A stretch of DNA of 37,435 nucleotides from Ruminococcus sp. GTDB lineage: Bacteria > Bacillota > Clostridia > Oscillospirales > Acutalibacteraceae. Shown piece after piece: positions 1-37,435 of this stretch (its first letter is position 1; each line of letters starts with the position of its first letter). The notes below the pieces were generated by a model that worked only from the letters and a program-made list of their open reading frames with translations, had not been told where the DNA came from and searched no databases. Location of the stretch: positions 1-37,435 of the forward strand of contig JAFRDE010000006.1 of assembly GCA_017403985.1 (NCBI GenBank), in the 5' to 3' direction. Made by a program: the position numbers and the translations under genes.

Positions 1-1
1 A

Positions 2-2530
2 CTCCCGTCCTTCTGTCTGCATTCGACCTTCACCTATCCGCGCGAAGTCTATCCGACCTTCGTGCCCGAGACGATTCCTCCGACACAGCCCGAGCCGACA
101 CAGGCGCCCACTCAGGCACCCACACAGGCACCCACACAGGCTCCCACACAGGCACCCACTCAGGCTCCCACTCAGGCACCCACTCAGGCACCCACTCAGG
201 CGCCCACAGTCGCACCGACAGATGCTCCGACAGAGGCTCCTAAAGCAGTCGTCACCATCTACGGCTTGGACGGCGAGACCGAGACCAAGGAGTTTGCGGT
301 CGGCGAGACCTTCACAGTTTATACTACACTGGATACCACCGCATACAATAACGGCGGTATCGGCTCCATCAACGGCGCCCAGTTCTATACCAATTCTGTT
401 TTAGCACTGGCTGACGAATACGATCCCGAAGAGGGCGATATCCTCGATCCCGACGAGATGTTCCCGGTCACCAAGAGCGTGACCGTAGCGAACGGCAAGA
501 GCACCGTATCTCTTGAAGATCCCGCGATGGGCGCGATCTACTTCAACGCGTCTACGCCGTCTATCAGCAGACCGTTCCGCTTCAATGATCCGAACAAGCT
601 TCTGATCAAGAGCAACTATACGGTTACGGCTCCCGGCGAGGCAGAGGTCAAGACGAATATGGAAACGCTGGCGATCGCGGATCAGGTATTGACCTGTATC
701 ATCGATCAGGGTCAGATCGTACGTCCCAACTTCTGTCTGCATTCGACCTTCACCTATCCGCGTGAAGTTTATCCGACCTTCGTGCCCGAGACCGTTGCTC
801 CGACGCAGGCGCCCACTCAGGCCCCGACTCAGGCGCCCACACAGGCTCCGACACAGGCTCCGACACAGGCGCCCACACAGGCTCCGACACAGGCGCCCAC
901 ACAGGCTCCGACTCAGGCTCCGACTCAGGCTCCGACTCAGGCTCCGACTCAGGCTCCGACTCAGGCGCCCACACAGGCTCCTACTCAGCCCGGTAAAGCG
1001 ACCGTCACCATATACGGAATGGACGGCGCGAGCGAGACGGAGGAATTCACCGTCGGCGATACCTTCACGGTCTATACCACGCTGAACACCTCCGCCTATC
1101 AGAACGGCAGCATCGCCAACATACTCGGTAACCAGTTTTATACCGCTTCGGTGCTGACGCTGACCGATTCTTATGATTCCACTTCGGGCGAATTCCTTGA
1201 TCCCGAAGCCATGTTCCCGGTATTGGGTGAATCTGTTGTAACAAACGGAAGTGAAGCAGGCAGAATCTACTTCAACGCTTCTACACCGTCGCTCACAAAT
1301 ACGTTCCTCTTCAACTCGAACAGCAGCATCCTGATCAAGACCAACTACAGAGTTTCCGCTGCCGGCGAGGCGGAGATCAGAACACCGCTGACGACGCTGA
1401 CGGTTGCGGATGAACCCTTGACCCGTATCATCTTCGACGGTGAAGTCTTGTTAAGCAACTTCCGTCATCACGCTTCGTTCCTCGAGCCGGCTGCACAGCC
1501 GACCGATGCGCCGCAGCCGACACAGGCTCCCACTCAGGCTCCTACTCAGGCTCCGACGGATCCGCCTGTTACGCTCACCGACGGTTATTATCTGGTCGGC
1601 ACCATGACCGACTGGTCTGCACAGACTCAGTATCAATTCACTGAGAATACCGCCAATGCCGGCGAGTATATGCTCAGTACCGCGCTGAGCGTCAACGACG
1701 GCGTCAAGGTTGTCAAGGTCGAGAACGGTGCGATCACGACTTGGTATCCCGACGGTATGGATAACGAGTATCAGGTCGACGCGGCTCACGCGGGCGACGT
1801 CACCATCTATTTCAAGCCGAGTTACCAGAGCGATTGGAGCGCTTTCGGCGGCTATATCTACATTGATAACGGCAGCACGCCCTCCGATACGATCACGGTC
1901 AAGTTCACCAACACCAACAGCTGGAGCAGCGTCAACATCTATTGTTGGGATGACAACGACAGCGCTCTGGTAGGACAGTGGCCCGGCACCGCGATGACCA
2001 AGAGCCGCGCTGCGGACGTCTACACCGCAACGATCCCTGCCAACACACACGGTATCGTCTTCAACGGCGGCGGTCAACAGACGGTGGATATCACTACCGG
2101 TATCGTTGACGGCGCGCATTGGAAGCTCACCGGCGAGAAGGAAGGCAACAATTACAAGGTCGCATTGGTGACCGATACGCCCGATCCTACCACAGCGCCC
2201 ACCACAGCACCCACCGATCCTCCGGTCAACAACAATATTGTCTTTGAGCCCGGCGCTGCCGGAGACGGTTCGCCCGCATGGTTTGCATGGGTGTATAACG
2301 GCAGCAACGCGGATCAGTGGATTACTGGTACCGTAGATTCTTCCGGCAACGTAATTTTCCCGGGAGCTGCTGACTTCGGCGGTATGGTTATCGTCAGAAT
2401 GCCTACCGGATCTACTTCCGGCGCATGGAGCGGTTACTGGAACCGCACCGGTGATATCACGATTCAAAAGAACAAGACACTTTACTTCACCGGTTGGAAT
2501 AACGATTACTTCAACACCGCTTGGAAATAA
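2..2530 (+). CDS. secreted modular protein with APTQ linkers and starch-binding-like modules (5' partial)
   Basis: The frame is open from base 2, so the N-terminus lies outside the window. Bases 2-61 encode the tail of one repeat module, and nearly the same peptide (FCLHSTFTYPREVYPTF) recurs at about 728-780. Two full modules of roughly 160-180 residues follow (about 245-780 and 995-1480), both starting with a VTIYG-DG motif and a VG-TFTVYTTL strand. They look like extracellular beta-sandwiches, possibly cohesin-like, but I cannot name the family. The linkers are exact APTQ tetrapeptides. Bases 1560-1880 encode a YYLVGTMTDW carbohydrate-binding-like module, and 1890-2160 a CBM26-like starch-binding module (NTNSWSSVNIYCWDD, WPGTAM, IVFNGGG). 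A last module ends in WNNDYFNTAWK. No dockerin, sortase motif or catalytic domain is visible. A role in binding extracellular polysaccharide is inferred. Confidence 0.85.
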   Translation, partial: LPSFCLHSTFTYPREVYPTFVPETIPPTQPEPTQAPTQAPTQAPTQAPTQAPTQAPTQAPTQAPTQAPTVAPTDAPTEAPKAVVTIYGLDGETETKEFAVGETFTVYTTLDTTAYNNGGIGSINGAQFYTNSVLALADEYDPEEGDILDPDEMFPVTKSVTVANGKSTVSLEDPAMGAIYFNASTPSISRPFRFNDPNKLLIKSNYTVTAPGEAEVKTNMETLAIADQVLTCIIDQGQIVRPNFCLHSTFTYPREVYPTFVPETVAPTQAPTQAPTQAPTQAPTQAPTQAPTQAPTQAPTQAPTQAPTQAPTQAPTQAPTQAPTQAPTQPGKATVTIYGMDGASETEEFTVGDTFTVYTTLNTSAYQNGSIANILGNQFYTASVLTLTDSYDSTSGEFLDPEAMFPVLGESVVTNGSEAGRIYFNASTPSLTNTFLFNSNSSILIKTNYRVSAAGEAEIRTPLTTLTVADEPLTRIIFDGEVLLSNFRHHASFLEPAAQPTDAPQPTQAPTQAPTQAPTDPPVTLTDGYYLVGTMTDWSAQTQYQFTENTANAGEYMLSTALSVNDGVKVVKVENGAITTWYPDGMDNEYQVDAAHAGDVTIYFKPSYQSDWSAFGGYIYIDNGSTPSDTITVKFTNTNSWSSVNIYCWDDNDSALVGQWPGTAMTKSRAADVYTATIPANTHGIVFNGGGQQTVDITTGIVDGAHWKLTGEKEGNNYKVALVTDTPDPTTAPTTAPTDPPVNNNIVFEPGAAGDGSPAWFAWVYNGSNADQWITGTVDSSGNVIFPGAADFGGMVIVRMPTGSTSGAWSGYWNRTGDITIQKNKTLYFTGWNNDYFNTAWK
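104..199 (+). repeat. 12-bp minisatellite, APTQ linker 1
   Basis: Eight in-frame 12-bp units, each encoding Ala-Pro-Thr-Gln, are followed by degenerate APTV, APTD and APTE units. Synonymous differences (GCG/GCA/GCT, ACT/ACA) distinguish the units from those of linker 2. Confidence 0.9.
797..988 (+). repeat. 12-bp minisatellite, APTQ linker 2
   Basis: Sixteen 12-bp APTQ units in a row, twice as many as in linker 1. The stretch around 900-966 holds about six consecutive units that are the same at the DNA level, which suggests recent slippage or local homogenisation. A short third cluster lies near 1516-1557. Confidence 0.9.
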
Positions 2531-2551
2531 ACAATTAATCAATCCTACTTT

Positions 2552-2578
2552 AGGGGCAGACCTCGGTCTGCCCCTTTT
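2552..2578 (+). terminator. intrinsic terminator after the modular secreted protein
   Basis: AGGGGCAGACC and GGTCTGCCCCT form a strong stem with a very short loop and end in TTTT, 22 bases after the TAA at 2528-2530. Confidence 0.85.
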
Positions 2579-2582
2579 GATG

Positions 2583-2611
2583 TTGACGATTCTGCCTTTA
2601 ATCGTTATAAT
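2583..2611 (+). promoter_or_regulatory. sigma-A-type promoter for rqcP
   Basis: TTGACG at 2583-2588, a 17-base spacer and a perfect TATAAT at 2606-2611, 28 bases before the rqcP start codon. Confidence 0.75.
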
Positions 2612-2639
2612 AGGAGCATACTATCATTGGGAGGTCAAT

Positions 2640-2879
2640 ATGCGATTAGATAAATACTTGAAGGTCTCGCGCATCATTAAGCGCCGTACCGTCGCCAACG
2701 AAGTCTGCGACGCGGGCAAAGCGGTCGTCAACGGCAAGGTAGCCCGCGCGTCCTACGACATCAAGGTCGGCGACGTGGTAGAACTGAATTTCGAATCCCG
2801 CTCGGTCAAGTTCCGCGTCGATAAGGTGGTCGAGACCATCCGCAAGGAAGACGTCAGCACCATGTATACGCCGCTGTGA
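2640..2879 (+). CDS. rqcP: S4-domain RNA-binding protein RqcP (YabO)
   Basis: A 79-residue protein made almost entirely of one S4 RNA-binding domain (MRLDKYLKVSRIIKRRTVANE, then VVNGKVARASYDIKVGDVVEL). The family, first named YabO or Hsp15-like, binds the 50S subunit and helps RqcH add C-terminal Ala tails to stalled nascent chains. The ATG at 2640 is preceded by GGGAGG with good spacing; an in-frame extension back to 2451 would run through the terminator and is not credible. It heads the conserved order rqcP-yabP-yabQ-divIC-S1 known from Bacillus and Clostridia, which supports the assignment. About 490 bases of repeats separate it from yabP, so it probably has its own promoter here. Confidence 0.9.
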   Translation: MRLDKYLKVSRIIKRRTVANEVCDAGKAVVNGKVARASYDIKVGDVVELNFESRSVKFRVDKVVETIRKEDVSTMYTPL

Positions 2880-3300
2880 AACTGTAGGGGACAGCGCTTG
2901 CTGATGCACTTAATGGAGGCTCCCTTTGGGAAAGGGAGCTCCCGCGGGAGCGGGTGAGGAATTGCACAAATTGTCCGAGCAAAGCGAGCAACCATCTTGT
3001 AGGGGACGGCGCTCGCCGACGTCCCGAAACGCTGCAGATATATGGCTTTCATCCTAAAGCAAATGTTGACTGCGCCTTGACCGATGTATCCGGTAAATCA
3101 ACGCACTGCCGCGGGAGCAGCAAGCCGCTCCCCTACAAATTCACTGTAACGGTTACTGTAGGGGAGGGGCTTGTTGCTCAGCCGCAGACGGCACCCCTCT
3201 GCCCTTCGGGCACCTCCCCATCGGGGAGACACCTCCCGAAACGCTGTAGTCACAGTGCTTGCAATACCCAATTCCGGTAATACTTCTATTTGGTTAACCC
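2880..3300. repeat. cluster of short palindromic repeats (families A and B)
   Basis: No gene was found in this gap. It holds family A copies (GTAGGGGACRGCGCTTGC at about 2884 and 3000, a reverse-orientation copy ending CTCCCCTACA near 3110-3140, and another near 3158). It also holds family B copies, with the hairpin GGCTCCCTTT/AAAGGGAGCT at 2918-2940 and a related CCCCTCTGCCCTTCGGGC block at 3195-3235. Similar sequences recur near 5837, 11094, 14990, 25020, 26328 and 26402. Confidence 0.75.
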
Positions 3301-3314
3301 CTGACTTCTCTGAA

Positions 3315-3343
3315 TCATAAAACACAGCTTACCCTCATATAAT
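3315..3343 (+). promoter_or_regulatory. candidate sigma-E-dependent sporulation promoter before yabP
   Basis: TCATAAA, 14 bases, then CATATAAT. The Bacillus sigma-E consensus is about KMATATT-N14-CATACAMT. The -10 box differs at one position and the -35 at two, with exact spacing. It ends 30 bases before the yabP ATG. yabP is a sigma-E gene in B. subtilis; transfer of that regulation to this organism is inference. Confidence 0.5.
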
Positions 3344-3373
3344 CAAATGATATGATGATATGGGGGATTTTGT

Positions 3374-3643
3374 ATGCCTGAAAATATGACGAAAAAGCCG
3401 CACATCCTGACGCTCGATAACCGAAAGCTGCTGACGCTCAGCGGGGTAGAGGACGTACCGGGCTTTGATGAACAGACGATCAACGTCAAGCTGTGCGATG
3501 CGACGCTGGTCGTCAAAGGCTCGGGTCTGCACATCAGCAAGCTGAATCTGGAGAGCGGAGACGTGGTGATCGACGGGACGATCAGCTCGCTGCAGTACCT
3601 CGGCGCCGCCTCGGGCTCCCTGCGTTCCCGCCTGTTCCGCTGA
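3374..3643 (+). CDS. yabP: sporulation protein YabP
   Basis: An 89-residue protein of the YabP/YqfC family, needed in the mother cell during spore formation. The body matches the family in length and in features such as HILTLDNRKLLTLSGVEDV near the start and GDVVIDGTISSLQYLG towards the end. The ATG at 3374 is preceded by GGGGG with good spacing. The TGA stop overlaps the ATG of yabQ (TGATG), so the two are translationally coupled. Its presence next to yabQ is evidence that the organism forms, or recently formed, endospores. Confidence 0.88.
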   Translation: MPENMTKKPHILTLDNRKLLTLSGVEDVPGFDEQTINVKLCDATLVVKGSGLHISKLNLESGDVVIDGTISSLQYLGAASGSLRSRLFR

Positions 3644-4236
3644 TGGGCATCTCTTTATCAGCCCAGACAGCCTACTTCCTCTGGTCGCTGGTCATGGGAG
3701 CGGCGCTCGCCGTGCTGTATGATATCGTCAGAGCGATCCGCATGGCTTTTCGCGCGGGAAAGGTGCATATCATCGTTTCCGACGTGCTGTTTTTCGCCGT
3801 ATGCGGCGTGCTGACGTCGCTGTTCGCGCTGCCGTTCAATAAGGGCGGCGTCAGGGGTTTCATCCTGTTCGGAGAGGCGGTCGGATTCCTCGCGTACCGC
3901 CTGACAGCAGGCGCTGTTATGGGTAAGGTGTACGCAATTTCAGCACGCATATTTCAAAGTTTTGTACAAAAAATACGAAAAATTCTTGAAAAAATTTTCA
4001 AATACCTATTGAAAGCCATGGGTATTCTGTTGTATAATGTAAGCGTAGTAATAGATAAGTCGCGCAAAAAGGCGCAGGAAAGAAAAAAGAGAAAACGTGC
4101 CGCGGCGGCGAGAAAGCGACAAAGCTATCGCTCGCGGCAATACCATAAAGGGAAGATATATGAACAAAAGACGTACTCAAAAACCGCAGACCGCGGCAAA
4201 AAAAGCGTCAGGCAGCACAAACGGCTCGCAGGATGA
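3643..4236 (+). CDS. yabQ: spore cortex biosynthesis protein YabQ
   Basis: A 197-residue membrane protein. The first ~100 residues hold several hydrophobic segments (AQTAYFLWSLVMGAALAVLYDIVRA; VSDVLFFAVCGVLTSLFAL; GFILFGEAVGFLAYRL) typical of YabQ, which is needed for spore cortex formation. The start overlaps the yabP stop; upstream in-frame extension would lie inside yabP and is rejected. The C-terminal ~55 residues are strongly basic (clusters of KKR, RKR) and the last 77 bases overlap the start of divIC in another frame. The tail is probably cytoplasmic; whether it is functional or a by-product of the overlap is unknown. Confidence 0.85.
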   Translation: MGISLSAQTAYFLWSLVMGAALAVLYDIVRAIRMAFRAGKVHIIVSDVLFFAVCGVLTSLFALPFNKGGVRGFILFGEAVGFLAYRLTAGAVMGKVYAISARIFQSFVQKIRKILEKIFKYLLKAMGILLYNVSVVIDKSRKKAQERKKRKRAAAARKRQSYRSRQYHKGKIYEQKTYSKTADRGKKSVRQHKRLAG

Positions 4237-4540
4237 GGGCAAAAGCAGGATCTCTCGTCCCGTGTTTGTGGTGATCGCGCTTGTTGCGGTTGCGTTTTTA
4301 ATTTATTCGATGGTTTCGATCATCTCGATCAAAGCGCAGATCCGCGAGCGCAAGGCTGAGCTGGATGATCTGAATGAACAGATTACGGTTCAGGAGATCA
4401 AAAACGCGGATATCCAGAAACTGTATGATTCCACCGGTACCGATTCCGACTTTTCCACCCTCGCGGAGCAGATCGCCCGCGACGACCTCGATTATATCAA
4501 AGAGGGCGAGAGGGTGTTCGTCAACGTTGCCGGCGACTGA
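4160..4540 (+). CDS. divIC: septum formation initiator, DivIC/FtsB family
   Basis: A 126-residue bitopic protein: a basic, low-complexity cytoplasmic N-terminus (residues 1-33), one transmembrane helix (PVFVVIALVAVAFLIYSMVS, about 34-53), then a short coiled coil (AQIRERKAELDDLNEQITVQE) and a C-terminal domain ending LDYIKEGERVFVNVAGD. This is the layout of DivIC/FtsB, the divisome subunit that works with FtsL and FtsQ/DivIB. The ATG at 4160 follows AAAGGGAAG; upstream in-frame starts are inside yabQ and less likely. It begins inside yabQ, suggesting coupling. Confidence 0.87.
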   Translation: MNKRRTQKPQTAAKKASGSTNGSQDEGKSRISRPVFVVIALVAVAFLIYSMVSIISIKAQIRERKAELDDLNEQITVQEIKNADIQKLYDSTGTDSDFSTLAEQIARDDLDYIKEGERVFVNVAGD

Positions 4541-4610
4541 TTTTTGCGTACTGTCAAAAGCATGAGGGGCTTTTGATGATATAGATATTTTTTAAGGGGA
4601 AAACTACTGA

Positions 4611-5099
4611 ATGGCTTTGAGTGTAGGCGCAATTGTAAACGGTAAGGTAACAGGCATCACCAACTTCGGCGCATTCGTCGAAACGGAGGACGGTTCCCGC
4701 GGTATGATCCATATCTCCGAGGTTTCGCGTTCTTATGTCGAGGACATCAAATCCGTCCTCAAGGTGGGACAGGCTGTAACGGTAAAGGTGATTTCTGTCG
4801 CCGACGACGGTAAGGTCGCTCTGTCGTTGAAGCAACTCGAAAAATCAGATGACGGCAAGAAAGCGGCTGCCGGACGCAAACCGCGTACGCGCGAAGTTCA
4901 AAAGCCGAGAAAGAAGTATGAGCCCGCTCCTCCGGTCACCTCTCCCGGTGACTTTGAGTGGCAGAGCTCGTCGGGCGGCGGTTCCTTTGAGGATATGATG
5001 AGTAAGTTCAAGCGTACCTCCGAGGATAAGATGTCCGACCTCAAGCGTGGCGAGAGCCGCGGCTATTCCCGCAGAGGGAACGGCGGCGGTCGTAAATAA
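4611..5099 (+). CDS. S1 RNA-binding domain protein (YabR-like)
   Basis: A 162-residue protein with one N-terminal S1 domain (residues about 1-75: VGAIVNGKVTGITNFGAFVE, GMIHISEVS, VGQAVTVKVISVA, KVALSLKQL) and a disordered, Lys/Arg/Ser/Gly-rich tail ending RRGNGGGRK. This is the standard gene after divIC in Clostridia and Bacillus (yabR). It probably binds RNA or ribosomes; its exact role is not well defined in the family. The ATG is preceded by AAGGGGA. A weak hairpin (CAAAAGC/GCTTTTG, 4555-4576) lies between it and divIC. hpf starts 22 bases after it, so both may be cotranscribed. Confidence 0.88.
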   Translation: MALSVGAIVNGKVTGITNFGAFVETEDGSRGMIHISEVSRSYVEDIKSVLKVGQAVTVKVISVADDGKVALSLKQLEKSDDGKKAAAGRKPRTREVQKPRKKYEPAPPVTSPGDFEWQSSSGGGSFEDMMSKFKRTSEDKMSDLKRGESRGYSRRGNGGGRK

Positions 5100-5121
5100 A
5101 TTTTTGCTGGGAGGCATTATT

Positions 5122-5658
5122 ATGAAGATTACCTACACAGAACGCAAGTGTAATCTTAGGGACAACTTCAAACAGAGAGTCGAGAAGAAGCTTTCGAAAT
5201 TCGACAAGATCTTCTCCGATGACGCTCAGGCGTTTGTCGTTGCCACCGTTGACAAAAGCTCTCAGACCGTAGAGATCACCATCCGCGACAGATCTATGGT
5301 TTACAGAGCTGAAAAGACAATGCCTGAGATGAATGACGCTGTTGACAAGTGTATCGACGTCCTCGGCCGCCAGCTGCGAAAGAATAAATCGAAGCTGGAG
5401 AAGCGCCTCAGACAGGGCTCGCTCGAAGAGCTGGTCGCTCCTGAGGAAGAGCCTGTTGTTGAGGAAGAGGAGTACACTATCGCGCGCACCAAGACGATCC
5501 CCGTTAAGCCCATCACGGTCGATGAGGCGATCCTGCAGATGAACATGGTAGGTCACAAGTTCTATATGTTCACCAACGCGGAGACGAACGAGGTCAACGT
5601 GGTCTATCTGCGCGACGACGGCAGGTACGGTCTGCTTGTTCCGACGACGGACGATTGA
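5122..5658 (+). CDS. hpf: ribosome hibernation promoting factor, long form
   Basis: A 178-residue protein. Residues 1-100 form the HPF/RaiA fold (MKITYTERKCNLRDNFKQRVEKKLSKFDKIF, then AVDKCIDVLGRQLRKNKSKLEKRL). A Glu-rich linker (about 112-125) leads to the C-terminal dimerisation domain (KPITVDEAILQMNMVGHKFYMF, ending GLLVPT). Long-form HPF joins two 70S ribosomes into inactive 100S dimers in stationary phase. The ATG at 5122 is preceded by GGGAGG; in-frame sequence back to 5047 lies inside the S1 gene. Length and domain order are normal for Firmicutes. Confidence 0.95.
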   Translation: MKITYTERKCNLRDNFKQRVEKKLSKFDKIFSDDAQAFVVATVDKSSQTVEITIRDRSMVYRAEKTMPEMNDAVDKCIDVLGRQLRKNKSKLEKRLRQGSLEELVAPEEEPVVEEEEYTIARTKTIPVKPITVDEAILQMNMVGHKFYMFTNAETNEVNVVYLRDDGRYGLLVPTTDD

Positions 5659-5687
5659 TAATCTGATTAAGAATTCAGCAATAAGCG

Positions 5688-5717
5688 AGCGGACAGCGTT
5701 TCTGCTGTCCGCTTTCG
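5688..5717 (+). terminator. hairpin after hpf
   Basis: AGCGGACAGC and GCTGTCCGCT form a 10-bp stem, 30 bases after the hpf stop. The T tract is weak (TTCGTTA). Confidence 0.65.
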
Positions 5718-5729
5718 TTATCGGAAAAG

Positions 5730-5908
5730 GTCATTGCGAGAAGCAAAGCGACGCGGCAATCCCGCAAAGCGGCGGTCTGCCTTTCTGTTATATCAAACGG
5801 GATTGACTTGAAATGTTTTTGAGATTGACAACAAGCCTTCCCCTTGAGGGGAAGGTGGGCTTTTCGACTCTTAAAGAGTCGAAAAGGTCGGATGAGGTGG
5901 AAACGCTT
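5730..5908. repeat. truncated family C element next to a family B-like block
   Basis: GTCATTGCGAGAAGC...GGCAATCCCGCAAAG (5730-5806) is the left half of the family C palindrome without its right end. It is followed by CCTTCCCCTTGAGGGGAAGG (5837-5856) and a TTTTCGACTC/GAGTCGAAAA hairpin. The gap 5659-6006 has no gene. Confidence 0.7.
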
Positions 5909-6006
5909 CCGCTTTGTGTCGTCAATAGATGAGTTGGAAAGGCTTTTTATCATCGCTGTTAAGCAGATGTTTTGACCGGATAGTGTTTATTAAGGAGATG
6001 AATCAT

Positions 6007-7116
6007 ATGCAGTTTGCCGCGCCGTGCCTTCTCGGCTTAGAGGGCCTTGCCGCCAACGATCTGAAATTCAAGGGAATATCCGACGTCCGCGCCGAAAACG
6101 GCAGAGTGCTGTTTTCCGGCGATGAGAGCACGCTGATCAGAGCGAACCTATGCTCCGCCTTATGCGCGCGGGTGTTCATCCTGATGGCTGAGTTTGAGGC
6201 GCGGGATTTTGACGCGCTGTTCGAGGGTGTGAAGGCAGCGGATTGGAGCCGTTTCATCGGTGAGCATGACGCCTTTCCCGTCAAGGGCAACACTCTCGAT
6301 TCCGCTCTGACCTCGATCCCCGCGTGTCAGAAGATCATCAAAAAAGCGGTCGTGGAAAAGCTGAAAGAGCATTATCATACCTCGTGGTTCGACGAAGAGG
6401 GCGGCGTGCATCAGATCCAGTTCCGCATCTTCAAAAACCGCGCCAGCATCTATCTGGATACGACCGGACCGGCGCTGAACAAGCGCGGCTACCGCGCGCT
6501 GTCAAACGACGCGCCGCTGAAAGAGACGCTCGCCGCGGCGATGGTCGAGCTTGCCCGCGTGCGGGGAAACCACACCGTAGTCGATCCGTTCTGCGGCAGC
6601 GGCACCATCGTCATCGAAGCCGCCCGCAAGGCGCTGAACATCATGCCCGGCGTCGACCGGAGCTTTGCTTTTGAACAATGGGACTGCATCGATCCCGCTT
6701 TGATTGATTTGGAACGTACGCGCGCCCGCGACGAGGAGCGTCATGACGTTTCTTTTACGGCATACGGCTATGATATCGACGATGAGGCGCTGGAGCTCGC
6801 CCGCAAAAACGCGGAGCTTGCCCGCGTTGACGACAGGATCGTGTTTGAAAAGCGCGATATCCGCGATTATGCCGACAGCTTTGAGCGCGTCAGCGTGATC
6901 ACCAACCCTCCCTACGGCGAGCGCATGCTCGATGTGCAGGCGGCGCGTGAACTGTACAGGGTGATGGGGGAGAAGTTCACCCAAAAGCCGTATCATTCCT
7001 ATACCGTCATTTCGCCTGACGAGAGCTTTGAAAAGCTCTTCGGCAGAGCGGCGGATAAGCGCCGCAAGCTGTACAACGGAACGCTGAAATGCAACGTATA
7101 CATGTATTTCAAATAA
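6007..7116 (+). CDS. THUMP-domain class I rRNA (guanine-N2) methyltransferase, RlmL/YpsC type
   Basis: A 369-residue protein. The N-terminal ~155 residues hold a ferredoxin-like/THUMP RNA-binding part (CLLGLEGLAANDLKFKGI; FKNRASIYLDTTGPALNKRGYR), followed by a Rossmann methyltransferase domain with SAM motif VVDPFCGSGTIVIEAAR and catalytic motif NPPYGERM. The family contains E. coli RlmL (N2-methylation of 23S G2445) and B. subtilis YpsC; the position modified here is inferred. AAGGAG at 5992-5997 sits 9 bases before the ATG at 6007 and directly abuts the ATG at 5998, so 6007 is preferred. It stands alone between repeat-rich gaps. Confidence 0.9.
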   Translation: MQFAAPCLLGLEGLAANDLKFKGISDVRAENGRVLFSGDESTLIRANLCSALCARVFILMAEFEARDFDALFEGVKAADWSRFIGEHDAFPVKGNTLDSALTSIPACQKIIKKAVVEKLKEHYHTSWFDEEGGVHQIQFRIFKNRASIYLDTTGPALNKRGYRALSNDAPLKETLAAAMVELARVRGNHTVVDPFCGSGTIVIEAARKALNIMPGVDRSFAFEQWDCIDPALIDLERTRARDEERHDVSFTAYGYDIDDEALELARKNAELARVDDRIVFEKRDIRDYADSFERVSVITNPPYGERMLDVQAARELYRVMGEKFTQKPYHSYTVISPDESFEKLFGRAADKRRKLYNGTLKCNVYMYFK

Positions 7117-7126
7117 TTCGATTGAT

Positions 7127-7160
7127 TAGTGACCGGTGACAAGTGACCGGTGACCAGTTA
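7127..7160 (+). repeat. tandem heptamer repeat (family D, TGACCGG type)
   Basis: TGACCGG, TGACAAG, TGACCGG and TGACCAG follow each other in register just after the methyltransferase stop. The same heptamers occur at about 16893 and 21861. Confidence 0.75.
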
Positions 7161-7265
7161 TGGGAGAGTATAATACCATGCTGCTTGTACCGGGAAGCTT
7201 ATTCATCATTGTGAGGGCAAAGCCCGTGGCGATCTCAACCGAATTCAATTGAAAATCAGCAGAAT

Positions 7266-7294
7266 TTGACTTTTTTCGTGAAATACGTTATGAT
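7266..7294 (+). promoter_or_regulatory. sigma-A-type promoter for the substrate-binding protein gene
   Basis: TTGACT at 7266-7271, a 17-base spacer and TATGAT at 7289-7294. Transcription would start near 7301, giving a leader of about 215 bases that includes the 159-bp palindromic element. Confidence 0.7.
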
Positions 7295-7344
7295 ATACAG
7301 ATAAGAAGTGCAACATTGTTTCACCTGAACGCGTCAGCGTATTG

Positions 7345-7503
7345 ATACTAACTTTTATTAAACCACTTTAACACTTATTGCGTTAAATTCCGCATAACTT
7401 CGTTGTCCTCCTTGACAGGCGCCAGCCTGTCTGCGTCGTTCGCCTCGTTCTGCAAAATTTTACGTAAATAAATTTGTTAAAGCGTTTAATAGAAACTTAG
7501 TAT
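7345..7503. mobile_element. 159-bp palindromic MITE-like element (family E, copy 1)
   Basis: The left end (ATACTAACTTTTATTAAAC at 7345) is an imperfect inverted copy of the right end (reverse complement ATACTAAGTTTCTATTAAAC, ending 7503). Complementarity continues inward (CGTTAAATTCCGCA against CGTAAAATTTTGCA), and the centre has GACAGGCGCCAGCCTGTC. The element ends at 7503, immediately before the AAGGAGG ribosome-binding site of the next gene. A second copy of identical length lies at 12192-12350. It has no coding capacity. Confidence 0.8.
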
Positions 7504-7515
7504 AAGGAGGCTTGC

Positions 7516-8640
7516 ATGAAAAAGAATTTAGCTATCATTTTAAGCGTGATATTGATCATCGCGGTCATCGGTGTAGTGGTATTCGCGATCATCTCCGCGA
7601 TGAATAAACAGAACGACGTCGATACGACCGTCGCGACGAGCGACTCCGCGGACGCTACCAAGCCCGCTATCGAAACGCTCTACAGCGATCATTATAAGGT
7701 CGGCGTCATCCAGACAGGCTTGGGCAGCGCCAGCAAGGACTGCTACGGCGGTTTTATGATGGAGCTCGACGAGAACGGTCTGCTCGGCAATATCGAGGTC
7801 GAATATATCGTGGAAGATAACGAGGAGCTTTGCCGCCAAAAGATCAAGGAACTGATCGACAGCGGCGAGATCGACCTTTTGTATACCATCGGCCGTTTCG
7901 CTTCCGAGACGGCAGCAGAGCTGACGAAGGAGATCCCGATCGTCTTCGGCGCGGTCAACAGCCCGGACGAGGTCGGCTTGGTAGAGAGCAACGAGGCGCC
8001 CGGCGGCAACGTGACCGGCGTGTCCAGCTACACCCCCTGCTTTGAGCAGATCGACCTGATCAAGACGATCATGCCGAAGGCGAAGTCCGTCGCCGCGCTG
8101 TACAGTGCGACCGATCAGGACGCGGTGCTGCAGGGCATCATCGCCGCGCGTGAGGCGAAGAATATCGGATTAGATTGCACCCAGTTCACGATCGAGGACA
8201 AGGCGGCGCTCGACAAGGCGCTGAAAACGATCAAGGACGACGAGATCGAGGTCATCTATATCCCCGTGGATAAGTTCCTCAGCTCGAATATTTCCACCAT
8301 CATCGACTTTTCCAGCGAGAATAACATCCCCGTCATCTGCGGCGATGAGGCGACGCTGGCGCAGGGCGCGCTCGGTACCAGCGTCATCAACTACGAGTCC
8401 ATCGGCAGAAAGGCTGCCGGCATGGTGGAGGATATCCTTTTCAACAAGAAGGATCCCGCCACCCTGAGCGTCATGTATAAGCACGACTGCACCAACATGG
8501 TCAATAAAGCTGTCAGGGATAAGATGAATATCGAGATCCCCGCGACCGCGCTGGGTGAGATCGAACTGTGGGAGGCGCCGACCGAGCCGCCGGAGGTATC
8601 CGCCCCGACGACGGGTTCCGCCGAAACAAAAGCTGAATAA
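7516..8640 (+). CDS. ABC transporter substrate-binding protein, TrpX-like (orphan)
   Basis: A 374-residue protein with an uncleaved-looking N-terminal membrane helix (LAIILSVILIIAVIGVVVFAIIS) and no lipobox Cys, then a two-lobed periplasmic-binding fold of the ABC_sub_bind/TrpX family (YKVGVIQTG; LLYTIGRFASETAAELTKEIPIVFGAVNSP; GGNVTGVSSYTP; VICGDEATLAQGALGTSVINYESIGRKAAGM). The tail is Pro/Thr/Glu-rich. The family binds amino acids or other small ligands; the ligand here is not deducible. Normally a permease and ATPase follow, but neither is present. The SD AAGGAGG precedes the ATG with 5 bases. Membrane anchoring by the N-terminal helix is inferred. Confidence 0.85.
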   Translation: MKKNLAIILSVILIIAVIGVVVFAIISAMNKQNDVDTTVATSDSADATKPAIETLYSDHYKVGVIQTGLGSASKDCYGGFMMELDENGLLGNIEVEYIVEDNEELCRQKIKELIDSGEIDLLYTIGRFASETAAELTKEIPIVFGAVNSPDEVGLVESNEAPGGNVTGVSSYTPCFEQIDLIKTIMPKAKSVAALYSATDQDAVLQGIIAAREAKNIGLDCTQFTIEDKAALDKALKTIKDDEIEVIYIPVDKFLSSNISTIIDFSSENNIPVICGDEATLAQGALGTSVINYESIGRKAAGMVEDILFNKKDPATLSVMYKHDCTNMVNKAVRDKMNIEIPATALGEIELWEAPTEPPEVSAPTTGSAETKAE

Positions 8641-8647
8641 TTAACTT

Positions 8648-8678
8648 GCACCGCTTGAGCGATCAGGCGGTGCTTTTT
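8648..8678 (+). terminator. intrinsic terminator after the substrate-binding protein
   Basis: GCACCGC and GCGGTGC flank a 12-base loop and are followed by TTTTT, beginning 7 bases after the stop. Confidence 0.8.
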
Positions 8679-8694
8679 ATCGTGATCCGTCGTA

Positions 8695-8763
8695 TGCGAG
8701 AGCACAGCCATTAATTGTGCAAGAGTACACCCGTTAAATATGCAAGAGTACATCCATTTGAAA
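8695..8763 (+). repeat. three tandem 23-bp units
   Basis: Units start at 8695 (TGCGAGAGCACAGCCATTAA), 8718 (TGCAAGAGTACACCCGTTAA) and 8741 (TGCAAGAGTACATCCATTTG). Units 2 and 3 are closest. There are no spacers, so this is not a CRISPR array. It may be promoter-proximal debris or protein-binding iterons; nothing more can be said. Confidence 0.7.
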
Positions 8764-8803
8764 TCTCTATCGTCGAGCCTGCTCGACACATACGCATTGC
8801 TTC

Positions 8804-8890
8804 TGTTTCTGCTTCTGTTTCTGATTCTGATTCTGTTTCTGTTTCTGATTCTGGTTCTGGTTCTGTTTCTGATTCTGTTTCTGTTTCTGC
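8804..8890 (+). repeat. TTCTGN hexamer microsatellite
   Basis: About fourteen consecutive hexamers of TTCTG followed by T, A, C or G. It is open in several frames on both strands (poly Ser/Asp/Val or poly Gln/Lys/Asn), but none has a credible start. The remainder of the gap to 8999 is T/G-rich (CTTGGCTTGTTTTGCTTG) with no gene. Confidence 0.85.
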
Positions 8891-8999
8891 TTGGCTTGTT
8901 TTGCTTGCATTTGGTTGTTTTGGTTGTTTTGTTGTTGAAAGTGGGACGAGCGCCGGGGGACAGGCAATTATTAACTTTTTATGAAATCGCAAAAACCCC

Positions 9000-9028
9000 T
9001 TGATTTTTTACAGATAATGGTTTACAAT
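9000..9028 (+). promoter_or_regulatory. groESL promoter
   Basis: TTGATT at 9000-9005, a 17-base spacer and TACAAT at 9023-9028. The expected start of transcription falls at the CIRCE operator. Confidence 0.85.
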
Positions 9029-9032
9029 ATAC

Positions 9033-9059
9033 TTAGCACTCGAAGATATAGAGTGCTAA
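9033..9059 (+). promoter_or_regulatory. CIRCE operator (HrcA-binding site)
   Basis: TTAGCACTC, nine bases, GAGTGCTAA: a perfect match to the CIRCE consensus. HrcA binds this inverted repeat and represses groESL until heat stress. hrcA itself is not in the window. Confidence 0.97.
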
Positions 9060-9092
9060 AATCATGTATTCACTATTTAAGGAGGAATAGAT

Positions 9093-9377
9093 ATGACCAT
9101 CAAGCCCTTACTCGATAAGGTAGTGCTTCAGCTCGATGAAGCCGAGGAGACCACCGCTTCCGGCATCGTTCTGTCCACAGCCGCTCAGGAGAAGCCTCAG
9201 TTCGCGAACGTGATCGCGGTAGGTCCCGGCGGTATGGTTGACGGCAACGAGGTGAAGATGTACGTCAAGGTAGGCGATAAGGTGATCGCTTCCAAGTACG
9301 CCGGCACCGACGTCAAGCTGGACGGCGAAGATTATACCATCGTACGTCAGAGCGACATTCTCGCTATTGTAGAATAA
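9093..9377 (+). CDS. groES: co-chaperonin GroES
   Basis: A 94-residue protein with the usual GroES features: the start IKPLLDKVVLQLDEAEETTASGI (mobile loop region), VIAVGPGGMVDGNEV and the end YTIVRQSDILAIVE. It caps the GroEL ring during ATP-driven folding in the cytoplasm. An AAGGAGG ribosome-binding site precedes the ATG. It is the first gene of the CIRCE-controlled operon, 17 bases before groEL. Confidence 0.98.
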   Translation: MTIKPLLDKVVLQLDEAEETTASGIVLSTAAQEKPQFANVIAVGPGGMVDGNEVKMYVKVGDKVIASKYAGTDVKLDGEDYTIVRQSDILAIVE

Positions 9378-9388
9378 TTGGGAGGTAA

Positions 9389-11020
<1,632 letters not shown>

Positions 11021-11044
11021 TAAACAGTATAAACAGATAAAAAG

Positions 11045-11085
11045 AAGGCTATGGAAGCGTGATGTTTCCATAGCCTTTGTTTTTT
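11045..11085. terminator. terminator after groEL, possibly bidirectional
   Basis: AAGGCTATGGAA and TTCCATAGCCTT form a 12-bp stem followed by TTGTTTTTTG. The A-rich left flank could also give a U tract on the minus strand for the converging tarJ. Confidence 0.88.
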
Positions 11086-11093
11086 GATGTTTT

Positions 11094-11145
11094 AAAAGCC
11101 TCCCTTTCCTAAGGGAGGTGCCCCGACAGGGGCGGAGGGTTGTTG
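11094..11145. repeat. family B-like repeat between groEL and tarJ
   Basis: GCCTCCCTTTCCTAAGGGAGG is followed by CCCCGACAGGGGCGGAGGG. It is related to the B blocks near 2915, 14990 and 26402, and lies just beyond the 3' end of tarJ. Confidence 0.6.
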
Positions 11146-11153
11146 CATATTGA

Positions 11154-12176
11154 TTATATATTCCAATGTAATATCGTCTTGCCGTAAGCCTTTTTGATAT
11201 CGATCTCAAAGGCGTCCTTGATGTCGGCGTACTTGTTGATCTCGACCGTGCTGCCGACCAAGCGGCTCAGATAGATCGGGATCTCCGGATGCTCTTGATA
11301 CAGCTCGACGGTGCGGCGGAAATCCTCCCTGCCCGAGCGGCTGGTACCGAAGAGCCTCAGACCTTTTTCGAGGATCATGCGGGTGTTGACCGCAACGGGA
11401 TATTCGCTCACGCCGAGGATAGAGATGGTGCCTTCCGGTCTGATGACGCCGATGATCTGCTCGATCGCGATCGGCGAACCGTTGCCGCCGACACATTCAA
11501 AGGCGTGGTCGATAGCGAACCCTTCGGGGATCTCCGTCGTCAGATGGGTACCGTCGGCAAAGGAGAAATCGGAGAGCTTCTCGCGGTTGATGCCGAAGAC
11601 ATGGATCTCGCTTTGCGGCAGCATCTTTTTGAGCAGCAGCGCGGTGATGAAGGCGAGGTTGCCGTCGCCCCACACGCCGATCCTGTCGCGGCGCTCGTGA
11701 GCGATGTTCATGAAGCGGGTGATGGCGTGAACGCTGACGGAGACGATCTCCGTGAACGCCGCCACATCCGGGTCGATTCCATCGGGCAGCTTGACAAGGC
11801 GGTCGGGTGTGATCTGATAATACTCCTGCAAAAAGCCGTCCGCGGAGCTGCCGCAGAACTTGCTGGATCGCAGGTAGTTTTCGGCGATATATTCGTCCTC
11901 TTCACAGGGGATATTCGGCACCATGACGACTTTGTCGCCGGGCTGAAAGGCGCCCGTCGCGTCAAAGACGACCTGACCGATGCCCTCGTGGATCAGCGCC
12001 ATCGGCAGCTTTTCCTTGAGCACCTTGATGTCGCGGGTGCCCTGATAGTAGCGCTGGTCGGCATTGCAGATGGACAGATGCGTCGGGCGCACGATCACGC
12101 CGCTGTTCACATCGATATCATTGAACGCGATCTCAAACCTGCGCGGTGCGCACAGGCGGTAAACTGTATTGATCAT
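11154..12176 (-). CDS. tarJ: zinc-type alcohol dehydrogenase, probable ribulose-5-phosphate reductase TarJ
   Basis: A 340-residue medium-chain dehydrogenase. The N-terminal catalytic half shows THLSICNADQRYYQG (catalytic Cys region) and IHEGIGQVV, then CEEDEYIAENYLRSSKFCGS and DGFLQEYYQI. A Rossmann half follows (IGVWGDGNLAFITALLL). This layout fits TarJ, which reduces ribulose 5-phosphate to ribitol 5-phosphate with NADPH. Partnership with the adjacent TarI-type cytidylyltransferase supports the reading; alone, sequence would only justify alcohol dehydrogenase. It is the last gene of the minus-strand teichoic-acid locus, separated from tarI by a 159-bp palindromic element that ends 16 bases before its ATG. 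Confidence 0.83.
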   Translation of the reverse strand: MINTVYRLCAPRRFEIAFNDIDVNSGVIVRPTHLSICNADQRYYQGTRDIKVLKEKLPMALIHEGIGQVVFDATGAFQPGDKVVMVPNIPCEEDEYIAENYLRSSKFCGSSADGFLQEYYQITPDRLVKLPDGIDPDVAAFTEIVSVSVHAITRFMNIAHERRDRIGVWGDGNLAFITALLLKKMLPQSEIHVFGINREKLSDFSFADGTHLTTEIPEGFAIDHAFECVGGNGSPIAIEQIIGVIRPEGTISILGVSEYPVAVNTRMILEKGLRLFGTSRSGREDFRRTVELYQEHPEIPIYLSRLVGSTVEINKYADIKDAFEIDIKKAYGKTILHWNI

Positions 12177-12191
12177 ACTGTTTCCTCACTT

Positions 12192-12350
12192 ATACTGATT
12201 TCTAATAAATCCTCTTTAACATTTCTTGCGGATAATTTCGCATAGCTTTGTCGGTCTCCTTGACAGGCGTCAGCCTGCCTGCGTCGTCCTTCGCGCTCTG
12301 CGAAATTCTTCGCTGATAACTGTTGAAAGAGTTTTATCAGGAATCAGTAT
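12192..12350. mobile_element. 159-bp palindromic MITE-like element (family E, copy 2)
   Basis: Ends are ATACTGATTTCTAATAAATC at 12192 and, as reverse complement of the right end, ATACTGATTCCTGATAAAAC (to 12350). The inner CTTGACAGGCGTCAGCCTG centre and the TGCGTCGT-TCG-CTCTGC block match copy 1 at 7345-7503, and the length is identical. The right end runs 14 bases into the 3' end of tarI and provides its stop codon; the left end lies in the tarJ leader. Confidence 0.8.
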
Positions 12351-13041
12351 CCAGAAGCGATCGCGCTATCTTTAAATCATAGGGATAGGTGATCTTGATG
12401 TTGAAGGTTTCGCCCTGCACGAGGCGCACCTCCTTGCCCTTCATGACGAGGATCTTTGCTGCGTCGGTGAGGATATCCTTTTCCTCGTCGGAGAGACTCT
12501 CATAGGTATCGCGCAGGAGTTTCGCCTTGAAGCTCTGCGGGGTCTGACCCTGATACATCTTTCTGCGGTCGGGGATATTGGTGATCGCGGTACCGTCGCC
12601 CTCGACGATGGTATCCGTTGCGGGGATGACGGTGTCGCACGCTCCGCAGTTGAGAGCTGTTTTGATATTCTCTTCAATGATCCGATGCGTGACGAACGGA
12701 CGCACGCTGTCGTGGGTGACGATCACGGTGTCGTCGTCAAGACCGTATTCCCTGTCGATGTAACGGATCGCGTTCATGATGGTCTCGTTGCGGGTGGAGC
12801 CGCCCTCGATGACGGCGATCCTGTCGTTCTTTCCGGTGAATTTGCGGATGATCTCACGCGTGTGACCGATCCACGACTTGGGCGAGAGGACGATGATCTT
12901 TTCGAATTTTGGGTTGGGCAGGAATTTTTCGACCGTGTGGTTGAGGATCGGCTTGCCCTTGATCTCCAAAAACTGCTTGGGCATGTCGGTAGAGCCCATG
13001 CGCGAGCCCGTACCGCCCGCTAAAATGACTGCGAATATCAT
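12337..13041 (-). CDS. tarI: cytidylyltransferase, TarI/IspD family (probable CDP-ribitol pyrophosphorylase)
   Basis: A 234-residue nucleotidyltransferase: LAGGTGSRMG nucleotide loop at residues 8-17, MPKQFLEIKGKPI, then VTHDSVRPFV and IPATDTIV. TarI and IspD share this fold; TarI makes CDP-ribitol from CTP and ribitol 5-phosphate. I favour TarI because TarJ follows and tagGH and a LicD protein precede it; IspD (MEP pathway) is the alternative. The last residues TDS and the TGA stop lie inside the end of the 159-bp palindromic element, so the natural C-terminus may have been altered by insertion. The ATG is preceded by an AGGAG-type site on the minus strand. Confidence 0.82.
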   Translation of the reverse strand: MIFAVILAGGTGSRMGSTDMPKQFLEIKGKPILNHTVEKFLPNPKFEKIIVLSPKSWIGHTREIIRKFTGKNDRIAVIEGGSTRNETIMNAIRYIDREYGLDDDTVIVTHDSVRPFVTHRIIEENIKTALNCGACDTVIPATDTIVEGDGTAITNIPDRRKMYQGQTPQSFKAKLLRDTYESLSDEEKDILTDAAKILVMKGKEVRLVQGETFNIKITYPYDLKIARSLLDTDS

Positions 13042-13072
13042 GATATCACTCCTTTTTCATTTCCTGATTGCT

Positions 13073-13194
13073 GTCATTCCAAGGGAGCCAACACGCGTGT
13101 TGAGCGACCGTGGGAATCCCACAAAGAGGAGTACAACTTCTATGACAAGGGGATTGCCACGTCGTCGGCTTGGCTGCCGACTCCTCGCAATGAC
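13073..13194. repeat. family C palindromic element (122 bp) between the LicD fusion and tarI
   Basis: It starts GTCATTCCAAGGGAGCC and ends CTCCTCGCAATGAC, with GGGAATCCCACAAAG and GGGGATTGCCACG inside. Complete relatives lie at 17281, 21925 and 33608. Confidence 0.8.
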
Positions 13195-13212
13195 ACGGTA
13201 ACTGTCACGTTC

Positions 13213-14985
13213 TTATTTCAACTCACCCATATAGTCAAAGTGAGTATTCTTATCCTCTGTGATGTTGCTCCCCAGATCCAGACGATAATAATCGTGGAAG
13301 GGGTTCTGTTCGCTCAGCGGCAGCATATCCATATAATTCTCGGTGTACCACGCCTTGAGGAAGTCTTTGTATCCGACGGGGATGAAGGTATCCACGTCGT
13401 CGAACCGATAGGGGATGACTTCGCTGAATATTTCGATGGGGAAGGTGCCGCGGTATTTGTGGTCGGAGGACGCGGGCATCACCCGGCCGGTGTTCCTGCG
13501 CTCGTATTTGCGCACAGCCTTTTCGTAGGAGCGCGAATAACCGTCCATGCTCTTGAGGCGCAGGATCGGCAGCAGCAGCTTGCTCAGCAGATACGCCTTG
13601 TCCCTGCGCGCCGTGTCCTTCCAGCGCACGTTCATCAGCATCCGTCGGCGCATCAAGCCCTTCCAGAATTTGTAAGCCGCCTTCGGATTCGCGGGAACGT
13701 TGTCCACGACGAAGATATCGACGGAGATTCCCTTGTGCATTTCGTAATCGTCGGAATATTTGGAGGCAAAGTAGGTATCCTTTGCCGAGATCCTGTCAAA
13801 AAAGTAATGATAGCCGTTTTTGTTCGTGTGGCTTTCGTAGCTGAAACGGTAGCTTAATTCTTTTGGAGCAATTTGACGGAACTTTTCAAACTCGGATCGC
13901 AGCATCGCGACGTCGACGTCGTCATCCCACGGGATGAATCCGCCGTGGCGCACCGCGCCCAGCATCGTTCCGTAACAGATGAAGTATTTGATATCATGCG
14001 CGCGGCAGATACGGTCGATCTCGCGCAGCATGTCCTTTTCAATGACGCGTAAGGTGTTCAGCTTTCCGCTGTAGCCGTCGTGGATGCGGTCGGTCTGGAT
14101 GCTGAACCGCTCTAAGTTTTTGAGCATACTGTAGCGCAGGGCGTCCGAAAAGCCGCAAACGTTCTCATAGCCCAAGGAACGCAGCTTTCCGTTGGACAGC
14201 GCCGCGTAGACGGGCTCTGCCGTCTCGCCGGTGACATTCAGCGTGACGCCGTGACGCGCGAGCATCATGTAGATCTCGCTCCTGAGCTGATACTCGTTGA
14301 GATAGAAGGACGAGGCGTTGTAGGCGTTGCCCGGCTTGCCGAGCTTTGAAACGGTGTAGACCGCCGTGACGGCGTCGCCGATGTACAAAGCGGAGGTCCA
14401 TCGGTTCGCCATCGCCTGTGTGACGGTAACGCGGTTGTTTTCCTGTGCTTCCTGAGCGATCTGCGCCAATCCGAAGCAGTCAAAGTCACCGCCGAAAATT
14501 CTGTCAAAGAAAATTGCCTTGACGTTTTTATACCCGCTGAGTGTTTTTTTCAGCGCGCCGAGCTGATCGTTCATCGTTGTGATCAGCTCCATTTCGGCGT
14601 ATTTCTGAATGGTTTTGCTTTCCTTTATATTCTTTAAAAGAATAATACACAAAAACGCCGAACCGGCTCTTTCGCTCATGATGACCGCGTTCTGCAGGTC
14701 GTTTTCGTCGTAATCTGCGGCGTCCAATACATACCAAAAATGCGAAAATTTCCCCTGTACGTCCGTAGCAGAGGAAAAGTGCGCCATATTTTCGCCTAAG
14801 TATTCACTTGTCGCTTTGAGATACGCGGCGGGTTTCGCGCTGCCGATCAGGGCAACGCCGTCCTGTCCCAGTCCCTTGCGGCGGATGTATCCCGCGCTCA
14901 GGTATATCTCATTTTTGGTGATGCTGTCTGTCATCATAATCAGTTTGTGTGATCGTGCAAGGGATGTCGCTCCCAATATCAGCAA
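13213..14985 (-). CDS. degenerate epimerase-like domain fused to a LicD-family phosphotransferase
   Basis: A 590-residue fusion. Residues ~1-300 resemble an extended SDR/NAD-epimerase (LILGATSLARSHKL; ALYIGDAVTAVYTVSKLGKPGNAYNAS) but lack a clear GxxGxxG and an obvious YxxxK, so this part may be non-catalytic. Residues ~305-590 form a LicD domain (LREIDRICRAHDIKYFICYGTMLGAVRHGGFIPW, then the acidic DDDVDV metal motif). LicD enzymes attach phosphocholine to teichoic acid; the related FKRP/fukutin enzymes transfer ribitol 5-phosphate from CDP-ribitol. With tarIJ next door and no licABC genes in view, ribitol-phosphate transfer is a plausible inference. The TTG start at 14985 lies in the terminal repeat of a family B element that also supplies AAGGAG; ATGs at 14937 and 14934 lack a good site. 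Confidence 0.8.
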   Translation of the reverse strand: MLILGATSLARSHKLIMMTDSITKNEIYLSAGYIRRKGLGQDGVALIGSAKPAAYLKATSEYLGENMAHFSSATDVQGKFSHFWYVLDAADYDENDLQNAVIMSERAGSAFLCIILLKNIKESKTIQKYAEMELITTMNDQLGALKKTLSGYKNVKAIFFDRIFGGDFDCFGLAQIAQEAQENNRVTVTQAMANRWTSALYIGDAVTAVYTVSKLGKPGNAYNASSFYLNEYQLRSEIYMMLARHGVTLNVTGETAEPVYAALSNGKLRSLGYENVCGFSDALRYSMLKNLERFSIQTDRIHDGYSGKLNTLRVIEKDMLREIDRICRAHDIKYFICYGTMLGAVRHGGFIPWDDDVDVAMLRSEFEKFRQIAPKELSYRFSYESHTNKNGYHYFFDRISAKDTYFASKYSDDYEMHKGISVDIFVVDNVPANPKAAYKFWKGLMRRRMLMNVRWKDTARRDKAYLLSKLLLPILRLKSMDGYSRSYEKAVRKYERRNTGRVMPASSDHKYRGTFPIEIFSEVIPYRFDDVDTFIPVGYKDFLKAWYTENYMDMLPLSEQNPFHDYYRLDLGSNITEDKNTHFDYMGELK

Positions 14986-15086
14986 GTCAGGAAGGCTCCT
15001 TTTGGGAAAAGGAGCTGTCGCCCTCGCGGCGACTGAGGAATTGTATCATTTGACCGAGCGTCAGCGAGATTCCATTTCCTGACTTG
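14983..15086. repeat. family B element with perfect 11-bp inverted ends
   Basis: CAAGTCAGGAA (14983-14993) and TTCCTGACTTG (15076-15086) are exact inverted repeats. They enclose GGCTCCTTTTGGGAAAAGGAGC, a GTCGCC/GGCGAC hairpin and the GAGGAATTGTATCATTTGA block typical of family B. The element fills most of the gap between tagH and the LicD fusion, and its end coincides with the annotated TTG start codon. Confidence 0.75.
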
Positions 15087-15116
15087 ATCTCATGGGTTCG
15101 CTCCTCTGCGGAGTTT

Positions 15117-15965
15117 TTATTTCTTCTCGGCAACCTTTTTCTTTTCGGCTTCCGCTTTCTTTTTCTTTTCCGCTTCGCGCTTCGCCTTTACCTTCTCCTT
15201 ATCGGAGGTGTACATCGCGTACGCTTCTTCGACGTTGCCGTCATACAGCAGCTGACCCTTTTTCAGATACAGCGCGCGGTCGCAGATCTCGGCGACGCTT
15301 TCGGGGTTATGGCTGACGTAAAGGACGGTGGTGCCGCTTTCGATGATCTCGTTGATCTTGTCCTTACACTTGAGCTTGAAGCTGGCGTCACCGACCGACA
15401 GCGCCTCGTCGACGACGAGGATATCGGGGTCGATGTTGACGTTGATCGCAAAGCCCAGGCGCATTTTCATACCGCTGGAGTAGGTGCGGACGGGCTGGTC
15501 GATGTAGTCGCCCAGCTGCGCGAAGTCGATGATGCGCTCCTCGATCTCGCGGATATATGCGTCTTTCAGACCGAGGATATATCCTTTGAGGTAGATGTTC
15601 TCACGGCCGGTCATCTCGGTGGAGAAGCCCGCGGTCAGCTCCAGAAGCGCCGCGACCTTTCCGTTGACGTGAACCTCGCCCTCGGAGGGGAAGGCGACGC
15701 CCGTGATCATCTTCAGGATGGTGGATTTACCCGCGCCGTTATCACCGATGATACCGATACTCTCGCCGGGAAACACGTCGAAGGTGACGTTCTTCAGCGC
15801 TTTGTTGATCTTGGGGTGACGGGGCTTGAAGAACAGGGCGCGGAAGCGCTCCTGATCGTTTTTATATAAGGTATATTCTTTTGATACGTTGTTAAAGGAA
15901 ATGATCGCTTCTTTCGAAGGCTTCTCTGCGGCGGCAGCCGCGGTATTCATTACTTCGTTTGCCAT
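15117..15965 (-). CDS. tagH: teichoic acid export ABC transporter, ATP-binding subunit TagH
   Basis: An ABC ATPase of about 282 residues: Walker A GDNGAGKST, signature YSSGMKMRLGFA, Walker B ILVVDEALSVGD and H-loop VSHN. The wide spacing and the VSKEYTLYKND opening are typical of polysaccharide/teichoic acid exporters (TagH, RfbE, KpsT type). The C-terminus is a Lys/Glu/Ala-rich tail (KREAEKKKKAEAEKKK), probably an exposed helix. On the minus strand AAGGAGG is followed by two ATGs; the second (15965) has the better spacing (7 bases) and is used here, the first (15968) adds one Met. It follows tagG by 12 bases and should form the export complex with it. Confidence 0.9.
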   Translation of the reverse strand: MANEVMNTAAAAAEKPSKEAIISFNNVSKEYTLYKNDQERFRALFFKPRHPKINKALKNVTFDVFPGESIGIIGDNGAGKSTILKMITGVAFPSEGEVHVNGKVAALLELTAGFSTEMTGRENIYLKGYILGLKDAYIREIEERIIDFAQLGDYIDQPVRTYSSGMKMRLGFAINVNIDPDILVVDEALSVGDASFKLKCKDKINEIIESGTTVLYVSHNPESVAEICDRALYLKKGQLLYDGNVEEAYAMYTSDKEKVKAKREAEKKKKAEAEKKKVAEKK

Positions 15966-15977
15966 CATGATCCCTCC

Positions 15978-16874
15978 TTACAGTACGTCGGGCAGTCTCT
16001 TGCGCAGACGGTTGTAGTTGAAGACGCCCAGTAAGAAGATGAGCAAGAGCTCGGCAAGGAAGATGATCAGCTCGGTCTTATAATCCCAGAACCAGCGGTG
16101 ATACAGGAAGCAGTTGCGGTAGCCGTTGGCAAAGAAGTTGATCGGATTGAAAAGCATCGCGTGACGGATCCAGTCAGCCGGCGGATTCTTGCCGTACAGC
16201 AGGTAAGAGTCGTAGATGATACCGGAAAGCCAGAAGATACCCGCCATAACGGAGATGATCATATTCTCGAAGTCGCGCGAGAAAGCCGACATCGGAGCCG
16301 TGCTCCATGACAGCACGAGGAAGAAGATGAACATCAGCGGCAGATAGAAGAAGATCTGCAGGTTATACAGACTCGGAGCGATACCGCCCGCGACAGCCTC
16401 CTCCATGCCCGGCAGCTTGACGACGCCGCCGACGAAGGTGACGTAAAGGTACATCAGACCCAACAGGAAGATGTGGACATACAGACGCGCCACGGAGGTA
16501 TAGGTCATGATGGTGGATACGGGGAAACTGACCTTATTGACGAACTGGCGGTTCAGACGGATGGATTTCGCTCCCTCAACGATAGATTCATTGATGAAGA
16601 ACCAGGGGATGAAACCGATCAGCATGAACAAAAAACGGCTGTATTCAAAAACGCCGCCCGACTTGCCCAGCTCGGGGAAGATGACCTTGACGTTACCGGC
16701 GCTTTTCAGACCGACTTCAAAGGCGAACCAGTATACGAACAGGGTGAACAGCGGCTTGACGACCGACCAAAGAGGTCCGATGACTGCGCCCTTATATTTC
16801 TTGATCAGTTCATTCTTCGCCAGCAGCATGATCTGCTTGCCGAAGCCCTGATGCTCTTTGAATATCTGGAACAT
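15978..16874 (-). CDS. tagG: teichoic acid export ABC transporter, permease TagG
   Basis: A 298-residue ABC-2 type permease. The amphipathic start and NELIKKYKGAVIGPLWSVVKPLFTLFVYWF are characteristic of polysaccharide exporters; about six transmembrane segments follow, with FINESIVEGAKSIRLNRQFVNKVSFP between segments and a terminal LLIFLLGVFNYNRLRKRLPD. With TagH it moves lipid-linked polymer across the membrane. AAGGAG lies 7 bases before the ATG at 16874; the ATG at 16880 is too close. It is the first gene of the minus-strand locus. Confidence 0.9.
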   Translation of the reverse strand: MFQIFKEHQGFGKQIMLLAKNELIKKYKGAVIGPLWSVVKPLFTLFVYWFAFEVGLKSAGNVKVIFPELGKSGGVFEYSRFLFMLIGFIPWFFINESIVEGAKSIRLNRQFVNKVSFPVSTIMTYTSVARLYVHIFLLGLMYLYVTFVGGVVKLPGMEEAVAGGIAPSLYNLQIFFYLPLMFIFFLVLSWSTAPMSAFSRDFENMIISVMAGIFWLSGIIYDSYLLYGKNPPADWIRHAMLFNPINFFANGYRNCFLYHRWFWDYKTELIIFLAELLLIFLLGVFNYNRLRKRLPDVL

Positions 16875-16892
16875 TATCATTCTCCTTTATGT

Positions 16893-16926
16893 AGTGACCG
16901 GTGGTTAGTGACTGGTGACCGGTTAA
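16893..16926. repeat. tandem heptamer repeat (family D) in the tagG leader
   Basis: TGACCGG, TGGTTAG, TGACTGG, TGACCGG and TTAACGG follow in register, close to those at 7127 and 21861. They are in the 5' leader of tagG, directly before its ribosome-binding site. Confidence 0.75.
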
Positions 16927-17002
16927 CGGGTCTGACGTCCCGTTCTGCGGGATTACAAATGCTATTTTTTTCTGTATTATACAGTACCACACAGTTACTT
17001 TT

Positions 17003-17030
17003 ATTATAGCTGATTCGGCGCAAAAGTCAA
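17003..17030 (-). promoter_or_regulatory. sigma-A-type promoter for the tagGH-licD-tarIJ locus
   Basis: On the minus strand: TTGACT (17030-17025), a 16-base spacer and TATAAT (17008-17003). It gives a leader of about 120 bases to tagG. The gap 16875-17449 has no gene; it holds this promoter, the heptamer repeat, the pot promoter and a family C element. Confidence 0.72.
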
Positions 17031-17169
17031 TATAACCGATTTGATATATATGAAGAAAAACAGCCGCTTTTTTAGTGAATTTTGAACGACGTTTTTTTGC
17101 ACTGTTCCCACTTCTTTTGATTTTTTGCCGTATTTCCTGATTTTTAATGTGTTTTTATGTACTGTGTTA

Positions 17170-17198
17170 TTGACAAAGACCGCTATGACAGATATAAT
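17170..17198 (+). promoter_or_regulatory. sigma-A-type promoter for potABCD
   Basis: Perfect TTGACA (17170-17175), a 17-base spacer and perfect TATAAT (17193-17198). The leader is about 245 bases long because a family C element lies within it. Confidence 0.85.
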
Positions 17199-17280
17199 TG
17201 TTAATTGTATGCGCGCCTGTTTATTACAGTAAAGCGCAAAAGCGGTAGAGCCGGAAAGAGGCTCCCTTTTCCGTTTTGTT

Positions 17281-17399
17281 GTCATTCCGAGGCTCCGTTA
17301 GGAGCCGTGGGAATCCCACAAAGAGAAGATGATTGTTTCTGTTACATCAAACGACATCGGCGACTGGGGGATTGCCACGGGCGCTGCCCTCGCAATGAC
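17281..17399. repeat. family C palindromic element (119 bp) in the potA leader
   Basis: It starts GTCATTCCGAGGCTCC, has GGGAATCCCACAAAG and GGGGGATTGCCACG inside, and ends CCTCGCAATGAC. It lies between the pot promoter and the potA ribosome-binding site and would be transcribed as a long hairpin. Confidence 0.8.
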
Positions 17400-17449
17400 A
17401 TGATAACGGTAAAGCGGAACGGCGGCTCTAAACCAAGGAGGTCAGATAG

Positions 17450-18853
17450 TTGAAGCAAAATGCGGTCGTATCCTTGAAGGATATCAATTTCAAGTATTCA
17501 AATGAGGTGATATTGAACAATATCAGCCTCGACATTTATGATAAGGAGTTCATCACCCTGCTGGGGCCCTCGGGCTGCGGCAAGACGACGACTCTGCGCA
17601 TCATCGCGGGCTTTGAAACGCCTGAGAGCGGCGAGGTGTACTTTGAGGGCAAGGAGATCAGCTCCCTGCCGCCCCATAAGCGAAGCGTCAACACCGTTTT
17701 CCAGAAGTACGCGCTGTTCCCGCATCTGAATGTATTTGATAACGTCGCCTTCGGCTTGAAGCTGAAGAAGATGTCAAAATCGGAGATCGAGCAAAAGGTG
17801 AAAGAGATGCTCGCTATCGTTGACCTCAAGGGCTATGAGAAGCGCCCCGTGCGCGCTCTGTCCGGCGGTCAGCAGCAGCGTGTCGCGATCGCCCGCGCTT
17901 TGGTGTGCGACCCCAAGGTCGTCCTGCTCGACGAGCCGCTCGGCGCGCTCGACTTGAAACTGCGCAAGGATATGCAGATCGAATTAAAACAGCTTCAGCA
18001 AAAGACCCAGAAGACCTTTGTTTACGTTACCCACGATCAGGAGGAAGCCCTGACCATGAGTGATCGCGTCTGCGTCATGAATAACGGCGTGATCGCGCAG
18101 GTAGGCACCCCCGAGGATATCTATAATGAACCGGCAAACGCCTTTGTCGCCGACTTTATCGGTGAAGCGAATATCATCAACGGCGTTATGCTCGAGGATT
18201 GCAAGGTGCGGCTGCTCGGCGTGGATCTCGACTGCGTTGACAAGGGCTTTGAGAAGAACAAGCCCGTCGACGTTGTCATCCGTCCCGAGGATATCGAGAT
18301 GGTCGCGCCCGATCAGGCGAAGCTGACCGGCGTGGTCGAGGACGTCATCTTCAAGGGCGTCCATTTCGAGATCTCCGTACGCTGCAACAACTGCCAGTGG
18401 CTGATCCACTCCACCGTATCGCAGAAGGTGGGGGACACCATCGGCATGCGCGTCGATCCGTTCAACATCCATATCATGGAGAAACTGTTCTTAAACCCCA
18501 CGAACGATATCGTTACCGAGGTTTATTATTCTGATAAAGAAAATAACACAACAACCATCCTTCTCGAAGGCGAGGAAGTCACTATCCCCGATACCTTCTA
18601 TGAGGAAGGAAAGAAGATCAAGATCGTTCTGCCTCCCGAAGCGCTGTATATCGCGGGCGACGGCGTCGGCATGCTCGATGAGGTCTATATCGAGTCCGTC
18701 ATCTGGAAGGGTGAGCACAACGAGATCATCCTCGAGTCCGACGAGCGCAAGTGGCTCATGCAGAGCGATTACGACGAGCAGGTAGCCACCTATGTGCCGC
18801 TTTGCTTTGATTTCAGCAAGGCTGAGATCAGCGAGGTATCGGCCGATGAGTAA
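17450..18853 (+). CDS. potA: spermidine/putrescine ABC transporter ATP-binding protein, with C-terminal extension
   Basis: A 467-residue ABC ATPase: Walker [10 protein letters not shown] (residues 39-47), signature [15 protein letters not shown], Walker [14 protein letters not shown] and H-loop [13 protein letters not shown]-type regulatory domain ([12 protein letters not shown], ending [12 protein letters not shown]) follows. About 115 further residues (from FLNPTNDIV to SADE) go beyond the usual PotA length of roughly 350-380 and look like a second, diverged TOBE-like unit. The gene starts with TTG 7 bases after AAGGAGGT; no in-frame ATG is nearby. It drives uptake of polyamines with PotB, PotC and PotD. 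Its stop overlaps the potB start. Confidence 0.92.
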
Positions 18854-19721
18854 TAAAGCCGCAACGATACCTTCACAGACGAACCGGTCTTCTTCGACGC
18901 TGCCCAAGCGCCGTTCGGAGAGCCGTTCGGCGATGAAGTCAAAACGTCCCGCTATCCCGTATCTCGGCTGGATGCTGGTCTTTACCATCGTCCCGCTGGT
19001 GATGGTCATCTATTATGCCTTTACCGACGCGCAGGGTCACTTTTCGCTGGCGCCCTTTGAGAACGCCGCCGTATACAGTCAGGTGTTCCTGTACTCTCTG
19101 TGGATCGCTCTGATTTCCACTTTGATCTGTTTGGTGCTGGCTTATCCCTTGGCTTTTTCCATTTCCCGCTGCAGTGACCGCGGACAGAGCATGATCGTCA
19201 TGTTCCTGATGGTGCCGATGTGGATGAACTTCCTGCTGCGCATCTACGCGTGGGTACTGATACTGCAGAATTACGGTCCCCTCGATATGATCCTGAACCT
19301 GTTCGGTATCGACGTGACCCTGATCGGCAACTCCGGCGCGGTCATCGTCGGCATGGTGTATGAGTTCCTGCCGTTTATGATCCTGCCGCTGCTGACCGTT
19401 ATGAGCAAGATCGATCCCTCTTTGATCGAGGCGGCTCAGGACTTAGGCAGCAACGGCTTCCATGTGTTCAGCAAGGTCGTGCTGCCACTGTCCGTACCGG
19501 GAATCATCTCGGGCGTGACGATGGTATTCGTCCCGACCGCTTCCACCTTCCTCGTCGCCCAGTACTTAGGCGGCACCCAGTTCATGATCGGCGACGTCAT
19601 CGAGCGCGTCTTCCAGAGCGATCACAATACCGGCTCCGCGATTGCCGTGGTGCTGATGGTCGTTATCCTCGGCTTCCTTGTCGTGATGAACCGATTCGGA
19701 GATAAGGAGGCGGTGAACTGA
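18846..19721 (+). CDS. potB: spermidine/putrescine ABC transporter permease PotB
   Basis: A 291-residue permease. A polar, Ser-rich N-terminus of about 35 residues precedes the first helix ([21 protein letters not shown]), longer than usual. Six transmembrane helices follow and the EAA loop is [40 protein letters not shown] is typical of PotB. The ATG at 18846 overlaps the potA stop and follows GAGG; the in-frame upstream start at 18792 is inside potA. Its stop overlaps the potC ATG by one base. Confidence 0.92.
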
Positions 19722-20512
19722 TGAAAAAACTGCGCTCCAAGATCTATCTGATCATCATTATGGTGTTTCTGTATCTGCCGATCATTTATCTGATCGCCTA
19801 TTCCTTCAACGACGGCAAGACCTCCGTCTGGAAGGGCTTTACCCTCAAATGGTACGAGGCGCTGTTCAACGACGCTCAGATCATGAATAGCCTGTATAAT
19901 ACGCTGATCATCGCAGTCCTCGCCTCCGTGATCGCTACGATCCTCGGCACGGCGGCGGCGATCGGTATCTATAATTTCAAAGGCGGGGTGCGCTCCGCTA
20001 TCCAGAACGTGTCCAATATCCCGATCATTAACCCCGAGATCGTGACGGGCGTTTCGTTAATGCTCCTGTTCACCTTTGCGGGTGTGATGATGGGCTTTGA
20101 GATGGGCTTCTGGACGGTACTGCTGGCGCATATCGGCTTCTGTACGCCGTATGTCATCCTCAACGTCACGCCGCGTATCCGCCAGATGGACGCTTCGCTC
20201 TATGAGGCGGCGATGGATCTCGGCTGCTCGCCGATGCAGGCGTTCTTCAAGGTCGTGCTCCACGAGCTGCTGCCCGGTATTTTCTCGGGCTTCCTGATCA
20301 GCTTTACCTATTCGCTGGACGACTTCGTCATCACCTATTTTACCCGCGGTTCCCGATTCCAGACTCTGCCGATCCAGATCTACACCATGACCCACCAGCG
20401 CATCAACCCCAAGGCGAACGCCCTTTCGGCGCTGCTGTTCGTGGTCATCATCGTGATCCTGATCATCTCCAACTTCGCGACCCTGCGAAAGAGCAAGGAG
20501 GCGGCGCGATGA
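19721..20512 (+). CDS. potC: spermidine/putrescine ABC transporter permease PotC
   Basis: A 263-residue permease beginning [21 protein letters not shown] with PIIYLIAYSFNDGKTSVWKGFTLKWYEALF, the conserved PotC opening. The EAA loop is EAAMDLGCSPMQAFFKVVLHELLPG, and SFTYSLDDFVITYF is near the end. It pairs with PotB in the membrane. It overlaps potB and potD by 1 and 4 bases, so all four pot genes are translationally coupled. Confidence 0.94.
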   Translation: MKKLRSKIYLIIIMVFLYLPIIYLIAYSFNDGKTSVWKGFTLKWYEALFNDAQIMNSLYNTLIIAVLASVIATILGTAAAIGIYNFKGGVRSAIQNVSNIPIINPEIVTGVSLMLLFTFAGVMMGFEMGFWTVLLAHIGFCTPYVILNVTPRIRQMDASLYEAAMDLGCSPMQAFFKVVLHELLPGIFSGFLISFTYSLDDFVITYFTRGSRFQTLPIQIYTMTHQRINPKANALSALLFVVIIVILIISNFATLRKSKEAAR

Positions 20513-21801
20513 AGAGATTTCTTTCACTGATCCTGGCTGTTTTGATGCTCGGCTGTATCTTTTCGCTTGCCGCTTGTTCTTCTGCCACATCAGCTGATGA
20601 CGGCGGTGAGGATGAAGAAAGTGACGTCGTTGACGGCGGCTATCAGGGTGAGGTCAACGTCTATAACTGGGGCGAATATATCGATCCCGGCGACGACGGC
20701 GGTATCGACGTCATCGACGAGTTCCAGAAGAGGTATCACATCAAGGTCAACTATACCAACTTCGAGACCAACGAGGAGCTCTACAACGTCCTGACCAACT
20801 CCAACTCCACCTACGACGTTATCTTTCCGTCCGACTACATGGTGAGCCGACTCAGGGAAGAGGGGCTGCTCGAAAAGCTCGATTTCGATAATATCCCGAA
20901 CTACGAATACATCGACGAACGCTTCAAAAACATGGATTACGACCCCGATAACGAGTACAGCGTACCGTATTCTTGGGGCTTTGTCGCGATCGGCTACAAC
21001 ACCGATATGATCGAGGAAGGCTCGATCACGGGCTTTGCAGATCTTTGGGATCCCGCCTATAAGGACGACGGCATCCTGATGTTCAACAACTCGCGCGACG
21101 CGATGGCGATCGCCATGCAGCTGTGCGATCCGCCGATCGATCCCGGTTCCGACAGCTTTACCCGCGAGGATATCGACCGCGCGACCGAGAAGCTGATCGA
21201 GCAGAAATCCGTGCTGAAAAAGTACGTCATGGATCAGGTCTTTACCGAGATGGAGAACAACCAGAGCGGGCTCTGCACCTACTACGCGGGCGATATCTGG
21301 ACGATGATGCAGAACAACGAGTCGCTGGATTACTGTCTGCCCGAGGAGGGCTCGAACGTCTTCAACGACGCGATGTGTATTCCCGCCAACTGCAAGAACA
21401 AGGAGAACGCCGAGCTCTTCATCAACTTTATGTGCGAACCGGAGATCGCCGCCGCCAACTCGGAATATATCACCTACGGTACGCCGAATACCGGCGCATT
21501 AGAGTACATTGATGAGGAAATGCTCGAAAGCGAGCTGATCAATCCGCCGCAGGAATATCTCGATCAATGCTACACCTTCTCCAACCTCGACGACGATATC
21601 TACAACTATATGCAGAAGCGCTTTGTCGAAGCGTGTTCCGCGTCTGCCGAGATCAGCTCCGTCGAGAAAAAGACCGTCGATCCCGTCCACGTCTGGACGG
21701 TCGTCATCATCCTCGCAGCGGTCATCATCGCGACGATCGTGATCATCGTCCTCGATATCCGCAAGGCGATCAAGAACCGGGGACGCATTCATAAGTTATA
21801 G
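20509..21801 (+). CDS. potD: spermidine/putrescine-binding lipoprotein PotD with extra C-terminal membrane helix
   Basis: A 430-residue binding protein. The signal peptide ends in a lipobox (SLAAC, Cys about residue 23). The mature domain opens EVNVYNWGEYIDP, typical of PotD/PotF, and has DVIFPSDYMVSRL, VPYSWGFVAIGYN and the C-lobe NAELFINFMCEPEIA. Unusually, after the binding domain the chain ends in a hydrophobic helix (WTVVIILAAVIIATIVIIVLDI) and a basic tail (RKAIKNRGR). The protein may therefore be anchored at both ends. It is the last gene of the operon. Confidence 0.92.
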   Translation: MKRFLSLILAVLMLGCIFSLAACSSATSADDGGEDEESDVVDGGYQGEVNVYNWGEYIDPGDDGGIDVIDEFQKRYHIKVNYTNFETNEELYNVLTNSNSTYDVIFPSDYMVSRLREEGLLEKLDFDNIPNYEYIDERFKNMDYDPDNEYSVPYSWGFVAIGYNTDMIEEGSITGFADLWDPAYKDDGILMFNNSRDAMAIAMQLCDPPIDPGSDSFTREDIDRATEKLIEQKSVLKKYVMDQVFTEMENNQSGLCTYYAGDIWTMMQNNESLDYCLPEEGSNVFNDAMCIPANCKNKENAELFINFMCEPEIAAANSEYITYGTPNTGALEYIDEEMLESELINPPQEYLDQCYTFSNLDDDIYNYMQKRFVEACSASAEISSVEKKTVDPVHVWTVVIILAAVIIATIVIIVLDIRKAIKNRGRIHKL

Positions 21802-21896
21802 TGAGGAGTTAGGAGTGAGGAGTTAGGAATTGATGGCGGGCTCTGCCCGCACCCGTTCTGAGTGATGAGTGGTTAGTGATCAGTGACCAGTTAATC
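21802..21896. repeat. heptamer repeats (family D): GTTAGGA type then TGACCAG type
   Basis: GAGGAGTTAGGAGTGAGGAG begins directly after the potD stop; then GGCGGGCTCTGCCCGCACCC, then TGATGAG, TGGTTAG, TGATCAG, TGACCAG and TTAATCA. The GTTAGGA stretch is inverted at 22147-22187, so the two flank the gap between the converging genes. Confidence 0.72.
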
Positions 21897-21924
21897 AGGC
21901 GGGCTCCGCTCTCACCTAAAATAA

Positions 21925-22050
21925 GTCATTGCGAGGAGGGCGGTTGAGCCCGACGCGGCAATCCCCTTGTCTTTAATCCCGTTTGATGTGGGAGAAGGGT
22001 ACTGTTCCTCTTTGTGGGATTGCCACGGTCGCAAGCTTCCTCGCAATGAC
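21925..22050. repeat. family C palindromic element (126 bp) between potD and the HAD gene
   Basis: Its ends are GTCATTGCGAGGAGG and CTTCCTCGCAATGAC; CGGCAATCCCC and GGGATTGCCACGG are inside. It is a complete copy with clear terminal inversion. Confidence 0.82.
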
Positions 22051-22068
22051 ATAAACAGGAAAAGAAAA

Positions 22069-22100
22069 ACGTCCGCAGCTCATCAAAGAGTTGCGGACGT
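22069..22100 (-). terminator. terminator downstream of the HAD gene
   Basis: ACGTCCGCAGCT and AGTTGCGGACGT form a stem; on the minus strand GTTTTTCTTTT follows. The right flank (AATATTTTGT) could also serve potD. Confidence 0.75.
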
Positions 22101-22146
22101 AATATTTTGTATTAGTTATATCAATTCAAAACGCGTCAGCGTTTCC

Positions 22147-22187
22147 CTTAATTCCTCATTCCTAATTCCTAACTCCTAATTCCTTAA
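22147..22187. repeat. GTTAGGA-type heptamer repeat overlapping the 3' end of the HAD gene
   Basis: On the minus strand the sequence reads GGAATTAGGAGTTAGGAATT and continues in the same pattern. It supplies the last codons (ELGVRN) and the TAG stop of the HAD gene. Confidence 0.75.
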
Positions 22188-23013
22188 GCTGTCTCGCGTT
22201 CTCCTTCGTCAGCTCGTCGCTGATCGCCATCTTCTTGATCAGGTTATGCACCGTTTTGTCCAGCCTGCCGCCCTTGCGGTAATCGGCGGGGAAGATGAAG
22301 TCAACCCTGTCGCTGCGGAGCAGGTCTTCGACCTTTGCTTTATTGTTCTCCTGATACACCGCGATCGCGCATCCGCCGTACGCCTTCATCATCTTCATGC
22401 ACGGCACGTCGGAAAGACCGTCGCCGACATAGATCATGTTGGTGAAGGGTACGCGCTTGCTGTCGTCGGGCATCGAGCGGTTGAGATCGACGTCGTTTGC
22501 GATATCCAGCACGCCTTTGTTGATGCGGTAGACGAACTGCGTCTTGTTGGTGTAGTTGACGGCGGTCTTCGGCCACAGCGCGTTTCCGTTGTCATCATAC
22601 AGGAACTCACAGGCGAAGATCTTGGTGAACTTGTCCGCGATGCCGGAGCCTTCGATGATCTCCTTGAGTCCCGACGAGATGACATAGTGCTCGATCTGCA
22701 CGCCCTGCGCCGCGCCGTAAAGGTTGATGCGGTCGAACCATTCCTTGACGCCCGGATACAGCACGATCTTTTTGCCGTTGTTGACAAGGAACTCACGCGT
22801 CAGGGCGATCCCCTTGCGCTTGCACTCCTCGATCATCGTGTACAGATAGGCGAGCACGCCGTCCATCTGAGCGCCCGAGCCGAAAACGTTGGCTCTGTCC
22901 CAGAATTCGGACGGCTGCATATCAAGACTCGGGATAAAGCCGTAGTCCTGCATGTCCTTGGTACACAGCGTTTTATCAAAGTCATACATGAGGGCGATGA
23001 CAGGTCGTTCCAT
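22162..23013 (-). CDS. HAD-superfamily phosphatase, phosphoserine-phosphatase-like
   Basis: A 283-residue HAD hydrolase. Motif I is DFDKT (nucleophile Asp near residue 11), motif II lies in YVISSGLKEII, and motif IV is YVGDGLSDVPCMKMM. A helical cap lies between I and II. The family dephosphorylates small molecules; the substrate cannot be told from sequence. The C-terminal residues ELGVRN and the stop codon come from a GTTAGGA heptamer repeat, so the original end was probably replaced. AAGGAG precedes the ATG. It converges with potD. Confidence 0.85.
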   Translation of the reverse strand: MERPVIALMYDFDKTLCTKDMQDYGFIPSLDMQPSEFWDRANVFGSGAQMDGVLAYLYTMIEECKRKGIALTREFLVNNGKKIVLYPGVKEWFDRINLYGAAQGVQIEHYVISSGLKEIIEGSGIADKFTKIFACEFLYDDNGNALWPKTAVNYTNKTQFVYRINKGVLDIANDVDLNRSMPDDSKRVPFTNMIYVGDGLSDVPCMKMMKAYGGCAIAVYQENNKAKVEDLLRSDRVDFIFPADYRKGGRLDKTVHNLIKKMAISDELTKENARQLKELGVRN

Positions 23014-23090
23014 AGTGAGGCTCCTTACTGAGAGGACTTTAACTGAGACTCCCTTAGAAAAGGGAGTCTATCAATAATTCCGTTATCTGA

Positions 23091-23123
23091 AAAGCCGCCC
23101 TGACCTGACAAGGCGGCTTTTTT
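23091..23123. terminator. hairpin after the cyclophilin gene
   Basis: AAAGCCGCC and GGCGGCTTT form a stem with T runs on both sides, 8 bases beyond the 3' end of the minus-strand cyclophilin gene. Confidence 0.75.
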
Positions 23124-23130
23124 GATGTGA

Positions 23131-23865
23131 TTATTCGTACTCGTAGATCTCTACGCTCTCCAGGATAACGTCGTTGACGGGCTTATCGCTGCTGTCGGTC
23201 TGGACCTCAGCGATATCGTTGACAACGTCCATACCGTCAAATACCTGCGCGAATACGGTATAGTTGCCGTCGAGGTAGTTGTTGTTGACCTGATTGATGT
23301 AGAACTGGGAGCCGTTGGTGCCGGGACCGCGATTCGCCATCGCGACAGCGCCCTCGATATTCTGCAGATAATCGGAGATCTCAAGGTCGAACTCTTCACC
23401 GTAAGCGGATTCGCCGCCGGTGCCGTTGAAGTTGGTGTAGTCGCCGCCCTGGATCATGAAGTTGTTGATGACGCGGTGGAAGATCGTGTCGTCGTAGCGG
23501 CCCGCTTTAGCCAGCGCCTTGAAGGAGGCGACCGCCTTGGGTGTTACCTCGGGGAAGAACTTGATCGAGATATCGCCGTAGTTGGTGTGCAGGGTAGCGA
23601 CCTCTTCGCCCTTTACGGGTTCCTTGTGCTGATACTCCGCGTCAGCCGCGTTCAGATCGGCAGCGGGTACATCGTTGATATCCAGCAGAGCTTCGGTGGA
23701 TTTTGCTTCGTAATTCACGGTTTCACCTTCCTTATCGGTTTTATCGGTTTTGTCAGTCTTTGCGACGGTTTCGGTTTTGCCTGACGATACGACCTGTGTG
23801 CCGCATGCCGTAAGCGCGGCGCCGATCATCAGAACAGTTAAAATGATAGCTAAAATACGTTTCAT
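23131..23865 (-). CDS. cyclophilin-type peptidyl-prolyl isomerase lipoprotein
   Basis: A 244-residue protein with a lipoprotein signal (ILAIILTVLMIGAALTAC, Cys near residue 21), a Lys/Thr/Asp-rich linker (TDKTDKTDKEG) and a cyclophilin domain from about residue 80. It has FHRVINNFMIQGGD with the catalytic Arg, NRGPGTNGSQFYI, and FAQVFDGMDVVNDIA. It should catalyse prolyl cis-trans isomerisation of exported proteins outside the membrane. The start at 23865 is chosen because the lipoprotein signal begins there behind AGGAAAG; an upstream in-frame ATG at 23922 lies in the promoter. Confidence 0.92.
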   Translation of the reverse strand: MKRILAIILTVLMIGAALTACGTQVVSSGKTETVAKTDKTDKTDKEGETVNYEAKSTEALLDINDVPAADLNAADAEYQHKEPVKGEEVATLHTNYGDISIKFFPEVTPKAVASFKALAKAGRYDDTIFHRVINNFMIQGGDYTNFNGTGGESAYGEEFDLEISDYLQNIEGAVAMANRGPGTNGSQFYINQVNNNYLDGNYTVFAQVFDGMDVVNDIAEVQTDSSDKPVNDVILESVEIYEYE

Positions 23866-23903
23866 ATTCTTTCCTTTCTGCCGATTCTCTCGGCTACCAC
23901 TAC

Positions 23904-23932
23904 ATTGTATACGATACAACACGTTTTTTCAA
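23904..23932 (-). promoter_or_regulatory. sigma-A-type promoter for the cyclophilin lipoprotein
   Basis: On the minus strand: TTGAAA (23932-23927), a 17-base spacer and TACAAT (23909-23904), about 38 bases before the start codon. Confidence 0.75.
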
Positions 23933-24026
23933 TAGTTACGAACAAAATTTCACAGATTTGTAACAGTCATAACCGTACGCGGGAAAACATAGATTGTACT
24001 GTATCATAAAAATCAGGAGGATAAAC

Positions 24027-24935
24027 ATGAATTCATTTCTCCCTGAGGGAAAGAGGAGCTATAACGCCGCCGTCGGCTCGTACGAGGGTCTGAAAAGAGC
24101 GATGGAGCGCGGGGATATCTTAGAGGCAAAGGCGCTGTCGTGCGATCAGGAGCATAATCTGAGGGTCGATCTTCCCGGCGTCCGCGGCGTCATCCCGCGT
24201 GAGGAAGGCGCGCTGGGTATCCGCGAGGGAACCGTGCGGGATATTGCGCTGCTGTCGCGTGTCGGCAGGGCGGTGTGCTTTACAGTCAAAGACATCATCA
24301 GCGAAGATAACGGCTTGACGGCGATCCTGTCCCGCGCCGACGCCCAGCAAAAATGCGCGGAACAATATCTGAGTACTCTTTGTCCCGGCGACGTGATCCC
24401 CGCCTGCGTAACGCATCTCGAGCCCTTCGGCGCGTTCTGCGACATCGGCTGCGGGTTGGTCGCGCTGATGCCGATCGATGCCATCTCCGTGTCCCGCATC
24501 GAGCATCCGGATGAACGCTTTACCGTCGGTATGGATATTTTTGCCGTGATCAAATCCATCGTCGGCAGCCGCGTGACGCTCAGCCACAAGGAACTGCTCG
24601 GCACATGGGAGGAGAATATTTCGCGCTTCGCGATAGGGGATACGGTGACCGGCGTGATCCGCTCTATCGAGAATTACGGCGCTTTTGTCGAGCTCGCGCC
24701 GAACCTCGCGGGACTTGCCGAGCTGCGCGACAATATCCATGTCGGCGATACCGCCGCCGTGTACATCAAGAGCATCCTGCCGCAGAAGATGAAGGTCAAG
24801 CTGATCATCATCGATCATTTTCACGAGGATCGCCTGCCCGATGCTCCCGAATACTATATCACAGAGGGACATATCGAAAAGTTCGTCTACTCGCCGCCCG
24901 ACTGCGGCAGGATCATCGAAACGGATTTCGGTTGA
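24027..24935 (+). CDS. S1-repeat RNA-binding protein (short ribosomal protein S1-like)
   Basis: A 302-residue protein with S1-type OB-fold repeats. An N-terminal divergent unit (ILEAKALSCDQEHNLRVDLPGVRGVIP) is followed by clear S1 domains at about residues 115-195 (CPGDVIPACVTHLEPFGAFCDIG) and 200-275 (IGDTVTGVIRSIENYGAFVELAPNLAGL). It resembles short S1-like proteins of Clostridia annotated as 30S protein S1; the role in translation is inferred. AGGAGG precedes the ATG at 24027. No operon partner: rmuC has its own promoter. Confidence 0.85.
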   Translation: MNSFLPEGKRSYNAAVGSYEGLKRAMERGDILEAKALSCDQEHNLRVDLPGVRGVIPREEGALGIREGTVRDIALLSRVGRAVCFTVKDIISEDNGLTAILSRADAQQKCAEQYLSTLCPGDVIPACVTHLEPFGAFCDIGCGLVALMPIDAISVSRIEHPDERFTVGMDIFAVIKSIVGSRVTLSHKELLGTWEENISRFAIGDTVTGVIRSIENYGAFVELAPNLAGLAELRDNIHVGDTAAVYIKSILPQKMKVKLIIIDHFHEDRLPDAPEYYITEGHIEKFVYSPPDCGRIIETDFG

Positions 24936-24971
24936 CGAAAGCCGATGTGACAAAAACAGCCTATCAACGGT

Positions 24972-25001
24972 TTGACACCGAATCGTATTCCATGATAAAA
25001 T
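24972..25001 (+). promoter_or_regulatory. sigma-A-type promoter for rmuC
   Basis: TTGACA (24972-24977), an 18-base spacer and TAAAAT (24996-25001). A family A repeat (GTAGGGGAGGGGCTTGC, about 25020-25045) lies between it and the ATG. Confidence 0.6.
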
Positions 25002-25067
25002 AGCCTCAGTGATAATGGTGTAGGGGAGGGGCTTGCTCCTCCCGCAAATCAATCAGAGAGGTGTATT

Positions 25068-26312
25068 ATGGATACGGTTCAGTTTATCGTCCTTGTCGTT
25101 ATCGGCTTAGCCGGTATCGCCGCGGCGCTGGCGGCGATTATTATAATTCCAAAAAAGAATCAAATCAGCAGTGAAGAGCTTTCCGCCATGCGTACCGAGA
25201 TCGTGACCTCGACCCAGAATTCCGTGAAGAACATGGGCGACATGATCGCGATGAATCAACAGAGCTTTTCCGCTTCTCAAAGCGAAAAGTTCACCCATCT
25301 GGAGCATCGGTTCCAGACTTTTGCCCTCGAAAATGAGCAAAAGCTTGAGAATATCCGCCGCACGATGGAGGAACAGCTTGACGAGATCCGCGAGGACAAC
25401 AATAAGCAGCTCGAAGAGATGCGCGCGACCGTAGACGATAAGCTGCAAAAGACGCTCGAGGAAAAGATGAATCAGAGCTTTGCCCTCGTCAGCGAACGGC
25501 TCGAGCAGGTGTACAAGGGACTCGGCGAAATGCAGACCCTCGCCGTCGGCGTCGGCGACCTGAAAAAGGTGCTCAGTAACGTCAAGACCCGTGGTATCGT
25601 CGGCGAGATCCAGCTCGGCGCGATCCTCGAAGAGATCCTCACGCCCGACCAGTACGATACCAACGTCGTCACCAAACCCGGTTCGCGCGATGTGGTAGAG
25701 TTCGCGATCAAGCTGCCCGCGAGCGACGACGGCTTCATTTATCTGCCGATCGACAGCAAGTTCCCCGGCGACAGCTATGCCGCCCTGCGCGACGCGTACG
25801 AAAGCGGCTCCAAGGAAGAGATAGACGCCGCGGCAAAGGCGCTGACCGTCACCATCCGCCGCGAGGCGAAGGATATCCGCGATAAGTATATCTCCCCGCC
25901 CGACACCACCGAGTTCGCCGTGATGTTCCTGCCTTTCGAGGGCTTATACAGCGAGGTCGTCAACCGCGGTATGATCGAGGTTTTACAGCGAGACTACAAG
26001 GTCGTGATCGCGGGACCGTCCACGATGGCGGCGCTGCTCAATTCCATCCGCATGGGCTTCAAGACCCTCGCCGTCCAGAAGCGTTCCGCCGAGGTCTGGA
26101 AGCTGTTAGGCTCCGTGAAAAGCGAGTTCGAGACCTTCAACGCCGTTCTTCTCGCGACGCAGGCGAAGCTCGATCAGGCGAACAAGGAGCTCGATAAGCT
26201 CGTCGGCGTGCGCTCGCGCCAGATCAGCCGCAAGCTCGCCGCCGTCGAGAGCAACGACGCGCCTGTCAGCGCTTATTTTTCTCCAACAGAAAATTATTCC
26301 GAAGGAGAATGA
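25068..26312 (+). CDS. rmuC: DNA recombination protein RmuC
   Basis: A 414-residue protein: an N-terminal membrane helix (FIVLVVIGLAGIAAALAAIIII), a long coiled coil (about 60-150), then the RmuC nuclease-like domain (VKTRGIVGEIQLGAILEEIL; VVEFAIKLP; YLPIDSKFPGDSY; VMFLPFEGLYSEV; GPSTMAALLNSIRMGFKTLA). In E. coli RmuC limits inversions at short inverted repeats. That is suggestive given how many inverted repeats this window contains, but the link is speculation. AGAGAGG precedes the ATG. Confidence 0.95.
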   Translation: MDTVQFIVLVVIGLAGIAAALAAIIIIPKKNQISSEELSAMRTEIVTSTQNSVKNMGDMIAMNQQSFSASQSEKFTHLEHRFQTFALENEQKLENIRRTMEEQLDEIREDNNKQLEEMRATVDDKLQKTLEEKMNQSFALVSERLEQVYKGLGEMQTLAVGVGDLKKVLSNVKTRGIVGEIQLGAILEEILTPDQYDTNVVTKPGSRDVVEFAIKLPASDDGFIYLPIDSKFPGDSYAALRDAYESGSKEEIDAAAKALTVTIRREAKDIRDKYISPPDTTEFAVMFLPFEGLYSEVVNRGMIEVLQRDYKVVIAGPSTMAALLNSIRMGFKTLAVQKRSAEVWKLLGSVKSEFETFNAVLLATQAKLDQANKELDKLVGVRSRQISRKLAAVESNDAPVSAYFSPTENYSEGE

Positions 26313-26327
26313 TAATTTTGTATTCCG

Positions 26328-26500
26328 TAGGGGACGGCGCTTGCGGCGTCCCGCACGTTTGTCACTATCTCTCTCAACCGCGAAGCATATGAAGCATTTC
26401 CGAGGCTCCCTTTGGGAAAGGGAGCTGTATGCAAAGCAGACTGAGGAATTGCATTGATTGTTTGAGGCGAAGCCGAGTATCCTTTCCCAAAGGAAGGCTT
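26328..26500. repeat. family A and family B repeats upstream of sigG
   Basis: GTAGGGGACGGCGCTTGCGG (family A, 26328) is followed by GGCTCCCTTTGGGAAAGGGAGC (26404-26425), GAGGAATTGCATTGATTG and CCTTTCCCAAAGGAAGG (family B). No gene is seen between rmuC and sigG. Confidence 0.7.
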
Positions 26501-26536
26501 ATAGACGCTCTGCTTCATTATTCAAGTATGAAACTG

Positions 26537-26578
26537 TCCCTCCGTGACAATACTATTCACAGTATTATCATGGAGGGA
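26537..26578 (+). promoter_or_regulatory. long leader hairpin covering the sigG ribosome-binding site
   Basis: TCCCTCCGTGACAATACT (26537-26554), a 6-base loop and AGTATTATCATGGAGGGA (26561-26578) pair over 18 positions with one G-U and one C-A. The 3' arm contains the sigG Shine-Dalgarno GGAGGG (26572-26577), 5 bases before the TTG start, so the hairpin should lower translation. Confidence 0.8.
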
Positions 26579-26582
26579 TTCT

Positions 26583-27365
26583 TTGTTATACAACAAGGTC
26601 GAGCTGTGCGGCGTCGATACCGCCCGCCTGCCCGTGCTCAGCGAGGAACAAAAGCATGATCTTTTATTAAAGATGCACTGCGGCACGCCCGAGGAACGCA
26701 AAAAAGCGCGTGAGGAAATGATCAGCGGCAACCTGCGTCTGGTGCTCAGCGTGATCCAGCGCTTCACCGGCAGGGGAGAGAACCTCGACGATCTGTTTCA
26801 GGTCGGCGTGATCGGACTGATCAAAGCGATCGACAACTTTGACGTTAGCCTTGACGTCCGCTTTTCCACCTACGGCGTTCCGATGATCATGGGCGAGCTG
26901 CGCCGCCACCTGCGTGACAGCTCCAGCCTGAGGATCTCGCGCTCCATGCGCGATACCGCCTACCACGCGATGCGAGCGAAGGAGGAGCTGACGATTCAGC
27001 TTAACCGCGAGCCGACTGTCGAGGAGATCGCCGCCGCGATCGACAGCGATAAGGAAAGCGTCGTGCTGGCGCTCGAGGCGATCGTGGAGCCCGTGTCGCT
27101 GTATGAACCGGTCTTTTCCGACGGTGCGGATACCGTCTATGTGATGGATCAGGTGGGGGATAAGAGCGACGATAAAGACTGGCTGGAGGAGATCGCCTTC
27201 AAGGAGGCGTTAAAGAAGCTCTCCGACCGTGAAAAGCGCATACTCTCCCTGCGCTATTTCAAGGGAAAGACACAAACCGAGGTAGCCGAAGAAATCGGAA
27301 TTTCCCAGGCGCAGGTCAGCCGCATCGAAAAAGGCGCGATCGACAGCATCAAGAGGGAATTATAG
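26583..27365 (+). CDS. sigG: forespore sporulation sigma factor SigG
   Basis: A 260-residue sigma-70 family protein, the normal SigG length. The start LYNKVELCGVDTARLPVL is the SigG signature. Region 2 contains GNLRLVLSVIQRF and DDLFQVGVIGLIKAIDNFD; region 4 ends with the helix-turn-helix KTQTEVAEEIGISQAQVSRIEKGAI. SigG drives late forespore genes after engulfment. The start is a TTG at 26583, 5 bases after GGAGGG, inside a long hairpin; no in-frame ATG fits. It is monocistronic here, without sigE or spoIIGA beside it. Confidence 0.93.
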   Translation: MLYNKVELCGVDTARLPVLSEEQKHDLLLKMHCGTPEERKKAREEMISGNLRLVLSVIQRFTGRGENLDDLFQVGVIGLIKAIDNFDVSLDVRFSTYGVPMIMGELRRHLRDSSSLRISRSMRDTAYHAMRAKEELTIQLNREPTVEEIAAAIDSDKESVVLALEAIVEPVSLYEPVFSDGADTVYVMDQVGDKSDDKDWLEEIAFKEALKKLSDREKRILSLRYFKGKTQTEVAEEIGISQAQVSRIEKGAIDSIKREL

Positions 27366-27420
27366 TTTTTTCTCACGCTATTCACCATTATGATGATATA
27401 CGGTAGTCGAAAGCACAAAA

Positions 27421-27445
27421 AATGCTCCCCATGTCGGGGAGCATT
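27421..27445 (-). terminator. terminator after the aquaporin gene
   Basis: AATGCTCCCC and GGGGAGCATT form a 10-bp stem. On the minus strand it is followed by TTTTGTGC, fitting the aquaporin gene that ends at 27463. Confidence 0.82.
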
Positions 27446-27462
27446 CCTTATATGCGTATTGA

Positions 27463-28140
27463 TTATTCAGCTTCCTTGGATTTGATCAGACCCTTGAATA
27501 CGAGAGCTGCAAGCGCGCCGCCTACCAGCGGAGCTACCAAGAATACCCAGTAAACCGTCAGAGCCGAAGCGTCGCCGGTGAACGCCTTGATCAGAGCGGG
27601 ACCGAAGGAACGCGCAGGGTTGACGGAGGTGCCGGTGAAGTAGATGCCGAAGATGTGTACGAGCGTCAGGGTGAAGCCGATGACCAGACCCGCGAATTTC
27701 TCATACTTCTTCTTGGAGCAAACGCTCAGGATGACCAGCACGAATACGAAGGTCAGGATGCACTCGATGACCAGCGACTTGAGGATGCTGTCATTGAACA
27801 GACCGTTGGTGCCGAGGCTGGTGTCGAAGCCTACCAGAGCGCCCAGAACGGCAGCGCCCGCGGTAGCGCCCAGGAACTGAGCGATGATGTAGATGAAGAA
27901 CTCGCCTACGGTCATGCCGCCTGTCAGCAGAACGCCGAGGGATACCGCCGGGTTGATGTGGCAGCCGGATACGTTGCCGATGGAGTACGCCATCGCGACG
28001 ATGACCAGACCGAACGCAACAGCCGTCAGCGCATAGGCGACGTCAGGGCTGTCGGTGGCGCAGCCGAGCACGGTAGCGGTACCGCACGCGAACAGTACCA
28101 GCACGAAGGTGCCGATAAATTCAGCAAAGAATTTTTTCAT
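27463..28140 (-). CDS. MIP family channel, aquaporin Z-like
   Basis: A 225-residue channel with six transmembrane helices and the two NPA loops: SGCHINPAVSLG and TSVNPARSFGPAL. The second loop region (LVHIFGIYFTGTSVNPARS), with His in helix 5 and Arg after NPA, matches water-selective aquaporins better than glycerol facilitators (which have a GFAMNPARD-type motif). It probably allows fast water flux. The ATG at 28140 follows AAGGAGAG; upstream in-frame sequence is leader. It has its own promoter and an inverted-repeat candidate operator. Confidence 0.92.
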   Translation of the reverse strand: MKKFFAEFIGTFVLVLFACGTATVLGCATDSPDVAYALTAVAFGLVIVAMAYSIGNVSGCHINPAVSLGVLLTGGMTVGEFFIYIIAQFLGATAGAAVLGALVGFDTSLGTNGLFNDSILKSLVIECILTFVFVLVILSVCSKKKYEKFAGLVIGFTLTLVHIFGIYFTGTSVNPARSFGPALIKAFTGDASALTVYWVFLVAPLVGGALAALVFKGLIKSKEAE

Positions 28141-28171
28141 GTTTTTCTCTCCTTTTAAAATGTTTTCCCGA

Positions 28172-28184
28172 TGACAAAATGTCA
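28172..28184. promoter_or_regulatory. candidate operator in the aquaporin leader
   Basis: TGACA-AAA-TGTCA is a perfect inverted repeat directly downstream of the -10 box, a position suited to a repressor. The regulator is unknown. Confidence 0.4.
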
Positions 28185-28192
28185 CTGTCATT

Positions 28193-28221
28193 ATCATACC
28201 AAAGGAATTGTGCGAAATCAA
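28193..28221 (-). promoter_or_regulatory. sigma-A-type promoter for the aquaporin gene
   Basis: On the minus strand: TTGATT (28221-28216), a 17-base spacer and TATGAT (28198-28193). Confidence 0.78.
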
Positions 28222-28257
28222 TAAAAAAAGATAATTGTAACAACATTTTTATCTGTT

Positions 28258-28836
28258 TTATACAGTAATGACACCTGTGTAACCAAATATGATCCCGACG
28301 ACCGCCGACCCGACGATGATCAGGATCGGATTGAGCTTTTTGTACAGCAGTAAGAACAGCGCGACCGCGAAGATCCCGAGGCTGACATAGATGTTCGCGG
28401 ATTGGAACGCCACAATATTAATTCCTTTAGAGAAAAATATTTCTTTGCCGACGCTCAGCACCGTCGCGGCGATCAAGCCGACGACCGTCGCCTTCAGCCC
28501 CAGCATTGCGCCCTGCACCAGGCGGTTCTCCTTGATTTTCTCATAGACCTTCGCGATCAGGATGATGATGATGAACGGCGGCAGGACGAGCCCTAAGGTC
28601 GCCAGTACCGCGCCTAAGATGCCGCCTACCTCGCTGCCGATGTAGGTGGAGATGTTCACGGCGAAGGCGCCGGGGGTGCTTTCCGATACGGCGATGAAGT
28701 CGACCAGCTCCTCGGTGGTCATCCAGCCGTGCGCGAGGACGGTCTCCTCGATGAAGGGGATCATCGCGTAGCCGCCGCCGAAGGTCAGCGCGCCCATCTT
28801 GAAGAATTCGAGAAACAGCAGCAGATAAACGCTCAT
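28258..28836 (-). CDS. chromate transporter-like protein, single-domain subunit 2
   Basis: A 192-residue membrane protein with one CHR domain: MGALTFGGGYAMIPFIEETV, a SESTPGAFAVNISTYIG loop, and about five hydrophobic segments. Short CHR proteins usually occur as pairs encoded side by side and act together, in place of the long two-domain ChrA. Chromate efflux is proven only for some members, so the substrate here is uncertain. Its ATG overlaps the stop of the upstream partner by 4 bases (ATGA). Confidence 0.88.
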   Translation of the reverse strand: MSVYLLLFLEFFKMGALTFGGGYAMIPFIEETVLAHGWMTTEELVDFIAVSESTPGAFAVNISTYIGSEVGGILGAVLATLGLVLPPFIIIILIAKVYEKIKENRLVQGAMLGLKATVVGLIAATVLSVGKEIFFSKGINIVAFQSANIYVSLGIFAVALFLLLYKKLNPILIIVGSAVVGIIFGYTGVITV

Positions 28837-29396
28837 AGCTTCTTACCCGCCTTTCCCGCAATCAGCGACGCCGCCAGTCCGATGACCGCCGCGCCGACGA
28901 TGACGATGATGACGTTGCAGGAGAAGAAAGCGACCGCCGCGAAGGACGCCGCCATGATGATGTAGGCGATGATGTTCTTCGGGCATTTTTTGAACATGGA
29001 AACGACCGCCTTGACCAGCAGCGCCAGCACACCCGCGCGGATGCCGAAGAAAGCGTATTTGATGACCTGCATCTGTTCAAATGCCCGGAGGAACAGCGAG
29101 ATCAGGTAGATGATGATAAAGCTCGGCAGCACCACGCCGAAGGTCGCGCAGAACGCGCCGAACACACCCGCCAGCCGGTAGCCGATGAACGTCGCGGCAC
29201 AGATGGCGATCGGGCCCGGGGTGGTCTCGGAGATCGCGACGACCTCCAGAAGATCGTCGCCGCAGATCCAGCCTTTTTTCTCGGATATTTCATGCTCGAT
29301 GATCGGGATCATCGCGTAGCCGCCGCCGAAGGTCACCACACCGATCTTCATAAAGGTGAGGAAGAGGCTTAGGTAAAGTTTGATCTTTTTTTTCAT
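28833..29396 (-). CDS. chromate transporter-like protein, single-domain subunit 1
   Basis: A 187-residue paralogue of the following gene: MKIGVVTFGGGYAMIPIIEHEI, SETTPGPIAICAATFIGYRLAG, and a hydrophobic C-terminal half. The two N-terminal TFGGGYAMIP motifs are identical. The start at 29396 (behind AAGGAAT) is preferred to 29471, which would translate the inverted repeat upstream. The pair is probably one transcription unit of two genes. Confidence 0.88.
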   Translation of the reverse strand: MKKKIKLYLSLFLTFMKIGVVTFGGGYAMIPIIEHEISEKKGWICGDDLLEVVAISETTPGPIAICAATFIGYRLAGVFGAFCATFGVVLPSFIIIYLISLFLRAFEQMQVIKYAFFGIRAGVLALLVKAVVSMFKKCPKNIIAYIIMAASFAAVAFFSCNVIIVIVGAAVIGLAASLIAGKAGKKL

Positions 29397-29411
29397 AGGG
29401 ATATTCCTTAA

Positions 29412-29528
29412 TAATTGAAAACTGAAGATTGAAAACTTAAAAATGAATAATGAAGGGCGGGACACCCGCACCCGTATGATAGAAGCATTATTATCCGGCC
29501 TTTCAGTTTTAAGTTTTCATTTTTCAGT
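29412..29528. repeat. inverted AT-rich repeat block upstream of the chromate pair
   Basis: TTGAAAACTGAAGATTGAAA (29415 on) is an imperfect inverted match of the TTTCAGTTTTAAGTTTTCAT block at about 29501-29520. GGGCGGGACACCCGCACCCG lies between and resembles the GGCGGGCTCTGCCCGCACCC block at 21837. Confidence 0.6.
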
Positions 29529-29544
29529 AAATCCGAAGGATTCA

Positions 29545-29727
29545 TCAGTTCTGCTTCTCCACGATCTTATAATCGTCGGAAAAGCGGAAGTACGGGCAGC
29601 TCGAATCGCTTCCGCTCATGAACCGCGCCAGATCATCCTCGTCGAGATTGACCTCGCACTCATAGTCGTCGAACGCTTCGTTATAGTTATAATACGCGCA
29701 GAATTCACAGCTTGATTTTCCCGCCAT
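29545..29727 (-). CDS. small Cys-containing protein (DUF6472-like)
   Basis: A 60-residue acidic protein with CEFCAYY near the N-terminus, one Cys in YECEVN and another in SSCPYFRF. The four-Cys spacing suggests a small metal site. I recall a conserved clostridial family of this form (DUF6472), but function is unknown. It has a good sigma-A promoter in the divergent region shared with the flavodiiron gene. Confidence 0.72.
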   Translation of the reverse strand: MAGKSSCEFCAYYNYNEAFDDYECEVNLDEDDLARFMSGSDSSCPYFRFSDDYKIVEKQN

Positions 29728-29766
29728 GGTAACACATCCTGATTGTTGAAATGTAATTGTTTATTT

Positions 29767-29795
29767 AGTATAACAAAATAGTAAAATATTTTCAA
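29767..29795 (-). promoter_or_regulatory. promoter for the small Cys-containing protein
   Basis: On the minus strand: TTGAAA (29795-29790), a 17-base spacer and TATACT (29772-29767). Confidence 0.72.
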
Positions 29796-29802
29796 TATGT
29801 TG

Positions 29803-29831
29803 TTGCAATTTAACGAGAATTCCTATATACT
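29803..29831 (+). promoter_or_regulatory. promoter for the flavodiiron fusion
   Basis: TTGCAA (29803-29808), a 17-base spacer and TATACT (29826-29831). It is only 8 bases from the divergent promoter, so a regulator could act on both. Confidence 0.7.
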
Positions 29832-29862
29832 TATGATAACAAATTTTAGGGAGATGATACCC

Positions 29863-31653
29863 ATGTTTATTACCAATGATATCAAGTACATCGGCGTTAA
29901 CGACCACGATATCGACCTGTTCGAGGGCCAGTATATCGTGCCCAACGGTATGGCGTATAATTCCTACGCTATCGTAGACAATAAAATCGCGATCATGGAC
30001 ACCGTCGATCAGCGCTTCGGCGATCAGTGGCTGGAGAATATCAAGGCGGCTTTGGGCGGCAGAAAGCCCGATTACCTTGTCGTACAGCACATGGAGCCCG
30101 ACCACAGCGCGAATATCGACGTTTTCCTGAAAGCCTATCCCGAGGCGACCGTCGTATCCTCCGTCAAGGCGTTTAACATGATGATGAATTTCTTCGGCAC
30201 CGATTACGCCGACAGACGCATCGTCGTCAAAGAGGGCGATACCCTCGAGCTCGGCAAGCATGTGCTGAACTTCGTGGGCGCTCCCATGGTCCACTGGCCC
30301 GAGGTCCTGATGACCTACGACAGCGCCGATAAGGTGCTGTTCGCCGCCGACGGCTTCGGCAAGTTCGGCGCGCTGGACGTCGAAGAGGATTGGGCGTGTG
30401 AAGCCCGCCGCTACTATATCGGCATCGTCGGCAAATACGGCAAGCAGGTTCAGGCTGTCCTGAAAAAGGCGGCAGGGCTCGATATTCAGATCATCTGCCC
30501 GCTGCACGGTCCCGTGCTTTCCGAGAACCTCGGCTATTACCTCGATCTGTACAACACATGGTCGTCCTACGGCGTAGAGTCCGAGGGCATCATGATCGCC
30601 TATACCTCCGTTTACGGCCACACCAAGAAAGCGGTCGAGATCCTCGCCGAAAAGCTGCGCGAGGCAGGCTGCCCCAAGGTCGTCGTCAACGACCTCGCCC
30701 GCGAGGATATGGCGGAGTGCGTGGAGGACGCCTTCCGTTACGGCAAGATCGTTCTCGCCACCACCACCTATAACGCGGAGATCTTCCCGTTCATGCGCGA
30801 GTTCATCAATCACCTCACCGAGCGCAATTTCCAGAACAAGACCGTTGCGTTCATCGAGAACGGCTCATGGGCGCCTCTCGCCGAAAAGGTCATGCGCAAG
30901 ATGCTCGAGGGCTGCCAGAAGATCACCTATACCGACAACAACGTCCATATCAAGTCCGCGCTGAACGACCTCAACATGGAAGAGATCGACGCGCTGGTTG
31001 AAGAGCTGACCATGGATTATGTCGCCCACGACAGCGAGAAAGCGGATAAGAACGACCTTACAGCGCTGTTCAACATCGGCTACGGTCTGTATGTCGTCAC
31101 CGCGCGCGACGGCGCGAAGGACAACGGCTGCATCGTCAACACCGTTTCTCAGGTCACCAACACCCCCAACCGCATCGCGGTCTGCATCAATAAAAAGAAC
31201 CTGACCCACGATATGGTCTTAAAGACCGGCGTCATGAACGTCAACTGCCTGTCTACCGACGCGCCGTTCAGCGTGTTCGAGCACTTCGGCTTCCAGAGCG
31301 GCAGAGATGTTAACAAGATCGTCGGCGACGGCATCCTCCGCTCCGACAACGGCGTATCCTTCCTCGGCATGTACATCAACAGCTTCATGTCCCTGAAGGT
31401 CGAGCAGACCGTCGACCTCGATACCCACACGATGTTCATCTGCGCCGTCACCGAGGCGCGCGTCATCACCGACGTCGAGACCATGACCTATACCTATTAC
31501 CAGAACAACGTCAAGCCCAAGCCCGAGACCGACGGCAAGAAGGGCTGGGTCTGCAAGGTTTGCGGCTATGTCTTTGAGGGCGAGGACCTGCCCGACGACT
31601 TCATCTGCCCGCTGTGCAAGCACGGCGTAGCGGACTTTGAGCCGATCGAATGA
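29863..31653 (+). CDS. flavodiiron protein fused to flavin reductase and rubredoxin domains
   Basis: A 596-residue protein with four parts. (1) A metallo-beta-lactamase-like diiron domain (1-245): ligands in HMEPDH (His76, Glu78, Asp80, His81), then MVHWPE, AADGFG and CPLHGP. (2) A flavodoxin domain (about 250-390; IAYTSVYGHTKKAVEIL). (3) A flavin reductase-like FMN domain (about 400-550; GYGLYVVTA, FSVFEHFGFQSG). (4) A C-terminal rubredoxin (VCKVCGYVFEG, CPLCKHG). Flavodiiron proteins reduce O2 to water or NO to N2O; the extra domains should deliver electrons within one chain. All diiron ligands are present. The ATG at 29863 follows AGGGAG. A free rubredoxin gene follows 193 bases later. Confidence 0.95.
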   Translation: MFITNDIKYIGVNDHDIDLFEGQYIVPNGMAYNSYAIVDNKIAIMDTVDQRFGDQWLENIKAALGGRKPDYLVVQHMEPDHSANIDVFLKAYPEATVVSSVKAFNMMMNFFGTDYADRRIVVKEGDTLELGKHVLNFVGAPMVHWPEVLMTYDSADKVLFAADGFGKFGALDVEEDWACEARRYYIGIVGKYGKQVQAVLKKAAGLDIQIICPLHGPVLSENLGYYLDLYNTWSSYGVESEGIMIAYTSVYGHTKKAVEILAEKLREAGCPKVVVNDLAREDMAECVEDAFRYGKIVLATTTYNAEIFPFMREFINHLTERNFQNKTVAFIENGSWAPLAEKVMRKMLEGCQKITYTDNNVHIKSALNDLNMEEIDALVEELTMDYVAHDSEKADKNDLTALFNIGYGLYVVTARDGAKDNGCIVNTVSQVTNTPNRIAVCINKKNLTHDMVLKTGVMNVNCLSTDAPFSVFEHFGFQSGRDVNKIVGDGILRSDNGVSFLGMYINSFMSLKVEQTVDLDTHTMFICAVTEARVITDVETMTYTYYQNNVKPKPETDGKKGWVCKVCGYVFEGEDLPDDFICPLCKHGVADFEPIE

Positions 31654-31770
31654 CGCGCGCGTCTTAGTCCGCCTTTTGAAACGTTGACCGATTCGGTGCC
31701 GTTATCAACGGCGCGGACAAGCGTGTCTGTATCTGTAGCGATCTAAATTACGTTTGAAGTAAAAATATCA

Positions 31771-31817
31771 TTCCCTCTTTGTGGGATTGCCACGGCGATA
31801 AATCGCCTCGCAATGAC
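31771..31817. repeat. right half of a family C element before rubredoxin
   Basis: CCTCTTTGTGGGATTGCCACGG ends with CCTCGCAATGAC; only one half of the palindrome is present. It ends 30 bases before the rubredoxin ATG. Confidence 0.7.
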
Positions 31818-31846
31818 ATAAGGAGGAGTTGAAAAGGAGAAAAACT

Positions 31847-31984
31847 ATGAAAAAGTATGTATGCGACGTATGCGGTTATGTCTATGACCCCGAAGAGAAC
31901 AACGGCGTAGCGTTCGAGGATCTTCCCGACGATTTCACCTGCCCCCTCTGCGGCGTAGGCAAAGAAGATTTTTCTGAGGAATAA
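31847..31984 (+). CDS. rubredoxin
   Basis: A 45-residue protein: [20 protein letters not shown], then [20 protein letters not shown]. The two CxxC pairs (Cys6/Cys9 and Cys32/Cys35) bind one iron. It is slightly shorter than the usual 50-54 residues. It carries electrons in the cytoplasm, probably to the upstream flavodiiron fusion or to peroxidases. The ribosome-binding site is AAAAGGAG. The gene is often missed because of its size. Confidence 0.96.
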
Positions 31985-32003
31985 TCGTACATTAAGCAAA
32001 ATG

Positions 32004-32031
32004 AGCCCTGCGGAAATCCCGCAGGGCTTTT
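32004..32031. terminator. bidirectional terminator between rubredoxin and trpB2
   Basis: AGCCCTGCGG and CCGCAGGGCT form a 10-bp stem with TTTT on the right and AAAA on the left, between two convergent genes. Confidence 0.88.
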
Positions 32032-32063
32032 GCTATACCTTTTGATAATATGATAATGAACGA

Positions 32064-33446
32064 TTATTCCTGACCCGGAACCTTGGGCAGACCCGCGAAG
32101 CCTGTTTCGAGATCCTCATCGGTCGGGATGTAGTCGGTCATTTCGCCGTCGTTGAACTTCTGATACGCTACCATGTCGAAGTAGCCGGTACCGGTCAGAC
32201 CGAAGACGATGGTCTTCTCCTCGCCGGTCTCTTTGCACTTGAGCGCTTCGTCGATCGCGACGCGGATTGCGTGGCTCGACTCGGGAGCGGGCAGAATGCC
32301 TTCGACTCTCGCGAACTGCTGTGCCGCCTCAAAGACGGAGGTCTGCTCTACGGAGGTTGCCTCCATGTAGCCGTCAGCATAGAGCTGGCTGAGGATAGAG
32401 GACATACCGTGATAGCGTAAGCCGCCCGCGTGGTTCGCGGAGGGGATGAAGTTGGAGCCGAGGGTGTACATCTTCGCGAGCGGGCAGATCATGCCTGTGT
32501 CGCAGAAGTCATACGCATATTTGCCGCGGGTGAAGCTCGGGCAGGACGCGGGCTCGACCGCAATGATGCGGTAATCCTTCTCGCCTCTGAGCTTCTCGCC
32601 CATGAAAGGAGCGATCAGACCGCCGAGGTTGGAGCCGCCGCCGGCACAGCCGATGATGATATCGGGCTCGATGCCGTATTTATCGAGAGCGGTCTTGGTC
32701 TCGAGACCGATGATGGACTGATGCAGGAGTACCTGATTCAGCACGGAACCGAGAACGTAGCGGTAGCCGGGGTTGGTAACCGCGACTTCGACAGCCTCAG
32801 AGATAGCGCAGCCGAGAGAACCGGTAGTGTCGGGATGTTCGGCGAGAATTTTCTTGCCGACTTCGGTGGTCATGGAGGGGGAGGGGGTGACCTGCGCGCC
32901 GTAGGTGCGCATGACCTCGCGGCGGAAGGGTTTCTGCTCATAGCTGACCTTGACCATAAATACCTTCAGGTCCAGTCCGAGGTACGCGCACGCCATGGAG
33001 AGCGCCGTGCCCCACTGACCTGCTCCGGTCTCGGTGGTAACGCCCTTTAAGCCCTGCTTCTTCGCGTAGTACGCCTGCGCGATCGCGGAGTTCAGCTTAT
33101 GGCTGCCGGAGGTGTTGTTGCCTTCGAACTTGTAGTAGATCTTCGCCGGTGTGCCGAGCGCTTCCTCTAAGCAGTACGCTCTGACAAGGGGAGAGGGACG
33201 GTACATTTTGTAGAAGTCACGGATCTCCTGCGGGATGTCGATGTAAGCGGTGTCGTTGTCGAGCTCCTGCTTGACCAGCTCTTCACAGAAGATGCCGCTC
33301 ATCTCTTCGGCGGTCAGAGGCTGACCGGTTCCCGGGTTCAAGAGAGGCGCGGGCTTGTTCTTCATATCCGCGCGCAGGTTATACCATTTGGTGGGGATCT
33401 CGCTTTCGCTTATGTAAATCTTATAAGGGATCTTGTTTTCTGACAT
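32064..33446 (-). CDS. trpB2: tryptophan synthase beta chain-like protein, TrpB2 type
   Basis: A 460-residue PLP enzyme of the TrpB2 class, which is longer than TrpB1 (about 400). The PLP Lys is in NNTSGSHKLNSA (Lys117), with TETGAGQWG and the phosphate-binding GCAGGGSNLGG further on, and FGLTGTGYFDM near the C-terminus. It should condense serine and indole to tryptophan; TrpB2 proteins often work without TrpA and may salvage indole. No other trp gene is adjacent. A Trp-specifier T-box lies 285-570 bases upstream, which supports a real role in Trp supply. The ATG follows AAGGAG. Confidence 0.93.
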   Translation of the reverse strand: MSENKIPYKIYISESEIPTKWYNLRADMKNKPAPLLNPGTGQPLTAEEMSGIFCEELVKQELDNDTAYIDIPQEIRDFYKMYRPSPLVRAYCLEEALGTPAKIYYKFEGNNTSGSHKLNSAIAQAYYAKKQGLKGVTTETGAGQWGTALSMACAYLGLDLKVFMVKVSYEQKPFRREVMRTYGAQVTPSPSMTTEVGKKILAEHPDTTGSLGCAISEAVEVAVTNPGYRYVLGSVLNQVLLHQSIIGLETKTALDKYGIEPDIIIGCAGGGSNLGGLIAPFMGEKLRGEKDYRIIAVEPASCPSFTRGKYAYDFCDTGMICPLAKMYTLGSNFIPSANHAGGLRYHGMSSILSQLYADGYMEATSVEQTSVFEAAQQFARVEGILPAPESSHAIRVAIDEALKCKETGEEKTIVFGLTGTGYFDMVAYQKFNDGEMTDYIPTDEDLETGFAGLPKVPGQE

Positions 33447-33607
33447 GATGTTTTCTCCTTTTATATCTTGATTTTATTTTTTGATGTCATTACGAAGTAA
33501 ATTTGTTTTCAGCGGTGAATGTTAGCCCTTTTCCTAAGGGAGCCTGTTTGATTCACCATCGTTTTGTTAACGCAACGTATTTCATATTTCCTCCAGAGTT
33601 ATCAATT

Positions 33608-33724
33608 GTCATTGCGAGGGCTTTAGCCCGTGGCAATCCCACAAAGCGGAGATGTCGGTTTCTTTCACATCAAACGGTATTGATGACAAGGGAATGTCGA
33701 GGCTTTGCCTCTCCGCGGAATGAC
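33608..33724. repeat. family C palindromic element (117 bp) between the T-box and trpB2
   Basis: It starts GTCATTGCGAGGG, contains CGTGGCAATCCCACAAAG, and ends CTCCGCGGAATGAC. It lies in the transcribed leader of trpB2 after the T-box terminator. A partial B-type hairpin (CCCTTTTCCTAAGGGAGCC) is at 33525-33543. No gene is seen in 33447-33607. Confidence 0.8.
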
Positions 33725-33729
33725 AGTTT

Positions 33730-33768
33730 AATAAAAATAACCTGTCCCTGCATTTCTGCCGGGACAGG
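33730..33768 (-). terminator. T-box-controlled terminator
   Basis: On the minus strand CCTGTCCC and GGGACAGG form the stem, followed by TTATTTTTATT. It follows the T-box sequence by 12 bases, as expected for the conditional terminator. Confidence 0.9.
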
Positions 33769-34017
33769 ATCGTTTACTTCCTGCGGTGCCACCTGGCTTG
33801 GCGCTTCGCGCCCGCTCAACACGTACATTCATACGCTGACCCTTTCACGTCGGGTCTTCCGTCTCCCATACTCTGTATCACATACATTTCTGATCGCCCT
33901 CCGAAGTCCATTCGGCTTTAGCTCATCCGCCGCGATCCCACCATCCGCGGCTCTCTGTGCGACAAGTGATAAAGCTTACTCACTCTTCGTCATAGGTTTG
34001 GCTGATTCATTTGTCTT
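33730..34017 (-). promoter_or_regulatory. tryptophan T-box riboswitch (Trp specifier) controlling trpB2
   Basis: On the minus strand the leader has a long Stem I with the AGAGAGCCGC block near 33955, then GAA-TGG-ACTTCGGAG: the TGG at 33910-33908 sits where the specifier codon is expected and fits tRNA-Trp. The T-box sequence AGGTGGCACCGCAG is at 33794-33781. Uncharged tRNA-Trp should stabilise the antiterminator and allow trpB2 transcription. Confidence 0.92.
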
Positions 34018-34023
34018 GCCCGT

Positions 34024-34052
34024 ATTGTAGCGTATAAAAATCCGTTTGTCAA
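34024..34052 (-). promoter_or_regulatory. promoter of the T-box/trpB2 transcript
   Basis: On the minus strand: perfect TTGACA (34052-34047), a 17-base spacer and TACAAT (34029-34024), placing the start of the RNA near 34017. Confidence 0.88.
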
Positions 34053-34318
34053 TACTTTTTGCGAAAAATATTTTTATTGATTAGCACTTTAAACGGCAAA
34101 AGCGTCAAAAACGGCTTTCTGATGCAGTTTTTTAAGAGTTCGAAATCCTTATGCTGAGAATCGGTATCATTGTTTGATATTAATTATAAGATTTTTCATC
34201 AAAATTATAGTGACATTGACGGATATTTGTGTTAAAATATAGATTAAATAGTAACGGTTGAATCTGAGCTTTTCGGTTTTCATCCCGTAAACAAATATAG
34301 TGTAAAGGAGTTTTGCAA

Positions 34319-37300
34319 ATGAAAAAAATACTTTCATTCGTTCTGGTCATGGCGTTGCTGCTCGGTATGTGCAGTATCACGGCTTTTGCCGCAGAGGACG
34401 ATAAGCCTGCGCCTGTGCCTACAACAGGACCTTGGGACGGATTCTTTTGGATGACCGGCGGGGCGATGATCGCCTTCGGCGGCATCGAAGGGCAGGAGGA
34501 GCGCCTTGTCTATTACCGTCAGGGCTTTTCGGCATCCAGCCCGATCGTCACCGATAACGAGGCGGTTCCCGGCGTGACCTATGACGAGACGACCAACACC
34601 CTGACCCTCGATAACGTCAAGCTGCCCGATACCCTGTCGCTCTACTACATGGGCGACGACTTCAAGCTGCGCGTTGTTGGCGAATGCGAGCTGGGCTATA
34701 TCCGTGTGAACAACTATTTCAACAATTACAGCACGAGTCTGAACATTACCGGCACCGGTACGCTGAGCGTCAATAAGGATAAGAAAAACGACGAAGCGAT
34801 GTACTTCTACGCCGATGGGCAGGGTTTGATGCATCTCGATATCGCGCCTTCCGTTACCGTCCATCTGTACGCGAACGAAAACGCGAGCGAGTATTATCCT
34901 CAGAACGCCATGCGTATCTGGTCAACCTATGCCGATCCCGCCATCACCGTGGGCGGCGAGTCGATCCCCGAGGCGAAGTCCAGACAAAAGACCGAAACTA
35001 TTTACGAAACCGTCAACGCGGCTTGGGTCTCTAACCCGGATTATGAGTCTCCGCGCGGCAAGCGCGTTATATCCAAGACCGACCCCGAAGGGATCTACGC
35101 GGTCGAGGAGGTTGAGCGTTATACCGAAGAAGGCTATGAGCCCGGCTGGTGCGTTACCAAGTATAATTCCTATCCCGAATTTGATACGCCGATCCCCGAT
35201 CCCGCTTATACCAACGAGTACGACGAACGCGGTATCGTTATGACCAAAGAGGAATTCGAGGCGGGATACGACTATTATTATGAAGATCAGCCCGTAAAGA
35301 TCCGCTATACGTCCGACTACCGTGAAGCGAATCGCGGCTACCGCGGCGTCAAATTCATTAAGGACGGCGACCCCGATACCGTGTATATCGGTCAGAAAAA
35401 CGGCTGGAACACTTGGTACCAAGGCGATCTGGGTGATATCAGCTCTTACTATCTTTACAAAGCGCGTTGGGACGAGGACGAGCAGCTCTACGTTTTGGAC
35501 GGCGATGCGGTCGAGAGAAACAAAACCGAGGAACAGCTGAAAGACGCAGGCTATACGATCGCGACCGAAGAGGTCGAGGGACCCCTGACGATGCAATGCT
35601 GGACAGATCCCGCTCCTTATGATGATAACAATAACCAGCGAACCGTTGAGCTGGTGAGCCGCAAATCCGATCCCGACGGTATGTATGCGTTTATGTATAA
35701 ATCCACATATGTCGACACCGGTGAAGTGAAAGTCCATATTACGCCGATCGTTTATGATGAGGATAACGACGAATACTATCTGCAGGGCTACCACGGCGGA
35801 TATATCGGCACGGATATCTTTGTTGTCCCCGAAGAGGAATGGGAGAGCGGCGACTGCGATTTTGCCTATATCACCGGAAAGAAAGAGCAGAGAGTTGAGC
35901 TGCAGTATATCACCGAATACTACGACTACGAGGATTACAGCACCGAAGCGTTCCTGATGACCAAGGACGGCGAGCCCGGTCAGTATTACGGCGCGGAGCT
36001 TTGGGATTGGGTGGACAAACCCAAAGAGTACGTCGTCGAGCCGATAGAATGGCGCGAGGATAAAGGTCGTTACTATGCCCTTGATTCCGCCGATTCCGAG
36101 AGATTTAACAGCATAGAAGAGATGGAAGACGCCCACTATCATATGCAGCTCAAGAAGCAGCCCGTTGAATACACCGTCACCGGCAGTGTCTCGACAACGA
36201 CCATGATGCTGTATCAGGATGACGAAGGCAACAACTATTTCAAGGGCTATGACGATACGGTTTACCGTATCAGCGAGGACAACAAATTCACCTACGGCGA
36301 TAAGGAATACTATATCGGCACGGCAGCGGAGGACGTCGATCCTGACTCCCTGCACGACATTCATCACGAGAAGATCCGCGACGATTCCATGTGGTGGATC
36401 GAGGGTACCGAGTATCATCATACCGGCACCGGCGTGGAGCCCGAGCCTGTCGCTTATGATCTGTGGGTCAACGGCGAACAGGTGACCTCCGACCATCTGA
36501 CGATCACCTGCGGCGAGGGTACCGCGACCTACAATCCTTCTAAAAAGACCCTGACGCTGAATAACGCCGAGATCACCAAGGGTACCAACAAAGACTGGAC
36601 CTATTCAGGTGTTCTCAGCCAAATGGATCATCTGACCGTTATCATCAACGGCGAATGTACCATCACCGATACCAACGGAGACGGCATCGGTACATATAAC
36701 AACGAGTCCTATCAGGTCGGCGACGTCACATATCCTGCTCCTTATGATCTTACCGTTGCCGGCGAAGGTACCCTGACCATCAACGAGAGCACGCCTATGT
36801 ACGGCTACGGATTATACTGCACCGGCAATCTGGTGATCGACGGTATTACACTTCGTGTCAATTCCGCCGCCGCCGGCGTATGGGCGTCCGATCTTCAGAT
36901 GAACAAAGTCAATGCCGATATCAAAACCTCAAGCTGGTATTCCGGAATCGTTGTCAATCGCGGTGATTTCACATTTGAAAACAGCACCGTGACCGCTGAA
37001 AGCGCCTCAGGAGCGGGTCTGCTTCTGGGCAACGAAGTCGATTCCGGCGCTATGACCGTCAGCAGCGGTTCGTTGAGCCTGAAAGGAAAACTCGGTATAC
37101 AGGGCATTGCCGAAAACAACACCGTCACTGTCAACGGCGGCAGATTGGCGATTGACGCGACCGACGCCGCTTTTGACGCATCCTACCTTGCCGAGAACGC
37201 CAAGAACATCGTCATGGGAGAGGGGATCGGCGTGACCTCCGGCGCGATCGACGGCAAAGCGGTCGTGATCGAGAAAATGGGCGCTGTTTCCGGCTTCACC

Positions 37301-37435
37301 GTCAGCGGTAAGGCTACCAGCTATCTGACCAACGAAGGCGTAGACGACGTTACCCTGAAGCTGACCGGCTCCGACAACGACTTCACCGCAGAAGTTACCG
37401 TGACCGCCGACTCCTATAAGGGCGTCAAAGCGGAT
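34319..37435 (+). CDS. long secreted protein with Tyr/Asp/Glu-rich core and beta-helix-like repeats (3' partial)
   Basis: 1039 codons are open to the window end. A classic signal peptide (MKKILSFVLVMALLLGMCSI, cleavage after AFA) follows AAAGGAG. Residues ~70-220 contain TYDETTNTLTLDNV, a motif of parallel beta-helix-type surface proteins. Residues ~225-710 are unusually rich in Tyr, Asp, Glu and Trp, with diverged repeats opening KTDPEGIYAVEEV, KSDPDGMYAFMYK and KDGEPGQYYGAEL. Residues ~715-960 return to the beta-helix pattern (YNPSKKTLTLNNAEIT; LTVAGEGTLTI; LVIDGITLRV). No enzyme or anchor motif is visible in the part present. I cannot assign a function; cell-surface or matrix adhesion is only a guess. 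The long opposite-strand open frame at 34922-36496 is a shadow. Confidence 0.85.
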   Translation, partial: MKKILSFVLVMALLLGMCSITAFAAEDDKPAPVPTTGPWDGFFWMTGGAMIAFGGIEGQEERLVYYRQGFSASSPIVTDNEAVPGVTYDETTNTLTLDNVKLPDTLSLYYMGDDFKLRVVGECELGYIRVNNYFNNYSTSLNITGTGTLSVNKDKKNDEAMYFYADGQGLMHLDIAPSVTVHLYANENASEYYPQNAMRIWSTYADPAITVGGESIPEAKSRQKTETIYETVNAAWVSNPDYESPRGKRVISKTDPEGIYAVEEVERYTEEGYEPGWCVTKYNSYPEFDTPIPDPAYTNEYDERGIVMTKEEFEAGYDYYYEDQPVKIRYTSDYREANRGYRGVKFIKDGDPDTVYIGQKNGWNTWYQGDLGDISSYYLYKARWDEDEQLYVLDGDAVERNKTEEQLKDAGYTIATEEVEGPLTMQCWTDPAPYDDNNNQRTVELVSRKSDPDGMYAFMYKSTYVDTGEVKVHITPIVYDEDNDEYYLQGYHGGYIGTDIFVVPEEEWESGDCDFAYITGKKEQRVELQYITEYYDYEDYSTEAFLMTKDGEPGQYYGAELWDWVDKPKEYVVEPIEWREDKGRYYALDSADSERFNSIEEMEDAHYHMQLKKQPVEYTVTGSVSTTTMMLYQDDEGNNYFKGYDDTVYRISEDNKFTYGDKEYYIGTAAEDVDPDSLHDIHHEKIRDDSMWWIEGTEYHHTGTGVEPEPVAYDLWVNGEQVTSDHLTITCGEGTATYNPSKKTLTLNNAEITKGTNKDWTYSGVLSQMDHLTVIINGECTITDTNGDGIGTYNNESYQVGDVTYPAPYDLTVAGEGTLTINESTPMYGYGLYCTGNLVIDGITLRVNSAAAGVWASDLQMNKVNADIKTSSWYSGIVVNRGDFTFENSTVTAESASGAGLLLGNEVDSGAMTVSSGSLSLKGKLGIQGIAENNTVTVNGGRLAIDATDAAFDASYLAENAKNIVMGEGIGVTSGAIDGKAVVIEKMGAVSGFTVSGKATSYLTNEGVDDVTLKLTGSDNDFTAEVTVTADSYKGVKAD

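Follow-up and report, generated by a model that had tools for sequence, protein, structure and literature searches.

In the Ruminococcus sp. DNA analysed here (the window, 37,435 nucleotides), the ribosome-binding site (RBS) of sigG lies in the 3′ arm of a long hairpin whose 5′ arm holds a match to a forespore-type promoter, and RBS-masking hairpins recur in many clostridial sigG leaders, mainly where the upstream gene points towards sigG. We propose, at a probability of roughly three in four, that the hairpin serves as a lock preventing expression of sigG from read-through RNA. A polymerase coming from the upstream gene would make RNA with both arms. In this read-through RNA the 3′ arm would pair the entire Shine–Dalgarno (SD) sequence, so that ribosomes would be unable to start SigG, and in this clade transcription may, in addition, stop at a U-rich tract that follows the stem. 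Polymerase carrying SigF, and later SigG, would start past the 5′ arm, leaving the hairpin unable to form and the message open; SigG would be made from its own promoter only, in the correct cell. The features involved are the following.

Positions 25068–26312, + strand: rmuC-family gene upstream of sigG (PF02646, E 3e-70).
Positions 26313–26526, no strand: intergenic stretch carrying a dispersed repeat; its + strand has no listed terminator-like site.
Positions 26526–26530, + strand: −35 element GTATG of the forespore-type promoter (matrix match; conserved in relatives).
Positions 26536–26554, + strand: 5′ arm of the hairpin, predicted to be in read-through RNA only (folds; covariation).
Positions 26546–26555, + strand: −10 element GACAATACTA, within the 5′ arm (matrix match; exact pattern at 5 genome sites).
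Positions 26561–26579, + strand: 3′ arm of the hairpin, carrying the SD (folds).
Position 26562, + strand: predicted transcription start, from the −10 position.
Positions 26572–26577, + strand: Shine–Dalgarno GGAGGG (sequence; 6/6 bases paired in the hairpin).
Positions 26579–26587, + strand: U-rich tract TTCTTTGTT that follows the stem and extends across the start codon (sequence).
Positions 26583–27365, + strand: sigG, with TTG start and sigma-70 domains.

The genome holding the window comprises 2,681,941 bases in 63 contigs, and its top match to the spore_sigG model is the gene named sigG here, at 371 bits under a curated cut-off of 457. The closest named relatives of the protein belong to Ruminococcus MAGs, the top one (97%) having come from goat ileum, and the TTG at 26583–26585 as start agrees with the alignment to relatives; a GTG in the same frame, at 26544, falls within the 5′ arm, with no SD seen on inspection of the bases before it. 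The likely source of read-through RNA towards sigG is rmuC. A strong sigma70-like promoter match ahead of that gene (24972–25001; 11/12, with TG preceding the second hexamer) hints at vegetative transcription heading to sigG, and a terminator scan of the + strand from rmuC to the hairpin listed no terminator-like site. The gap between the two genes, 270 nt, is longer than usual among the clusters of sigG loci compared below. The dispersed repeat at 26313–26526 yields 47 matches across the genome, its own copy counted, mostly over about 26403–26466; it is palindromic and MITE-like, and abuts the sigG promoter directly upstream. The spoIIGA-sigE pair, clustered with sigG in Bacillus subtilis and Clostridioides difficile, is separate from it in this genome.

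The stem spans 26536–26579 around a loop at 26555–26560, with 18 pairs, one C/A mismatch (26548/26567) and an outermost G·U pair. A sequence-only reading had described an 18-position stem that places GGAGGG in its 3′ arm, five bases ahead of the TTG, and both points hold, with all six SD bases paired and the spacer at 26578–26582. The fold of 26530–26585 reaches −26.1 kcal/mol against a shuffle mean of −9.0 (z −6.9; 0/200 shuffles equal), and that of 26500–26640 reaches −48.2 against −31.7 for shuffles (z −4.5; 0/200 equal). Counting stems of 18 positions in which 17 or more pair around a loop of 3–10, the window has 3, and 20 simulated sequences of equal length average 0.05. Of the two besides the sigG hairpin, the one at 11039–11083 is a strong stem with a T-run behind it and resembles an ordinary terminator. 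An Rfam search of the window at the gathering score, across 4227 families, gave 0 matches. A further sigma70-like match inside the hairpin (26544–26571, GTGACA-16-TATCAT, 10/12) is probably due to chance.

A −35/−10 match of the SigF/SigG type is present as sigG's own promoter in the window, its assignment relying in part on what we take to be the forespore consensus, and relatives have both this promoter and the stem in common. A matrix drawn from the 128 cluster representatives described below gives the consensus tGtATAA and GGCAATACTt. Its score lies above 95% of the null (sequence 200–300 bases upstream) in 123/128 clusters, a count that is partly circular because these leaders also served to train the matrix, and the −35 core and −10 are 15 or 14 bases apart in 114 of the 123 clusters passing the matrix threshold of 6. 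Setting the last −10 base as −7, following the B. subtilis description as we read it, places the predicted start at 26562, 21 nt upstream of the TTG. Because the 5′ arm lies upstream of this position, the hairpin is predicted to be absent from the forespore transcript; sigG's own RNA, judged from sequence, should be without the 5′ arm. In 97/123 clusters, three or more bases of the SD have pairing partners that lie upstream of the predicted start. In the window, the probability that the SD is unpaired is 0.44 in the predicted short RNA versus 0.0003 in read-through RNA, and the corresponding medians over the 123 clusters are 0.52 and 0.17.

Could the hairpin act within the sigG message, delaying SigG translation in the forespore, as the sequence-only reading had it? 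There is precedent in a small B. subtilis hairpin shown by mutation (PMC5942855), and modelling of the short RNA leaves the SD incompletely open. The 5′ arm, however, lies upstream of the predicted start, and the short RNA is no more structured than shuffles (26562–26622, 61 nt, z 0.51; 26562–26600, 39 nt, z −0.07). Adding the effect of upstream orientation presented below, we find this explanation quite improbable. The proposal of translational control by RBS masking survives in so far as the masking hairpin recurs among clostridia; the stage at which control was placed does not, on the present evidence, given the position of the 5′ arm.

For the comparison, sigG was searched in 100 genus, 250 family, 295 order and 391 class genomes, in overlapping sets, with a match in 91, 206, 239 and 290 of them, respectively; cut-offs were loose, and the class count of 290 takes in some other sigma factors. 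Part of these genome matches was fetched and 80 named sigG loci were added, named and unnamed loci overlapping before clustering. Altogether 282 loci were analysed, 279 with a usable leader, which fell into 128 clusters at 85% SigG identity. Complementarity of the RBS to the region −75 to −26 amounts to −16.3 kcal/mol in native leaders versus −10.8 with swapped partners, in which the upstream piece is taken from a different cluster (128 clusters). The native excess peaks at −4.6 for −62 to −36, is −1.5 for −76 to −50, and ranges from −0.9 to +0.2 further upstream. The comparison across Clostridia that had been suggested thus turns up an RBS-masking hairpin in many leaders: 59/128 clusters exceed at least 95% of 100 partner swaps (p 2e-14) and 32 exceed all, while 28/128 pair less well than the swapped mean. 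In folds, the RBS is masked in 0.76 of native leaders versus 0.46 of chimeras. Counting at least eight pairs across the start was rejected as a test (0.77 native versus 0.66 chimera); because this count hardly separates the two, the case rests on energies and swaps.

A hairpin might also arise as a by-product of a C-rich promoter spacer lying opposite a G-rich RBS, and swapped partners do pair, to the −10.8 kcal/mol given above. We consider this scarcely credible, as native pairing is stronger by 5.4 kcal/mol at equal compositions and the arms covary. In an alignment of the close clade, comprising 17 of the 23 distinct leaders of the same geometry (the 6 under 80% SigG identity being excluded), 89.2% of cells are paired versus at most 54% in slid versions, and the covariation score is 0.238 versus 0.151, with 0/500 shuffles as high. 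Over all 23 leaders 78% of cells pair, versus 39–51% when slid. Pairs changed on both sides number 5 versus 3.5, and 59/500 shuffles reach 5; the compensatory changes expected of close relatives are evident in the covariation score, with double-sided changes no more frequent than usual.

Is the conserved symmetry a property of RNA or of DNA? With a helix finder that treats every mismatch alike, native stems contain 74 G·T and 16 A·C mismatches versus 236 and 156 in swapped pairs (Fisher p 5e-5). Most of the difference comes from G in the 3′ arm, which has T opposite in 48/66 native versus 154/366 swapped cases (p 7e-6); outside the SD arm G·T is still enriched (p 0.005), and avoidance of A·C there is not seen (11/39 versus 61/344). 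On balance, these sequence patterns suggest that the stem is selected as sense RNA, and because the 5′ arm forms part of the PsigG promoter itself, the selected RNA would have to originate further upstream. An inverted repeat that overlaps the −10 and is nearly symmetrical could instead be a DNA dyad bound by a protein over the promoter. Yet the arms vary freely among clusters, G·T is tolerated above A·C, and the hairpin depends on the orientation of the upstream gene, all of which make a protein-binding dyad highly improbable.

A lock against read-through should matter only if the upstream gene faces sigG, and we therefore tested orientation, taking as neighbour the closest ORF of 90 aa or more (from a crude ORF caller; 127/128 clusters had sufficient upstream DNA) and calling a hairpin where a cluster exceeds 95% of swaps. 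Hairpins are found in 50/79 clusters with a same-strand upstream gene versus 9/48 with a divergent one (p 6e-7), and the effect persists at ORF cut-offs of 60, 90, 120 and 150 aa. Among same-strand loci the hairpin is present in 78% of 45 with a gap below 120 nt, 48% of 29 at 120–250 nt and 1/3 at 250–500 nt, and its strength rises as the distance falls (rho 0.39, p 4e-4). The same direction appears in each stratum, same-strand versus divergent: 12/23 versus 0/9 in the class set, 16/25 versus 6/22 in the order set, and 21/31 versus 4/17 in the family, genus and named loci together. It appears, too, in 34/48 nearest-relative pairs (p 5e-4), under swaps confined to orientation groups (difference p 3e-5) and in phylogenetic regression (PGLS; p 8e-6, lambda 0.07). 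Independent pairs on supported branches point the same way, 7.0 versus 2.7, without reaching significance (median p 0.29), and the divergent group retains some excess with within-group swaps (11/48, p 2e-3). A timer inside the PsigG message would leave this dependence on upstream orientation unexplained, which counts against it.

Two further features of the locus were compared with the hairpin. sigE lies at most 2.5 kb upstream of sigG in 26/128 clusters, and hairpins occur both with it (14/26) and without it (44/100), so its occurrence is not confined to the spoIIG operon. Non-ATG sigG starts, under our own start-choice rule, are found in 52/128 cluster representatives. The weak TTG had been taken as part of the same control. 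Non-ATG starts show no association with upstream orientation (Fisher p 0.36), and although TTG clusters have the hairpin in 21/36 cases and ATG clusters in 33/76, a tie between weak start codon and lock is not supported after phylogenetic correction (non-ATG starts versus hairpin, p 0.16).

It is also conceivable that the hairpin is mainly an intrinsic terminator of the rmuC transcript and that RBS masking is incidental, in which case the outcome would be alike, with no read-through SigG. The stem is followed by TTCTTTGTT, no terminator-like site is listed between rmuC and the hairpin, and the spacer before sigG is T-rich in general, with 3.49 versus 2.39 T of 8 in other genes and T runs of at least 5 before the start in 27% of sigG versus 7% of other genes. 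Spacer T is higher with a same-strand neighbour (3.91 versus 2.79; PGLS p 0.014) and tracks the hairpin (independent pairs 6.7 versus 0.2, median p 0.03; PGLS p 0.01). However, its relation to orientation is not significant in independent pairs (4.9 versus 2.8), the terminator scan does not list the window hairpin, whose tail is an interrupted U-tract, and 85/95 nested hairpins contain the SD whereas a U-tract follows the last GC pair in 19/95, a lower bound. Counted after the outermost pair, terminator-like cases are rarer in native leaders than in chimeras (0.03 versus 0.08). Both U-tract counts understate the tract because the fold can extend through it, as in the window, where it continues into the codons, giving a count of 1 of 8; their outcome depends on the definition, and we rejected them as a test. 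Termination as the main role seems unlikely to us. Masking is the common denominator of the sigG hairpins, and termination is a possible additional effect, this clade included.

Other genes were put through the same swap test, a start being obtained for 58/60 fetched spoIIR loci and 29/30 of gpr. Hairpins were counted in 1/29 gpr leaders, in 6/30 of spoIVA, above the 5% expected, and in 17/159 of other genes near sigG. For spoIIR they number 12/30 in the order and 9/28 outside it, the class set alone being not significant (p 0.22). Orientation has no effect on the spoIIR hairpin (16/39 versus 4/16), and because of this independence the read-through account is not established for that gene; its wobble asymmetry is not significant either (22 versus 5, swapped 85 versus 36, p 0.34). 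In gpr, z differs with orientation (p 0.036), yet hairpins number 1/12 versus 0/13. By eye, many of the spoIIR leaders L321–L350 seem to hold a forespore promoter within the hairpin, those of L333, L340 and L343 look like simple terminators whose ascending arm includes the −10, and spoIIR of the window's own genome has a similar stem. We entertain, tentatively and at somewhat less than even odds, the broader idea that clostridial developmental switch genes are generally insulated by promoter-nested locks, which would come and go as rearrangement leaves a co-directional or a divergent gene upstream. Under that idea, forespore promoters would be embedded in the rising arm of a hairpin that masks the RBS or terminates transcription, with sigG as the most clear-cut example and spoIIR as a possible second.

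A hairpin treated as a proposal in B. subtilis is thus found to recur across many clostridial sigG leaders, mainly where read-through threatens, which suggests how a potent late sigma factor could sit behind an active gene without leaking. The leaders constitute a natural experiment, with one gene and one promoter seen with and without a co-directional neighbour. They also indicate that an RBS hairpin needs checking against the start site before it is named a translational timer.

Several known systems offer comparison. B. subtilis sigG has two hairpins, one small and one large (PMC5942855). The small one, of 5 bp, lies within the PsigG leader and lowers translation 2-4-fold, as shown by mutation; likely counterparts were reported in 15/15 Bacilli and 4/13 Clostridia, and a non-ATG sigG start in 1/13 Clostridia (PMC5942855). 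The large spoIIIG (sigG) leader hairpin, of at least 20 pairs, was proposed to block read-through and is unable to form in PsigG RNA (PMC5942855, citing Sun 1991). Read-through transcripts of spoIIGA-sigE-sigG have been observed in both B. subtilis and C. acetobutylicum, and a forespore-type promoter has been mapped upstream of sigG in C. difficile (PMC3789822), where the sigG start was attributed to SigF, yet sigG was controlled by SigG and not SigF in the data (PMC7438776). In phage T4, a longer early RNA of gene e (lysozyme) hides the RBS, and RNA from late promoters just upstream, without the 5′ strand, gets translated (review, PMC3014915). Within the open-licence literature, a sigG hairpin of this kind appears, among the matches listed, only in PMC5942855, older work lying outside that scope.

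Like an intrinsic terminator, the window stem precedes a U-rich stretch; unlike one, it contains the promoter and RBS of the next gene, and its U-tract is interrupted. With the T4 gene e lock it would share a longer RNA that masks the RBS and an RNA from a nearer promoter that is predicted to lack the 5′ strand. Gene e, however, belongs to a phage and its late promoters are of a different type, so that the logic is alike and no descent is implied. The small B. subtilis hairpin, which the sequence-only reading took as the counterpart, also pairs the sigG RBS next to a weak start codon; it lies inside the PsigG message, however, from which the window hairpin should, by the predicted start, be absent, and the window probably carries the large kind, proposed to block read-through. 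Like the large hairpin, the window stem covers the sigG RBS and is predicted to be missing from PsigG RNA. It differs in the U-rich tract behind it and in its surroundings, with rmuC upstream and sigE elsewhere, whereas the read-through in B. subtilis comes from spoIIGA-sigE. We take the identity of the upstream gene to be context and not part of the mechanism, our claim being that the two work alike. The window hairpin is thus best understood as a clostridial example of a known, little-tested kind of lock, whose purpose now has comparative evidence of a sort absent from the literature we reached.
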